DNA of 53,531 nt. Origin: an uncultured Gammaproteobacteria bacterium. Its GTDB lineage: Bacteria > Pseudomonadota > Gammaproteobacteria > Magnimaribacterales > Magnimaribacteraceae. Where the stretch lies: positions 1 to 53,531 of the forward strand of contig CAJWDT010000006.1 in NCBI GenBank assembly GCA_913031395.1, given 5' to 3'. Position 1 is the first letter of the stretch; every line of letters begins with the position of its first letter. The notes under the pieces were generated by a model, which was not told the origin of the DNA, ran no database searches, and saw only the letters and a list, made by a program, of their open reading frames with translations. Made by a program: the position numbers and the translations under genes. This document shows, in pieces, positions 1 to 53,531 of the stretch.

Positions 1-1203
1 AGAAGAGGCTTTTGAAAATTCAATATTTGCTGAATTGATGTCCTCTTTTTTTTTGCCAAAAATTGGAAAATCAGCGAAGTGGGACTTCTGTGCATGCGAC
101 AATGATGCTTTGAAGCTCCATCCCCTCCCCAAAGCTGATGTAATATTTAAACCAAAAGAATTTGATTGATAAGTTTCATAGGAAGCTTTGGCGTTGTATT
201 TTGAATATTCATACTCGAACTCTGTCAGAACATTTGAATCTGACATATACGAGTTGGAAAGTGCCAGACCATTGATATATCCGCTTTTAAGATCATTGAT
301 TAAGAACTTTCTTTGATCATGGAAACCTCCAATTGAGAAAATTAAGCTATCGGTAAGCGCACCTGTAAATGTAAGGTCATATTTTTGAGAGCTTAAAAAG
401 CTTCTATCTGCGAGCAAAACCATGAATCCGGTAATTGATGCATCCAGAGATGGTCGACTAAAAATGGATGTGGGGTTGCCTTCTAAATTAAATGTTCGTG
501 TGGCTGAAGTTACGATTGAAGAAGTATCAAATTGACTATAGGTATCCAATCTTTGATCTGTTAATGCGACTACATAATTTACGTTATCTTCCCTTGGATG
601 ATTGAGGTCCTGTTTAAGTGTATAGGTGTAGCGGAAATTTTTAGTGATATCTCCTTGAGGTTTAGAACTATCCGCTACAATCAATGGGAGTCCTGCTATT
701 TCAATAATATCGTCATCAATTCCAGAATTAGCATTGCTGGATCGTGTGAGTCCCATACTAAATATATGCCGGTGAAAGTAGTCCTCCTCTGCTTCTGCAA
801 TAGAACCTAAAAATGCATCTACTTTTTTGAGTACTTCTTCAGGAGCGTCATATTTTTTGATGCTATTGAGATAAAGCTTAGCTGAAGGATAAGCATTCAG
901 GCGAAAGTATAAAACCCCCAGCTCTAGACGTATCCTTGGTAGATCTGGTTCATATATGAGCATTTGCTCAAAAACACTTATAGCAGCTTCCAGATCACCT
1001 AAGAGGATTGATAAATTGGCGTATTTGAAAAGTAAATCTAGGTTGGTAGGGTTATCAATTAAAGATGCAAAGATCTTTTCTCTTTCAAGGTCTGTTTGTT
1101 CTATTAATTTAGGATCAGAGATAGAAGGAGTTACATTTTGCGCAGAAGAATACAGACACACAAAAGTGCAAGCAGTAACCATAAATACTTTTAGTTTCAA
1201 CAT
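1..1203 (-). CDS. Slam-like TPR + outer-membrane beta-barrel protein (3' end beyond window)
   Basis: The reading frame is open from an ATG at 1203 to the window edge, giving 401 codons without a stop. The protein starts with a signal peptide (about residues 1-21, ending SSAQ). A helical TPR-like stretch follows (about 35-140, for example 'GDLEAAISVFEQML'). From about residue 150 alternating polar/aromatic strands look like an outer-membrane barrel. TPR followed by a barrel is the layout of surface-lipoprotein assembly modifiers (Slam, DUF560), which move lipoproteins to the cell surface; the assignment rests on layout, not on an alignment. The gene is divergent from a TetR regulator and shares a 147-base intergenic region with operator-like repeats. 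No lipoprotein cargo gene is visible in the window. The C-terminus is missing. Confidence 0.6.
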   Translation of the reverse strand, partial: MLKLKVFMVTACTFVCLYSSAQNVTPSISDPKLIEQTDLEREKIFASLIDNPTNLDLLFKYANLSILLGDLEAAISVFEQMLIYEPDLPRIRLELGVLYFRLNAYPSAKLYLNSIKKYDAPEEVLKKVDAFLGSIAEAEEDYFHRHIFSMGLTRSSNANSGIDDDIIEIAGLPLIVADSSKPQGDITKNFRYTYTLKQDLNHPREDNVNYVVALTDQRLDTYSQFDTSSIVTSATRTFNLEGNPTSIFSRPSLDASITGFMVLLADRSFLSSQKYDLTFTGALTDSLIFSIGGFHDQRKFLINDLKSGYINGLALSNSYMSDSNVLTEFEYEYSKYNAKASYETYQSNSFGLNITSALGRGWSFKASLSHAQKSHFADFPIFGKKKEDINSANIEFSKASS

Positions 1204-1260
1204 GTTTTTTTTGCAGCTGTGTATGAGGCGCATTGCTTGCATATGCATGTATTTAATAAA

Positions 1261-1305
1261 ACCGACATTTTATCGGATTTTATAAAAAATTGACAATTTG
1301 TCGGT
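1261..1305. promoter_or_regulatory. Probable TetR operator(s) in divergent promoter region
   Basis: Outer inverted repeat ACCGACA (1261-1267) and TGTCGGT (1299-1305) enclose two smaller palindromes: CCGA-N7-TCGG (1262-1276) and the perfect GACAATTTGTC (1292-1302). A TTGACA hexamer at 1290-1295 overlaps the second palindrome. The site lies between the TPR-barrel gene and the TetR gene, where an autoregulating TetR protein would bind. Regulation of both genes is an inference. Confidence 0.55.
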
Positions 1306-1350
1306 AAATTAATTTTAAGTCTTAGATAATAAGGAGTCTGAGGTTATATA

Positions 1351-1977
1351 ATGTGTTCGATGAAAAAATCTGATCGAACAAAAAAAAGGATTATTGATGC
1401 AGTTATTAGCCTTATCGATCAAGATAAAAAGGTATCAGTTCATAATATTGCTAGAGAGTCCAAGACTGGTTATGGCACTTTTTATGAACACTTTCGCAAC
1501 CTTGATGATGTTCATTCAGAAGCAATTGCAAAAATAATAGCAGGTGGAATAGCTTGGATTGAAGATCAATCAGAGGAATTAGCAGGCAAATCAAATATAT
1601 TTAGAATTTACCTTGCGTGGTTACTAGTTATCAATGCATTTAAAAACTATCACATAGCTATTTGGCTGAGAGATCATCCGACAAAAATTAATAACCTGCT
1701 TACTTTGGGCCAACCAGTAACTAAAGTATGGGCTGAAAAGGCCGTCAAAATAAAAGAAGAACCGATGTTTACAAATAAAAATTTAAAGCACTTTGAAACG
1801 GCTAGGCCTTATTTCTCATGGACAATCCAAAATGCTCTAAGTGAACTTCAGAAAGGTAGGAGTCGTGATGAGGTATACAAAGAAGTGATGAAAGTAATAA
1901 ACGTTCTAGATTTGCCCTCAGAAATTCATAAGAAATATGTTCAAGAAGTTATTAACTTTGCTGAGAAGCATGTCTAA
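1351..1977 (+). CDS. TetR family transcriptional regulator
   Basis: This 208-residue protein has a TetR-type helix-turn-helix at about residues 8-55 ('RIIDAVISLI', then 'TGYGTFYEHFRN', the recognition-helix region). The C-terminal ligand domain is helical and divergent, so the effector cannot be named. A GAGG at 1340-1343 is spaced for the ATG at 1351; an in-frame ATG at 1360 is also possible. It is divergent from the TPR-barrel gene and 42 bases upstream of the CHASE2 cyclase. The palindromes at 1261-1305 probably form its operator, so it likely controls itself and its divergent neighbour, and perhaps the cyclase operon. Confidence 0.85.
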   Translation: MCSMKKSDRTKKRIIDAVISLIDQDKKVSVHNIARESKTGYGTFYEHFRNLDDVHSEAIAKIIAGGIAWIEDQSEELAGKSNIFRIYLAWLLVINAFKNYHIAIWLRDHPTKINNLLTLGQPVTKVWAEKAVKIKEEPMFTNKNLKHFETARPYFSWTIQNALSELQKGRSRDEVYKEVMKVINVLDLPSEIHKKYVQEVINFAEKHV

Positions 1978-2019
1978 AGTCTCAAAAATTGGCTTTAAAG
2001 AGTCTTGTAAGGAAACCGT

Positions 2020-4203
2020 ATGAATCTAACAGCATTAGGCAAAAAGAGCCTGCTCCCTTTTGCAGTTCTTTTGGCTTTTTTTCCTTTATTGAATCCCTTG
2101 GGCATTTTCACTGATTTAAGAACAACCTCCTTTGATACTTTTCAAACTCTATTTCCAAGACCTGCACTTGAAGATGACCCAGTAGTTATTATCGATATAG
2201 ACGATGAGTCCCTAAATAGGATAGGCCAATGGCCTTGGCCTAGAGATACCCTGGCATCTCTCACGGATCAAACACAACTAGCGGCTGTCACTGGTTTCGA
2301 TATTGTTTTTGCAGAACCTGATAGAACTGGTTCAAAACAGCTTCAAGAGATATATGCTGAAGACAATGACTTAGTGAAAAAACTTGAGAGCATCGTGGAC
2401 CATGATGAATTATTTGCTGAAGCTATCAATAATCACGGAACCGTAGTCTTAGGTCTAGCTCCAAATAATAAAAAAAGTACCCAACCTTCTAAAAATAAGT
2501 TTGGTCTTGTGACTCAAGGGGATGATCCAAAGCTTTTTGTACAACCCTATAACGGTCTTCAAAGAAATTTACCTTTATTAGAGTCTGCGAGTTCTGGATT
2601 AGGAAGCATGAGCATAGGCAATGATGACTCAATAGTAAGATCACTTCCCAGTTTTGAGAATATAGATGGTACTCTCATCGCTTCACTACCGTTAGAGCTA
2701 GTGAGAGTTGCGATTGGAGCTTCAACTTACCAAATTAAATCCTCTAATGCTTCAAGCGAAGAGGCATTTGGAGAAAATACCGGCATCAATAACATCAAGT
2801 TAGGTTCCCTGGTTATGCCAACTAATCCCGATGGGAGTTTTTGGATTTATCCAACAGAGAGTAAAAATCTAACTGTCATTCCTGCATGGCAAGTCTTGGA
2901 TGGATCGATAGACCCTTATTTCTTTGAAGGTAAGGTAGCTATCGTAGGCACTAGTGCATCTGGTTTATTTGATTTGAGATCCAATGCTCTTGAAAAGAAT
3001 ATTCCTGGAGTTTCTATTATTGCTCAGTTCGTACAGCAGATTTTTTCTAATACGTTCTTGAAAAGACCTGATTGGCTTTTAGGCCTTGAGTTTCTTGCTG
3101 GCCTTATTTTTTCAGTAGTCATTTCCCTTACTATTCAAAGACAAGGTCCAATTGGAGGGCTAGTAGCTTTCGGTTTGGGTAATGGATCGATCGTTTATGG
3201 TAGTTATTACTTTTTCATTAATTATCAATATCTGGTTGATCCAATTTCTCCGATGTTAATTTGTTTGTTGGCCTATCTAATCATTACATTCTTCAACTTC
3301 CTATTTACTGAAATAGAAAGAAGCAAAGTTAGAAATGCTTTTTCACAATACTTGAGTCCCGTCATGGTAGAAAAATTAGCTCAATCCAGTGAATCTCTGG
3401 TCTTAGGTGGAGAGAGAAAAGAAATGACTGTTTTATTCTCTGATATCAGAGGATTTACAGCTATTTCTGAAAAATATAAAGACAACCCTGAGGGTCTAAC
3501 TGATTTAATTAATCAATTATTATCCACTCTGAGTAATGAGATACTCAAAACAGAAGGTACCATCGATAAGTATATGGGAGATTGTATTATGGCTTTTTGG
3601 AATGCACCCATTGATCAAGAGAATCACAGAGAAAGAGCCATAGAGGCGGCATTTAATATGCAAACTGCATTAAGAGAATTAAATGAGGAGTTGGGGAAAT
3701 TTGATCAAGATGAGATGGCCATTGGAATTGGAATCAATACAGGAGAATGCATCGTCGGTAATATGGGGTCCGAACAAAGATTTGATTACACGGTATTGGG
3801 AGATTCGGTCAATTTAGCATCAAGACTAGAAGGTCAATCAAATAACTACGGATTTCCTATGATACTGGGTCAATCATCTGTTGAAGGAATAAGCTCTAAT
3901 AGAGTGATTGAACTCGATTTGATTTCGGTCAAAGGTAAAAAAGAACCAGAGAGAATTTATACCGTTCTAGGAGAAGATATAGAGATAGAAGATGAAGAAG
4001 TATTTTTTGATGAGCATACTAAATTTGTAGAAATGTATAGAAAACAAGATTGGGTGTCAGCTAGAGAACACATAAAAAAATACGTAAAAATTATGCCCTC
4101 CTTTGACCTATACTACGAACTTATTTCTAATAGGATTGAAGAATATATTGAAAATCCGCCACCAAGTGACTGGGAAGGCGTGTTTGTTGCTAAAACAAAA
4201 TAG
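2020..4203 (+). CDS. CHASE2-domain membrane adenylate/guanylate cyclase
   Basis: This 727-residue class III nucleotidyl cyclase has an N-terminal membrane anchor (about 12-30). A periplasmic CHASE2 sensor follows (about 35-330, with the typical 'IDDESLNRIGQWPWPR'). About three membrane helices lie at 345-430 and the cyclase domain at about 460-650. Both metal-binding aspartates are visible ('FSDIRGFT' and 'GDCIMAFW'), as is the 'GDSVNLASRLE' segment. The Lys in 'DKYMGD' favours ATP over GTP, so cAMP is the likely product. AAGGA at 2009-2013 sits 6 bases before the ATG. The following outer-membrane protein gene begins one base after its stop, and a cyclic-nucleotide-binding channel is encoded convergently, which suggests a local cAMP circuit. 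The CHASE2 ligand is unknown. Confidence 0.9.
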   Translation: MNLTALGKKSLLPFAVLLAFFPLLNPLGIFTDLRTTSFDTFQTLFPRPALEDDPVVIIDIDDESLNRIGQWPWPRDTLASLTDQTQLAAVTGFDIVFAEPDRTGSKQLQEIYAEDNDLVKKLESIVDHDELFAEAINNHGTVVLGLAPNNKKSTQPSKNKFGLVTQGDDPKLFVQPYNGLQRNLPLLESASSGLGSMSIGNDDSIVRSLPSFENIDGTLIASLPLELVRVAIGASTYQIKSSNASSEEAFGENTGINNIKLGSLVMPTNPDGSFWIYPTESKNLTVIPAWQVLDGSIDPYFFEGKVAIVGTSASGLFDLRSNALEKNIPGVSIIAQFVQQIFSNTFLKRPDWLLGLEFLAGLIFSVVISLTIQRQGPIGGLVAFGLGNGSIVYGSYYFFINYQYLVDPISPMLICLLAYLIITFFNFLFTEIERSKVRNAFSQYLSPVMVEKLAQSSESLVLGGERKEMTVLFSDIRGFTAISEKYKDNPEGLTDLINQLLSTLSNEILKTEGTIDKYMGDCIMAFWNAPIDQENHRERAIEAAFNMQTALRELNEELGKFDQDEMAIGIGINTGECIVGNMGSEQRFDYTVLGDSVNLASRLEGQSNNYGFPMILGQSSVEGISSNRVIELDLISVKGKKEPERIYTVLGEDIEIEDEEVFFDEHTKFVEMYRKQDWVSAREHIKKYVKIMPSFDLYYELISNRIEEYIENPPPSDWEGVFVAKTK

Positions 4204-4204
4204 T

Positions 4205-4936
4205 ATGAAGAAAATTTTATTAATCGTTTTATTAATTAATGCTTACTCTATCTATGGAGAGGCTATTGTGAATATTGAAGATCAAAGAAATGAAGGTCAA
4301 ATTGGTTTCTTTTCAAAGATAGGCTTTCAATTAAGTGGCTCTCGAGGAAATGAGGATAGAGATTTCTACTCACTGAATTTAAGACTCGATAATAATACTG
4401 AAAATATAGAATCTTTTTTAATTGCTCAAACCTCCGAGCGTAAAAAAAATGAAATCAAGACATCAGATTCAACATTTGTGCATGGTAGATTAATTTTTCT
4501 AAATGAAACTCGATTCAGTACTGAATTCTTTGTGCAGCATAGTAAGAATCCCTTCAGAAGCTTCTTAACTAGAGATGTTCTAGGATTTGGCACTAGAATT
4601 AATATCGATGATTCTACAAAGATAGGCTTCGGTCTTCTGACTGAAGACGAGGAAGATTTGCAAGGCAATGAATCTGATACTGAGAGGCTATCTATTTATT
4701 TTACAGATAAGTACACGCTTGCTGAGAACATTGATTTGTCAGTCACAACCTACTACCAACCTTCAGTGGACGAATCTAAAGACTATAAAGCAAGTATTCT
4801 TGCAGGCTTAAATTTCTCAGTTAATAAGAATGTCGACATCTCTCTGCAAATAAGTAGTTTCTATGACTCCAGACCGCCAGAGTTTGCTGATAAACAAGAC
4901 GAACAAATATCTACAGAATTTTCCTATTCTTTCTAG
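4205..4936 (+). CDS. Small outer-membrane beta-barrel protein, DUF481-like
   Basis: I start this 243-residue protein at 4205 because that ATG begins a clear signal peptide ('MKKILLIVLLINAYSIYG'); an upstream extension would run inside the cyclase gene. The mature protein is a series of amphipathic strands and ends in aromatic Phe ('FSYSF'), the usual signal for barrel insertion by BAM. The pattern 'RDFYSLNLRLDNN' resembles DUF481-type barrels, but I cannot confirm the family. It begins one base after the cyclase stop, so the two are almost certainly co-transcribed and translationally coupled. Its stop TAG shares the bases CTAG (4933-4936) with the stop of the convergent channel gene. Confidence 0.7.
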   Translation: MKKILLIVLLINAYSIYGEAIVNIEDQRNEGQIGFFSKIGFQLSGSRGNEDRDFYSLNLRLDNNTENIESFLIAQTSERKKNEIKTSDSTFVHGRLIFLNETRFSTEFFVQHSKNPFRSFLTRDVLGFGTRINIDDSTKIGFGLLTEDEEDLQGNESDTERLSIYFTDKYTLAENIDLSVTTYYQPSVDESKDYKASILAGLNFSVNKNVDISLQISSFYDSRPPEFADKQDEQISTEFSYSF

Positions 4937-5976
4937 TTATTTATAGCTTCTAACTTAGCCTCAATGGCTTGGAATAAGACTGGGTGTTCGTCAAATAACT
5001 CTTCTAGATCCTCTTTCTTAAGTTGTAAAAGCTTAACCTCTTCAAGTGTGGTTATGGTCGCGTTTCTAGGGTTGTTATTTATTAGACCCATTTCTCCAAA
5101 ATAATCTCCCTGCTCTAGAACGATAGGATTTTCAAGTTCAACCTGTGCTCTTCCTGATTCAATAATATACATAGAATCAGCTTCTTCACCTTTTTCAAAA
5201 ACAGCCTCGTTTGGAGGCAGTAAAACTGCATCTAACTTTTCGTTAATTTTACTCAAAGCCTTGATGGGGAGCTCTTCGAATAAAGGCACTTCTAAGATGG
5301 CCTCAAAAGTAACCAGGAAATTTCTTTTTTGCATTTCCTCGTAATAAGCAGAACCAAGGATTGCTGCAGGTAAGGCGAACATACCAATTCCTAGCAACAT
5401 GGTTAAAGTTCCCAATACCTTACCAAGTGGGGTAATGGGATGAACGTCTCCGTAACCAACAGTAGTTAAGGTCTCCATACCCCACCAGATAGCTAAAGGT
5501 ATATTTCCAAATTTATCTGGCTGCGCCTCCCTCTCTACGAAGTACATGAGGGTAGAAAATAGTAAAAGCACTGACAAAACTAGGAACAGCGAGCCCATTA
5601 AACTGTGTCTTTGAACGTGAATAGTTTTGAAAAGCGTATTACTGGGAAGCAATATTCTCGTTCTGCTGAATATATCGAAGAATCGAAATAATCTAAAGAT
5701 CCTTAGATCCAATATCCCGATAAAAAAGTAATTTATTAAAACCAAACTATCCATGGCATTGAGAAATCCCAATTGCCTTTCAGTTGAGAATCTATAAATG
5801 AGTTCACCTAAGAAGAGAAGCATTGAAATTTGAAAAAAGATATCTCCATAGGACAAAAGATTCTGATACTCACTCAAATCCATAGATGAGATTATTTGAT
5901 GAAGGATATTAAGAAATATTAGAGTACCAATACATTTCTCAAATAGAGCTCTAAATTTATTGTTTGTACTTTCCAT
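4933..5976 (-). CDS. Six-helix potassium channel with cyclic-nucleotide-binding domain
   Basis: This 347-residue inner-membrane protein has helices S1-S4 in about residues 12-110. An arginine-rich S4-like segment ('DLRIFRLFRFF', 90-100) suggests voltage sensing. The pore carries the K+ selectivity filter 'TVGYGD' (172-177), followed by S6. A cytoplasmic cNMP-binding domain covers about 225-340, with the phosphate-binding cassette 'FGEMGL' (293-298) and the 'PRNA' arginine (303-306). Known bacterial relatives are cyclic-nucleotide-regulated K+ channels such as MlotiK1. The gene ends tail to tail on the cyclase operon that probably makes its ligand. Start ATG at 5976 gives full S1. Opening by cAMP is inferred from family and context. 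Confidence 0.9.
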   Translation of the reverse strand: MESTNNKFRALFEKCIGTLIFLNILHQIISSMDLSEYQNLLSYGDIFFQISMLLFLGELIYRFSTERQLGFLNAMDSLVLINYFFIGILDLRIFRLFRFFDIFSRTRILLPSNTLFKTIHVQRHSLMGSLFLVLSVLLLFSTLMYFVEREAQPDKFGNIPLAIWWGMETLTTVGYGDVHPITPLGKVLGTLTMLLGIGMFALPAAILGSAYYEEMQKRNFLVTFEAILEVPLFEELPIKALSKINEKLDAVLLPPNEAVFEKGEEADSMYIIESGRAQVELENPIVLEQGDYFGEMGLINNNPRNATITTLEEVKLLQLKKEDLEELFDEHPVLFQAIEAKLEAINN

Positions 5977-6033
5977 AATAAAAATTAATTTAATGCGACT
6001 TATATAGAGATCAAACTTAACTTTTTTAAAAAA

Positions 6034-6906
6034 CTAGAGAGAACCTTTTTCTTTTAGGTGAGTAATCAATTGCTTATCATGGGTTGTAACGGCTGAAAAC
6101 CCTTCTCTCAAGGCTGGTTTCCACCTTGGATTAGACGATCCTAAGACCTCGTCACCCATTATAGTGACTCTTTGAATAATTCTTTCACCTACAAAATCAT
6201 TAACCACATAATGTTGAGTGCTTCTGTTATCCCACATAGCAATGGTCCCTTCTGTCCAATGATATCTAACAGTAAACTGTGGCTTAGTAACCCATTTAGT
6301 TAAGTAAGAGAGCAACATATCACTCTCTTCAACATTCATTTCTACTATTCTTCTAGTGAAATGCTCATTTACGTATAAAACTTTCTTACCTGAAATAGGA
6401 TGCAATCTCACTACAGGATGAATTGCTGTTTTTTCAGGTTTTCCATGAGGTCTCGCGTCATGCAATGCCGTTATCCCCTCACATAAATCTTTTATTGGAT
6501 CAGATAAGGCTTCATAAGCAGCATTTAAATTACTCCACATAGTATCGCCACCCAATTCTGGACACTTCACCATATGAAGCACAGACATAATTGCAGGGGA
6601 ATCTTGAAAGGTTATATCAGTATGCCATTCATCAGCTATTCCACCAGAACTAGCAGCGAGTTCAAAAATTTTTGGATGGGTTACTGTCTTATTCTTTAGA
6701 TTAGGATGCCCTTCTAATTCACCAAATTTGGCTCCGTAATCTACATGCTCATCCTGACTTATATTTTGACCTGGAAAAAATATTACCTTGTGTTCAGTTA
6801 AGAGAGATTTAATTTCTTCTACCTGAACATCAGATACTTTTGCAAGATCGACATTTGTAATCTCAGCACCTAATGCTGTAGAAATCTGCTTTACTTTCAT
6901 ATTCAT
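6034..6906 (-). CDS. TauD/TfdA-family 2-oxoglutarate-dependent dioxygenase
   Basis: This 290-residue protein has the Fe(II) facial triad of the family: H95-x-D97 ('EWHTD') and distal H232 ('TQHYVV'). R246 ('IIQRVT') is placed to bind 2-oxoglutarate. TauD itself releases sulfite from taurine and TfdA opens 2,4-D, but relatives hydroxylate many substrates, and no sulfonate transporter is nearby, so the substrate is open. It is the last gene of a tight minus-strand series, 3 bases after the NTF2-fold gene. A second ATG at 6900 is an equally good start. Its product would be cytoplasmic. Confidence 0.85.
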   Translation of the reverse strand: MNMKVKQISTALGAEITNVDLAKVSDVQVEEIKSLLTEHKVIFFPGQNISQDEHVDYGAKFGELEGHPNLKNKTVTHPKIFELAASSGGIADEWHTDITFQDSPAIMSVLHMVKCPELGGDTMWSNLNAAYEALSDPIKDLCEGITALHDARPHGKPEKTAIHPVVRLHPISGKKVLYVNEHFTRRIVEMNVEESDMLLSYLTKWVTKPQFTVRYHWTEGTIAMWDNRSTQHYVVNDFVGERIIQRVTIMGDEVLGSSNPRWKPALREGFSAVTTHDKQLITHLKEKGSL

Positions 6907-6909
6907 GAA

Positions 6910-7278
6910 TTAGGACTCAATGTGAAATAGTTTATTGTAGATTTTCCATTCACCATCTTTCTTTAAGAATGAAAGTGTATCTAAGTAAACATTACCTATA
7001 TATCCATCCCTGACTCTCACGCATGCTGTAGAGCCTGCTAATTCACAGGATAATATCTCCAACAATACTTCCTCTCCCTTATCTTTAGGCGAAGGTTGTT
7101 GAGATTCAACGAAACTCGCGAAATCATCCACACTCATTTCGGCCAATCCTGACCCAATGTATCCTGTAATCATTGCATTAGGATAAAAAGCCTCTCTAAC
7201 CTTTGCTGGGTCTGATTCATACATGCTATCGAAATATAGCTGAACACCCTGTTCTATCTTTTGTTTATCGTCCGCCAA
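6910..7278 (-). CDS. NTF2-fold protein, lumazine-binding-like (Lumazine_bd_2 type)
   Basis: This is a 122-residue single-domain protein with the cone-shaped NTF2 pattern: N-terminal helices ('GVQLYFDSMYESDPAKVREAFYP'-like start) and then sheet strands ending 'DGEWKIYNKLFH'. The start is a TTG at 7278, and it is well supported: a full Shine-Dalgarno AAGGAGG (plus-strand 7285-7291) lies 6 bases upstream, inside the end of the desaturase gene, and no earlier ATG fits. The gene overlaps the desaturase by 14 bases. Such proteins are small-molecule-binding enzymes or accessory folds; the role here is unknown. Position between a dioxygenase and a desaturase suggests a part in the same pathway. Confidence 0.7.
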   Translation of the reverse strand: MADDKQKIEQGVQLYFDSMYESDPAKVREAFYPNAMITGYIGSGLAEMSVDDFASFVESQQPSPKDKGEEVLLEILSCELAGSTACVRVRDGYIGNVYLDTLSFLKKDGEWKIYNKLFHIES

Positions 7279-8191
7279 AGTAAGCCTCCTTGATATAGGT
7301 TACTGGATTCCATCTTAATTTCTCAGGAATATATTCTGCCCCTGGCATTCCTCGCTCTATCATGAAAGGTTTTAATGCCTCTATTGCTTTAGCTTCATCA
7401 TAGTGACAAATTTTTGGATACATATGATGCATGGTGTGAATTTGCATAGAGTGATTCATAAATCTTGGCATCCTATTTGTCCAAAACCTAGTATCTTTAT
7501 AACGTCCTTTATCAAGGCCGGAATGAGGAAAATAAGAAAAGACAATTCCTAGGTAAGATGTTGCAACACGCTTAGGTATCCACCAAAGTAGAAGAGTTTC
7601 AATTGGATAAAGGACTGCAAGGATTATCTGCGCAAAGTAAAAAAGAAAAACCCACGAACCTCCTTTTTCTAGAGCAGCTTCAAACTTTGGGTCATTTTCT
7701 TGATGTTTTTCTATAGCTTTCATAGCTGGGCCATCATCGTTATAACCTACGTTTACATTGACTGCTGCATCCCACCAATTTTTTGCATGACCATGAAAAA
7801 AATCAGGATCAAGGTCTGAATCATTGGTATAGGCATGATGTTTCAAATGAGTAGCCTTCAAAATGTCATGTGACTGAGCAAGAGGAATTACACTGATCTG
7901 ACCAACCCAATAATCTAACCACTGAAGATTCTTTTTACCTCCAGACAAATGACCATGCTGACCGGCGTGTGATGGTAAATAAGCATTACATGCGGTAAAT
8001 AAAGCAATCAGGAAGCCTGCATATAATGGAATAGTACCAATGATTACTAGTGCCCAAGTGGCAATCCATAAAGAAAATTGGCCAAGCCCAATGGCAATCA
8101 TCTCCCATTCAACTCTGCCCATGAAAGATTTAGCAATCTTTCTTTCTGCATCAATTGATAAATCGGGTGAGTTTTGTGTTAACTGATCCAT
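7265..8191 (-). CDS. Membrane fatty acid desaturase family protein
   Basis: This 308-residue di-iron membrane protein has three histidine boxes: 'HAGQHGH', 'HLKHH' and 'HTMHH'. Hydrophobic segments sit at about residues 30-75 and 170-215. The family introduces double bonds or hydroxyl groups into acyl chains or related lipids such as carotenoids and alkanes; the substrate is not evident. I start at ATG 8191 because AAAGG lies 7 bases upstream; a TTG six bases earlier is less likely. It overlaps the upstream small membrane-protein gene by 13 bases and the downstream NTF2-fold gene by 14, so all three are coupled. Confidence 0.85.
   Translation of the reverse strand: MDQLTQNSPDLSIDAERKIAKSFMGRVEWEMIAIGLGQFSLWIATWALVIIGTIPLYAGFLIALFTACNAYLPSHAGQHGHLSGGKKNLQWLDYWVGQISVIPLAQSHDILKATHLKHHAYTNDSDLDPDFFHGHAKNWWDAAVNVNVGYNDDGPAMKAIEKHQENDPKFEAALEKGGSWVFLFYFAQIILAVLYPIETLLLWWIPKRVATSYLGIVFSYFPHSGLDKGRYKDTRFWTNRMPRFMNHSMQIHTMHHMYPKICHYDEAKAIEALKPFMIERGMPGAEYIPEKLRWNPVTYIKEAYFGGR
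7285..7291 (-). promoter_or_regulatory. Strong Shine-Dalgarno fixing a TTG start
   Basis: AAGGAGG on the minus strand, 6 bases before TTG 7278. It is the best ribosome-binding site in this operon and lies within the last codons of the desaturase gene, so the downstream NTF2-fold protein is probably translated efficiently despite its TTG start. Confidence 0.7.
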
Positions 8192-8370
8192 GACCAACCT
8201 TTATTTTTTGCTGTTATACCAAAAGCTAATCCGAGCAAGTAACCCACTAAAGACATTAAAAAATTAGAATCAAATACATACATGAGTACCGCCCCAAAAA
8301 TACTTCCCCAAAACAACAAACCAAACCAAACCAAACCCCATTGTTCTAGATGCTGACTTAACCACTCCAT
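8179..8370 (-). CDS. Small two-helix membrane protein of unknown function
   Basis: This 63-residue protein has two hydrophobic helices (about 12-32 and 35-53) joined by a short turn, and a lysine/tryptophan-rich tail ('KNKGWSWIS'). I do not recognise a family. Its ATG at 8370 has an AAAGGA upstream at a rather long spacing. The 3' end overlaps the desaturase start by 13 bases, which argues that it is a real, translated gene and perhaps an accessory subunit or stabiliser of the desaturase. The functional link is inference from position. Confidence 0.6.
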   Translation of the reverse strand: MEWLSQHLEQWGLVWFGLLFWGSIFGAVLMYVFDSNFLMSLVGYLLGLAFGITAKNKGWSWIS

Positions 8371-8407
8371 AGAAATATTCTATCCTTTTAATTAAGTAGC
8401 ATCAATT

Positions 8408-8719
8408 TTAAGGATTTTTTCTTTTTTTCTTAATGTATTCAGAGGCTTCTTCAAATCCTCCAATATTAAGAACCCTCGTATAGCCTGCATTTAATAAAAT
8501 ATTTTTTGCATTCTCAGACCTTACTCCACTTCTGCAAAATAAATAAATCTTATCTTCGAAAGAAGCTATCTCCTTAACATTTAGGATATCTTGCCATTCA
8601 ATATGATATGTAGAATCTATAGATGCTATTTCTATTTCTTCAGGTGTTCTGACATCAATAAAAATCTCGGTAAGCATAATTTCAGACCATAAAAGTAAAA
8701 AGAATAAGATCTTTTTCAA
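8408..8719 (-). CDS. Periplasmic single-domain rhodanese, PspE-like
   Basis: This 103-residue protein has a short hydrophobic N-terminus ('KKILFFLLLW') followed directly by a rhodanese fold ('FIDVRTPEE'). The active-site loop 'CRSGVRS' carries the catalytic cysteine that accepts a persulfide sulfur. It is close to E. coli PspE in size and layout, so periplasmic export is likely. The start giving the signal sequence is TTG 8719. An internal ATG at 8677 would give a cytoplasmic form, so the start is uncertain. It lies 3 bases after the nitroreductase stop, in the same operon. Confidence 0.8.
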   Translation of the reverse strand: MKKILFFLLLWSEIMLTEIFIDVRTPEEIEIASIDSTYHIEWQDILNVKEIASFEDKIYLFCRSGVRSENAKNILLNAGYTRVLNIGGFEEASEYIKKKRKNP

Positions 8720-8722
8720 AAT

Positions 8723-9400
8723 CTAACCATCAAAACCGATGAATGTTGCCACTTCAGAAACTGGCCTTCTCTTTGAAACAACTTTATTAGCAGGAAAACT
8801 ACTATCAGGATAACCCATCGCCACGCATATCATGATTACTTCATCATCGGGTATCTTTGCATATTCTCTTACTACAGGAGATTGCATAATTCCTTGGCTA
8901 TTAATCACTGAACCGAGTCCTTTTGACCATCCTGCATTAACTAATCCATTCACTACTGCTCCACAGTCAAATTTGGAAATATCTTCATCTTGTAGCGTTT
9001 TATCGAAAGTGACAATTACGGCAACTGGTGCATCAAACTGTCTAAAGCCTCTAAGGACCCAATCAGTTCTAGCTTCTTTATCATCTCTTTCAATTCCCAT
9101 TTCCTTAAAAAGTTGAATAGCGATTTCAATCTGTCTCTCCCTGTGAACTCCTTCATATCCAAGAGGCGGTCTAATTTCTCTAGAAGGTGGAACTCCTTCG
9201 ATATTCCTTTTGGTATTTTCTTTTCTAATATTGTCTAGTGCAGCACCTGTCACAATATGAAAGTGCCACGGCTGTGTATTCATAGAAGAAGGAGCTCTGG
9301 TTGCCAGCTCAATCACCTCTTCAAGGACTGCTTTTGGAACTGGTTTGTCTAGATAACCTCTAGCACTTCTTCTATCCTTTATAACTTCTTCGTATTGCAT
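8723..9400 (-). CDS. Nitroreductase family FMN oxidoreductase
   Basis: This 225-residue protein has the family's N-terminal FMN-binding 'RRSARGYLDKPV' and 'ATRAPSSMNTQPWHF', and later 'SQGIMQS' and 'AMGYPD'. Members reduce nitroaromatics, quinones or enones with NAD(P)H as FMN-containing dimers; the natural substrate here is unknown. ATG at 9400. It lies between an FKBP gene (25 bases upstream) and the rhodanese gene (3 bases downstream) in the same minus-strand series, so it probably serves the same accessory pathway. Confidence 0.88.
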   Translation of the reverse strand: MQYEEVIKDRRSARGYLDKPVPKAVLEEVIELATRAPSSMNTQPWHFHIVTGAALDNIRKENTKRNIEGVPPSREIRPPLGYEGVHRERQIEIAIQLFKEMGIERDDKEARTDWVLRGFRQFDAPVAVIVTFDKTLQDEDISKFDCGAVVNGLVNAGWSKGLGSVINSQGIMQSPVVREYAKIPDDEVIMICVAMGYPDSSFPANKVVSKRRPVSEVATFIGFDG

Positions 9401-9425
9401 ATTAATCTTCCTTTTTTTAGGTTTC

Positions 9426-9878
9426 CTAGTTTACGGCAAGTAAGTTTATATCAAATATTAATGCTGAATTAGCGGGAATACCTGGCCTACCTGCCTCTCC
9501 GTAAGCTAAGTCAGGATGAATGAAGATACGCCATGAATCGCCTTCACTCATTAATGAAATTGTTTCTTGGCAACCTGGTATTAATTGGGAAAGCTTGGTT
9601 GTTAAAGGCTCTCCATTATCAATAGAGCTCCAAAATACAGATCCATCTTTCAATGTTCCATGAAAATCTGCGGTTATCGTGTCACTTAAGGTTGGTGTCT
9701 TTCCTGTACCAGACTTCATAACTAGATATTGAAGACCTGGTTTAATTGCTATTACACCATCGTTCGATAAGTTATTTTTTAAATACTCTTCACTCTCCAT
9801 CAAATTATTTTGGGCATCATTATCCTGGCCACAAGTGGTTAAAATAAAAGTCATAATTAAGATCCAGAATTTTTTCAT
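9426..9878 (-). CDS. FKBP-type peptidyl-prolyl isomerase lipoprotein
   Basis: I start this 150-residue protein at ATG 9878, because AAAGGA precedes it and it begins a lipoprotein signal with a lipobox (LTTC, Cys16). The FKBP domain covers about 55-150 ('TADFHGTLKDGSVFWSS', 'AYGEAGRPGIPANSALIFDI'). Such proteins speed proline isomerisation of envelope proteins, here probably anchored in the outer membrane. A longer frame would extend into the acetoacetate-decarboxylase-like gene, which ends 7 bases upstream. Its place inside a catabolic series may be incidental. Confidence 0.85.
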   Translation of the reverse strand: MKKFWILIMTFILTTCGQDNDAQNNLMESEEYLKNNLSNDGVIAIKPGLQYLVMKSGTGKTPTLSDTITADFHGTLKDGSVFWSSIDNGEPLTTKLSQLIPGCQETISLMSEGDSWRIFIHPDLAYGEAGRPGIPANSALIFDINLLAVN

Positions 9879-9885
9879 TGTAAAT

Positions 9886-10779
9886 TTATCCTTTAAAGTT
9901 TGCGTTCCATCCTTCAGGTTTGAAAGCAACAATTTTTAAGTCGGAGCAATGCATCTTTAAATGCGGTTTAAACATCCAACTATGAAGTAAGCCACCAAAA
10001 AAATCCTCATCATTATAAATATTTAATGAATCAGTTGTATTGTCCCATGGTGAAAAATACATTGTTGCGGCAAATGCCTGGGTATAGCGAGTTTGTTTGG
10101 CAACAAAACTAGGCTTCATAAAATTTTGTTTAGGTGTAATGCAGGCTCCTGTCTCAGTAATAGCATCTGCATCTACAGTTAAATATCCTTCTGTGCTTTC
10201 TGGTCTCTTTACTTTGACAGTCATGACTTCATTACCTTGATGTCGGGCTGTAAAAGAAACTTCTTTTTCATCTGAATAATCAAAATCTAAATCAGCCATA
10301 TCAGGATGTTTTGGAAATCCCCATATTTCTCTTCCCCCTGCGATGGCAGCTTTAGCGGCTAAACCATGCCCGTCCTTAGCAGGACCGCAAAGAACTCTAT
10401 GACACCAAGTTAGAGTATCAGGTGCATTCACATTATAGGAAAAGGAATCTTCATAAGGCAGATCTAAGGTAGTTCCTTTAGGGGTAACTGGAAATGAATA
10501 CCATGTTTCAGTATAGGGATTAGTAACTTCGTTTGGACCACAGTCGGTATCAATAAAGTTATTACACCATATCTGGACGGGTACTTCTCCAGATACCGTT
10601 ACGGGTATATGATCTTCGTGCTCAAACTCCTTTAAAACTTCCTTTAAATTTGCACTCCCATAAATAATTAAGTTACTGCTGGTCAACCTTAAGGGGATAC
10701 GATTAACAGTACCATCAGATGCTCTATAGCTATCGGATTCAGGCCATTGCTCAAACCATGGATGATTTAATTTAGTCAT
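9886..10779 (-). CDS. Acetoacetate decarboxylase-like protein
   Basis: This 297-residue protein shows the acetoacetate-decarboxylase fold pattern, with 'GGREIWGFPKHPDMA' around residues 149-163. The lysine of 'FPK' corresponds to the Schiff-base lysine of the family. Members include true decarboxylases and related aldolase or dehydratase enzymes, so the reaction is not certain. The ATG at 10779 is 4 bases after the upstream gene's stop, and 7 bases separate its end from the FKBP start. It probably works on a beta-keto acid together with the adjacent twin HCCA-isomerase-like protein; that link is inference. Confidence 0.8.
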   Translation of the reverse strand: MTKLNHPWFEQWPESDSYRASDGTVNRIPLRLTSSNLIIYGSANLKEVLKEFEHEDHIPVTVSGEVPVQIWCNNFIDTDCGPNEVTNPYTETWYSFPVTPKGTTLDLPYEDSFSYNVNAPDTLTWCHRVLCGPAKDGHGLAAKAAIAGGREIWGFPKHPDMADLDFDYSDEKEVSFTARHQGNEVMTVKVKRPESTEGYLTVDADAITETGACITPKQNFMKPSFVAKQTRYTQAFAATMYFSPWDNTTDSLNIYNDEDFFGGLLHSWMFKPHLKMHCSDLKIVAFKPEGWNANFKG

Positions 10780-10783
10780 ACAA

Positions 10784-12130
10784 CTATCCCAATCGTCTAT
10801 TAATTTCTTCTTTCAATAACCACATTCTATCTTGTCCCCAAACGTAAAAAGGATTACTGCCATCTGAATCTGTAATCTTGAAGCTTGGCACACCCCAACA
10901 ATTCCCTTCGTACATGTCTTTTAAATTATCGTCTAAGACCTTTTTCCAGGCTTTCGTATTCAATTCTTTTTTTATAACTAACCAGTCTAAATCAAGCTTA
11001 GTGACAAGAGATTCAAGATATTCATCATCTCCAATATTAATACCGTCATAAAAAGATGCTCTCAATAATTCGTCTATGTACTCAAAGCCTTTTCCTGCTT
11101 CATCAACAACTGGAAATAATGAATAAGCCTTTCTAGCAGGTTTTCCTATTGGAGAATATATTGATCCCATTGGATAATTATTTTTCCTTCCTTCGCGTGC
11201 TGCATCCGAAATAATATACTTTCCTTTAATTGCTGGAATTTTCATATTTCTCATCAACATAGGTAAAACAGGGTTCGTTATTAGATTGACAGGGTAATCA
11301 TTCTTCATTTCTCTTACTCTTTTTGCGCTTACATAAGTATAGGGGCTGTTAAGAGAGGGGTAATAATGAAGGTTAACAGTGTTTTCAGACTCAATCTTGG
11401 AGGGAGCACTAAGAGTAGGTGTGCAAATTGGTTCGTTAATTGAATCTTTTTTTAAACCAAGCTCAATAAGTCGATCCTCTAAATGATGAAGGCGATCGAC
11501 CCCCCAATATAATTCTTTCTCGTAATAAAATGCTGAGCCAAAATAATAATCCTTTTCATTTCTAATGAGGTTACCTGATTCTAATTTATTCGAGACTTCT
11601 TCGTCTGTAGAACTGTATTCTCTAGATAAATCATCAAGTATTGATTCTTTACCAGACCATAGGGCTGAACTTACTTTTTTTGCAACTTCAGCAAAATTTA
11701 AAGCATCTACAGCAGTTAATATTTTGTTAGATTTAATCACCAACTCTCCTGAGGGGTATGATTCTGCTGAAAATTCAACTCCAAAAAATGGAGCAATCCG
11801 TCTAGCATCATCTAAACAGTAAGTGCTATATAAAGAAGGTTCATGAACTGCATCGGCATTTTCTTCCCCGACCAAAATAGCTTGAAAAGAAATATCAAAT
11901 GATTCTTGAAGCTTATCGATATATTGAATTGCAAGATGTGAATAAGGATCATCTACTTTATGAAAATACATTACTTCATGAGGTCTTTTTTCTTCCGTCC
12001 TTTTTAATTCTGCAGAGGAGCGAATACTTTTAAGAATTTCAAAGTTTGAAAAGGTATTCATACCTTTATTTCTTAATTTGGCAGCAAAAGTACGTTTGAC
12101 TATGAAGTCTCTGATGGCTTGTTTTATCAT
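10784..12130 (-). CDS. Twin DsbA-fold protein, HCCA-isomerase / kappa-GST-like
   Basis: This 448-residue protein contains two copies of the thioredoxin/DsbA-helical fold. The first begins near residue 53 ('YFHKVDDPYSHLA') and the second near 255 ('YYPSLNSPYTYVSA'); the second ends with the family feature 'NCWGVPSF'. Neither copy has a CxxC pair. The D/S-P-Y-S/T motif instead matches 2-hydroxychromene-2-carboxylate isomerase and kappa-class GST, which bind glutathione. Usual family members have one domain of about 200 residues, so this is a tandem fusion. It is co-transcribed with the acetoacetate-decarboxylase-like gene (4-base gap), suggesting an aromatic or polyketide ring-cleavage route. 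Confidence 0.78.
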   Translation of the reverse strand: MIKQAIRDFIVKRTFAAKLRNKGMNTFSNFEILKSIRSSAELKRTEEKRPHEVMYFHKVDDPYSHLAIQYIDKLQESFDISFQAILVGEENADAVHEPSLYSTYCLDDARRIAPFFGVEFSAESYPSGELVIKSNKILTAVDALNFAEVAKKVSSALWSGKESILDDLSREYSSTDEEVSNKLESGNLIRNEKDYYFGSAFYYEKELYWGVDRLHHLEDRLIELGLKKDSINEPICTPTLSAPSKIESENTVNLHYYPSLNSPYTYVSAKRVREMKNDYPVNLITNPVLPMLMRNMKIPAIKGKYIISDAAREGRKNNYPMGSIYSPIGKPARKAYSLFPVVDEAGKGFEYIDELLRASFYDGINIGDDEYLESLVTKLDLDWLVIKKELNTKAWKKVLDDNLKDMYEGNCWGVPSFKITDSDGSNPFYVWGQDRMWLLKEEINRRLG

Positions 12131-12176
12131 GTTTTTCTTATTTTAATTTATACATAGATAAAGTTACTAATATTTA

Positions 12177-12620
12177 CTATGGAGCCAGGCTTGATCTTGC
12201 TTGCACTCCCCAATGTCCATCTTTGTTTGTAACGATATATAAAGATTGGTATTGCTTCAGAGGGTTATTATTTTCATCATACCTCTGGAAAATAGTTGAG
12301 ATATGAACTTTATTTTCTGATACTAAAATGACTTTCCTCGACAGCCAAGCTGAATGATGCCAACCGGTTGATGCAAGCCTCTCAAAAATATCAATAGCAG
12401 AGTATTCCTCTTTAGTGTCCCACACAGTAACTTTACTACCAGCAAAACGTACGTGAGGATAGTTAAGAGTCTCCGACCATTCCTCCATATTTCTTGCATT
12501 GAAAGAAGTCATAAAAGAATCAAGTACTTGCATCGCATTTTCAATTGCCAATTTATTGTTTTGTTCACTCCAAGATTCTAGGGAGAAACATAATGTCATT
12601 ATTAAAAATAATTTTTTCAT
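12177..12620 (-). CDS. Secreted NTF2-like protein of unknown function
   Basis: This 147-residue protein has a signal peptide (about 1-18, 'LFLIMTLCFSLESWSE'). The mature domain fits the NTF2/SnoaL-like pattern: a helical start ('VLDSFMTSFNARNMEEWSETLNYPHVRF') and a sheet ending 'DGHWGVQARSS'. No catalytic motif can be named. It starts 3 bases after the preceding membrane-protein gene and ends 46 bases before the twin HCCA-like gene. Periplasmic location is supported by the signal peptide. Confidence 0.65.
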   Translation of the reverse strand: MKKLFLIMTLCFSLESWSEQNNKLAIENAMQVLDSFMTSFNARNMEEWSETLNYPHVRFAGSKVTVWDTKEEYSAIDIFERLASTGWHHSAWLSRKVILVSENKVHISTIFQRYDENNNPLKQYQSLYIVTNKDGHWGVQARSSLAP

Positions 12621-12623
12621 GGT

Positions 12624-12938
12624 TTAGTTGTGTTTGTTTAACATTCTTGCTTTAGGTAAGAGCCATAGCCCTAACCAAGAATTTATTATAAGTTTGAGAG
12701 TTACCATAATCGCCGCTGGAAGAGACCATAAAAAATCTAAAAGATTATTCCAAAACCAGGAATACATCCAAAGTTTTACATGCACCAAAATCGTCTGATC
12801 CATAAAGTTCGAGGTACTAAATGTTAATAAACTATATTCAGAATTAAAAAGGAATGAATAAACCCAAATACAGAAAAGAATTTGAAATGGAGTAGTAATT
12901 ACTAAGAAATAGGCAAACCAAAGTAAAAGCTTATTCAC
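12624..12938 (-). CDS. Small membrane protein of unknown function
   Basis: This 104-residue protein starts with GTG at 12938 and has about three hydrophobic segments (about 4-32, 45-62 and 68-95), rich in Trp and Phe, with a short basic tail. I do not recognise a family. It abuts the secreted NTF2-like gene (3-base gap), and the phosphatase gene ends 30 bases upstream, so expression from the same transcript is likely. No alternative ATG start gives a better N-terminus. Confidence 0.5.
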   Translation of the reverse strand: MNKLLLWFAYFLVITTPFQILFCIWVYSFLFNSEYSLLTFSTSNFMDQTILVHVKLWMYSWFWNNLLDFLWSLPAAIMVTLKLIINSWLGLWLLPKARMLNKHN

Positions 12939-12968
12939 TGATTAAGAATCATGTCCAGTTAAAACTTT

Positions 12969-14564
12969 TTACTTCCTTTTTTCAGATGGAAGTGATTCAA
13001 GCAATAAGTTTGGCATTCCGTTTCGTTTTTGAAGAGTGAACTTATCATATAACTCCCCTGTGGCTTCATAGGCCTCATACTGCAGATTCTTATCATCAAT
13101 ATGAATGATTTGGTAAAGTTGAGTATTTTCAGCCACTCTCTTAGCGTAACTTCCTTTGGAAATACCGTACATTTTAGGACCACTCACGGATACAACATGA
13201 ACTGTTCCTACGTTAGGATCATAGGCTTGCTGATATCCAGTTGGAACATTTTTTAAATTTTTTGTATCGACTTGCCCTGTTCTGGCATAGGTATGATCAT
13301 GTCCGCTTAAAACTAGATCAACCTTAAACTCATCCAAAATTGGTTTCCATAGTTCTCGAAGCTCTTTGTTGTCGCGATCAGAGCCTGGAGAAAAAACAGG
13401 ATGATGGAAGGTAACGATGGTCCATCTATTTGGATTGTCTTCTAATACCTTTCTAAACCAAGGAACTTGGATTTCCTTTTCTTTATTAGAATCAAGTGAA
13501 ATGAATCTCACACCTTGATAATCAATAAAATACACAGTTTCCTTTAAGGACTCATCAGGAACATCTTGAATAGGAAAAGCAAATTGTGGACGCCAATGTG
13601 TACTTACAGCTGGAATTCCTGGATCTCTTTGGCGATCATACAATGGCGCAGAATAGAAACTTGAACCTAGGAGTTCTTTTTTCTTAAAACCTGTAATAGC
13701 TTCAACTCCATCATCAACAAAAATAATATTGCCTCCATCATTAAATTCGAAGTAAGCATTATTGTCATCAGGTCCTTTAAACGAAACCTTATATACAGTC
13801 CCTTTATCTGATTTCTCAGGTTCGAAGCCAGTAGTAATTATCTCTATAGTTTTGCCCGCTTTAGTCTGCCAAAAACGTTCTGATTCAGGGCCCTGATTTA
13901 TTCTTTCATATTCGTGATTTCCTGGAGTTGCAATGACTGGAATGGTTCCATTTACCCAATCTGGGCCTTGGTGCCAATCACCCCACTCCGCATCCCAAGA
14001 AGGATTGTCTATTAAATCTCCTGCATGAAGTGTAAATGCAGCTCTGGGGGCGTCTCTAAATGCCTCTCTAAAAACTCTAGACCAATGGGTACGTACCTCA
14101 TTTTGAGCGTCACCAAAATAAATAAAGCTAAAAGGTCTTGGTCTATCACTGGCTGTTTTGAAGTGATAGTACTCAGTCCAGTTCACTCCGTCTCCTACTC
14201 TATAGGTATAAAGAGTATCAGGCTTGAGATCCCTGAAGGTAATACTATGGTAGTTAGCCTCATTAATATCACTTTTGAAATAAGTGGTTTCTGCTTTAAG
14301 TTCTTCCAGTTCCAGAGCTCTACCGTTTGAATTAGCAAGCGCTATATGTGCCATTCCTATTTTTGTTTTAGCATCAGTTCTCCAAGTAACTGATTGGGTA
14401 GTTGCAGGATCATCTTCCCAAGTCAAAACGACTCTGTCCGGAAGAGGAGTTGGAGCATGAGCTAACTCAGGTGAGTATTTGGTAGTTTTTCCATTTTCAT
14501 GAGCGGTCGTATTAAAACTAAAAAAAATTAAAAATAGAACAAATAAACGTGATAAATGGTACAT
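12969..14564 (-). CDS. Secreted purple-acid-phosphatase-like metallophosphoesterase
   Basis: The start is ATG 14564, which has AAGGA upstream and begins a signal peptide ('LSRLFVLFLIFFSFNTTA'), giving 531 residues. An N-terminal fibronectin-like domain (about 35-140, 'LTWEDDPATTQSVTWRT') precedes the metal centre. Its motifs appear in family order: 'YFGDAQ', 'AGDLIDN', 'GNHEYE', 'TFHHPVF' and 'SGHDHTYAR'. This is the plant/bacterial purple acid phosphatase layout, releasing phosphate from organic esters outside the inner membrane. The 5'-nucleotidase gene lies 106 bases upstream on the same strand; together they suggest phosphorus scavenging. I found no clear PHO box. Confidence 0.88.
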   Translation of the reverse strand: MYHLSRLFVLFLIFFSFNTTAHENGKTTKYSPELAHAPTPLPDRVVLTWEDDPATTQSVTWRTDAKTKIGMAHIALANSNGRALELEELKAETTYFKSDINEANYHSITFRDLKPDTLYTYRVGDGVNWTEYYHFKTASDRPRPFSFIYFGDAQNEVRTHWSRVFREAFRDAPRAAFTLHAGDLIDNPSWDAEWGDWHQGPDWVNGTIPVIATPGNHEYERINQGPESERFWQTKAGKTIEIITTGFEPEKSDKGTVYKVSFKGPDDNNAYFEFNDGGNIIFVDDGVEAITGFKKKELLGSSFYSAPLYDRQRDPGIPAVSTHWRPQFAFPIQDVPDESLKETVYFIDYQGVRFISLDSNKEKEIQVPWFRKVLEDNPNRWTIVTFHHPVFSPGSDRDNKELRELWKPILDEFKVDLVLSGHDHTYARTGQVDTKNLKNVPTGYQQAYDPNVGTVHVVSVSGPKMYGISKGSYAKRVAENTQLYQIIHIDDKNLQYEAYEATGELYDKFTLQKRNGMPNLLLESLPSEKRK

Positions 14565-14670
14565 AGTCTTCTTCCTTAAAAATCTAATTATGAGTATATT
14601 TACTCTAGAAAGAAACGGCAAATAGCCTCTCATAAAAGAATCTTTGTTAAGTTAAGAGTATTTAACTCTC

Positions 14671-16200
14671 TTACTTTAATATTTTTACTCTGCCTTCATA
14701 TTGAGGCTCATATACTGGGTCTCTTCTTAAAAATTCTTCAGCCGCATCCACAATCAAGACTCCGCTATCAAAATACTCTATAGAATTCTTAAATTCTAAA
14801 TAGCCGTCTCCTCCTTGTGTCACAAAATTAGGAGCCGCAACCCAATACTCTTCATTATCGTTTAATAACTCATCATTGATCCAAATATTCTTAACACTTC
14901 CACCTGGATAAAAAGAATATTTAGCATTTTTCGAAACCTGCAGTATTCCATTTGTCATACCAGCAGCATGATTAAATATACTGACAACTTGGGAACCTTT
15001 TAACTTGGTTATCACGACAGTATTTGGGAAAGGAAAAGCAGAGATTAGATCTCCTTTTGTGATTATTCCTGCACTAATGTCTTGTCTGAGCGCACCGCTA
15101 TTTACAACTGCTATATCTATTTTTTCATCAAAAGCTTCAATTGCATCTGCAAATAAGTTCCCCATGTTTGATTCTTCTCCGTAGGCTCTTACAAGTTTTT
15201 GTGTAGAAGAAACTACGGAAACTTTGGCTATTTGATCAACTTCATCTTGCCAATAATTAATCTCTCTAAGCATATCTCCATCATCTTCTATTTCATCATC
15301 AAAAATAGTTATTAATTTATTTGAATGAGAAACTATTCTTCTCTTCTCAGTATCATATTTAATTTGAAGCTTCCCAAGCTCAGTTGCATTTGCATTTGTT
15401 GAAACAATAATTGTTCCATTTGAGACCAATGCTTTATCAGTCCCCTGATGAGCATGCCCAGTAACTATGATGTCTACACCTGGAACATTTTGAGCTAGGA
15501 GAATATCTTTATATAAATTTCTTTCTACATCAGTCAAACCAATGGTTGATTGCCTTCCGGGCATTCCTTGATGAACAGCAAGAATAATAATATCGGTTTT
15601 GGGTTTTAATATTTCTATGTATTTTCTAAGATACTCTTCTTCATCTCGAGCCTCAATGCCTTCTGTCATTTTGAAATTGATGGTGTCGTAGAAAGCGAAT
15701 TTGCCATGAAGACCGATTATCCCAATTTTTAATCCTGCTCTTTCTAATATTAAGTAAGGGTTATCCCAAACTAACTGGTCTGTTCCTTCAAAAAAAAGGT
15801 TGCCATTTAGAATTGGAAAATTAGCTTTCTTGATTTGTTCGAGCATATTATCCCAACCATGATCAAATTCATGATTGCCAATACAAGCAGCATCAATTCC
15901 GAGGAAGTTCATTGATTGAATTACTGCCTCGCCTTTGGTTAAGGTACTGATATAGGGTCCAGAAAAGTAGTCCCCGGCATCAATAAGAATGTTATTAGGA
16001 TTTAACTGCTTTTCTTGTTTTACCAAAGTAGCAAGATTAGCGAATCCTCCTATCTTTCTTGATTCATTTATCCAGGGTGCAATTCGAGGGAACAAATGAG
16101 CATGCAAGTCATTGGTGTGCAAGATTGTCAGTTCTTTTACTTCAGAGAGAGTCTGAAAGGATAAAAAGAAAATTGAGATTATGTTTATTAATTTTTTCAA
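14671..16200 (-). CDS. Periplasmic 5'-nucleotidase / UshA-family phosphoesterase
   Basis: This 509-residue protein has a signal peptide (about 1-19). The N-terminal calcineurin-like domain shows 'LHTNDLHAH', 'DAGDYFSG', 'GNHEFDHGW' and 'VTGHAHQGT'. A C-terminal 5'-nucleotidase substrate domain (about 320-505) includes 'SNMGNLFADA' and 'GALRQDI', and 'GGDGYLEF' near the end. The family hydrolyses extracellular nucleotides to nucleosides plus phosphate. The first codon is TTG at 16200; no ATG preserves the signal peptide, so the start has moderate support. It starts 38 bases after the oxidoreductase gene. Confidence 0.88.
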   Translation of the reverse strand: MKKLINIISIFFLSFQTLSEVKELTILHTNDLHAHLFPRIAPWINESRKIGGFANLATLVKQEKQLNPNNILIDAGDYFSGPYISTLTKGEAVIQSMNFLGIDAACIGNHEFDHGWDNMLEQIKKANFPILNGNLFFEGTDQLVWDNPYLILERAGLKIGIIGLHGKFAFYDTINFKMTEGIEARDEEEYLRKYIEILKPKTDIIILAVHQGMPGRQSTIGLTDVERNLYKDILLAQNVPGVDIIVTGHAHQGTDKALVSNGTIIVSTNANATELGKLQIKYDTEKRRIVSHSNKLITIFDDEIEDDGDMLREINYWQDEVDQIAKVSVVSSTQKLVRAYGEESNMGNLFADAIEAFDEKIDIAVVNSGALRQDISAGIITKGDLISAFPFPNTVVITKLKGSQVVSIFNHAAGMTNGILQVSKNAKYSFYPGGSVKNIWINDELLNDNEEYWVAAPNFVTQGGDGYLEFKNSIEYFDSGVLIVDAAEEFLRRDPVYEPQYEGRVKILK

Positions 16201-16238
16201 TATATTAATTTTTCTTTCTTTTAATACAGGTTAAGTGA

Positions 16239-17177
16239 TCAGAATTTAATTACCATTCTACCTCGTGTACCTCCCTCTTCCAGTCTTCTATGGGCCTCTG
16301 AGGCATTCTCAATATCAACCGTGTCAGCAACTCGAAGAGTCACCACTCCTTCTTCGGCTTGGTGTTTTAATTTCTCTAATATTTCTTTTTTACAATCATA
16401 TGCAGTAACCCAAGTAGTTGAGAAGTCTATGTCTCTTTGTGGCTCACCTTTGAATCCCCTAATAGAAGTGAATGAGCCGCCATCTCTTACAGCACCAATA
16501 GCTAATTCATTCAGCAAGGCTCCGTCTGCTATTCCATCCACTCCATCTGGAAATTCTTCTCTTATTTTTTCGGCATAACCTTCACCTCTAGGAATAATAA
16601 GATCCACTCCTAGAGATCTAAGAAGTTCTTCATCTGACTCATTAGAATCAGCAATAACTATAAGACCATCAGCCTTAGCAAGCTGAACAACATAACCTCC
16701 ATAAGCTCCCGGACTTCCAGTGACTGCCAATACTTGTCCTTCTTTTAATCCTAATAAGTCTAAAGATAATCTTGCTGTAAGAGAATTCATTGGAAGTGTA
16801 CAAGCCTCTACATGAGAAGTACCCTTAGGTGCTCTAACTACCGCATTCTGATTTAGCACTATTTGTTCCCTGTAAGCCCCATAATTTCCACTAGGTACGA
16901 CCATAGCCATAACCTCATCCCCAATTTTAATATCAGTTTCTACTCCCTCTCCAAGTTGGTCCACTATTCCAGCGGCATCCATTCCTGGAACATAAGGTGG
17001 TGGGTTTATCTTCTGATACTCAGCCATCAAACCATTTCGTGCAGCTACATCAGTGGGATTTACTGCTGCTGCATAATTCCTAATCCTAATTTCTCCTGGT
17101 CCAGCATTGACCTCAGGAACTTCCAATACTTCCAGCGCCTCAGGGCCTCCATGCTTCATAATTCCTACTGCTTTCAT
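16239..17177 (-). CDS. Quinone-oxidoreductase-like zinc-independent alcohol dehydrogenase (MDR family)
   Basis: This 312-residue medium-chain reductase has an N-terminal GroES-like domain (about 1-125, 'AAVNPTDVAARNG', 'YVPGMDAAGIVDQLG'). A Rossmann domain follows, with a nucleotide-binding loop at 'VTGSPGAYGGYVVQLAKA' (about 152-169). The structural and catalytic zinc cysteines of true ADHs are missing, which fits NAD(P)H:quinone oxidoreductase or enoyl reductase members. ATG at 17177. It is the first gene of the long minus-strand series, divergent from the small-protein transcript at 17299. Substrate unknown. Confidence 0.88.
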   Translation of the reverse strand: MKAVGIMKHGGPEALEVLEVPEVNAGPGEIRIRNYAAAVNPTDVAARNGLMAEYQKINPPPYVPGMDAAGIVDQLGEGVETDIKIGDEVMAMVVPSGNYGAYREQIVLNQNAVVRAPKGTSHVEACTLPMNSLTARLSLDLLGLKEGQVLAVTGSPGAYGGYVVQLAKADGLIVIADSNESDEELLRSLGVDLIIPRGEGYAEKIREEFPDGVDGIADGALLNELAIGAVRDGGSFTSIRGFKGEPQRDIDFSTTWVTAYDCKKEILEKLKHQAEEGVVTLRVADTVDIENASEAHRRLEEGGTRGRMVIKF

Positions 17178-17251
17178 ATTTTTCTCTTATTCAATTGTTG
17201 TAAACCTTTATATTCTAAATTGTTTAATAATAATAAAAAGTGATCCCACTT

Positions 17252-17265
17252 AAATACTAGTATTT
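17252..17265. promoter_or_regulatory. 14-bp perfect palindrome next to a strong promoter
   Basis: AAATACTAGTATTT is a perfect palindrome. Its last two bases overlap the -35 hexamer TTGCAA (17264-17269) of the plus-strand promoter, and it lies 75 bases upstream of the divergent oxidoreductase start. That position suits an operator controlling one or both directions. The binding protein is unknown. Confidence 0.4.
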
Positions 17266-17292
17266 GCAAGTTTGAATAAGTTTGGTTAATAT
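17264..17292 (+). promoter_or_regulatory. Sigma-70-type promoter of the small-protein transcript
   Basis: TTGCAA (17264-17269), a spacer of exactly 17 bases, and TAATAT (17287-17292). Transcription would begin near 17299, giving a leader of about 136 bases before the ATG at 17435. This is one of the best consensus promoters in the window. Confidence 0.6.
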
Positions 17293-17301
17293 TTAATCAA
17301 T

Positions 17302-17419
17302 CGTTCATTCACTCTAAATGTAGCAGTGAACGGAAGTAGTCAATTGTGATGAAGGAACGCATCTTCGTTCATCCCGAAAGGGACGGAAGTAGGTGATAAT
17401 ACCGAAGGAACGCATCTTT
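17302..17419 (+). ncRNA. Tandem structured RNA leader (two copies of one motif)
   Basis: Two units, 17302-17365 and 17366-17419, share the order CGTTCA, hairpin, CGGAAGTAG, 11-base spacer, GAAGGAACGCATCTT. In each unit CGTTC can pair with GAACG (17302-17306 with 17355-17359; 17366-17370 with 17408-17412), closing a stem around the inner hairpin. The inner hairpins differ in sequence but both pair: TTCACT...AGTGAA (17308-17330) and TCCC-GAAA-GGGA (17372-17383). This is the pattern of a conserved fold, and it fits a tandem cis-regulatory RNA. GGA triplets recur in exposed positions, so binding by CsrA/RsmA is another possibility. I recognise no named riboswitch. Confidence 0.6.
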
Positions 17420-17434
17420 TTAACAGGAGATGTT

Positions 17435-17575
17435 ATGACTAAATATGAAGAAGCGCGGTCGATCAATCGCGTCGTAAGAAAATCCCTTAAGAAAGAACTT
17501 GGGCAACCAGTTTACAGAACTAGAAGATTTTATAATCTTCCTGCTTATGTAACTGACAACCCTTTTTATCCTTAA
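17435..17575 (+). CDS. Small basic protein of unknown function (46 aa)
   Basis: The ATG at 17435 has AGGAG 5 bases upstream (17425-17429), a strong site; a longer in-frame GTG version would run through the structured leader and is unlikely. The product is 46 residues, rich in Arg and Lys in the first two thirds ('RSINRVVRKSLKKELG', 'YRTRRFYN') and ending 'TDNPFYP'. There is no signal peptide or membrane helix. I do not recognise it. A strong promoter, a repeated structured leader, a good ribosome site and a hairpin after the stop all indicate a regulated, well expressed gene. RNA or ribosome binding is a guess from the charge. Confidence 0.6.
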   Translation: MTKYEEARSINRVVRKSLKKELGQPVYRTRRFYNLPAYVTDNPFYP

Positions 17576-17582
17576 GGACTTG

Positions 17583-17600
17583 GGGGGCCTATTGGTCCCC
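17583..17600 (+). terminator. Stem-loop after the small-protein gene
   Basis: GGGGGCC and GGTCCCC pair (one G-U) around a TATT loop, 8 bases after the stop codon. The downstream run (TAAACTTCTTTT) is only moderately T-rich, so this is a probable intrinsic terminator or a 3'-end stabilising hairpin. Confidence 0.55.
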
Positions 17601-17641
17601 TAAACTTCTTTTAGTAGGAATTATTTAAAAAGAAAGTGCTA

Positions 17642-17693
17642 GTCTGGGTGGACTCTCACCACCGACCTCACCTTTGCCAGAGGCTTTAAATCC
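17642..17693 (-). pseudogene. Degenerate 3'-half tRNA-Ile remnant
   Basis: Plus-strand bases 17642-17672 match 20518-20548 of the intact tRNA-Ile(GAT) in 29 of 31 positions, in the same orientation. The T-stem GGTGG/CCACC is kept, but the T-loop reads TGAGAGT and so lost the TTC core. Similarity weakens toward the anticodon arm, where the loop would read CTGGCAA, and the 5' acceptor strand cannot be found. It is therefore a partial, nonfunctional copy. Either a decayed tRNA gene or the distal repeat left by integration at the tRNA 3' end would explain it. Confidence 0.65.
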
Positions 17694-17708
17694 TTCCAAA
17701 GATTTTTA

Positions 17709-17984
17709 TTAATCTTCAGTTTCTTCTGAAACTATGTTTATCTGTGTTTTATCCTCAAATTCACATTCCATCTTGGCGATTACCTCTCCTTCCACTTTTA
17801 AATTAACCTTAGCTCTTCCTTCCATGGTTCCAGATACAACGCATTGCTCAATGCTCTCTTCAACTATATTACGAACTATCTCTGTAAGCTCAGTTATAGT
17901 TAATTCTGAAACGAATCTTTCTTCCTTTAACTCTTCCCCAATCAGTAAAGGTGATAGAAATATTAGCGCTAACAGTCTCTTCAT
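17709..17984 (-). CDS. Small secreted protein of unknown function
   Basis: This 91-residue protein has a signal peptide (about 1-16, 'KRLLALIFLSPLLIG'). The acidic mature chain has a helical N-terminal half ('ELTEIVRNIVEESIEQC') and a strand-rich C-terminal half ('VNLKVEGEVIAKMECEFEDKTQINIV'). Two cysteines (in 'QCVVSG' and 'MECEF') could form a disulfide. TGGAG is correctly spaced before the ATG at 17984. I do not recognise a family. It lies alone between the tRNA remnant and the penicillin-acylase gene, inside the segment bounded by tRNA-Ile sequences. Confidence 0.55.
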   Translation of the reverse strand: MKRLLALIFLSPLLIGEELKEERFVSELTITELTEIVRNIVEESIEQCVVSGTMEGRAKVNLKVEGEVIAKMECEFEDKTQINIVSEETED

Positions 17985-18086
17985 AAGTCTCCAGTAAATT
18001 AAAGTTTAAATTTCATTACTCTAAGGATTGTACATTCTAGATGATCGAAACAGAAATGAAGTTATAACTGTGTTTTTAAAGATAGT

Positions 18087-20366
18087 TTATAAAAATTCCC
18101 AAGTTGAATGTTCATCCAATTCTTCTCGTTTTAAGTTCAGGGTGTAATAACTTCCTTCTAGCCAGGACTTGTATTGATTCATTGAAAAATTACTATCTGG
18201 ACGCCCACCATTACCGCCAGCGATTACAAACTTTGAATGATACGGATCTGCCAGATCGACAACCAGTCGATACGCTGGACCGTGAAAAACCCTGCAAGGA
18301 ATTTCACCATTAGCTGCCTTTCCTGGGCCCTTTCCAGTGTGCATTGCCATTGCTAGAGTAGTTGGACTCCCTCCTATTTGGTCGGGTCCTAATTTTAAAT
18401 TTTCCCATGGTTTGTGTTTGTTAAGTCTGTGTTTAAAGGCAATCTGATGTAAATCTCCCCATCTCCATTTTAAATGGTCATTTCCAAGCTCTTGCTTAAC
18501 TCGGCTCATAATCGTTTTCATTTGTTCTTGCACCGAGGTTTTTAATAATTCTTCATGTTTTATCCAAGGCTCGCCTTCTGTTAAAAAAGAACCAATATCA
18601 AAACGATTTAATCCAGGTGCAGCCATTGGTAATAAATTAATTAAATCATCTTGAAGGACTGTGTGCATATATTTGCGTTGCCAAAATCTGTCTAAGAAAG
18701 GATAGTATAAACAGGCTCCTATGGAATCCACACTGGTATTGCTGTCCCATTCTCCTAGGATTTTTGCTGCTAATTTGATGTCTTGGTCATCACTTTCTTT
18801 TAGCACTTTGATTAGGTCGGGTAAAATCTCAATGCTACGTAAGTCATGTAAATCCAATTGCATTTCACAAAAATCTTCAGCTGAGAATTTTTTCTTTTGG
18901 TTTAATAATTCGCTGATGCGATCCGCTCTCGCGCTGTGTGTCGGGAAATTATGAATATAAAAATCACCTTCGTCTCCCATCGTGTCGTTATTTGCAGTAA
19001 AAGAAAAACCACTTTTAGGATTTTTTTCCACCAATAACTGATCTTTTGTGGAAAGACTGAAATCATATTTATCTATCCAACCGGCTAGAGGAACCGACCC
19101 AGTGACTCCTTTTCTGACTGGAGTGGTTGTTGCTATGTACCTTTCTATCTGACTGTCTTTATCTACACATATAATATTATTGACCAAAGGACAGACGTCA
19201 TTCTCAAACAAGACTTCACCAAACTCTTTTGCTGATTTAGCCGTTGGTAAAAGAGCCAATGCTCCTGCTGATGTAGGTACGTTTTGCAAAGACCAGTAAA
19301 GACTTGTCTGGTATTTATTATTTTTTGAATCAGACATTCCTAATTCATTCATGAATGGCTCTAGAAGCACTCCATGGTGAGTCTTTTTAATGTTTATAGA
19401 TCTGCTGGGTTGGTCCTTTATTTCAATAACCTCTTGGTGAATCTCCACCGGTCTCCAACCTGACTCAGTTCGATACTGATCATCATTTACTTCCTCAATG
19501 AATAAATCATAACAATCAATAAATCCCGTTGTTAATCCCCAAGCCACATCAGGGGTGAATCCCATCATAAAATAAGGGACTCCTGGGAAAGCGGCACCAA
19601 AAGCATCCCATGATCCAGCATTAAGATGGATGTAAAAAAAGGTATTTGGTAAAGAGTGAGGTTGATGGGGATCTGTGGCTAAAATGGGTTTTCCTGAAGC
19701 AGATAACTCTCCTGTAATTACCCAATTATTACTTCCAGAGAAAGTTGGAACCTCAACTTCAGGATAAGCCAACTTAATTATTTGCGGGTCTAAGTTTCGT
19801 AAAGGCTCATTAAGATCATTAATCAAATCTCTATCTTCATTCGAAAGATGCAATACATGATTAGAAAAATAATCGATACCATGGGTTGCCATTAACCTAC
19901 CTAACATCATTTTTTCAGTCCAACTTTTATGCTGAAACCAGGAAGTAAACCTATATCTTGCTGCTATATCCATGCGGGTGAACAAGCGAGGTTCTGCTCC
20001 TGCATGCAGAAACTCCGGAGGTATTTCATCAAGGGATAGTACGTAAGCGTTTAATCCTTCTAAATAGGCATCAGCTATCCAATCCCCTTTACTTTCAACA
20101 AGACCTATCTGGCCGCAGTGCACATTGAAACCCCTTTGAAAGGCATCTTGCTGAACAAACCGCTCTCCAAGTAAAGCCGCGGCCTCTCCATTTGCATAAG
20201 CACAGCTCAGGTGGGTCTGCCATAATCTCTCATAACCTGCGGCATAACCCATGCCTCTATATGAGTCAGCCACACTGGTTGCGTACACGTGCGGGATTCC
20301 TAATTTATCCCAAACAATCTCGAAAGGTCCATCGGCACCTTTAATTCTATTTACTTTTATTTTCAT
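18087..20366 (-). CDS. Penicillin acylase-family Ntn-hydrolase
   Basis: This 759-residue amidase has the alpha-chain start 'IPHVYATSVADSYRGMGYAAGYERLWQ' pattern (about 24-50) and the autoproteolysis site 'SGSNNWVI'. Ser212 would become the N-terminal nucleophile of the beta chain. The beta chain follows with 'ATDPHQPHSLPN'. The family cleaves amide bonds of beta-lactams, acyl-homoserine lactones or cyclic lipopeptides. Unlike most relatives it has no N-terminal signal peptide: the ATG at 20366 is followed by a charged sequence ('KIKVNRIKGADG'), so a cytoplasmic form is suggested. It sits between the intact tRNA-Ile and its 3' remnant. Its natural substrate is unknown. Confidence 0.88.
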   Translation of the reverse strand: MKIKVNRIKGADGPFEIVWDKLGIPHVYATSVADSYRGMGYAAGYERLWQTHLSCAYANGEAAALLGERFVQQDAFQRGFNVHCGQIGLVESKGDWIADAYLEGLNAYVLSLDEIPPEFLHAGAEPRLFTRMDIAARYRFTSWFQHKSWTEKMMLGRLMATHGIDYFSNHVLHLSNEDRDLINDLNEPLRNLDPQIIKLAYPEVEVPTFSGSNNWVITGELSASGKPILATDPHQPHSLPNTFFYIHLNAGSWDAFGAAFPGVPYFMMGFTPDVAWGLTTGFIDCYDLFIEEVNDDQYRTESGWRPVEIHQEVIEIKDQPSRSINIKKTHHGVLLEPFMNELGMSDSKNNKYQTSLYWSLQNVPTSAGALALLPTAKSAKEFGEVLFENDVCPLVNNIICVDKDSQIERYIATTTPVRKGVTGSVPLAGWIDKYDFSLSTKDQLLVEKNPKSGFSFTANNDTMGDEGDFYIHNFPTHSARADRISELLNQKKKFSAEDFCEMQLDLHDLRSIEILPDLIKVLKESDDQDIKLAAKILGEWDSNTSVDSIGACLYYPFLDRFWQRKYMHTVLQDDLINLLPMAAPGLNRFDIGSFLTEGEPWIKHEELLKTSVQEQMKTIMSRVKQELGNDHLKWRWGDLHQIAFKHRLNKHKPWENLKLGPDQIGGSPTTLAMAMHTGKGPGKAANGEIPCRVFHGPAYRLVVDLADPYHSKFVIAGGNGGRPDSNFSMNQYKSWLEGSYYTLNLKREELDEHSTWEFL

Positions 20367-20403
20367 TATTGATTATCACTAAATAACACAAAAGGTTTGG
20401 TAA

Positions 20404-20421
20404 GGCTCGCGTTTGCCAGCC
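20404..20421. other. Short hairpin upstream of the penicillin-acylase gene
   Basis: GGCTCGC-GTTT-GCCAGCC can form a 7-step stem with one mismatch and a 4-base loop, 38 bases before the acylase start. There is no T-tract. It could be an operator or an RNA 5'-leader structure; its role is unknown. Confidence 0.3.
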
Positions 20422-20456
20422 AATTGACTTGCTCATGTTTTTTTAAATCTAAGGAC

Positions 20457-20492
20457 ACCATAGCACTATTTCTTTAGTGAGTGTCTTATGGT
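20457..20492 (-). terminator. Hairpin just 3' of tRNA-Ile
   Basis: ACCATA (20457-20462) pairs with TATGGT (20487-20492), and inside it CACTA (20464-20468) pairs with TAGTG (20475-20479). It begins 20 bases after the tRNA 3' end on the minus strand. No run of T follows immediately, so this may be a processing or termination structure rather than a classical intrinsic terminator. Confidence 0.35.
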
Positions 20493-20511
20493 CTTTGCTT
20501 TCGTAGAAAAA

Positions 20512-20589
<78 letters not shown>

Positions 20590-20650
20590 ACGTTTGTGGA
20601 GCGAGCATATTACAACAAATTTAGTATTCTAGTTAATAAAACATACATAA

Positions 20651-20674
20651 AAAAAGGGCCGATTGGCCCTTTTT
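20651..20674. terminator. Bidirectional intrinsic terminator between TonB receptor and tRNA-Ile
   Basis: AAAAAGGGCC and GGCCCTTTTT form a perfect 10-bp stem around GATT, giving a GC core with a T-run on either strand. It is 13 bases after the end of the TonB receptor gene and ends that minus-strand transcript before the tRNA gene. Confidence 0.85.
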
Positions 20675-20686
20675 CAACATTACAGT

Positions 20687-22867
20687 TTAAAAATCATATT
20701 TCAATCCCATGCTCATATTTCTACCTGGTTCCATGAAGAGGTCTAGCCCGGCATCAGTTGAGCTTTTACCTTGAACCGAAGCCCAATTCCAATAGCTTTC
20801 ATCTGTTAGATTTCTTATGGCAAACCTTACTTTTAGGTTTTGAGATATCTGGTAACTTCCATAAAGGTCATATGTAGTCAGACCAGATAAAGTGAGTAAA
20901 GGAATACATCCGCTTCTTCCGCAACTTGGGGGCAAGTTATCATGGCTACCTGCTGTAAAATTAGCGTATCCACTTAGATTTAATTTTCCACTATCTGAGC
21001 TCCAAACCAATCCAAGAATAGCCTCTTCAGGATCTATTGATACTAACTGCTCTCCGTTCTTTGTACCGTCCGGAATACTAAAGCCAAAAGATGCTTGAAG
21101 GTTTTCAGTGACATCCGAAATAATTTCAAATTCAACTCCTTTTATCTCAACTTCATCGAGATTGCCATATTCATATAGTGTAATACCTTGCTGACTTGTG
21201 CCTTTTATATAAGTATCTATGAAATTTGCGTACTCATTATCGTAATAGGATAAAGTCCAAGAGACATTATCAGTAGCGCCTTTAAATCCGAATTCATATC
21301 CTTCGCTCTCCTCAGGTTGAAGGCCAGGACTCGTTCCTACTGCATAACGAAATGCCAAATTAGTGAAGCTTAAATTAGCACTTTGGAAATCTGGTGCTCT
21401 AAATCCTTCAGCATACTGGGCATAAAAAGAAACATCATCAGAAAGATCTCTTAGAAAACCAAATTTCATTGATACTTCGCTATCATCAATAAAATAAAGT
21501 TGATTAGTTGACTGGGCATTAGCATAGAATAAATCATCTGGAACAGGGGTTAACTCGTAACCATCATATCTCGCTCCAAATACCAAAGTTGTTTTATCAT
21601 TAAGCTCTAATCGGTCATTAAAAAAGAAACTTTGTCTCTCAATCTCTGTATCGGGAATAGTTTTATTAGGATAGAACTCTCCCCCGAGGAAAGTATTGAT
21701 AGTTCCAGTCATTAAATTAGTTTCATATCTAATTCTAGGTCTTTGGACATCTATATTTTCAATCTCTATTCCATAAACAATATTATGCAATCTCCCATTG
21801 TTGTTTATTGTTTTAAAGAAATCTGCTGAGAAGCCATCAATCTCTTGATTGAATTGGTAATCTCTATAAGCATTGACCACGGAAGGTGGCCCTTGTCCAA
21901 AAATTTGTTTTGATCTAGTAGTAATCTGCTTTTGATCAGTCTCTTGGGCATAGAACCTTATTGATCCATTATCAAATAAAGTGGTTTCATTACTAAAATC
22001 TAGAGATAAGGTTCCTCTATCTCGATTGCCGTCGTCAACTCCAATTACATTGGATGTACTGGTAACTTGAGGGAAGTAGCTCATACCTGCCTGTGAATTA
22101 AAAATATAATCACCTTCAAATTCTTGAGAATCAAGTACAAGGGTTATGTCTACAGACTCGCTTAGACTAAATTTAAATTTAGCTAGAACACTCAGTTGCT
22201 CACCATCAAATGGATCCAATTCAAGGGTAGCATCATCATGGAGCTCAAGTTGACTGAGTTCTCTGGAAGTTACTTGGATCAAGCTTTCTATCTTCTCTCC
22301 AACTCTTGCAGCCATAAATCCAACTTTTGTTTGTTCATTATCTTCGTCATAAGAAGTATTTACAGAGAAGTAATTTTCTCCAAAACCTGCTAAATCACTT
22401 GGGTCTTTAGTTATATATGAGACAGCTCCAGCTAATCCATCAGATCCGTACAAAGCAGAACTTGGCCCTTTCAATATCTCTACTCTCTTAAGTAAATCAA
22501 CATCTACCACATCTCTACCATATCCAGTGTAGGCTTCAGCAACTCTTATACCGTCAATGAGGATATTGACTCTTTTTCCTCCGAGGCCTCTGATAGAAAT
22601 ACCATCGTTATAAGCTCTACCCGAGACGTTACGTTTTGAAACTGAAACTCCGATAGTTTTATCGAGCATATCAGAGAGGTCACTTACCATTCGTGTCTCC
22701 ATATTTTCTAGAGATATAGAATCTACGCTTCCTACCACTTCTTGAAGTGGTACTGGATATTTAGAAGAAATAACGACTACTTCCTGTACTTCGTCTTCTG
22801 CATAAATATTCCCTAGAAAAAGGAATACAGCTAATGCGAAAATTTTAAAAGGGTTACTTGATTTCAT
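20687..22867 (-). CDS. TonB-dependent receptor, probable heme/iron uptake
   Basis: This 726-residue outer-membrane receptor has a signal peptide (about 1-23) and a TonB-box-like start ('EVVVISSKY'). The plug domain covers about 40-150 ('GISIRGLGGKRVNILIDG', 'VEILKGPSSALYGSDGLAGAV'). The 22-strand barrel ends in 'GLKYDF'. A 'FRAP' motif near residue 490 is typical of heme/hemoglobin receptors, but the NPNL motif reads SPGL and no His lies between the two, so ligand choice is uncertain. The gene is divergent from hmuTUV across a Fur-box-like site. AAGG precedes the ATG at 22867. Heme as substrate is inferred from its neighbours. Confidence 0.88.
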   Translation of the reverse strand: MKSSNPFKIFALAVFLFLGNIYAEDEVQEVVVISSKYPVPLQEVVGSVDSISLENMETRMVSDLSDMLDKTIGVSVSKRNVSGRAYNDGISIRGLGGKRVNILIDGIRVAEAYTGYGRDVVDVDLLKRVEILKGPSSALYGSDGLAGAVSYITKDPSDLAGFGENYFSVNTSYDEDNEQTKVGFMAARVGEKIESLIQVTSRELSQLELHDDATLELDPFDGEQLSVLAKFKFSLSESVDITLVLDSQEFEGDYIFNSQAGMSYFPQVTSTSNVIGVDDGNRDRGTLSLDFSNETTLFDNGSIRFYAQETDQKQITTRSKQIFGQGPPSVVNAYRDYQFNQEIDGFSADFFKTINNNGRLHNIVYGIEIENIDVQRPRIRYETNLMTGTINTFLGGEFYPNKTIPDTEIERQSFFFNDRLELNDKTTLVFGARYDGYELTPVPDDLFYANAQSTNQLYFIDDSEVSMKFGFLRDLSDDVSFYAQYAEGFRAPDFQSANLSFTNLAFRYAVGTSPGLQPEESEGYEFGFKGATDNVSWTLSYYDNEYANFIDTYIKGTSQQGITLYEYGNLDEVEIKGVEFEIISDVTENLQASFGFSIPDGTKNGEQLVSIDPEEAILGLVWSSDSGKLNLSGYANFTAGSHDNLPPSCGRSGCIPLLTLSGLTTYDLYGSYQISQNLKVRFAIRNLTDESYWNWASVQGKSSTDAGLDLFMEPGRNMSMGLKYDF

Positions 22868-22890
22868 AAGAATATACCTTGTTTAATGAG

Positions 22891-22909
22891 AATGAGAATG
22901 ATTATCATT
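22891..22909. promoter_or_regulatory. Fur box in the divergent heme-uptake promoter
   Basis: AATGAGAATGATTATCATT contains the 6-1-6 inverted repeat AATGAT-T-ATCATT (22897-22909) plus a further GAGAAT half-repeat, matching the Fur consensus layout. It lies between the receptor gene (minus) and hmuT (plus), so iron with Fur probably represses both. It also rules out the first in-frame ATG (22886) as the hmuT start. Confidence 0.75.
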
Positions 22910-22918
22910 TACTTTAAT

Positions 22919-23794
22919 ATGAAAATCAATACAATCTTCAGAATGCGCTATATTCTTTTTATTACTTGCTTTGCTTTATCTCAATTTTTCTTGGCTAATT
23001 GCGAAAAATCCCTAGATTCTTCAAAAATAGTCATAGCAGGTGGATCTTTGACTGAAATTGTCTATTTTTTAGATTATTCCGATAAGATTGCTGGGATAGA
23101 TGTCACTTCTAACTACCCCTCAGATACTGCTAACTTGCCATCCATAGGTTATGTCAGGGCGCTATCTACAGAAGGAATTCTATCTCTTAAACCCTCACTT
23201 ATTCTGGGTGAAGATGATATGGGCCCTCCCCTTGTCATAGATCAATTAGAACTCACTGGCGTAGATCTCAGAATAATAGATGAGGGTCATTCTGCTAATG
23301 GAATACTTCAAAAGATAAATTGCATTTCATCCGTCTTAGGAGTTGATACAAATTTAGCATCGTCAAAAATAGAGTTGCTCGAGCAAGACATTAATAAGTT
23401 GAATAAATTGGCTATGGATAATCAAAACTCAAAAATTAAAGTTATGCTTATCCTTAATATGCAAGGTACCTCTCCCATTGTTGCAGGTAAAGGAACATCG
23501 GGTGATGGTTTTATAAAAATGACTGGAGCGTTGAATGTTGCTGATAACTTTGAAGGATGGAAGCCAATAAGCAGTGAATCAATAATTTCCTACAATCCTG
23601 ATTTTATTATTATTACGAATAGAGGAATGGGATCTTTCCCCGACACAAAAAGCTTATCAGAAACTACAGCACTTAGATTTACCGATGCAGCCAAAGAGCA
23701 AAATATATTATCTGAGGATGGTATGGCAATGTTGGGTTTTGGAGTAAGAACTATAGCCGCAGCATTGAAGTTTGCTGAAACCTTTCAACAATAA
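22919..23794 (+). CDS. hmuT: Heme ABC transporter substrate-binding lipoprotein HmuT-like
   Basis: I start at ATG 22919 (291 residues) because the upstream in-frame ATGs lie in the Fur box; ATG 22943 is also possible. A lipoprotein signal ends at a lipobox (LANC, Cys28), although substrate-binding proteins of Gram-negatives are more often soluble. The PF01497-type fold is seen in 'IVIAGGSLTEIVYFL', 'VRALSTEGILSLKPSLIL' and 'AGKGTSGDGF'. It would collect heme in the periplasm for HmuUV. Its stop overlaps the next start (TAATG). Heme rather than ferric-siderophore specificity rests on the HugZ neighbour. Confidence 0.85.
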   Translation: MKINTIFRMRYILFITCFALSQFFLANCEKSLDSSKIVIAGGSLTEIVYFLDYSDKIAGIDVTSNYPSDTANLPSIGYVRALSTEGILSLKPSLILGEDDMGPPLVIDQLELTGVDLRIIDEGHSANGILQKINCISSVLGVDTNLASSKIELLEQDINKLNKLAMDNQNSKIKVMLILNMQGTSPIVAGKGTSGDGFIKMTGALNVADNFEGWKPISSESIISYNPDFIIITNRGMGSFPDTKSLSETTALRFTDAAKEQNILSEDGMAMLGFGVRTIAAALKFAETFQQ

Positions 23795-24834
23795 TGCTTA
23801 GATCATTACTTAAGGATTCTACGATCCTTCAATATACAAATCCTCTGCAAATTAGCATTTTGTTTATATTTGTATTGTCCTTAATTGTGATTTTCTTTTC
23901 TTCTATCTCATTGGGCAGTTTTTCTTTTGCCTTTCAAGAATTGTTCAATGGAGGATCTGACTCATTAGATAGTATCGTTTTATTTGAGATAAGAATACCC
24001 AGAGTATTGCTGGCAGCTTTTGTTGGAGCAAGTCTTGGATTATCTGGAGCATCTTTACAAGGTTTATTTAGAAATCCTCTGGCTGATCCTGGGTTGATTG
24101 GTGTCTCAGCTGGAGCGGCATTAGGTGCGTCATTGATTATCGTTTTGGGTTCAGATGTGATCCCAGACTTTATATTTGGAACTTTAGTTTTACCCCTATC
24201 AGCCATTCTTGGTGCCTCCTTGGTGATAAGTCTCTTGTATATCTTTACGCAAGGGTTTGGCTATCAAGGTATCACTTATATGTTGCTGGTTGGTATAGCG
24301 GTGAATGCATTTGCTTCTGTAGGTATAGGAATATTGACATATATCAGTACAGATTCAGAGCTTAGAGGTTTGACATTCTGGACTATGGGAAGTTTTGGTG
24401 GCTCTTCATGGCAATTGATCATTCCTGCTTTGATAATTATATCTCTGGCTATGTTTTGGATGATTCCTTCTGCTAGGAAACTAGATCTTTTGCAATTGGG
24501 GGAACCTGAAGCATATAGACTGGGAGTAGATGTAAAAAAACTTAAATTCAAGGTCATCATTTCATCTGCTGTAACGGTAGGAATTAGCGTTTCTCTGTCA
24601 GGAATGATTGGTTTTGTAGGATTAGTAGTTCCTCACTTGGTAAGATTATTGGGAGGAGTAAATCATAGTTATCTATTGCCTGGATCAGCTCTTTTAGGTG
24701 CATCGCTAATGATGGCAGCCGATCTACTATCAAGAATTCTTATCCAACCTGCTGAACTACCAGTAGGCCTCATAACGAGTGCAATAGGTGCCCCTTTCTT
24801 TCTATGGTTAATTTTTAGGATTAGAAAAGCATGA
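23794..24834 (+). CDS. hmuU: Heme ABC transporter permease HmuU-like (FecCD family)
   Basis: This 346-residue inner-membrane permease has about ten hydrophobic helices and the FecCD signatures 'RIPRVLLAAFVGASLGLSGASLQG'-type segment (about 65-90), 'NPLADPGLIGVSAGAALG' and 'GFVGLVVPHLVRLL' (about 273-286). It would form the channel of the heme importer with HmuV. The start overlaps hmuT by one base and its stop overlaps hmuV by four (ATGA), so the three genes are coupled. Confidence 0.92.
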   Translation: MLRSLLKDSTILQYTNPLQISILFIFVLSLIVIFFSSISLGSFSFAFQELFNGGSDSLDSIVLFEIRIPRVLLAAFVGASLGLSGASLQGLFRNPLADPGLIGVSAGAALGASLIIVLGSDVIPDFIFGTLVLPLSAILGASLVISLLYIFTQGFGYQGITYMLLVGIAVNAFASVGIGILTYISTDSELRGLTFWTMGSFGGSSWQLIIPALIIISLAMFWMIPSARKLDLLQLGEPEAYRLGVDVKKLKFKVIISSAVTVGISVSLSGMIGFVGLVVPHLVRLLGGVNHSYLLPGSALLGASLMMAADLLSRILIQPAELPVGLITSAIGAPFFLWLIFRIRKA

Positions 24835-25604
24835 GCGTAGAAGTTAAAAACCTATCTTGGGAAGTAAACTCTAAGAAAATTTTAGACGATATTTCTCTTT
24901 CTATCTCATCGGGAGAGATAATTACAATCCTAGGTCCAAATGGAGCGGGTAAGTCTAGTTTTTTAAAAATCATTTCTGGTGATTTGCAATGTACAGAAGG
25001 TCAGGTCTATTTCGATCAATCAAATCTTGATGATATTTCAATTCAAGATCGTTCTTTCATTAGAAGCGTAATGTCACAATCCCAAGATGTTGTATATGAT
25101 TTTTCTACTAGAGAGATAATTGAAATGGGTTGGCTTGACAGAGGCATATCAAGTTATTCCGAAGATTTTAAGAAAGCAATTGATCAAATATCTGAAGAAT
25201 GTTCTGTTAAGAATCTTCTAGAACAAAGTTTTAACACCCTCTCGGGTGGAGAAAAGAGAAGAGTTCATTTTGCAAGAACACTGGTTCAGTTATGGAGGCC
25301 TTCAGGATCTGATGATCCCAGATACATGTTTCTAGATGAGCCAACCGCTAACTTAGATATTCTTCATGAACAAAAAATGATGAAGCTAATTCAAAAGAAA
25401 AGAGATGAGGGTCTAGGAATTCTGCTCATCCTCCATGATCTAAACTTAGCTGCAAAATATTCAGATCAGGTTGCCTTATTCAATGAAGGAAGACTTGTAG
25501 ATAAAGGCCTTCCGAAGACGGTCCTTACTGAAGATACGCTTAGTGCCGTATATGGACTTAAGATGAATGTTGAAAAAAATCCTTTCAGGATTAACTATTA
25601 CTAA
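24831..25604 (+). CDS. hmuV: Heme ABC transporter ATP-binding protein HmuV-like
   Basis: This 257-residue ATPase has Walker A 'GPNGAGKSS' (about 35-43), signature 'LSGGEKRR' (about 138-145), Walker B 'YMFLDEPTANLD' and the switch histidine 'LILHDLNLA'. The long linker before Walker B ('LWRPSGSDDPR') is typical of the HmuV branch of the FecE/BtuD group. It powers uptake through HmuU. It starts within the hmuU stop and ends 3 bases before the HugZ-like gene. Confidence 0.92.
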   Translation: MSVEVKNLSWEVNSKKILDDISLSISSGEIITILGPNGAGKSSFLKIISGDLQCTEGQVYFDQSNLDDISIQDRSFIRSVMSQSQDVVYDFSTREIIEMGWLDRGISSYSEDFKKAIDQISEECSVKNLLEQSFNTLSGGEKRRVHFARTLVQLWRPSGSDDPRYMFLDEPTANLDILHEQKMMKLIQKKRDEGLGILLILHDLNLAAKYSDQVALFNEGRLVDKGLPKTVLTEDTLSAVYGLKMNVEKNPFRINYY

Positions 25605-25607
25605 ATT

Positions 25608-26339
25608 ATGAATAAGAGACAAGAAGAATACGAAAAGCATGCGATAAATCTTTTACGGAATAGCAGTGAAGGAGTGCTATCGACTATTTCAGTAAGAAAT
25701 GAAGGCTATCCATTTGGTAGTTTTGTTACATATATTACCGATGTAGATAGAAGCATTATCATCTACGCGAGCAATATTGCGCAACACACAATAAACCTTA
25801 AAGAAAACTCCAAGTCATGTCTCACGCTTTTTAAAATTGATGATGATCTTGATAAACAAAATTCTTCAAGGATGACACTCCTTGGAGATTTGCAGTCTAT
25901 GCCAGAAAAGGAAATTGACGAAACACGAACCAGATTTGAAGAATTTTTACCAGAAAGCAAGAAGTATGCAGCCATGCATGACTTTAATTTCTATAGACTT
26001 CATATAGACCAAATAAGATGGATTGGCGGATTTGGAAAAATAGCGTGGTTAGACAATAAAGACTGGAAACAATTCAAACCAAAATGGATGAGTAATCAGA
26101 CATCCATAATAGATCATATGAACAAAGATCATACTAAAAATATCTCTGCTTCTCTCAATGCTCAACATAACGTTCAAGATCCAGAAGCTAAGATGTTTGC
26201 GTTATCTATTGATGGATACTTCGTGAAATCTGAAGATAAAATCTATTTCATCTCTTTTGAGAGGGTCTGTAAGAATGCTAAAGACTACAAAGATATTTTG
26301 GTCGAACAGGCAAATCAGTACAGATCTTACGAGATATAA
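25608..26339 (+). CDS. hugZ: HugZ/HutZ-type heme-utilisation protein
   Basis: This 243-residue protein has an N-terminal split-barrel flavin-binding-like domain (about 10-150, 'SEGVLSTISVRNEGYPFGSFVTYI'-type region) and a C-terminal DUF2470 domain (about 165-240, 'IIDHMNKDHTKNI'). The pair is diagnostic of HugZ/HutZ, which bind heme and, in some species, degrade it to release iron. A DHMNKDH histidine may be the heme ligand, by analogy to HutZ. It follows hmuV by 3 bases in the Fur-linked operon. Confidence 0.85.
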   Translation: MNKRQEEYEKHAINLLRNSSEGVLSTISVRNEGYPFGSFVTYITDVDRSIIIYASNIAQHTINLKENSKSCLTLFKIDDDLDKQNSSRMTLLGDLQSMPEKEIDETRTRFEEFLPESKKYAAMHDFNFYRLHIDQIRWIGGFGKIAWLDNKDWKQFKPKWMSNQTSIIDHMNKDHTKNISASLNAQHNVQDPEAKMFALSIDGYFVKSEDKIYFISFERVCKNAKDYKDILVEQANQYRSYEI

Positions 26340-26342
26340 ATA

Positions 26343-27416
26343 ATGTTTGATAAAAAAAGTTTAGAGAACATAGAACTTATTATTGATAATCACAATGAGG
26401 TAAATGGAGATGCCCTAAATTTGGTGTCTTCATACTACTTAGGTGTAGCTGATGTTCTGGAATCAAGAATCATGGATATATCTGATGAAGAGATATCAAT
26501 GATGATTCAAGTTTCAGGCAAAAAAATCTACAGAACTATTAAATTTCCAAATACATTCAAAAGCTCTGATGAAGTAGTTACATTTTTCTATTTGTGTTTA
26601 GCGGAAGCTAGAAAAAAAGCTCCGGAGAACTATCCTAAAACTCGAATCGAAATACAAATTGAAAAAACACTCAATTTAGATACCTACATAACAAAAGTAA
26701 AAAAGAAAAGAATAATTTCATCAAATATCATTGAAATAACATTTTATGGGGGGCTGGAGTCTCTACCAGACCTTAAAAATGATGCCTTTATGTATTTTAT
26801 AATTCATAAAAATATAGATCATAAATATCCAGAAAATTTTGTTATGCAAGATTTTAGAGAACTCAATGCAAAAAAGGATAATCCCTATTCAGCAGCCTAT
26901 TACACAATAAGATCTTTTAAAGACAATGAAATAGATGTCTGGTTTGTACTTCATGATCACCCTGGACCATTAGCTGATTGGGCAGAAAAAGTTACTGAAG
27001 AGTCCGAAGTGGCCATATGGGGTCCAAGAACAACCTTCACTCCCCCAGAAGGAACTGATAACTTTCTATTTATAGCAGATGAAACTGCCCAACCAGCAGT
27101 CCTTGCGTCGATAGAAAACTCAGAGAATAAAGGTATTTATAGGTGTATTTTCGAGACGCAAGATAAGTCTTCCCAATTTGAGTGTCATGATACAAATAAT
27201 TGTATCGAGTGGATATATAGAAATAATGATCCGGCAGGTAAAGGTTCGGAATTATCAAAAAGAATCGAAGAATTAGAAATGAAAACAGATAACCTCTATG
27301 TTTTTGGAGCTGGAGAAGCTAGACAAATTTCATCAATAAGAAAAATACTCAAACAAAAGTTCAATCTTAAAGCAGATCAAATGAGTTTCACGGGCTACTG
27401 GAAAAGAACAGACTAG
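26343..27416 (+). CDS. Siderophore-interacting protein with N-terminal DUF2470-like domain
   Basis: This 357-residue protein looks like a fusion. Residues about 1-95 resemble DUF2470 ('NEVNGDALNLVSSYYLG'). Residues about 105-355 form a siderophore-interacting FAD/NAD(P)H ferric reductase: 'YYTIRSF' (FAD site), 'DHPGPLADWA', 'FIADETAQPA' and the C-terminal 'GYWKR'. Standard family members have about 250-280 residues and lack the N-terminal part. It would reduce ferric complexes or supply electrons to heme breakdown by the adjacent HugZ. Last gene of the heme operon; its stop shares CTAG with the convergent pssA stop. Confidence 0.8.
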   Translation: MFDKKSLENIELIIDNHNEVNGDALNLVSSYYLGVADVLESRIMDISDEEISMMIQVSGKKIYRTIKFPNTFKSSDEVVTFFYLCLAEARKKAPENYPKTRIEIQIEKTLNLDTYITKVKKKRIISSNIIEITFYGGLESLPDLKNDAFMYFIIHKNIDHKYPENFVMQDFRELNAKKDNPYSAAYYTIRSFKDNEIDVWFVLHDHPGPLADWAEKVTEESEVAIWGPRTTFTPPEGTDNFLFIADETAQPAVLASIENSENKGIYRCIFETQDKSSQFECHDTNNCIEWIYRNNDPAGKGSELSKRIEELEMKTDNLYVFGAGEARQISSIRKILKQKFNLKADQMSFTGYWKRTD

Positions 27417-28198
27417 TTTTTGATTCTTTTCATAACCCATAACAATGGGCCAGAAATAATATAAGCAAAAGCACAACTTGCCAGTACTATAGGTGGATCT
27501 ATAGAAATAAGTGCAAAAATAAATACAACGAATAACATTGAAAAGAATGGAACCCGTTTCTTTAATTCTATTTCTTTAAAACTGTAATAAGGAACATTAA
27601 CAACCATCAATAAAGATACTAGACCAGTAAGAATAGCAGTTAAAATTACAAGGATCGCACCAACCTCTTCTCCTTGAATACCGTAAGAACTCATGGCCCA
27701 TACAAAGTAAACAACCATCCCACTAGCAACTGGGCTAGGGAGCCCCTTAAAGTATGTGTCTTCTGATCCTATATATGTGTTAAATCGTGCCAGTCTTAAT
27801 GCGGCGGCGGCAACATAAAGAAATGAAAACACCCAGCCAGCTTGACCCATAGAATCTAAGCCCCACAAAAATACTATAATTGCAGGAGCCAAACCAAAAG
27901 AAATCACATCACAAAGGCTGTCGTACTGAGCACCAAATAAACTTTGAGAATTAGTAAGCCTTGCGACTCTTCCATCTAAACCATCAAGCATTTGAGCTGC
28001 AAATAAAGCCATACCTGAAGCTATAAAATTTCCATTTATTGCTGAAATTATTGAGAAGAAGCCTGAAAAAAGTGATGCAGTTGTAAGGAGATTAGGAAGT
28101 AAATAGATCCCTTTTCTGGTTACTTTCTTACCATCCTCGGATACGACCTCTTCATGATCATCAAAGAGATCTAGACTTTCTTGAGGATCTTCAGACAT
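27413..28198 (-). CDS. pssA: CDP-diacylglycerol-serine O-phosphatidyltransferase
   Basis: This 261-residue membrane enzyme carries the CDP-alcohol phosphotransferase motif DGxxAR-like segment 'LDGLDGRVARL' followed by G-x3-D-x3-D ('GAQYDSLCD'). The hydrophobic helices fit PssA type II. It makes phosphatidylserine, the precursor of phosphatidylethanolamine. The acidic N-terminus ('EDPQESLDLFDDHEE') is cytoplasmic. It begins 3 bases after ilvC, a gene order seen in several gammaproteobacteria, so it is probably part of the ilv transcript. Confidence 0.9.
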   Translation of the reverse strand: MSEDPQESLDLFDDHEEVVSEDGKKVTRKGIYLLPNLLTTASLFSGFFSIISAINGNFIASGMALFAAQMLDGLDGRVARLTNSQSLFGAQYDSLCDVISFGLAPAIIVFLWGLDSMGQAGWVFSFLYVAAAALRLARFNTYIGSEDTYFKGLPSPVASGMVVYFVWAMSSYGIQGEEVGAILVILTAILTGLVSLLMVVNVPYYSFKEIELKKRVPFFSMLFVVFIFALISIDPPIVLASCAFAYIISGPLLWVMKRIKN

Positions 28199-28201
28199 GT
28201 A

Positions 28202-29242
<1,041 letters not shown>

Positions 29243-29246
29243 CTAT

Positions 29247-29726
29247 TTAATTTTCTATGCTTAAGGTATTAGCGTCTTTAGAAATTCCTAAAGAGCCTGA
29301 TCTGACAATCTCTATCGGATTGCTATCTTCTATTTCTTTTACTAGTGCGTCTAACTCAGTGGAGGTGCCAACCACTTGAACATTAATTATCTCATTATTT
29401 TCTGAAACTACATCTGAATCTTCAAAAGAGATTCTTGGAAAAGAATCTTTTTTAAATTTTATTAACATCAACTCCCTTTCAATAAAATCAGAGCTGCCTA
29501 GGTCAGAAACCATTACGACATCAATCAGCTTATCAAGCTGCTTAGTAATTTGCTCTACAACTTTCTCATCACCTTGAGTCGACATAGTTAATCTAGAGAG
29601 GGTTGGATCCGTGGTGGGTGCTACCACAAGCGTCTCTATGTTGTACCCTCTTTGAGAAAAAAGACCAACAACTCTAGACAAAGCTCCAGGCTGATTTTCC
29701 ATTAATAAAGCAATAACTCTTTTCAT
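29247..29726 (-). CDS. ilvH: Acetolactate synthase small (regulatory) subunit
   Basis: I start at ATG 29726 (159 residues), which overlaps the ilvI stop (TGATG); the longer version starts at TTG. The N-terminal ACT domain ('ALLMENQPGALSRVVGLFSQRGYNIETLVV') binds valine for feedback inhibition. The second half is the ALS_ss C-terminal domain. It activates and regulates IlvI. Confidence 0.96.
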   Translation of the reverse strand: MKRVIALLMENQPGALSRVVGLFSQRGYNIETLVVAPTTDPTLSRLTMSTQGDEKVVEQITKQLDKLIDVVMVSDLGSSDFIERELMLIKFKKDSFPRISFEDSDVVSENNEIINVQVVGTSTELDALVKEIEDSNPIEIVRSGSLGISKDANTLSIEN

Positions 29727-31471
29727 CACCAAGTTTTTTTGTCTTTACCAAGCCACATGTAGTCCATTGAATTGCCTGCCTCAAGCATGGGATAAACATG
29801 TTCATTTGGATCTACATCTACATCTAAGAATACAAGTCTATCTTTTAGAGAAATACATTCTCTCATGGCTGATTCTAAGTCATCAAAACTTGAAACTTTA
29901 ATGCCTATATGTCCATAAGACTCAGCAAGTGCAACAAAATCAGGAAGAGAATTCTCATAAGTGCTAGATGAATGCCTGCCTCCGTATTGCATGTCTTGCC
30001 ATTGCCTGACCATTCCGAGTGCAGCATTATTCAAATTAATTATCTTGATAGGCAAACCGTATTGAAGACAGGTTGAAAGTTCCTGAATACACATTTGGAT
30101 GCTGCCTTCTCCGGTAACACAAGCAACTGTTTCATCAGGGAAAGCTAGCTGAACGCCCATAGCGGATGGCAGGCCAAAGCCCATAGTGCCTAGACCGCCT
30201 GAATTTATCCATTGTCTTGGTTTATCGAAATGATAATACTGAGCAGCAAACATTTGGTGTTGTCCTACATCTGAAGTTATGAAGGCCTTACCTTCAGTTT
30301 CTTTGTAAAGAGATTGAACTACTTGTTGGGGCAGAATCTTTCCGTTTTGAGGGCCGAGCTCTAATAGAGAATGGTTCAATCCATGGGCTTCTCTCCATTC
30401 GGAAATCTGTTGATTCCATGACGATAACTGGTCTTGATCGATTGCCAGATCTCTTGTCTTTATTTCCTGAATTAACACAGATAAACATTCTTTTGCTGAA
30501 CCAACAATAGGGACATCTGCGTGAATTATTTTTGAAACTGAAGCTGCATCTACATCAATGTGTATTTTTTTAGCGCCTAATGAAAATTTATTTGGATCAT
30601 TAGTTATTCTGTCATCAAATCTGGCACCGACCGCAACAATCAAATCAGCATTATGCATCGCCATATTGGCTTGGTAAGTGCCATGCATGCCAAGCATGCC
30701 CATAAATTGCGGGTCTGATCCTGGAAAAGCTCCTAGACCCATTAATGTATTAGTTACAGGAAAGTTTAGAAGTCTAGCTAACTCAGTAAGTTCGTCTGAT
30801 GCATCATCTTGTATTACACCACCGCCTGAATAAATTACAGGTCTTTTTGCATGCTCAATTAAATCTACTGCTTCTTTTATCTTGGATAAATCTCCACTCT
30901 TTGGAGGATTGTAAGAACGCATTTTGATTTCTGATGGATAAGTAAATTCGAACTTATGGTCTGGATCTGTCAGATCCTTAGGAACATCTATGACTACAGG
31001 CCCGGGCCTTCCTGTTGTAGCTATATGGAATGCTTTTTTTACAATTTCAGGTATGTCTTCAGCTCTCTGAACTAAAAAACTATGCTTTACAATTGGGCGA
31101 GAGACACCAATCATATCTGTTTCTTGGAAGGAATCAGTTCCAATTAAATTAGATTTAACTTGTCCAGAAATAACAACTACAGGTGTCGAATCCATATAAG
31201 CTGTGGCGAGCCCTGTTATAGCATTTGTCGCACCTGGTCCAGATGTAACTAAAGCCACTCCAGGTTTGCCTGTTGCTCTGGCATAACCATCTGCAGCATG
31301 AACAGCACCCTGCTCGTGTCGTACGAGAATATGATCAACATGGTCTTGGTTAAAAATTGCATCGTAAATATGGAGAGCAGCACCCCCCGGATAGCCGAAC
31401 ATAAGCTCCACCCCTTCTAAGTGAAGAGAGTGTAGTAATGCTTCAGCACCAGATTTATTACTTTTGTCCAT
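29726..31471 (-). CDS. ilvI: Acetolactate synthase large (catalytic) subunit
   Basis: This 581-residue thiamine-diphosphate enzyme has the catalytic glutamate in 'RHEQGAVHAADGYAR' (about 49-63) and 'TSGPGATNAITGLATAYMDS'. The ThDP/Mg site is 'TGEGSIQM'...'NLNNAALGMVRQWQ'; the GEG form in place of GDG is common in this subfamily. It condenses two pyruvates, or pyruvate and 2-oxobutyrate. First gene of ilvI-ilvH-ilvC-pssA. A terminator-like hairpin lies directly upstream. Confidence 0.97.
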   Translation of the reverse strand: MDKSNKSGAEALLHSLHLEGVELMFGYPGGAALHIYDAIFNQDHVDHILVRHEQGAVHAADGYARATGKPGVALVTSGPGATNAITGLATAYMDSTPVVVISGQVKSNLIGTDSFQETDMIGVSRPIVKHSFLVQRAEDIPEIVKKAFHIATTGRPGPVVIDVPKDLTDPDHKFEFTYPSEIKMRSYNPPKSGDLSKIKEAVDLIEHAKRPVIYSGGGVIQDDASDELTELARLLNFPVTNTLMGLGAFPGSDPQFMGMLGMHGTYQANMAMHNADLIVAVGARFDDRITNDPNKFSLGAKKIHIDVDAASVSKIIHADVPIVGSAKECLSVLIQEIKTRDLAIDQDQLSSWNQQISEWREAHGLNHSLLELGPQNGKILPQQVVQSLYKETEGKAFITSDVGQHQMFAAQYYHFDKPRQWINSGGLGTMGFGLPSAMGVQLAFPDETVACVTGEGSIQMCIQELSTCLQYGLPIKIINLNNAALGMVRQWQDMQYGGRHSSSTYENSLPDFVALAESYGHIGIKVSSFDDLESAMRECISLKDRLVFLDVDVDPNEHVYPMLEAGNSMDYMWLGKDKKTW

Positions 31472-31483
31472 TAAACTCTATTT

Positions 31484-31511
31484 AAAAAAAATTCCGCCTT
31501 GCTGCAGGAGG
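31484..31511 (-). terminator. Terminator-like hairpin just before ilvI (possible attenuator)
   Basis: On the minus strand CCTCCT-GCAGCA-AGGCGG forms a stem with one mismatch, followed by AA and eight T. It lies 13 bases before the ilvI ATG. Depending on where transcription begins, it ends a transcript from upstream or attenuates the ilv operon. A TTGACT (31540-31545) upstream could be a -35 element, but no good -10 follows. Confidence 0.4.
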
Positions 31512-31567
31512 GTGAGCATTTTGACATTACAGGCTTCTAAGTCAAGAAAACCTTGTAATAACAACAC

Positions 31568-32512
31568 TTAAGAAGCTTTAGAAATTGAGAATTTAAAATC
31601 ACTATCGCGCGTTAAAACTATATCTGAAAAACTTGGCAATTCATCCAAGATATAATGAGTTAATCTTTCGTAATGCATAACAAAACGATAAACCTCTTCT
31701 TTGGTCATTATTTTTTCTTTTAAGTTGGGGTCAGTGATTGTTTTGGCCAAAGTCTGTTCTTGTATCCACCTGCTCTCATAGACAAATTCCATACTAGGTA
31801 CTTTTATCATCAACAAAAGGTCAAATAGAGAAAAAAGATCTTGATAGTCTTTTGATAGCTCTTGATTACTCCATTTGGACCAAATACCTTGAGGATCCTC
31901 TTCTTCTTCCAATTGATTGAATGGCGGAAGCCAGTCTTGTTCTGGAAGAGGTCTTGCCCCTCCACACCAGGCATCAAAGAAAATGAAATCCGGCTTTCCT
32001 GTGTATATAGGCCATTCTTCCCAAGCATAATGCCTATCTTCTGGTTTACAAAAGGCTGGAATCTTGGTTTCTGTGTTTGGTCCTGCACTGGATAATTCAC
32101 TTATCAAATCCAGACCCATATTGATATCATGAGTCCCAGGAACTCCACGGACATAGCAGAGTGGATGTATCTTCTTAGCTAAGGCCCTTCTCTCCTCTTG
32201 AGATTTATAGATATCATCAATCGAAAAGCCCATAGCAGGCCTTTGACAGTAATCAGTGAGGACTTTTTGTATAAAAAAAGATAGCGTAGTTTTGCCAGAC
32301 CCCTGACCACCTGTAAAACAAATCAGAAAAGGGGTCTTCCGTTTTGAAAAGCTATTATGAAGATGATAAGAAATTGGAATAACAATCTCTTTTAGAAAAT
32401 CTTCACTTAAATTATCTATTTTCATTTGAGCTGCAAGCTCAAATAACCCATCTTTAGATTTTTCAAATAATTCTTGGCATTTTTTACTAGATGGATCTGG
32501 AAAATTAGTCAT
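31568..32512 (-). CDS. D-glycerate kinase-like P-loop kinase (GLYK type)
   Basis: This 314-residue kinase has the P-loop 'GGQGSGKTT' (about 66-74) and 'FSIDDIYKS' (about 97-105), then 'GVPGTHDINMG' and 'WCGGARPLP'. These fit the plant/yeast D-glycerate 3-kinase group, related to pantothenate/uridine kinases. The reaction would be D-glycerate + ATP to 3-phosphoglycerate. The gene overlaps the reductase gene upstream by 8 bases, and that enzyme makes D-glycerate, which supports this call. It is unrelated to the bacterial GarK family. Confidence 0.82.
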   Translation of the reverse strand: MTNFPDPSSKKCQELFEKSKDGLFELAAQMKIDNLSEDFLKEIVIPISYHLHNSFSKRKTPFLICFTGGQGSGKTTLSFFIQKVLTDYCQRPAMGFSIDDIYKSQEERRALAKKIHPLCYVRGVPGTHDINMGLDLISELSSAGPNTETKIPAFCKPEDRHYAWEEWPIYTGKPDFIFFDAWCGGARPLPEQDWLPPFNQLEEEEDPQGIWSKWSNQELSKDYQDLFSLFDLLLMIKVPSMEFVYESRWIQEQTLAKTITDPNLKEKIMTKEEVYRFVMHYERLTHYILDELPSFSDIVLTRDSDFKFSISKAS

Positions 32513-33374
32513 ACTCTTGCAATCTCTTTAATAGACTCGAAGTATCCCATCTATTTCCTTCCATATCTTGAAGATCTTTATAAAATTTATCGACAAGTTC
32601 TGTAACTTCTAATTTTGCATTATTTTTTTGTGCTTCATTAATGGCAATAGCTAAATCTTTTCGCATATGATCAACAGCAAATCCATGCTCGTATTGGCCC
32701 AAAGACATCGTCTCCCATCGATTTACCATTTGCCAAGATTGTGCTGCTCCTTTTGAGATAACCTCAATCACATCTTGAATATTTAGTTCTGCTTTATTTG
32801 CAAAATGAATACCTTCAGCAAGGCCTTGTACTAAACCTGCAATACAAATTTGATTCACCATCTTGGTAAGCTGACCTGAACCTGAAGGTCCCATCAATTT
32901 TGAAAATTTTGTATAACAACTCATCGTTAAAAGAACTGTTTTATAAGCCTCTTCATCTCCTCCAACCATTATAGTGAGGGCACCATTTTCAGCTCCTGCT
33001 TGTCCACCAGATACTGGGGCATCTAAATAGTGAATCCCTTTACTTAAACAAAGATTGCTCATCTCTTTAGAGAGATCGGAAGAGGTAGTTGTATGATCAA
33101 TAATTACTCCTCCCTGACTCATGCCTTTGAGGAGTCCTTCGTCTCCATCAATAACTTCTCTAACATCAGAATCATTACCAATACACATATAAACTTCATT
33201 ACACATATCACCAATTTCTTTAGGGCTAGAAACAGATGTGCCTGAATAATCATTAAGCCAAGCATCTGCTTTGAGTTGAGAACGATTGTAGACTACCACA
33301 GGATGTCCTTGAGATATGTGACCAGCCATGGGGTAGCCCATTACACCAAGACCAATAAAACCTTTATGACTCAT
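32505..33374 (-). CDS. Tartronate semialdehyde reductase / 3-hydroxyisobutyrate dehydrogenase family
   Basis: This 289-residue beta-hydroxyacid dehydrogenase has the dinucleotide-binding 'GFIGLGVMGYPMAGHI' (about 5-20), the substrate loop 'DAPVSGGQAGAENGALTIMVGG' region (about 119-140) and the catalytic lysine in 'GQLTKMVNQ' (about 170). Family members include GarR/GlxR and MmsB. The overlap with a glycerate kinase gene favours tartronate semialdehyde reduction to D-glycerate, linking glyoxylate to glycolysis. It overlaps pgeF by 4 bases. Confidence 0.82.
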   Translation of the reverse strand: MSHKGFIGLGVMGYPMAGHISQGHPVVVYNRSQLKADAWLNDYSGTSVSSPKEIGDMCNEVYMCIGNDSDVREVIDGDEGLLKGMSQGGVIIDHTTTSSDLSKEMSNLCLSKGIHYLDAPVSGGQAGAENGALTIMVGGDEEAYKTVLLTMSCYTKFSKLMGPSGSGQLTKMVNQICIAGLVQGLAEGIHFANKAELNIQDVIEVISKGAAQSWQMVNRWETMSLGQYEHGFAVDHMRKDLAIAINEAQKNNAKLEVTELVDKFYKDLQDMEGNRWDTSSLLKRLQEYD

Positions 33375-34054
33375 TTACTCCTCCAAATTATTGTAAGTAA
33401 TCTATTCTGCGTTTGGTTTCTTCTGTAAGAATAGAGTAAATCTTCATTAGAGTATGAACATTCGCCTGAATTTTGAACTTTTACTTTGTGTTTTCTTAAG
33501 ATTCTTTCTGCTTCACCCTGAATATTAAAAAGCCATTTTCCTGATTTAAGTTTTTTAAAATGTGATTCAGAATTCTCATCAGACAATAAAAAAGCATCAT
33601 ATAGATCCGAGCCTACTTCATAATGCTCACTAGAAATTGAAGGCCCTATCCACGCAAAAAGATTAGTGCTATCAATGAAATTAGAAAGACATCTTTCTAT
33701 GATTCCCGATAATAAACCTCTCCAGCCAGCATGAATTATAGCGAATTCGCTTCCGTTTCTGTTGGAAATAGCAATTGGTAAACAGTCTGCTGTTAGAACT
33801 CCTAAGATTAAATCACTGGAGCGCGAAATCATTGCATCAGTCTGTTTTACAGGCGAGGATGCTAGTGAGATCTCTTGGATTCGATTGCCATGAACTTGAT
33901 CCATATACTGGATGGGTAAATTCTTATATGAAGTAAAATCTGAAAAAAGACTATCTTTAGTCGAATCTATTTTATTTAGATCAAAGAAATTTTTTGTTAA
34001 GGTCAGACATCTTATGTTATTCCCAAGGCTGTAGTCAGGTGTCATTTCGAGCAT
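33371..34054 (-). CDS. pgeF: Peptidoglycan editing factor PgeF (YfiH, laccase-domain)
   Basis: I begin at ATG 34054 (227 residues); a TTG nine bases earlier is less likely. The family motifs are 'MDQVHGNRI' (about 53-61), 'ADCLPIAI', 'HAGWRGLLSGI' and 'IGPSISSEHYEVG', which hold the Cys-His-His zinc/catalytic site. PgeF clears mis-incorporated L-Ser from UDP-MurNAc precursors. It follows rluD by a few bases, the same order as in E. coli. Confidence 0.92.
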   Translation of the reverse strand: MLEMTPDYSLGNNIRCLTLTKNFFDLNKIDSTKDSLFSDFTSYKNLPIQYMDQVHGNRIQEISLASSPVKQTDAMISRSSDLILGVLTADCLPIAISNRNGSEFAIIHAGWRGLLSGIIERCLSNFIDSTNLFAWIGPSISSEHYEVGSDLYDAFLLSDENSESHFKKLKSGKWLFNIQGEAERILRKHKVKVQNSGECSYSNEDLLYSYRRNQTQNRLLTIIWRSK

Positions 34055-34059
34055 AAGTT

Positions 34060-35046
34060 TCAATCTTTAAGTTGACCAATAAGTGTAGACATATCTTCTG
34101 GCAGATCAGCTTCAAAAGAAACTAATTTCTCGCTTGAGGGATGAATAAGTTCAAGTTCTGAAGCATGTAATGCTTGTCGTGTGAAACTAGAAATAATATT
34201 CTTTAAACCTTCCGTTGAGCCAGGAGCAAACTGTTTTCTAGCTCCATAAACACTATCGCCAACAATAGGATAACCTGCATGTGATAGATGTACTCGAATC
34301 TGATGTGTTCTTCCAGTTTCTAAGTTTACTCGTAAAAGAGAATAGCCCTGAAAAGACTCACTCAGGCTAACTCTAGTAATAGCCTCCTTACCATTTTTTA
34401 CAACTGCTTGCTTGGTCCTGATTTTAGGATGTCTACCTATTGGCTCATTGATAATTTTATTTGAGATGGGGACTCCAACCACTATTGCCATATAAGTTCT
34501 TTTTACTGATCTTTCTTTTAGCTGCTCAATAAGGTTTAGATATGCAGATTCTTTCTTAGCAATCACCATGAGGCCTGAAGTGTCTTTATCTAGACGATGA
34601 ACAATTCCCGCTCTTGGAAGAAAGCCAAGACTTTCCTCGTGTGCCAATAAAGCATTGACCAAAGTTCCATCTGGATTACCGGATCCTGGATGTACAACCA
34701 TGCCTACTGATTTATTAATAATCATTATCTCCTCATCTTCAAAAATAATATCAAGAGGTATAGCTTCGGGTTGATCACCAAGCTGAGGTTCTTCCCAAAA
34801 ATCTACAGAAATAACATCGTTTAACTGGAGAGAATGTTTTGTTTTTACTTCTTGGTTATTAACAAGTAGATCTCCATTTTTTATCCATTTTTGAATATGC
34901 CCTCTGGAATAATCAGAGAATTGCTTCGCCGCAACTAGGTCCACCCTTAACCCCTCGTCTGAATCGAGTACGCTATAATTGAGAGAGATCTTTTTTTTCT
35001 TTTCCAATTTAGAAATTTTGAACCTAACAAACCTTTTTCTGTCCAA
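34060..35046 (-). CDS. rluD: 23S rRNA pseudouridine synthase RluD
   Basis: This protein of up to 328 residues has an N-terminal S4 RNA-binding domain (about 45-100, 'SRGHIQKWIKNGDLLVNNQ') and the catalytic aspartate in 'GIVHRLDKDTSGLMVIAK' (about 150-167). Further motifs are 'ETGRTHQIRVHLSHAGYPIVGDSVYG'-type. It modifies 23S helix 69. The start is uncertain because no ATG exists in the N-terminal part: TTG 35046 or TTG 35007 are the candidates. It is divergent from bamD with only 33 bases between, as in E. coli. Confidence 0.93.
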   Translation of the reverse strand: MDRKRFVRFKISKLEKKKKISLNYSVLDSDEGLRVDLVAAKQFSDYSRGHIQKWIKNGDLLVNNQEVKTKHSLQLNDVISVDFWEEPQLGDQPEAIPLDIIFEDEEIMIINKSVGMVVHPGSGNPDGTLVNALLAHEESLGFLPRAGIVHRLDKDTSGLMVIAKKESAYLNLIEQLKERSVKRTYMAIVVGVPISNKIINEPIGRHPKIRTKQAVVKNGKEAITRVSLSESFQGYSLLRVNLETGRTHQIRVHLSHAGYPIVGDSVYGARKQFAPGSTEGLKNIISSFTRQALHASELELIHPSSEKLVSFEADLPEDMSTLIGQLKD

Positions 35047-35079
35047 GAACTAATCTGATCTGTAGAATTCGTAGCTTAA

Positions 35080-35952
35080 ATGACAATCGTTCACAATTTT
35101 TCTATATCTAGCAAGAGAAATCTTGGTTTTTTCAGTATTTTTATACTTTCAATCGTCCTTGCCTCTTGTTCTTCTAATGAAGAGATGCCAGATGAAAGAC
35201 TAATTGAAAAAGAACTTTATGACCAAGCACAGGTAAGGTTGAAAAATGAAAGCTATTCAACCGCTATTTATAGTTTAGAGGCTCTTGAATCAAGATTTCC
35301 TTTTGGACGTTATGCTGAACAGGCACAAGCAGAACTTATATATGCTTATTACATGAACTCACAGTTTGAAGCTAGTCAGTCGGCAGCAGAGCGATTCATT
35401 AATTTACATCCACGTCACGCACATACTGGATATGCCTTCTATATGAAAGGATTGGCTGCTTTTACAGACGATTCAGGTTTATTTTCTAGATACTTCCAAT
35501 CTGATCTGGCCAAAAGAGAAATAGTTATGGCCCAAACTTCTTTTGATGAACTCTCGGACTTCATATCAAGGTATCCAAATAGTAAATATGTTCCTCATGC
35601 CCAACAACGGATGATTTATCTAAAAAATCTTACTGCTGAGCATGAAATTTATGTCGCAGATTTCTATATGAAAAGAGGAGCTTATTTAGCTGCCATTGGA
35701 AGAGCAAAATATGTAATTGAGCATTTACCCAATACGCCTCAAACTCCTTATGCTCTCTCTATTCTGATAGAGGCCTATGAAATACTAGAATACAGCGAAT
35801 TAAGACAAACCAGTCTAGATATTCTTAATAATAACTACCCTGATTTTGATCTTGAAATAAACGAGTCTGTACAAAAACGTTCTTGGGCAAATATTCTTAC
35901 TCTTGGATTTTTAGGTAAAGAAGATATTCAAAGGCCTGATATTTCCCAATAA
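35080..35952 (+). CDS. bamD: Outer-membrane assembly lipoprotein BamD
   Basis: This 290-residue lipoprotein has a lipobox LASC (Cys30). TPR-type repeats cover about 45-260 ('LYDQAQVRLKNESYSTAIYSLEALESRFPFGRY' start). It is somewhat longer than E. coli BamD (245). It is part of the BAM complex that folds outer-membrane proteins, needed for the many barrels encoded here. It is divergent from rluD and followed after one base by the PP0621-type gene. Confidence 0.93.
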   Translation: MTIVHNFSISSKRNLGFFSIFILSIVLASCSSNEEMPDERLIEKELYDQAQVRLKNESYSTAIYSLEALESRFPFGRYAEQAQAELIYAYYMNSQFEASQSAAERFINLHPRHAHTGYAFYMKGLAAFTDDSGLFSRYFQSDLAKREIVMAQTSFDELSDFISRYPNSKYVPHAQQRMIYLKNLTAEHEIYVADFYMKRGAYLAAIGRAKYVIEHLPNTPQTPYALSILIEAYEILEYSELRQTSLDILNNNYPDFDLEINESVQKRSWANILTLGFLGKEDIQRPDISQ

Positions 35953-35953
35953 A

Positions 35954-36157
35954 ATGTGGCAACTGCTAATCCTTGTTTCCGTAATCTTACTAATTTTTTT
36001 AATCACAAGAATCAATACTAAATCAAAGAGAATATTAGATAATCCAGATGAGGGAATTGGTTTTGTAAAGTGTGAATCTTGTGGAATCAATGTACCAGAA
36101 ACTCAAGCAGTAAAAATTGAAGGTAGTTGGTATTGCTCAAAAGAGCATATGAATTAG
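35954..36157 (+). CDS. PP0621-family small membrane-anchored zinc-ribbon-like protein
   Basis: This 67-residue protein has one N-terminal membrane helix (about 3-19) and a C-terminal Cys-rich domain 'CESCG'...'WYCSKEH' that could bind zinc (three Cys and one His). The layout matches the PP0621 family of gammaproteobacteria, of unknown function. It starts one base after bamD, so it is co-expressed. The stop TAG overlaps the stop of the convergent barrel gene in TTAG (36154-36157). Confidence 0.75.
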   Translation: MWQLLILVSVILLIFLITRINTKSKRILDNPDEGIGFVKCESCGINVPETQAVKIEGSWYCSKEHMN

Positions 36158-38484
36158 AATCGATAACGAACCTTGATAGTAAACATATCTGCTTGCGGAT
36201 CATTCCAAGGCCTTTTATAAATTTCCTCTAAATCATTTTCTAGATCAGTTTGAATAATCCTACCTCCTCTAGAATAAACCACATATAAATAGGCCAAAGG
36301 TAAAATTTCGTACCTGTATCTAATTTGAAAGGCTAAGTCACTCAATGTGAAAGGGTCGAGATTGATGCCCGCATTGTTTAATTGACCAAAAGAATCTCCT
36401 AGATAAGACCTGGGGTCTCGTGCTGTAAAAGCTACCATTTGGGCTTTAACTCTTAACTCATGCTTATCTCCTCCAAACCAATTGAGATCTGCAACAGTCG
36501 TTCTTTGTTTTTTTGAATACATTCCAAGAAAATTTCCTTCTATCCAATTAAGCCAATTTTCTTCTTTTAAGTTTTGATGGTAAATGGAGAAGTTTAGATT
36601 ATCCTTCGGTGCAAAACTCAGTTGGGTGGCATAGGAATTTGCGAAACCCATAGCAGAACGCCACTGACTGCCCTTTTCTCTTTTAAACTCGACGAAATAG
36701 TTGAAGAAGTTTCTTGAGGGTCCACTAAACTGTATATTGGAACCGTAGTTCTCAGGCTTTTCTATAAAGGTAGCCACTTTATCCTTTCTTGTGATCCAGA
36801 AATCTTTACTGTCAGTCCTATAGAAATTTGTAAACTCTACATAAGAAGTATTCTTAAAATAAGTTTTAGAAGTAAGATAAGTAAAATTTGCAGATTTATC
36901 AAAATCACCATTACTTTCGTATCCAACACCCAACTCGATTTGATTGGATTGAAATATTGAAGAGTCATCATAGTCAGTAAATTTTAAACCGTTTTGAGAA
37001 CCTACAAATAACCAGTCATTTTCCATCTGGTACCCCATATCAGTGATATCAAGGTTCTCATCAAAATAAAAAATACCTACATCATGGTAACGTTTTTTTG
37101 AAGGGGATGTGGTCATCCTGAACCTAAATGCATTCCCCGAATCTTTATTTACAAGAGGATCGTCTACTTTGGAGTTGATAAATATAGTATCAAAGCGAAG
37201 TGTGTCCTTGGGTCTGTAAATTATGTCAACAGAGTTAACATTTGCCTCTCTATCTAAAACAGGTCTTTTTGTGAATGTACTCAAATATCCTATTGAGAAC
37301 TTTTTCTCAGCCTTGCGTAATCTAATGGAATAAAAATCTCTTCCCTGACTAAAAGCTTCATCGGACTCAGAAGCACCTAAAAAACCAAAGTCTAATGACT
37401 CGTTTTGTTGAGTATAACGTACAGCATAATCAATATCCGATATTCCAACTTGCGAAGAGTTGCACAGATCTTTTAGTGCCGAATTGTAAATTGAACAGTC
37501 ATAGTCGGGGGCGGCCCCTATCCTCCTCGTATTAATAACGTAGAAGAACATATAGCCCTTAACGTCAAATAAAGAGTGATTTTCAGAGAAAAATGGCCGT
37601 TTATCAGAGTAATAAGTTTCGCTTGAGTCAAAATTGACAACCAACTCATCACTTTCAACTTGGCCAAAATCAGGGTTTATTGCAATATTTAACTGTTTGC
37701 CGGCGTCAAGCTTCCAGAATACTTCTGCACCTACCTTAGTAAGGTTATCATCAAGTACTCTGTCTTGTGAAAAGTTGATATAAGGAAAATAATCTATTTT
37801 TGTGACGCTGTAATTATTAAATTCAAAGTCATTGAATATAGAAATAAATTTCTCTGTTCTTGGATTTCCTTTTATGGTTGTGCGGACCTTAAAATCTCCC
37901 CTCAACCATCTGTAAAAAGAAAGCTTAACTTTTCTTTTATCTCCTTGCTGTGCTTTCATAGGAGCAATACTCCAAGGAATGAACATTTCAGCGTACCAAA
38001 CATCATCTCCTATAGTCGTTCCATGACCCCAATCAGCATCCCAGTCGTAACTTACTTCATTTTCATTTCTGGTGACGTTATCTAAAATAGATCCGCCTGC
38101 AGAAATAGAAAATCCATAAGCAAGAAGTCCGTCTCCATCAAAATCTATAGACACGCCAACCATATCAGCATTAGCCATCTCATCATCTCTTTGGTGTTTC
38201 TGTCTTCTTATAGATTCACTTGGTTGATAACTAATAAAACCAAAATAAATACCCTTTTCATCTTCTAAAACTAAGACCTTCTGAGGTCCTGAAGCATCAT
38301 TTAGAGTAAAAGGTAGACTTTCGTAATACTTGGTTATCTCTCTAGCTTGAGACCATTCCGATTCGTCTAACTTACCATCTATGGTAAGTTCAAGAGAATG
38401 GATATTTAGAGATAAAAATACAAAAAGTATGGATGAAAAATAAATCAGCTTCCTATGCAATGTATATCCCCATGAGGGCGCCAT
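36154..38484 (-). CDS. CBM9-like + DUF5916 outer-membrane protein (copy 2)
   Basis: This 776-residue exported protein has a signal sequence in about residues 12-31. A CBM9-like N-terminal domain covers about 33-210 ('LTIDGKLDESEWSQA', 'DWDADWGHGT', 'WYAEMFIPWS'). A DUF5916 region of beta strands follows and ends in 'VRYRF', an outer-membrane barrel signature. It is a clear paralogue of the next gene, with shared blocks such as 'YYSDKRPFFSENHSLFDVKG'. It begins 17 bases after that gene's stop. The role is unknown; carbohydrate or polymer handling is suggested only by the CBM9-like domain. Confidence 0.85.
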   Translation of the reverse strand: MAPSWGYTLHRKLIYFSSILFVFLSLNIHSLELTIDGKLDESEWSQAREITKYYESLPFTLNDASGPQKVLVLEDEKGIYFGFISYQPSESIRRQKHQRDDEMANADMVGVSIDFDGDGLLAYGFSISAGGSILDNVTRNENEVSYDWDADWGHGTTIGDDVWYAEMFIPWSIAPMKAQQGDKRKVKLSFYRWLRGDFKVRTTIKGNPRTEKFISIFNDFEFNNYSVTKIDYFPYINFSQDRVLDDNLTKVGAEVFWKLDAGKQLNIAINPDFGQVESDELVVNFDSSETYYSDKRPFFSENHSLFDVKGYMFFYVINTRRIGAAPDYDCSIYNSALKDLCNSSQVGISDIDYAVRYTQQNESLDFGFLGASESDEAFSQGRDFYSIRLRKAEKKFSIGYLSTFTKRPVLDREANVNSVDIIYRPKDTLRFDTIFINSKVDDPLVNKDSGNAFRFRMTTSPSKKRYHDVGIFYFDENLDITDMGYQMENDWLFVGSQNGLKFTDYDDSSIFQSNQIELGVGYESNGDFDKSANFTYLTSKTYFKNTSYVEFTNFYRTDSKDFWITRKDKVATFIEKPENYGSNIQFSGPSRNFFNYFVEFKREKGSQWRSAMGFANSYATQLSFAPKDNLNFSIYHQNLKEENWLNWIEGNFLGMYSKKQRTTVADLNWFGGDKHELRVKAQMVAFTARDPRSYLGDSFGQLNNAGINLDPFTLSDLAFQIRYRYEILPLAYLYVVYSRGGRIIQTDLENDLEEIYKRPWNDPQADMFTIKVRYRF

Positions 38485-38501
38485 TTTATAGTTTATAAGG
38501 G

Positions 38502-40781
38502 CTAAAATCTATATCTTAGTTTAATAGTAAAATTCTCATCAGTAGGTTCATTCCAAGGTCTTCTATAGAGCTCAGAAAGGCCATCCTCTTCATCATCTGC
38601 CGAGATTCTTCCACCTTTTGAGTAAACTACATAAAGGTATGCCAATGGCATGAATTCATATCTATATCTAACCTGAAAAGCTAACTCACTGATAGTTATA
38701 GCAGGTAACATTAAATCTGTTTGAGATAGATTACCGTTTATATCAGCATAAAAAGGAATTGGATTTCTTCCTGTAAAAGCAACTAGCTGGCCTTTAATTC
38801 TCAATTCATGTCTAGTACCTGAGTACCATTCCATTCCTACTATGCTAGTTCTCTGTTTCCTGTCATAAGTGGCAAGAAGATTATCTTGTATCCAATTCAG
38901 CCATTTGTCTTCTTTTTCGTGCTTATGGAATAAACTAAATGTTAGAAACTCAGAAGGACTGTACTTGACCATCCCTCTATAAGAATTTTGCCAACCAAGT
39001 CTCGCGGAATGCTCTTCTCCTTTACCCCTACTCAATCTCAAACTATAAAAATAAAAGGGATTTCTCGGTCCGTTGTATTCTACATACCCTCCAAAGCCTT
39101 CTGGCTTATTTACATGAGGAGCTAAAAGAGAATTTCTAGTGATTCTATGATCTCTACCACTAGATCGATAGAAAACTTCAGACTTCATATCTGCGGTATT
39201 GATAAAGGAACTTTCTATTTTCAGAGCTACATTAACCGGTTCTTTTTTAAAATTAGCATTAGACTTTGCACCATAGCCAATTTCATACATCCTGGAACGG
39301 AAAATTGAACCCTTAGGAAAGTTTGTATTCTTAAACTGAGTTCTTCCCATGATCATTGCGCGGTTGTTAATCGCCATATAACCCATGTCATTTATATCTA
39401 AATTTTTATCAAGATAATATATAGCCGCACCGGAATGAAAATTCTTATCTGGGTCGTATCCAAAACCTGTTTTGAGACCGTAGCCTAGACCTTCTTCAAG
39501 ATCAGATTGCATGAAATTTCCTGTAAATCTCAGTTCACTAGAGGCTCTGTAATCAAAATCGAAAGAGTTAACTAAAGCATTGTCATCAAGGAAAGGTTTT
39601 TTTACATAAGTCCCAAGATAACCATACGTAAGTCCATGATTTTTTGTTTTCAGTCTCAACGCATAAAAATCTCGTCCACTACTAAACCTTTCATCTCGTT
39701 CTGAAGCTCCAAGGAAACCAAAATCAACTTCACCTTTTTGGGTATATCGCAGAGCATAATCTATATCATTAGAGCCAATCTTATTTTCATTACAATAATC
39801 TTCTTCAAGAAATTTGGAGCAGTCGTAATCAGGTCTTCCTCCTATTCTTCTAGTGTTGATTATCCTAAACATCATACCTTTAACATCGAAAAGACTATGA
39901 TTCTCTGCAAAAAAAGGTCTCTTATCGGAATAGAAGGTTTCAACAGAAGAAAAGTTTACAACTACTTCATCACTTTCAATCTGACCAAAATCAGGATTTA
40001 AAGTCATATTCAATTGCTTGCTAGAATCAATTTTCCAAAAAATTTCTGCACCGCCTTTAGTTTTCAGTTCAGAATTAATCAAATCCTCGTTTATAGATAT
40101 AAAAGGGTAATAATTGACTTCAGAACTATTTAAATTTTTTACGTTGTATTGATCGAAAACAGATAAAAAGATATTTTGAAAAGGGCTACCTTGTATTGTT
40201 GATACGCCTTGTCCTAGTCCCATGATCATTCTATAAAACGCCAACCCTACTTTTCTAGTTTCACCAGAAACATTTTTCATTGAGGCCACAGACCAGGGAA
40301 TAAAGACCTCTGAATACCATACATCTTCTTCTATGCTTGTAGCTGAGTTCCAATTTGCATCCCAATCAAAATTTCTTTCTATTTCATTAACAACCGTTGC
40401 GTCTCCAATAGACCCGCTCGAAGACACAAAAAATTGATAAGCACTAACTCCATCTCCATCAAAATCAATAGCAATTCCAGTCTTGTCAGAAACAGATCTT
40501 TCATCATCTCGAAGATGGTTCTTTATTCGCATTGTTGAAGCGGGTTGATAGTTTTTAAACCCAAAATACATTCCGTCCTCATTCTCATAAATTAAGACCT
40601 CAGTTTTTATATCATCAACTTCCTTTAGGGAATATGGGTAGACTTCGTAAAACTGTGTAATGCTCTTCGCACTATCCCATTCAGCCTCATCCAAGAGACC
40701 ATCGATTTTAATGCCTGCAAAAAGGCTTGTAGAGGATATCGAAAATATAAAAATAATAGGGAAAAAGTATCTACCTATCAT
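38502..40781 (-). CDS. CBM9-like + DUF5916 outer-membrane protein (copy 1)
   Basis: This 759-residue paralogue of the neighbouring gene has a signal peptide (about 1-22), a CBM9-like domain (about 23-205, 'IKIDGLLDEAEWDSA', 'WYSEVFIPWS') and a long DUF5916 barrel ending 'LRYRF'. The conserved core 'SDEVVVNFSSVETFYSDKRP' is shared with copy 2. The DUF4399 gene ends directly upstream with no gap, so they share a transcript. The two copies differ mostly in the middle barrel region, so they are probably specialised rather than redundant. Confidence 0.85.
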   Translation of the reverse strand: MIGRYFFPIIFIFSISSTSLFAGIKIDGLLDEAEWDSAKSITQFYEVYPYSLKEVDDIKTEVLIYENEDGMYFGFKNYQPASTMRIKNHLRDDERSVSDKTGIAIDFDGDGVSAYQFFVSSSGSIGDATVVNEIERNFDWDANWNSATSIEEDVWYSEVFIPWSVASMKNVSGETRKVGLAFYRMIMGLGQGVSTIQGSPFQNIFLSVFDQYNVKNLNSSEVNYYPFISINEDLINSELKTKGGAEIFWKIDSSKQLNMTLNPDFGQIESDEVVVNFSSVETFYSDKRPFFAENHSLFDVKGMMFRIINTRRIGGRPDYDCSKFLEEDYCNENKIGSNDIDYALRYTQKGEVDFGFLGASERDERFSSGRDFYALRLKTKNHGLTYGYLGTYVKKPFLDDNALVNSFDFDYRASSELRFTGNFMQSDLEEGLGYGLKTGFGYDPDKNFHSGAAIYYLDKNLDINDMGYMAINNRAMIMGRTQFKNTNFPKGSIFRSRMYEIGYGAKSNANFKKEPVNVALKIESSFINTADMKSEVFYRSSGRDHRITRNSLLAPHVNKPEGFGGYVEYNGPRNPFYFYSLRLSRGKGEEHSARLGWQNSYRGMVKYSPSEFLTFSLFHKHEKEDKWLNWIQDNLLATYDRKQRTSIVGMEWYSGTRHELRIKGQLVAFTGRNPIPFYADINGNLSQTDLMLPAITISELAFQVRYRYEFMPLAYLYVVYSKGGRISADDEEDGLSELYRRPWNEPTDENFTIKLRYRF

Positions 40782-41174
40782 TTAATTGACTACTGTTATT
40801 TTAATTTTTGGTGATAGAACAGGCGGTTGATGAGGGACATGACTCATATTCCCAAGCAAAAGCTGTAAAGTGTAAATTCCTGGCATTAAGTCAATTCGTG
40901 CTTCGGTTTGACCTCCGCCAAAATGTATATGGTTAGGTGAAGATGGAATAGTATCTTCAAAATTTATTTCATCTACATTAATGAGTAGATGATGGTGTCC
41001 AGTATTTTCTCTATCAACGCCTGCAGGTGCCACTCCTTTTCCTGAAAGTCCAAACTGCAATAGAAAAGGTGATTTCAATTGATCTCCATCATTCACGTTA
41101 ATAAAATATACTTTTGCATTGGAAAAGTTCAACGAAGAAAAGATTGTAGCTAGAGTGAGAAGTATAAATTTCAT
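40782..41174 (-). CDS. DUF4399 periplasmic protein
   Basis: This 130-residue protein has a signal peptide (about 1-20, ending SNA). The DUF4399 domain carries 'SPFLLQFGLSGKGVAPAG', 'TGHHHLLINV', 'HIHFGGGQTEARIDLMPG' and 'HVPHQPPV'. The many histidines suggest metal binding, not shown. It lies between a flavin reductase gene (one base) and the first DUF5916 gene (no gap), so it is probably co-transcribed with both. Confidence 0.85.
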   Translation of the reverse strand: MKFILLTLATIFSSLNFSNAKVYFINVNDGDQLKSPFLLQFGLSGKGVAPAGVDRENTGHHHLLINVDEINFEDTIPSSPNHIHFGGGQTEARIDLMPGIYTLQLLLGNMSHVPHQPPVLSPKIKITVVN

Positions 41175-41175
41175 A

Positions 41176-41652
41176 TTAATCTAAATAATTACCTGATGCA
41201 TAAATAAGGGGTTTAAGATTCTCATTGTTCATCGAACGAAGAACCTTTCCAATAAAGATTGTATGGCTTGTATGCTCTATTACATCAATGCAGGAACAAA
41301 AAATATTAGATAAAGACTCTTCATTAAATATAAAATCTTCAGAATCTTTCCATGCTTCACTTTTAAATCTTGATTCTCCCTCTTCTCTATCACTGCAAAC
41401 TTCGGCTAATTCTCTCTGATTGTTAGATAAAATATTTATACAAAAAGATGAATCTTTCGAAATAAGCTTATGAATTGATGCTTCTTTATTGATACAAATC
41501 AACATTGAGGGTGGTTCCATTGACAGGGATGTAACAGAAGTTGCTGTCATTGCATGCCTTTCACCCTGATCTTTAGCCGAAACAACACACACAGTTGAGG
41601 CAACACCTCTCATAGTGGTTAAGAAATTTTTCTTTAAATCAGGTTCTTTCAT
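41176..41652 (-). CDS. Flavin reductase-like (HpaC type) protein
   Basis: I start at ATG 41652 (158 residues); a GTG 15 bases upstream is an alternative. The flavin reductase domain is seen in 'FLTTMRGVASTVCVVSAKDQGERHAMTATSVTSLSMEPP', 'ICINKEASIH' and 'FCINILSNNQ'. Such proteins supply reduced FMN/FAD to a monooxygenase, but no partner oxygenase is adjacent. It is divergent from rsmD with 62 bases between. The domain is complete; the C-terminus is short ('IYASGNYLD'). Confidence 0.85.
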   Translation of the reverse strand: MKEPDLKKNFLTTMRGVASTVCVVSAKDQGERHAMTATSVTSLSMEPPSMLICINKEASIHKLISKDSSFCINILSNNQRELAEVCSDREEGESRFKSEAWKDSEDFIFNEESLSNIFCSCIDVIEHTSHTIFIGKVLRSMNNENLKPLIYASGNYLD

Positions 41653-41714
41653 GTAGAAAAAAACCACTGATCAAACATTGTTATAGTGGCTTTAAAAAGC
41701 ATAATATTGTCCAT

Positions 41715-42278
41715 ATGGTCAAAAGACAAGCATCAACAAGAATAATTGCTGGAAAATATAGAGGAACGAAACTTCCTTTCAAACCTAACAAGATGCTCAG
41801 GCCAACTGAAAGTAAAACTAAAGAAACATTATTCAACTGGCTTCTGAATGATTTAAGAGATAAAGAATGTTTAGATATGTTTGCTGGAACAGGCTCACTA
41901 GGTTTAGAGGCAATTTCAAGAGGAGCAAGTAATGTTATATTTTTTGAAAAACAACTCAAACTCTCCCAATCAATTATTGCTATTACAAATAAGCTAAAGA
42001 TTGAAAAGTACACTAGAGTGATTAATGCAAATTCTATGGCTTTTGACTATAAAGCCCTAGGGAGAAAGTTTGATCTTATTTTTCTAGATCCGCCGTTTCA
42101 TGAAAACCTCATTTTTAAGTCTTTAGAAATAATATCTAAATTCGAGCTTTTAAATGATGAGGGATTAATTTATGTAGAATGTGAGAAAGATCTCAACCTA
42201 GACTCTTCGATGTTTAATTTTTCTAAGCTGAAAGAATCTCAGGGCGGTGAAACTAAATACTATTTATATGAAAGCTAG
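41715..42278 (+). CDS. rsmD: 16S rRNA (guanine966-N2)-methyltransferase RsmD
   Basis: This 187-residue methyltransferase has 'RIIAGKYRGTKLPF' (about 9-22), the SAM-binding 'CLDMFAGTGSLGLEAISRGA' (about 54-73) and the catalytic 'DLIFLDPPF' (about 117-125). It is complete. It overlaps the following small membrane-protein gene by 11 bases. Confidence 0.95.
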   Translation: MVKRQASTRIIAGKYRGTKLPFKPNKMLRPTESKTKETLFNWLLNDLRDKECLDMFAGTGSLGLEAISRGASNVIFFEKQLKLSQSIIAITNKLKIEKYTRVINANSMAFDYKALGRKFDLIFLDPPFHENLIFKSLEIISKFELLNDEGLIYVECEKDLNLDSSMFNFSKLKESQGGETKYYLYES

Positions 42279-42513
42279 ACTTGTATTGTTTTTAATATTC
42301 ACTTCAACTTTAGGAGTGTTATTAACAAACGGTAAATCTGATCTATTTTTAGCTCAAGAAATATTGATCTTAGGGAAAACCATTACACTAAATTCAGAAA
42401 TTATTATCAGTCTGATAATACTGTGTACACTAATATGCGTCTTACTCTTGGGAATAGTTGATAGATTGATTTTTTTTAGAAAAGGAAAAATTAAAGAAAG
42501 GATTAAAGAATAA
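42268..42513 (+). CDS. Small two-helix membrane protein, possibly HemY-N-like
   Basis: This 81-residue protein starts at ATG 42268 inside the rsmD end. It has two hydrophobic helices (about 3-17 and 41-65), a short extracytoplasmic loop ('GKTITLNSE') and a basic tail ('FFRKGKIKERIKE'). The helix-loop-helix spacing recalls the HemY N-terminal domain, but the TPR part of HemY is missing, so this is a weak match. It ends 2 bases from the convergent rho stop. Confidence 0.5.
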   Translation: MKARLVLFLIFTSTLGVLLTNGKSDLFLAQEILILGKTITLNSEIIISLIILCTLICVLLLGIVDRLIFFRKGKIKERIKE

Positions 42514-42515
42514 GC

Positions 42516-43775
42516 TTATTTTCTTTTCATGGACTCAAAGAACTCAGCGTTAGTCTTATAGTCTTTTAGTTTATCAAGAACCCATTCCATGGCAGCAGTA
42601 TCATCCATCTCATTTAAGAGCTTCCTCAATACCGTAATGTTTCTTAGTTCAAGATCAGAAGTCAGAAGGTCTTCTCTTCGAGTTCCTGTCTTCCTTACAT
42701 TTATTGCCGGAAAAACTCTTTTTTCTGCAATTTTTCTATCCAAGTTTATTTCAGAATTACCAGTTCCTTTAAATTCTTCAAATATAACCTCATCCATCCT
42801 TGACCCTGTATCAATAAGTGCAGTAGCAATGATTGAAAGACTTCCACCGCCTTCTATATTTCTTGCTGCACCAAAAAACCTTTTTGGTTTTTGTAGGGCA
42901 TTCGCATCAACTCCACCAGTCAGTATTTTTCCTGAAGCCGCCTGAGTTGAGTTATATGCCCTAGCAAGACGTGTAATAGAGTCGAGGAGAATCACTACAT
43001 CATGTTTATGTTCTACGAGTCTTCTTGCTTTATTAATAGCCATCTCGGCAACTTGTACGTGGCGAGTAGGTGCTTCATCAAATGTGCTGGCAATAACTTC
43101 ACCTTTAACTGAACGTTTCATTTCAGTAACTTCTTCAGGTCTTTCGTCTACAAGAAGGACCATGATCTTGCATTCAGGATTGTTCCTTTCTATAGAATGA
43201 GCAATGCTTTGAAGTAATAAGGTTTTACCTGCTTTGGGTGGTGAAACAATCAAGGATCTCTGACCCTTACCCGTTGGAGCCGTTAGGTCAATTACTCTCG
43301 AAGATAAATCTTCAGTACTTCCTGTGCCCAACTCAAAGAGCATTCTTTCATCAGGAAAAAGTGGGGTAAGATTTTCAAATGAAGGTTTATTTTTTGTTTT
43401 ATCAGGTTCTTCGTAATTTATTTCCTCGATTTTTAAAATGGCAAAGTATCTTTCTCCGTCTTTCGGAGATCTGATCTTACCTTTGATCGTATCACCTGTT
43501 CTCAGGCCGAAACGCCTTATCTGACTTGGTGAAACATAAATATCATCTGGACCTGCCAAGTATGATGCATCAGGAGATCTTAAGAAACCAAAACCATCTT
43601 GCAGAATTTCAAGGACACCTTCGCCCTCGATATCTTCGCCGCTTTTGGCTTTGCTCTTTAGTATTCCAAAAATTATATCTTGTCTTTTAGCACGAGAAGC
43701 ATTCTCGATACCACATTCTTCGCCTAGCTCTATGAGCTGTTCAACTGGCATTTTTTTAAGTTCTATTAATTGCAT
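42516..43775 (-). CDS. rho: Transcription termination factor Rho
   Basis: This 419-residue protein has the N-terminal RNA-binding domain ('[41 protein letters not shown]' region, about 51-92). Its ATPase has Walker A 'SPPKAGKT' (about 177-184), '[11 protein letters not shown]', Q-loop '[11 protein letters not shown]' and the R-loop 'TGGVDANAL'. It ends RNA synthesis at unstructured C-rich sites. It follows trxA on the same strand, as in E. coli. Length is typical and no large insertion is visible. Confidence 0.97.
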
Positions 43776-43805
43776 AAAATAAGGTTAATGCGTGAAAAGG
43801 GATTG

Positions 43806-43822
43806 ATCGAAGAAACTTCGAT
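43806..43822 (-). other. Hairpin in the rho leader
   Basis: ATCGAAG-AAA-CTTCGAT is a perfect 7-bp stem with a 3-base loop, between trxA and rho. It lacks a T-tract, so it is not a standard terminator. A role in rho autoregulation is possible but unproven. Confidence 0.35.
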
Positions 43823-43864
43823 AACCAGATAGTAACCTCGATAGAAATTAGAGTCTAGTGTTTT

Positions 43865-44185
43865 CTATATGTTAGATTCTATAAATTCGGTTAATTGAGT
43901 TTTACTCAAAGCACCGACCTGTTGTGCAACAAGCTCTCCGCCTTTAAAAATGGCCAAAGTAGGTATACTCATTACATTTTGTTGAGCTGCTGAATTTTGG
44001 TTCGCATCAACGTCAAGCTTTCCTACTTTTAACTTATCTGAAAATTCAATAGCCATTTCTTCAACAATAGGTCCTACCATTTTGCAAGGTCCGCACCAAG
44101 TAGCCCAGTAATCTACTAATACAGGTTTTTCAGATGCATTTACTTCTGTTTCAAAATTGTCGTCTGTAAGTGTGACAACGTTCAT
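43865..44185 (-). CDS. trxA: Thioredoxin 1
   Basis: This 106-residue protein has the redox centre 'WCGPC' (Cys31 and Cys34), cis-proline in 'SIPTLAIF' and standard length. AAGGAGG is 5 bases before the ATG at 44185. It reduces cytoplasmic disulfides. It lies upstream of rho in the conserved order. Confidence 0.97.
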   Translation of the reverse strand: MNVVTLTDDNFETEVNASEKPVLVDYWATWCGPCKMVGPIVEEMAIEFSDKLKVGKLDVDANQNSAAQQNVMSIPTLAIFKGGELVAQQVGALSKTQLTEFIESNI

Positions 44186-44279
44186 AGTTCCTCCTTGGAA
44201 TAGATTGCTTGGGAATTTGAAATTTTCATTTATAAATCATTATTAAGGTTAATGTAAAAATTTTCAAGATTCTAAATAA

Positions 44280-45953
44280 TTATTTTTTTGTTGTGACAGC
44301 ACCTTCAGATGCTGAAGTTACTAAAGACCTATATTTATCTAAAACTCCCCCCTCTTCGTCTTTCACCGGACAGACCCAATTTTCTTTTCGTTTTTGTATT
44401 TCCTCACCGGTAAGGTCAAGATTTATTTGATTTGTTTCGGCATCTATAGAAATAAAATCCCCATCCTTGATAAAGGCTATTGGCCCTGCATCAAACGCTT
44501 CTGGAGTGATATGACCCACCACGAAACCATGGGTTCCTCCCGAAAATCTACCATCAGTCAAAAAAGCTACTTTATCTCCTAGGCCTTTTCCCATAATTGC
44601 AGAGGTTGGACTAAGCATTTCTCTCATTCCAGGTGCTCCTCTAGGTCCTTCATATCTGATGACTAGAACATCACCTTCAGAAATCTGATTAGACAAAATA
44701 CCTTCCATAGCAGATTCTTCAGAATCATAAACCTTTGCTTTACCTTCAAACCGTAACCCTTCCTTACCTGATATTTTTGCTACAGCACCTTGAGGAGCTA
44801 AATTTCCATAAAGTATTCTTAAATGACTATCGGATTTTATGGGCTTATCGATATCTCTTACGATTTCTTGTTCGATAGGATAATTTTCGCAATCTTTTAA
44901 ATTCTCTTCTAAAGTTTTGCCTGTAACAGTCATTTGACTACCGTCCAACAAACCCTGTTCAAGCATAATTTTCATAAGCGGAACAATGCCACCAATCTCA
45001 ATTAATTCCGACATCAGAAAATTTCCGCTAGGCCTTAAGTCAGCTAAAACTGGTGTTCTTTTTCCAATTCTTTCAAAGTCATCAAGATTTAGGTCAACCT
45101 TAGCCTCATGAGCTATTGCTAGTAGGTGTAATACTGCATTAGTTGATCCTCCAAGAGCGATGACCACAGCAATAGCATTTTCAAAAGCCCCTTTTGTCAT
45201 AATATCTCTAGGCTTAATATCTTCAGAAATTAAATGCATAATTGCTTCTCCGGCGTTAGAAGAGTCATCTAGTTTGCTAGCTGAAATAGCTTCCTGAGCA
45301 GAACTATTAGGCAAACTCATTCCTAGAGCTTCTATAGCTGATGCCATAGTATTTGCAGTATACATGCCTCCACATGAACCAGGACCTGGAATCGCAGAAG
45401 ACTCAATGTCCAGTAATTCAATATCGGAGAGAGATCCTTCGGAATGTTTTCCGACAGCCTCAAAAACAGACACGACATCTGTTCTATTTGCACCTGGTTT
45501 TATACTACCTCCATAAACAAATATTGAAGGTCTATTCAGCCGCGCCATCGCCATGAGACATGCAGGCATATTTTTGTCACAACCTCCGATAGTTATTACG
45601 CCATCAAACCCCTGTCCACCAACGACTGTCTCAATTGAATCTGCTATCACTTCTCTAGATACTAATGAATACCGCATTCCCTTGGTTCCCATAGATATAC
45701 CGTCGGATACTGTGATGGTATTGAATATTACAGCTTTAGAACCAGCATTATCGGCTCCATTTGCTGCAGCCTCAGCAAGTTTATCAATATGCATATTACA
45801 GGGTGTGACCATGCTCCAAGTTGAAGCTACACCAACCTGAGGTTTTTTAAAATCTTCTGAATCAAAACCAACCGCTCTAAGCATGGCTCGCGACGGTGCC
45901 TGCTCAACACCATCAACTATCTCAGATGAATACTTTCTTTTATCTTTGGACAT
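44280..45953 (-). CDS. ilvD: Dihydroxy-acid dehydratase
   Basis: This 557-residue enzyme has the Fe-S and Mg sites in 'TPCNMHIDKLA', 'GGCDKNMPACLMAMAR' and 'GPGSCGGMYTANTMA', and the C-terminal 'DGRFSGGTHGFVVGHI'. It performs the third step of valine/isoleucine synthesis, downstream of IlvC. It is unlinked from the ilvI operon but in the same window. No regulatory site is clear in the 37 bases upstream. Confidence 0.97.
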   Translation of the reverse strand: MSKDKRKYSSEIVDGVEQAPSRAMLRAVGFDSEDFKKPQVGVASTWSMVTPCNMHIDKLAEAAANGADNAGSKAVIFNTITVSDGISMGTKGMRYSLVSREVIADSIETVVGGQGFDGVITIGGCDKNMPACLMAMARLNRPSIFVYGGSIKPGANRTDVVSVFEAVGKHSEGSLSDIELLDIESSAIPGPGSCGGMYTANTMASAIEALGMSLPNSSAQEAISASKLDDSSNAGEAIMHLISEDIKPRDIMTKGAFENAIAVVIALGGSTNAVLHLLAIAHEAKVDLNLDDFERIGKRTPVLADLRPSGNFLMSELIEIGGIVPLMKIMLEQGLLDGSQMTVTGKTLEENLKDCENYPIEQEIVRDIDKPIKSDSHLRILYGNLAPQGAVAKISGKEGLRFEGKAKVYDSEESAMEGILSNQISEGDVLVIRYEGPRGAPGMREMLSPTSAIMGKGLGDKVAFLTDGRFSGGTHGFVVGHITPEAFDAGPIAFIKDGDFISIDAETNQINLDLTGEEIQKRKENWVCPVKDEEGGVLDKYRSLVTSASEGAVTTKK

Positions 45954-45990
45954 TTACAAATTATAAGTTAGAAGTTTGCTATCTTATAGC

Positions 45991-47583
45991 TTATAAAATA
46001 GAAGCTGCTAACAGTTCTTGTGTATATTCGTGAGCTGGAGACTCAAATAAATTTTCAGTAAGACCTTCTTCAACTATATTTCCGTCCTTCATTACATAGA
46101 CATGATCAGATAAAAATCTAATTACTTTGAGATCATGACTTATGCAAAGATATGCAAGTCCAAGTCGATTTTGTAAGTCTTTCAAAAGATTAAGTATTTG
46201 CATCTGAATAGATACATCTAACGCGGAGGTTGGTTCATCCAATAAGATAAGTTTAGGTTCCAGGATTATGGCTCTAGCTATCGCAACCCTTTGTCTCTGA
46301 CCGCCAGAGAGCTCATGAGGAAATCTTGAAAAAGATGATGGTTCTAATTCTACATCCTTCAAGGCTTTGATTATTTTCTCATTCCTTCCAATCTTATCTA
46401 GAGATGGTTCATGGACCTTTAAACCCTCCCCTACAATCTCACCGATTGTCATCCTGGGAGATAAAGAGCCAAAAGGGTCTTGAAAAACTATTTGAAAATC
46501 TTTTTTATATTTTCTAGATTCACTTGAGCTTAAGTTATTTATATCAAGATTATCGAAGATGATCTTTCCATCAGATTTTTCAATCCCCAATAAAGCTCTT
46601 GCTAAAGAGGACTTTCCAGATCCGGACTCTCCCACTAAGCCAGTTGTTGATCCACTAAAAATTTTTATATCTACTTTTTTTACAGCATTTAAATATTCGG
46701 TTGTCTTTCCTAGAAAGTTTTTCCTTATCGAATAGTTTATGTCAACATTCTCAGCATTCAGTAGAATAGGATTTCCAGTATTTACATTCTCTTTCTTTCC
46801 GGGAATTGAATTTAAGAGCTTCACTGTATAGGGATGTTGAGGATTATCGAATAGAGCTTTGACTTCTCCGGACTCTACTATCTCTCCATCTTTCATGACA
46901 CACACCTGATCCGAAAACCTTTTCACAATATTTAAATCATGAGTTATGAAAAGTATAGACATACCAAATTCTTCTTGAAGATCTGACAATAATTCAAGTA
47001 AAGCTTTTTCAACAGTGACGTCTAGCGCAGTGGTAGGTTCGTCTGCAATTAATAGCTCAGGTTCATTAGCTAAAGCCATCGCTATCATAATTCTTTGTCT
47101 TTGCCCTCCAGATAACTGGTGAGGATAAGAATCTACTTTAGTCTCAGGTTCAGGAATTTTTACCTTCTGCAAAAGATCTATAGTTCTCTCTCTAGCTTCA
47201 CTTTTTCCTAAATTTCTATGAATAATTAGAGTTTCATCAATCTGAAAGCCTACTTTCTGATAAGGATTAAGAGAGGTCATGGGTTCTTGAAAAATCATAG
47301 AAATCTTATTGCCTCTCAAGCTAGTAAGAAACTTTTTATGTGATTCAAGAATTTCTTGATTTTCAAACTTTATTGATGATCTATCAGAATATCTTACTGT
47401 GCCTTCTGGTAGAAGCTGTAGAAGCGACAAAGCAGTTACTGATTTACCAGAACCTGATTCTCCTACTAAGGATAGTGTTTTACCTTTTTCTATATGAAAA
47501 GAAATATCATCTACTGCCCTAAAAGTTCTTTCCTTCGATTCGAAATCTACAGTGAGATTATTTATTTCTAATATTTTATCCAC
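45991..47583 (-). CDS. Double-ATPase ABC transporter protein (YejF / peptide-importer type)
   Basis: Two ATP-binding domains are fused in one chain: first Walker A 'GESGSGKSV' (near 40) and signature 'LSGGQRQR' (near 157); second Walker A 'GESGSGKSS' (near 318) and 'LSGGQRQR'. The order matches YejF-type ATPases of oligopeptide importers. I choose GTG 47583 (530 residues); a TTG at 47595 is also possible. Both overlap the end of the PCuAC gene. No permease or binding-protein gene is adjacent, so its partners are elsewhere. Confidence 0.9.
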   Translation of the reverse strand: MDKILEINNLTVDFESKERTFRAVDDISFHIEKGKTLSLVGESGSGKSVTALSLLQLLPEGTVRYSDRSSIKFENQEILESHKKFLTSLRGNKISMIFQEPMTSLNPYQKVGFQIDETLIIHRNLGKSEARERTIDLLQKVKIPEPETKVDSYPHQLSGGQRQRIMIAMALANEPELLIADEPTTALDVTVEKALLELLSDLQEEFGMSILFITHDLNIVKRFSDQVCVMKDGEIVESGEVKALFDNPQHPYTVKLLNSIPGKKENVNTGNPILLNAENVDINYSIRKNFLGKTTEYLNAVKKVDIKIFSGSTTGLVGESGSGKSSLARALLGIEKSDGKIIFDNLDINNLSSSESRKYKKDFQIVFQDPFGSLSPRMTIGEIVGEGLKVHEPSLDKIGRNEKIIKALKDVELEPSSFSRFPHELSGGQRQRVAIARAIILEPKLILLDEPTSALDVSIQMQILNLLKDLQNRLGLAYLCISHDLKVIRFLSDHVYVMKDGNIVEEGLTENLFESPAHEYTQELLAASIL

Positions 47584-48013
47584 GCTTCTTAACAAAAAAT
47601 TTAAAATCTACAGGATCGCTATCAACTAAGAGAAATGAACATGATAGATATTCATTATCAAATCCACTTAAACCCCAGAACATTACATGCTTTCCCCCTG
47701 GTACAAAGATAGTACTCGAATTAGCATCTAAAGTAATAGAGCTAACCTTTGACATTGTCATGAATCCCTCTGAATTTACAATAGTTTCATGGATTTCTGC
47801 TCTTACAGGAGAGCAATCAATGGATGATATTTCAACATCATTCATGGTTTGATTAGAAATGCTCAAGTAGCCACTAGTCATCATTGAACCTTTTAAGGGT
47901 ACATACAAATGCGCATCCTTTATAATGATCGTTTCTTTTTCAACATTTGTACAACTAACTAAAATGACTGCTACCCAAAATATAGAAAAAATTTTAAAGA
48001 GATTTTTGTTCAT
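47576..48013 (-). CDS. PCuAC copper chaperone lipoprotein
   Basis: This 145-residue protein has a lipobox (LVSC, Cys21) and the PCuAC (DUF461) domain. The copper ligands follow the H-Mx-H-x-M pattern: 'AEIHETIVNSEGFMTM' and 'GGKHVMFWGL'. PCuAC delivers Cu(I) to the CuA centre of cytochrome oxidase. Its start overlaps the divergent DsbD-N gene by about 50 bases, and its end overlaps the ABC ATPase gene. Confidence 0.88.
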   Translation of the reverse strand: MNKNLFKIFSIFWVAVILVSCTNVEKETIIIKDAHLYVPLKGSMMTSGYLSISNQTMNDVEISSIDCSPVRAEIHETIVNSEGFMTMSKVSSITLDANSSTIFVPGGKHVMFWGLSGFDNEYLSCSFLLVDSDPVDFKFFVKKRG

Positions 48014-48431
48014 TAGTTATTTCTTATTAATTTTTACAAATTTATCTGCTAAATCAAACTTTTTGGATGGGCTATCTAAAAATAAGGTTCTACCAGTTGA
48101 TGAAGCATTTATTTTTGAAGCGGTGATTCAACAGAAAGGCATCATACTTTCATGGTCCATGAAAGAAAACTGCTTTCTTTATAATGATAAATTTGAGATT
48201 ACAACATCTCCGGAAACAAACCTATCAATTAATACGACTGGGAAAACTGAAAGAATTAATGATATATATTTTGGAGATGTAGATGTTTTTTTTAATTCTG
48301 TTGAGAAGACCTTAATATTGAATCCTGAAAGCAAGTTCATTAACATCACCTATCAAGGATGTAATGCACAAGGATTCTGTTATCCACCAGTGAATAAGCA
48401 AATTGAAATAAATAAGTTAAATAATTTATAA
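47964..48431 (+). CDS. Stand-alone DsbD N-terminal domain (nDsbD-alpha) protein
   Basis: This protein of about 155 residues starts at ATG 47964 (uncertain; an ATG 39 bases earlier also exists). A signal peptide ('FLFISYFLLIFTNLSA') is followed by the nDsbD fold, with the diagnostic 'YQGCNAQGFCYPP' holding the C-x5-C pair. Normal DsbD is about 570 residues, with an eight-helix membrane part and a thioredoxin-like C-terminus; both are missing here. The next gene is aroQ, so it occupies the usual dsbD slot in the dsbD-aroQ-accB-accC order. It is likely a truncated but intact protein, perhaps working with the adjacent PCuAC. Confidence 0.8.
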   Translation: MTATQNIEKILKRFLFISYFLLIFTNLSAKSNFLDGLSKNKVLPVDEAFIFEAVIQQKGIILSWSMKENCFLYNDKFEITTSPETNLSINTTGKTERINDIYFGDVDVFFNSVEKTLILNPESKFINITYQGCNAQGFCYPPVNKQIEINKLNNL

Positions 48432-48495
48432 GATGCTTATACCTTTTCCTCTAAAATTCATTTAAAATCGTCTAAATTCACCAAAATTCATATTA

Positions 48496-48933
48496 ATGAC
48501 TAAATACATGCTTCTTAATGGTCCTAACCTAAACCTTTTGGGAACTAGGGAACCTGAAATATATGGTTCAGAGACATTAGCAGATATAGAAAAAAATCTT
48601 TCAACGATTGCTTCTAAAGCAAATTGTGAACTTATATGTCATCAAAGCAATGCTGAGCATGAATTGGTAGAACTCATTCATGCAGCAAGAGATAAAGAAG
48701 TAAAGTGTATTATCATAAATCCAGGAGCATTAACCCATAGCAGCATTGCTCTCAGAGATGCTCTATCAGGAGTAAATATTCCTTTCATAGAAATACATAT
48801 ATCTAACATATACGCGAGGGAAGATTTTAGGCAAATGTCTTACTTATCGGATATAGCTCAAGGAGTGATATCTGGATTGGGAATTGAGGGTTATGAATTA
48901 GCCTTAAATACGGCTTTTAAAAAATTTAATTAA
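48496..48933 (+). CDS. aroQ: 3-dehydroquinate dehydratase, type II
   Basis: This 145-residue protein has '[19 protein letters not shown]' (about 6-24, with the catalytic Tyr), '[14 protein letters not shown]', '[12 protein letters not shown]' and '[14 protein letters not shown]' including the catalytic histidine. It makes 3-dehydroshikimate in the shikimate pathway. It precedes accB by 12 bases. Confidence 0.96.
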
Positions 48934-48945
48934 ACAGGAGAAATC

Positions 48946-49395
48946 ATGGACATAAGAAAAGTCAAAAAACTAATAGAAATGTTAGAAAACTCTAATCTAG
49001 AAGAGATTGAAATCCAGGAAGGTGAAGAGTCTGTTAGGTTAGTTAAAAGCACCAATAAAACTCAAGCTATAGCACCTCAATCTATAGTTTTACCTCAAGA
49101 TGCTGTTGCTCAAGAAGTAGTGGATTTATCTGTTACTGAAAAAGAAACAAAAGAAGATGCTAATTCAATAAATTCTCCTATGGTTGGAACTTTTTATGCC
49201 TCTGCTTCACCAGGTGCAAAGCCTTTTATATCTGTAGGGGATATCATTGCCGAGGGTGATGTTGTATGTATTGTAGAGGCTATGAAAATGATGAATGAAA
49301 TAAAGTCAGATTTTTCTGGAACCGTTCTATCTGTGAATGTAGAAAATTCAGAACCAGTGGAATACGGTCAATCTTTATTTGAAATTTCTAAATAA
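48946..49395 (+). CDS. accB: Biotin carboxyl carrier protein of acetyl-CoA carboxylase
   Basis: This 149-residue protein has the biotin site 'EAMKMMNEI' (Lys114) in the C-terminal domain and a typical N-terminus ('[23 protein letters not shown]'-type). The middle linker is rich in Ala/Val/Gln. GGAG precedes the ATG. It carries CO2 in the first step of fatty-acid synthesis. The stop overlaps accC by one base (TAATG). Confidence 0.97.
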
Positions 49396-50729
49396 TGATT
49401 AATAAACTTCTAATCGCCAATAGAGGCGAAATAGCATTACGTATCTTAAGAGCGGCTAAGGAATTAAAAATACCAACAGTAGCTGCTTATTCGGAAGCAG
49501 ATAAAGATCTTATGCATGTCAAAATGGCAGACGAATCTATTTGTATTGGCCCCGCTGATTCTTCACTAAGCTACTTGAATATACCAGCAATAATAAGTGC
49601 AATGGAGCTCTCAGGAGCCGATGGTGTGCATCCTGGTTACGGCTTTCTTTCTGAAAATCCTGACTTTGCAGAAAAGATTGAAAAAAGTGGTTTTGATTTT
49701 GTAGGACCTCCTGCTTCGGTTATAAGAATGATGGGCAATAAGATCTCCGCTAAAGAATTTGCTTTAAAAGCGGGACTACCAATTGTTCCTGGTTCAACTG
49801 GATCTATTGATCAAGATACACACAAAAAAGCTGAAGAGATTGGCTATCCAGTAATAATCAAAGCTGCATCTGGTGGTGGCGGAAGAGGAATGAGAATAGT
49901 TCATTCAGCGGAAGAATTAGATGACGCTATTGAGCTTACTCAACAAGAGTCTGCAGCTGCTTTTGGAGACTCAACAGTTTACCTCGAAAAGTTTCTTGAA
50001 AGTCCTAGGCATATAGAAGTACAAGTCTTGGCAGATAGACACGGAAATGTACTTCATTTGGGAGACAGAGATTGTTCCATGCAAAGAAGACATCAAAAAG
50101 TTATAGAAGAGGCCCCTGCAACAGGAATCAAGGAAGAGAAGAGACAAGAAATATATGCTCAATGTGTGGAGGCCTGTCGACAATTAAACTATACAAGTGC
50201 TGGAACTTTTGAATTTTTATATGAGAATGATAACTTTTATTTCATTGAAATGAATACAAGAATTCAAGTTGAGCACCCTGTTACTGAAAGTGTTACAGGC
50301 CTTGATTTAGTTAAACTCCAGTTGAGAATAGCAAGAGATGAAGAATTAAAAATAAAACAAGAAGATATAGTTCTTAAAGGTCACGCCATTGAGTGCAGGA
50401 TTAATGCTGAGAATTCAGATACTTATTTACCTTCACCAGGAAAGATCCTTGAATATCATGCTCCAGGTGGCATTGGAGTCAGAATGGACTCACATTTATA
50501 TAAGGATTATACGGTCCCTCCTTATTATGATTCTCTTATAGCTAAAGTAATTTGCAGGGCAAATGATAGAGAAGATGCTAGAGCAAGACTTGAAAGAGCC
50601 TTAGATGAAATGTATGTCCTAGGAATAGATACTAATCTAGATATGCATAGGAAACTCATAAAAGACCCTAATTTTATCAATGGGACTTTCAACATAAATT
50701 ATCTGGAAAACCTCAATAAGGATAAATAA
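49395..50729 (+). CDS. accC: Biotin carboxylase subunit of acetyl-CoA carboxylase
   Basis: This 444-residue ATP-grasp enzyme has '[16 protein letters not shown]' at the start, '[12 protein letters not shown]', the glycine-rich '[11 protein letters not shown]' (about 155-165), '[18 protein letters not shown]' and '[14 protein letters not shown]'. It carboxylates AccB biotin. It follows accB with a one-base overlap and precedes leuS by 2 bases. The prmA gene often found after accC is absent here. Confidence 0.97.
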
Positions 50730-50731
50730 TA

Positions 50732-53179
50732 ATGTCAGAACAAGATCTCCCTTATGAACCGGGAGACATTGAAGAAGAGGTTCAGCGGTTTTGGCTAGAG
50801 AACAATACTTTCTCTGTCACTGAAGACCCGAGTAAAGAAAAATTCTATTGCTTAAGTATGTTTCCTTATCCAAGTGGTTCCATCCATATGGGTCATGTAA
50901 GAAACTATTCTATAGGAGATGCAATAAGCAGATTTCAAAGAATGCTAGGTAAAAACGTATTGCAGCCAATGGGCTGGGATGCATTTGGCCTGCCTGCAGA
51001 AAATGCAGCCATTAATAATGAGGTACAGCCTTCAGAATGGACCTTAGATAATATCGAGAGTATGAAAACTCAGTTAACAAAATTAGGTTTTGCTTATGAT
51101 TGGAAAAGAGAATTTGCTACATCAGAACCTGATTATTATAAATGGGAGCAATGGTTCTTTCACCAAATGATGGACAGAGGTCTTGCCTATCAAGAAGAAG
51201 CAGAAGTTAATTGGGACCCGGTTGATCAAACTGTTCTTGCCAATGAGCAAGTAATTGATGGTAAAGGCTGGAGATCAGGAGCTGAAGTAGAAAAAAAGGT
51301 ACTTAAGCAATGGTTCCTAAGAATTACTGATTATGCCGAGGAACTTTTAGAGGGTACTGATAAATTAAAAGGATGGCCTGAGCAGGTAAAGCTTCAACAA
51401 AAAAATTGGATTGGGAAATCTGAAGGTATGAATCTTAGATTTCATATAAAAGATAGAGATGAAGAGATTGATGTTTTTACTACAAGACCGGATACCATAA
51501 TGGGAGTCTCGTTCATTGCCATATCCACATCTCATTTTTTATGTACTGACTTAAGTGATGATAAGGGTGATATAAAAAGTTTTATTGAAAAACAAAATAA
51601 AACAAAACAATCTGAGGCTGAATTTGCTAAGCAAGAAAAAGAAGGTGTCTCCACAGGTTTATATGCAATTCACCCGTTTACAAAAGAAGAAATTCCTATA
51701 TGGATCGCAAATTTTGTTCTCAGTGATTATGGATCTGGAGCTCTTATGGCAGTACCCGCTCATGACCAAAGAGATTTTGAGTTCGCAACTAAATATAATT
51801 TACCTATATTGCAAGTCATTAAAAATGAGGTTGATTGTGATCCGCTAAAAGAGGCATTTTTAGATAAAAATATTCTTATAAATTCAGGAGAATTCAATGG
51901 CATGACCTTTGATGAGGCATTTTTATCTGTAGAGAATAAAGCTAAAGAATTAGATTGCGGAAACAGAGAGACTAACTTTAGGCTAAGAGATTGGGGTATC
52001 TCAAGACAAAGATATTGGGGAGCGCCTATTCCTGTTCTTACTGATGGCAAAAGAATTATTCAAGCCCAAGACTTACCAGTCAAATTACCGAGTAAAGTTG
52101 AATTTAAAGGTGTTAGTTCTCCGCTTAAAGATATGCCAGAGTTCTTAAAAGTAAATCAAGAAGGAAAAGATCTGGTCAGAGAAACAGATACTTTCGATAC
52201 TTTTTTTGAATCTTCTTGGTACTTCGCAAGATTTGCAAGTCATGACAGTGAGGAATCCATGCTCGACGAAAGAGCTAAATACTGGCTTCCTGTTGACCAA
52301 TATATTGGGGGTATCGAGCATGCTGTTTTGCACCTCTTATATTCTAGATTCTTTTTTAGGTGTATGAGAGATATGGGCCTAGTTGATGGAGATGAGCCTT
52401 TTGACAATCTGCTTTGCCAAGGAATGGTTTTGAAAGATGGAGCTAAGATGTCTAAATCCAAAGGAAATACAGTTGATCCTCAGGGTTTAATAGATAAATA
52501 TGGAGCAGATACCGTTAGGCTCTTTGTAATGTTTGCAGCACCTCCTGAACAATCGCTAGAATGGTCTGATCAAGGCGTGCAAGGAGCCCATAGATTTATT
52601 AATAGAATCTGGAGATTAGTTAACCAGCATATTATTGCCGGGCCGAGTGAGATCGAGGAAATATCTTCTTCAGATGAAAAAATAAAAAAATTAAGATCCA
52701 AAGTTCACAAAACTTTAGCAAAAGTAAAAGATGACTATATTCGAAGACATAGTTTTAATACAGCAATTGCCTCTGTTATGGAACTTTCAAATGAGATTCC
52801 GAAAGAATTCTTGAATGCCTCTTCCGGCCCCGAAATGAGATTTGCAGCTCATGAGGCTATAGAATCTATTTTATTAATGCTCGCTCCAATAACTCCTCAT
52901 TTGTGTCAGCACTTGTGGTGGAAACTTCATCCTGAAGAGTCGATTGTTGATAAAGAATGGCCTGAAGCAAATGAATTATTTTTAGAAGATGATAGCTTGA
53001 ATATAGCTATTCAAGTAAATGGTAAACTTAGAGCTGAAATTGAAATTAACAAAAACTGCCCTGAAGAAGAAGCTAAGAAGAAAGCACTCGAGCATGAAAA
53101 AATTAAAAAGCATCTCGAAGGAATGGAAGTGAAGAAGATAATCTACATACCAGGGAAAATCATCAATATCGTCGCATGA
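50732..53179 (+). CDS. leuS: Leucyl-tRNA synthetase
   Basis: This 815-residue class I synthetase has the HIGH-type 'HMGHVRNYSIGD' (52-63), the CP1 editing domain with 'FTTRPDTIMGV' (about 250) and 'DQRDFEFA', and the 'KMSKSKGNTVDP' motif near residue 570. Length is slightly shorter than E. coli (860). It is followed by lptE, overlapping by 4 bases (ATGA), the same order as in E. coli. Confidence 0.97.
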   Translation: MSEQDLPYEPGDIEEEVQRFWLENNTFSVTEDPSKEKFYCLSMFPYPSGSIHMGHVRNYSIGDAISRFQRMLGKNVLQPMGWDAFGLPAENAAINNEVQPSEWTLDNIESMKTQLTKLGFAYDWKREFATSEPDYYKWEQWFFHQMMDRGLAYQEEAEVNWDPVDQTVLANEQVIDGKGWRSGAEVEKKVLKQWFLRITDYAEELLEGTDKLKGWPEQVKLQQKNWIGKSEGMNLRFHIKDRDEEIDVFTTRPDTIMGVSFIAISTSHFLCTDLSDDKGDIKSFIEKQNKTKQSEAEFAKQEKEGVSTGLYAIHPFTKEEIPIWIANFVLSDYGSGALMAVPAHDQRDFEFATKYNLPILQVIKNEVDCDPLKEAFLDKNILINSGEFNGMTFDEAFLSVENKAKELDCGNRETNFRLRDWGISRQRYWGAPIPVLTDGKRIIQAQDLPVKLPSKVEFKGVSSPLKDMPEFLKVNQEGKDLVRETDTFDTFFESSWYFARFASHDSEESMLDERAKYWLPVDQYIGGIEHAVLHLLYSRFFFRCMRDMGLVDGDEPFDNLLCQGMVLKDGAKMSKSKGNTVDPQGLIDKYGADTVRLFVMFAAPPEQSLEWSDQGVQGAHRFINRIWRLVNQHIIAGPSEIEEISSSDEKIKKLRSKVHKTLAKVKDDYIRRHSFNTAIASVMELSNEIPKEFLNASSGPEMRFAAHEAIESILLMLAPITPHLCQHLWWKLHPEESIVDKEWPEANELFLEDDSLNIAIQVNGKLRAEIEINKNCPEEEAKKKALEHEKIKKHLEGMEVKKIIYIPGKIINIVA

Positions 53180-53531
53180 GACCTTTATCTTTTGCCTATT
53201 TAAATTTTGTTCTTATTCTATCTCTTATATTGAGTGCTTGCGGTTTCGAACTGAGAAACTATGCAAATTCTTTAGATAATCAGACTATTTCATTGGATGC
53301 TAATAACTCTTTTCTTAATCTTGAAATGGAAAATCAACTCAATCTCAAAGGTTACCTAAATCCCTCCTATGATTCTCAATCTACAATCTCTATCAAAATA
53401 CTAAACCATGTCGTTAATCGGTATGTTGGTTCGGCCGGGCCTGGAGCAACTACAACACAAGTAAGGCTAGACTACAAAATTCTCTATAGCTTGAAGATAA
53501 ATGGAGCAAGAGAAATACAACAAACGTTCGA
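53176..53531 (+). CDS. lptE: LPS-assembly lipoprotein LptE (3' end beyond window)
   Basis: The ATG at 53176 overlaps the leuS stop. The frame stays open to the window edge (118 codons). The lipobox LSAC (Cys22) is followed by 'GFELR', the hallmark of LptE. A plug domain of strands follows ('QTISLDANN'; 'VNRYVGSAGPGATTTQVRLDYKI' pattern). LptE sits inside LptD and guides LPS to the cell surface. The C-terminus is cut off. Confidence 0.92.
   Translation, partial: MRPLSFAYLNFVLILSLILSACGFELRNYANSLDNQTISLDANNSFLNLEMENQLNLKGYLNPSYDSQSTISIKILNHVVNRYVGSAGPGATTTQVRLDYKILYSLKINGAREIQQTF

Follow-up and report, generated by a model that had tools for sequence, protein, structure and literature searches.

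The locus lies in a 53,531-nucleotide stretch of DNA (the window) from a SAR86-type gammaproteobacterium. It holds a self-contained cassette consisting of a promoter, two aptamers almost certainly of the glutamine-I class, a predicted hairpin containing the Shine-Dalgarno (SD) sequence, a gene for a 46-amino-acid protein and a terminator (Table 1). An earlier reading of the letters alone (the sequence-only reading) had placed a tandem RNA motif here, in a leader of about 136 bases behind a very good promoter. The leader measures about 135 nt, with transcription expected to start at about 17299-17300, and it is followed by AGGAG and an ATG at 17435. The promoter is weaker than had been claimed, as TTGCAA-17-TAATAT agrees with the consensus at 8 of 12 positions by eye and was absent from the listing of a consensus scan that needs 9 of 12; its -10 region is retained in relatives. 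Just past the cassette is a diverged copy of the 3' half of tRNA-Ile(GAT), 2.9 kb from the intact gene, and the gene and its partial copy resemble attachment-site repeats. The position of the cassette relative to the neighbouring oxidoreductase gene varies among congeners.

Table 1. Features of the cassette and its surroundings in the window, with examples of the variant aptamer from other loci in the last row.
Feature	Coordinates	Strand	Basis or remark
Putative sigma-70 promoter TTGCAA-17-TAATAT	17264..17292	+	read from sequence
Putative glutamine-I riboswitch aptamer 1	17300..17363	+	RF01739, 54.8 bits
P1 of aptamer 1, CGTTC/GAACG	17302-17306/17355-17359	+	
Linchpin C of aptamer 1	17360	+	
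Putative glutamine-I riboswitch aptamer 2	17364..17416	+	RF01739, 62.5 bits
P1 of aptamer 2, CGTTC/GAACG	17366-17370/17408-17412	+	
GG within J2/3 of aptamer 2	17385-17386	+	
Linchpin C of aptamer 2	17413	+	
Expression platform, predicted SD-sequestering hairpin (17413-17420 with 17425-17432)	17413..17432	+	25/25 distinct tails
Shine-Dalgarno AGGAG, within the 3' strand of the hairpin	17425..17429	+	read from sequence
46-aa protein MTKYEEARSINRVVRKSLKKELGQPVYRTRRFYNLPAYVTDNPFYP, stop codon included	17435..17575	+	dN/dS, family alignments
Intrinsic terminator at the cassette end	17580..17603	+	predicted
Diverged copy of the tRNA-Ile(GAT) 3' half	17642..17683	-	86% over 42 bases
Intact tRNA-Ile(GAT)	20512..20589	-	
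Variant aptamer examples	L045:1863-1982, L062:1019-1155, L067:949-1079, L069:2313-2438, others	-, +, +, -	

The motif at 17302-17419 had been thought to resemble no named riboswitch. However, both of its units match the glutamine-I (glnA) family, RF01739, whose Rfam covariance model has a curated gathering score of 35 bits (E-values for the window are about 1e-9 for unit 1 and 1e-11 for unit 2), and because both units exceed that score the tandem motif is far beyond chance. A new riboswitch class is thereby ruled out, and on these matches there is hardly any doubt that the units are glutamine-I aptamers. The fixed blocks and outer stem that the sequence-only reading had recognised are present in both units and are the family consensus: the P1 stem CGTTC/GAACG, J2/3 CGGAAGTA and J3/1 GAAG, in a P1-P2-P3 three-way junction with the linchpin C after P1. 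The ligand-site nucleotides (P1 C1-G59, C58, the GG of J2/3 and linchpin C60, in the numbering of PMC6698751 and PMC11477058; ligand contacts are given in PMC6698751) are all found in both units. These are the only RF01739 matches above the cut-off in the source genome (1.08 Mb, 81% complete).

The inner hairpins differ between the units and still pair, as had been noticed: P2 is TTCACT..AGTGAA in unit 1 and TCCC..GGGA in unit 2, and P3 is GTCA..TGAT and GGT..ACC, respectively. Selection on the RNA fold, and the covarying pairs that it should leave in homologues, had been proposed from these two units, and both were found in a set of 133 different units, drawn from the genomes of relatives and from viral contigs and selected by their conserved flanks, not by their pairing. 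The three outer P3 pairs are formed in all 133 and co-vary, the first being GC in 84, AT in 25, GU in 22 and UA in 2, and P2, which is paired in nearly all of them, varies in the same compensated way. This supports a tandem cis-regulatory RNA under selection. Such tandem glutamine riboswitches are already known from the literature, where tandem glnA RNAs have been on record since 2010 (PMC2864571) and 157 doublets have been counted (PMC9481103).

The 46-aa protein has no meaningful relative in Pfam, PHROGs, NCBIfam or, searched with the family profile, the PDB. Alignments define a family whose members are about 45-56 aa long and have a basic helix at the N-terminus and a conserved tail, LPxY[IV]xxNP[FWY]Y, in which P-x-Y....N-P-x-Y is invariant. 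The dN/dS ratio is 0.21-0.24 between the gene and its counterparts in congeners, and its median is 0.23 over 47 viral pairs; the product is therefore a real protein under purifying selection. An AlphaFold2 model (pLDDT 79, pTM 0.40) has a helix at residues 3-22 and a short helix at 37-40, too little structure for comparing folds. No homology to DUF4278 was found: Pfam gave no match to this domain and hhalign against DUF4278-type proteins of SAR86 was negative; a YRG motif occurs within the family in a few viral members only. The same leader precedes other small proteins as well, which end in FFPYYL in other SAR86 families and in FFVPDYLK in some viruses.

Relatives of the protein occur in four congeners, in one of which the end of the contig truncates the gene. 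The gene is accessory, since only 5 of the 19 genomes of the genus, some of them incomplete, have it. The aptamer is more widespread. RF01739 scores above the cut-off in 59 of 151 genomes of the SAR86 order, so that glutamine riboswitches recur across this order despite the statement in a 2018 review that they are restricted to cyanobacteria (PMC6316151). Of 369 genomes sampled evenly from the class, three had RF01739, two of them from the SAR86 order, and our literature search found no paper naming SAR86 together with a glutamine riboswitch. Nitrogen-assimilation genes are among those 3' of the aptamer in the order, which include type-II and type-I glutamine synthetase (GS), glutamate synthase (GOGAT), TorF-like porin, TonB receptor, DUF4278 proteins and small basic proteins (names other than DUF4278 were read from the sequences). 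Outside the SAR86 order, two loci (L215 and L218) of a 1.1-Mb genome from another family of the class, G486, carry glutamine riboswitches before apparent genes for the large and small subunits of glutamate synthase.

A variant aptamer, in which P3 is replaced by a nearly invariant domain of about 80 nt (GGAAGATAGGAAAACCTCTTTCTT...AAGCAAGTACC...GGGAACGAGACCGAATATCT), precedes a 54-aa DUF4278-type protein with three YRG motifs in 42 of 203 SAR86-order genomes, and was not found in the source genome. The insert has no match to any other Rfam family, and its core is also present in seven viral contigs. It may provide the riboswitch with an additional, internal sensing domain.

A search by peptide only revealed at least 41 uncultured viral loci with a family member, some of them near duplicates. 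The glutamine aptamer lies upstream in all 41, mostly as two copies (the contig of L171 begins inside the aptamer), and the link between the motif and the 46-aa gene, left for checking by the sequence-only reading, is thus conserved. Some of these loci are clearly T4-like: near the gene, one 105-kb contig resembles the Pelagibacter phages Mosig and HTVC008M and T4-like cyanophages, and in another the gene adjoins capsid genes that read as T4-type. The cassette neighbours capsid, tail-fibre, clamp-loader or porin genes, and its position varies among contigs. ATAAATA, which forms the core of the T4-late promoter given as TATAAAT (PMC9004378), is present in 35 of 35 distinct viral upstream sequences, with 1.4 expected by shuffling, and in none of 15 bacterial ones. 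As the promoter motifs are carrier-specific, the riboswitch-gene unit stands behind expression signals that belong to its carrier, and a cassette common to SAR86 and phages with its promoters swapped appears to be new. In an isolate-phage collection we found no relative of the protein, the single weak match being an unrelated integrase. The marine T4-like phages Melnitz and Mosig (PMC9004378), which are related phages, carry the same aptamer class, which in the case of Mosig stands before a 51-aa ORF without recognisable similarity to the 46-aa family. Two cassette-bearing viral contigs also encode a TorF-like porin (L173:5669-6271(+) and L198:6239-6841(+)), 33-40% identical to the riboswitch-preceded porins of other SAR86-order genomes. 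Between the late motif and the first aptamer, 16 of the 35 viral leaders, e.g., those of L172, L177 and L204, have an extra TGTAAC...GTTACA-like hairpin.

The leader also suggests how glutamine might be coupled to translation. A predicted hairpin of 5-9 bp, starting directly 3' of P1, buries the SD in all 25 distinct leader tails. With the first eight bases shuffled it formed in a mean of 6.1 and a maximum of 14 of the 25 tails (2000 trials), a difference whose significance is overstated because related tails were counted as independent; more weight is carried by the compensatory forms of the hairpin (CATC/GATG, CATT/AATG and CAATC/GATTG). In the window, C17413 is both the first base of the hairpin and the linchpin nucleotide of aptamer 2, and the whole AGGAG lies inside the hairpin. 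In the glutamine-I structure, the ligand draws G23 of J2/3 into the base of P1, where it pairs with C60 just after P1 (PMC11477058). Because the first hairpin nucleotide is the one engaged in this ligand-dependent pair in the crystal structure, we infer a glutamine-driven translational switch that is probably ON. Glutamine on aptamer 2 would lead G17386 of J2/3 to pair with C17413, which would strip the hairpin of its closing pair, expose AGGAG and allow translation, and aptamer 1 would make the response steeper. By nearest-neighbour energies, loss of C17413 costs the hairpin just 2.4-2.9 kcal/mol; since the remaining 7-bp stem is still predicted to form and to be stable, pairing of the linchpin may by itself be too little to free the SD.

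That stability with C17413 blocked, together with the contiguity of the hairpin with P1, would also suit a switch of the opposite sign, in which P1, stabilised by glutamine, has the SD hairpin stacked coaxially on it and plentiful glutamine turns translation OFF, so that the small protein would serve under nitrogen shortage. Against such a switch, the first base of the hairpin is the linchpin C in every tail, and both types of glutamine riboswitch tested experimentally activate, type II as reported in PMC6698751 and glutamine riboswitches including gifB according to the 2018 review (PMC6316151), so that we consider an OFF switch unlikely. Control by CsrA/RsmA through the repeated GGA triplets, which the sequence-only reading had allowed for, is far less probable still. 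CsrA is present in 10 of 14 SAR86-order genomes, including four cassette-bearing congeners, but the GGA triplets belong to J2/3 and J3/1, conserved parts of the glutamine aptamer that make up its known ligand-binding junction, and one genome (G037, 97% complete) keeps the same leader type without detectable CsrA; for these reasons CsrA is unnecessary. An addition to any of these readings would be strand exchange, with GAACG of unit 1 pairing with CGTTC of unit 2 and both P1 stems broken in the absence of ligand, giving true cooperativity. The linker, 6-9 nt in every small-protein tandem leader, is short enough for such pairing, and the swapped state is predicted, ligand-free, at -34.1 kcal/mol vs. 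-27.7 for the two P1 stems. However, these energies are rough and leave out ligand and tertiary contacts, and covariation is uninformative because the ligand site fixes both strands; we think it improbable that exchange takes place.

As to the small protein, inhibition of glutamine synthetase or another nitrogen enzyme is the leading role suggested by analogy, and if the switch is ON, the chance that the protein restrains such an enzyme seems about even. When glutamine is plentiful, the protein would be made and would bind and restrain an enzyme of nitrogen assimilation, with glutamine synthetase as the prime candidate. The proposed action resembles that of cyanobacterial IF17, without evidence of homology; the 2018 review describes a glutamine riboswitch driving this GS inhibitor (PMC6316151). 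Glutamine synthetase-like genes are found in 13 of 14 SAR86-order genomes, PII also in 13 of 14, and GlnE in none of the 14 (completeness is 90% or more in eight; positive controls worked). The GS-like enzymes of SAR86 are of two kinds, a type-I-like one of 467 aa and a type-II-like one of 323 aa. The absence of GlnE fits a GS-inhibitor role and, as SAR86 genomes keep PII, nitrogen sensing does not depend on the riboswitch element alone. Taken as a whole, a glutamine-ON cassette whose small protein restrains a nitrogen-assimilation enzyme is the best explanation that we can offer, and we hold it tentatively. Nearly as likely is a glutamine-ON switch whose protein has a late-infection phage function unrelated to GS, such as host takeover or particle assembly, and was co-opted by SAR86. 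The T4-late motif confined to the viral copies and their structural, clamp-loader or porin neighbours speak for it; however, a virion or takeover role leaves the constant glutamine gating unexplained, as well as the retention in SAR86 under a bacterial promoter and purifying selection, and we regard it as rather doubtful.

Like the gifB/IF17 system, the cassette has a small-protein gene whose leader contains a glutamine aptamer, and no GlnE was found in the SAR86-order genomes checked. It differs in that the 46-aa family has no profile similarity to the DUF4278-type proteins of SAR86, and GS binding here is a proposal only. Like glutamine-I RNAs described before, it has tandem copies and, in related genomes, nitrogen-related genes; unlike them, it resides in SAR86 and viral contigs and not in cyanobacteria, and its SD hairpin begins at the linchpin C, before an undescribed small protein. 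Downstream-peptide (glutamine-II, RF01704) RNAs are alike in ligand and in the short unknown ORFs at their 3' side, but theirs is a pseudoknot aptamer of picocyanobacteria with another architecture.

The RNA class itself is already known; what appears to be new is a specific model of the expression platform of a glutamine-I aptamer, in which the linchpin-C hairpin would link aptamer and ribosome site in a simple way, and an undescribed small-protein family consistently linked to this aptamer. SAR86 are among the most abundant bacteria of the surface ocean, and the genomes checked have glutamine synthetase without GlnE, which bears on how they control nitrogen assimilation. These results raise the possibility, which we consider speculative and not the likeliest outcome, that: a mobile cassette common to marine phages and SAR86 encodes a new class of glutamine-gated small proteins inhibiting nitrogen assimilation; and phages use it late in infection to steer the glutamine supply of the host. 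If so, the IF17 system would have a counterpart outside the cyanobacteria and in viruses. The cassette, which has a bacterial promoter in its bacterial copies and a viral promoter motif in its viral ones, is a concrete candidate for connecting phage infection with the glutamine of the cell.
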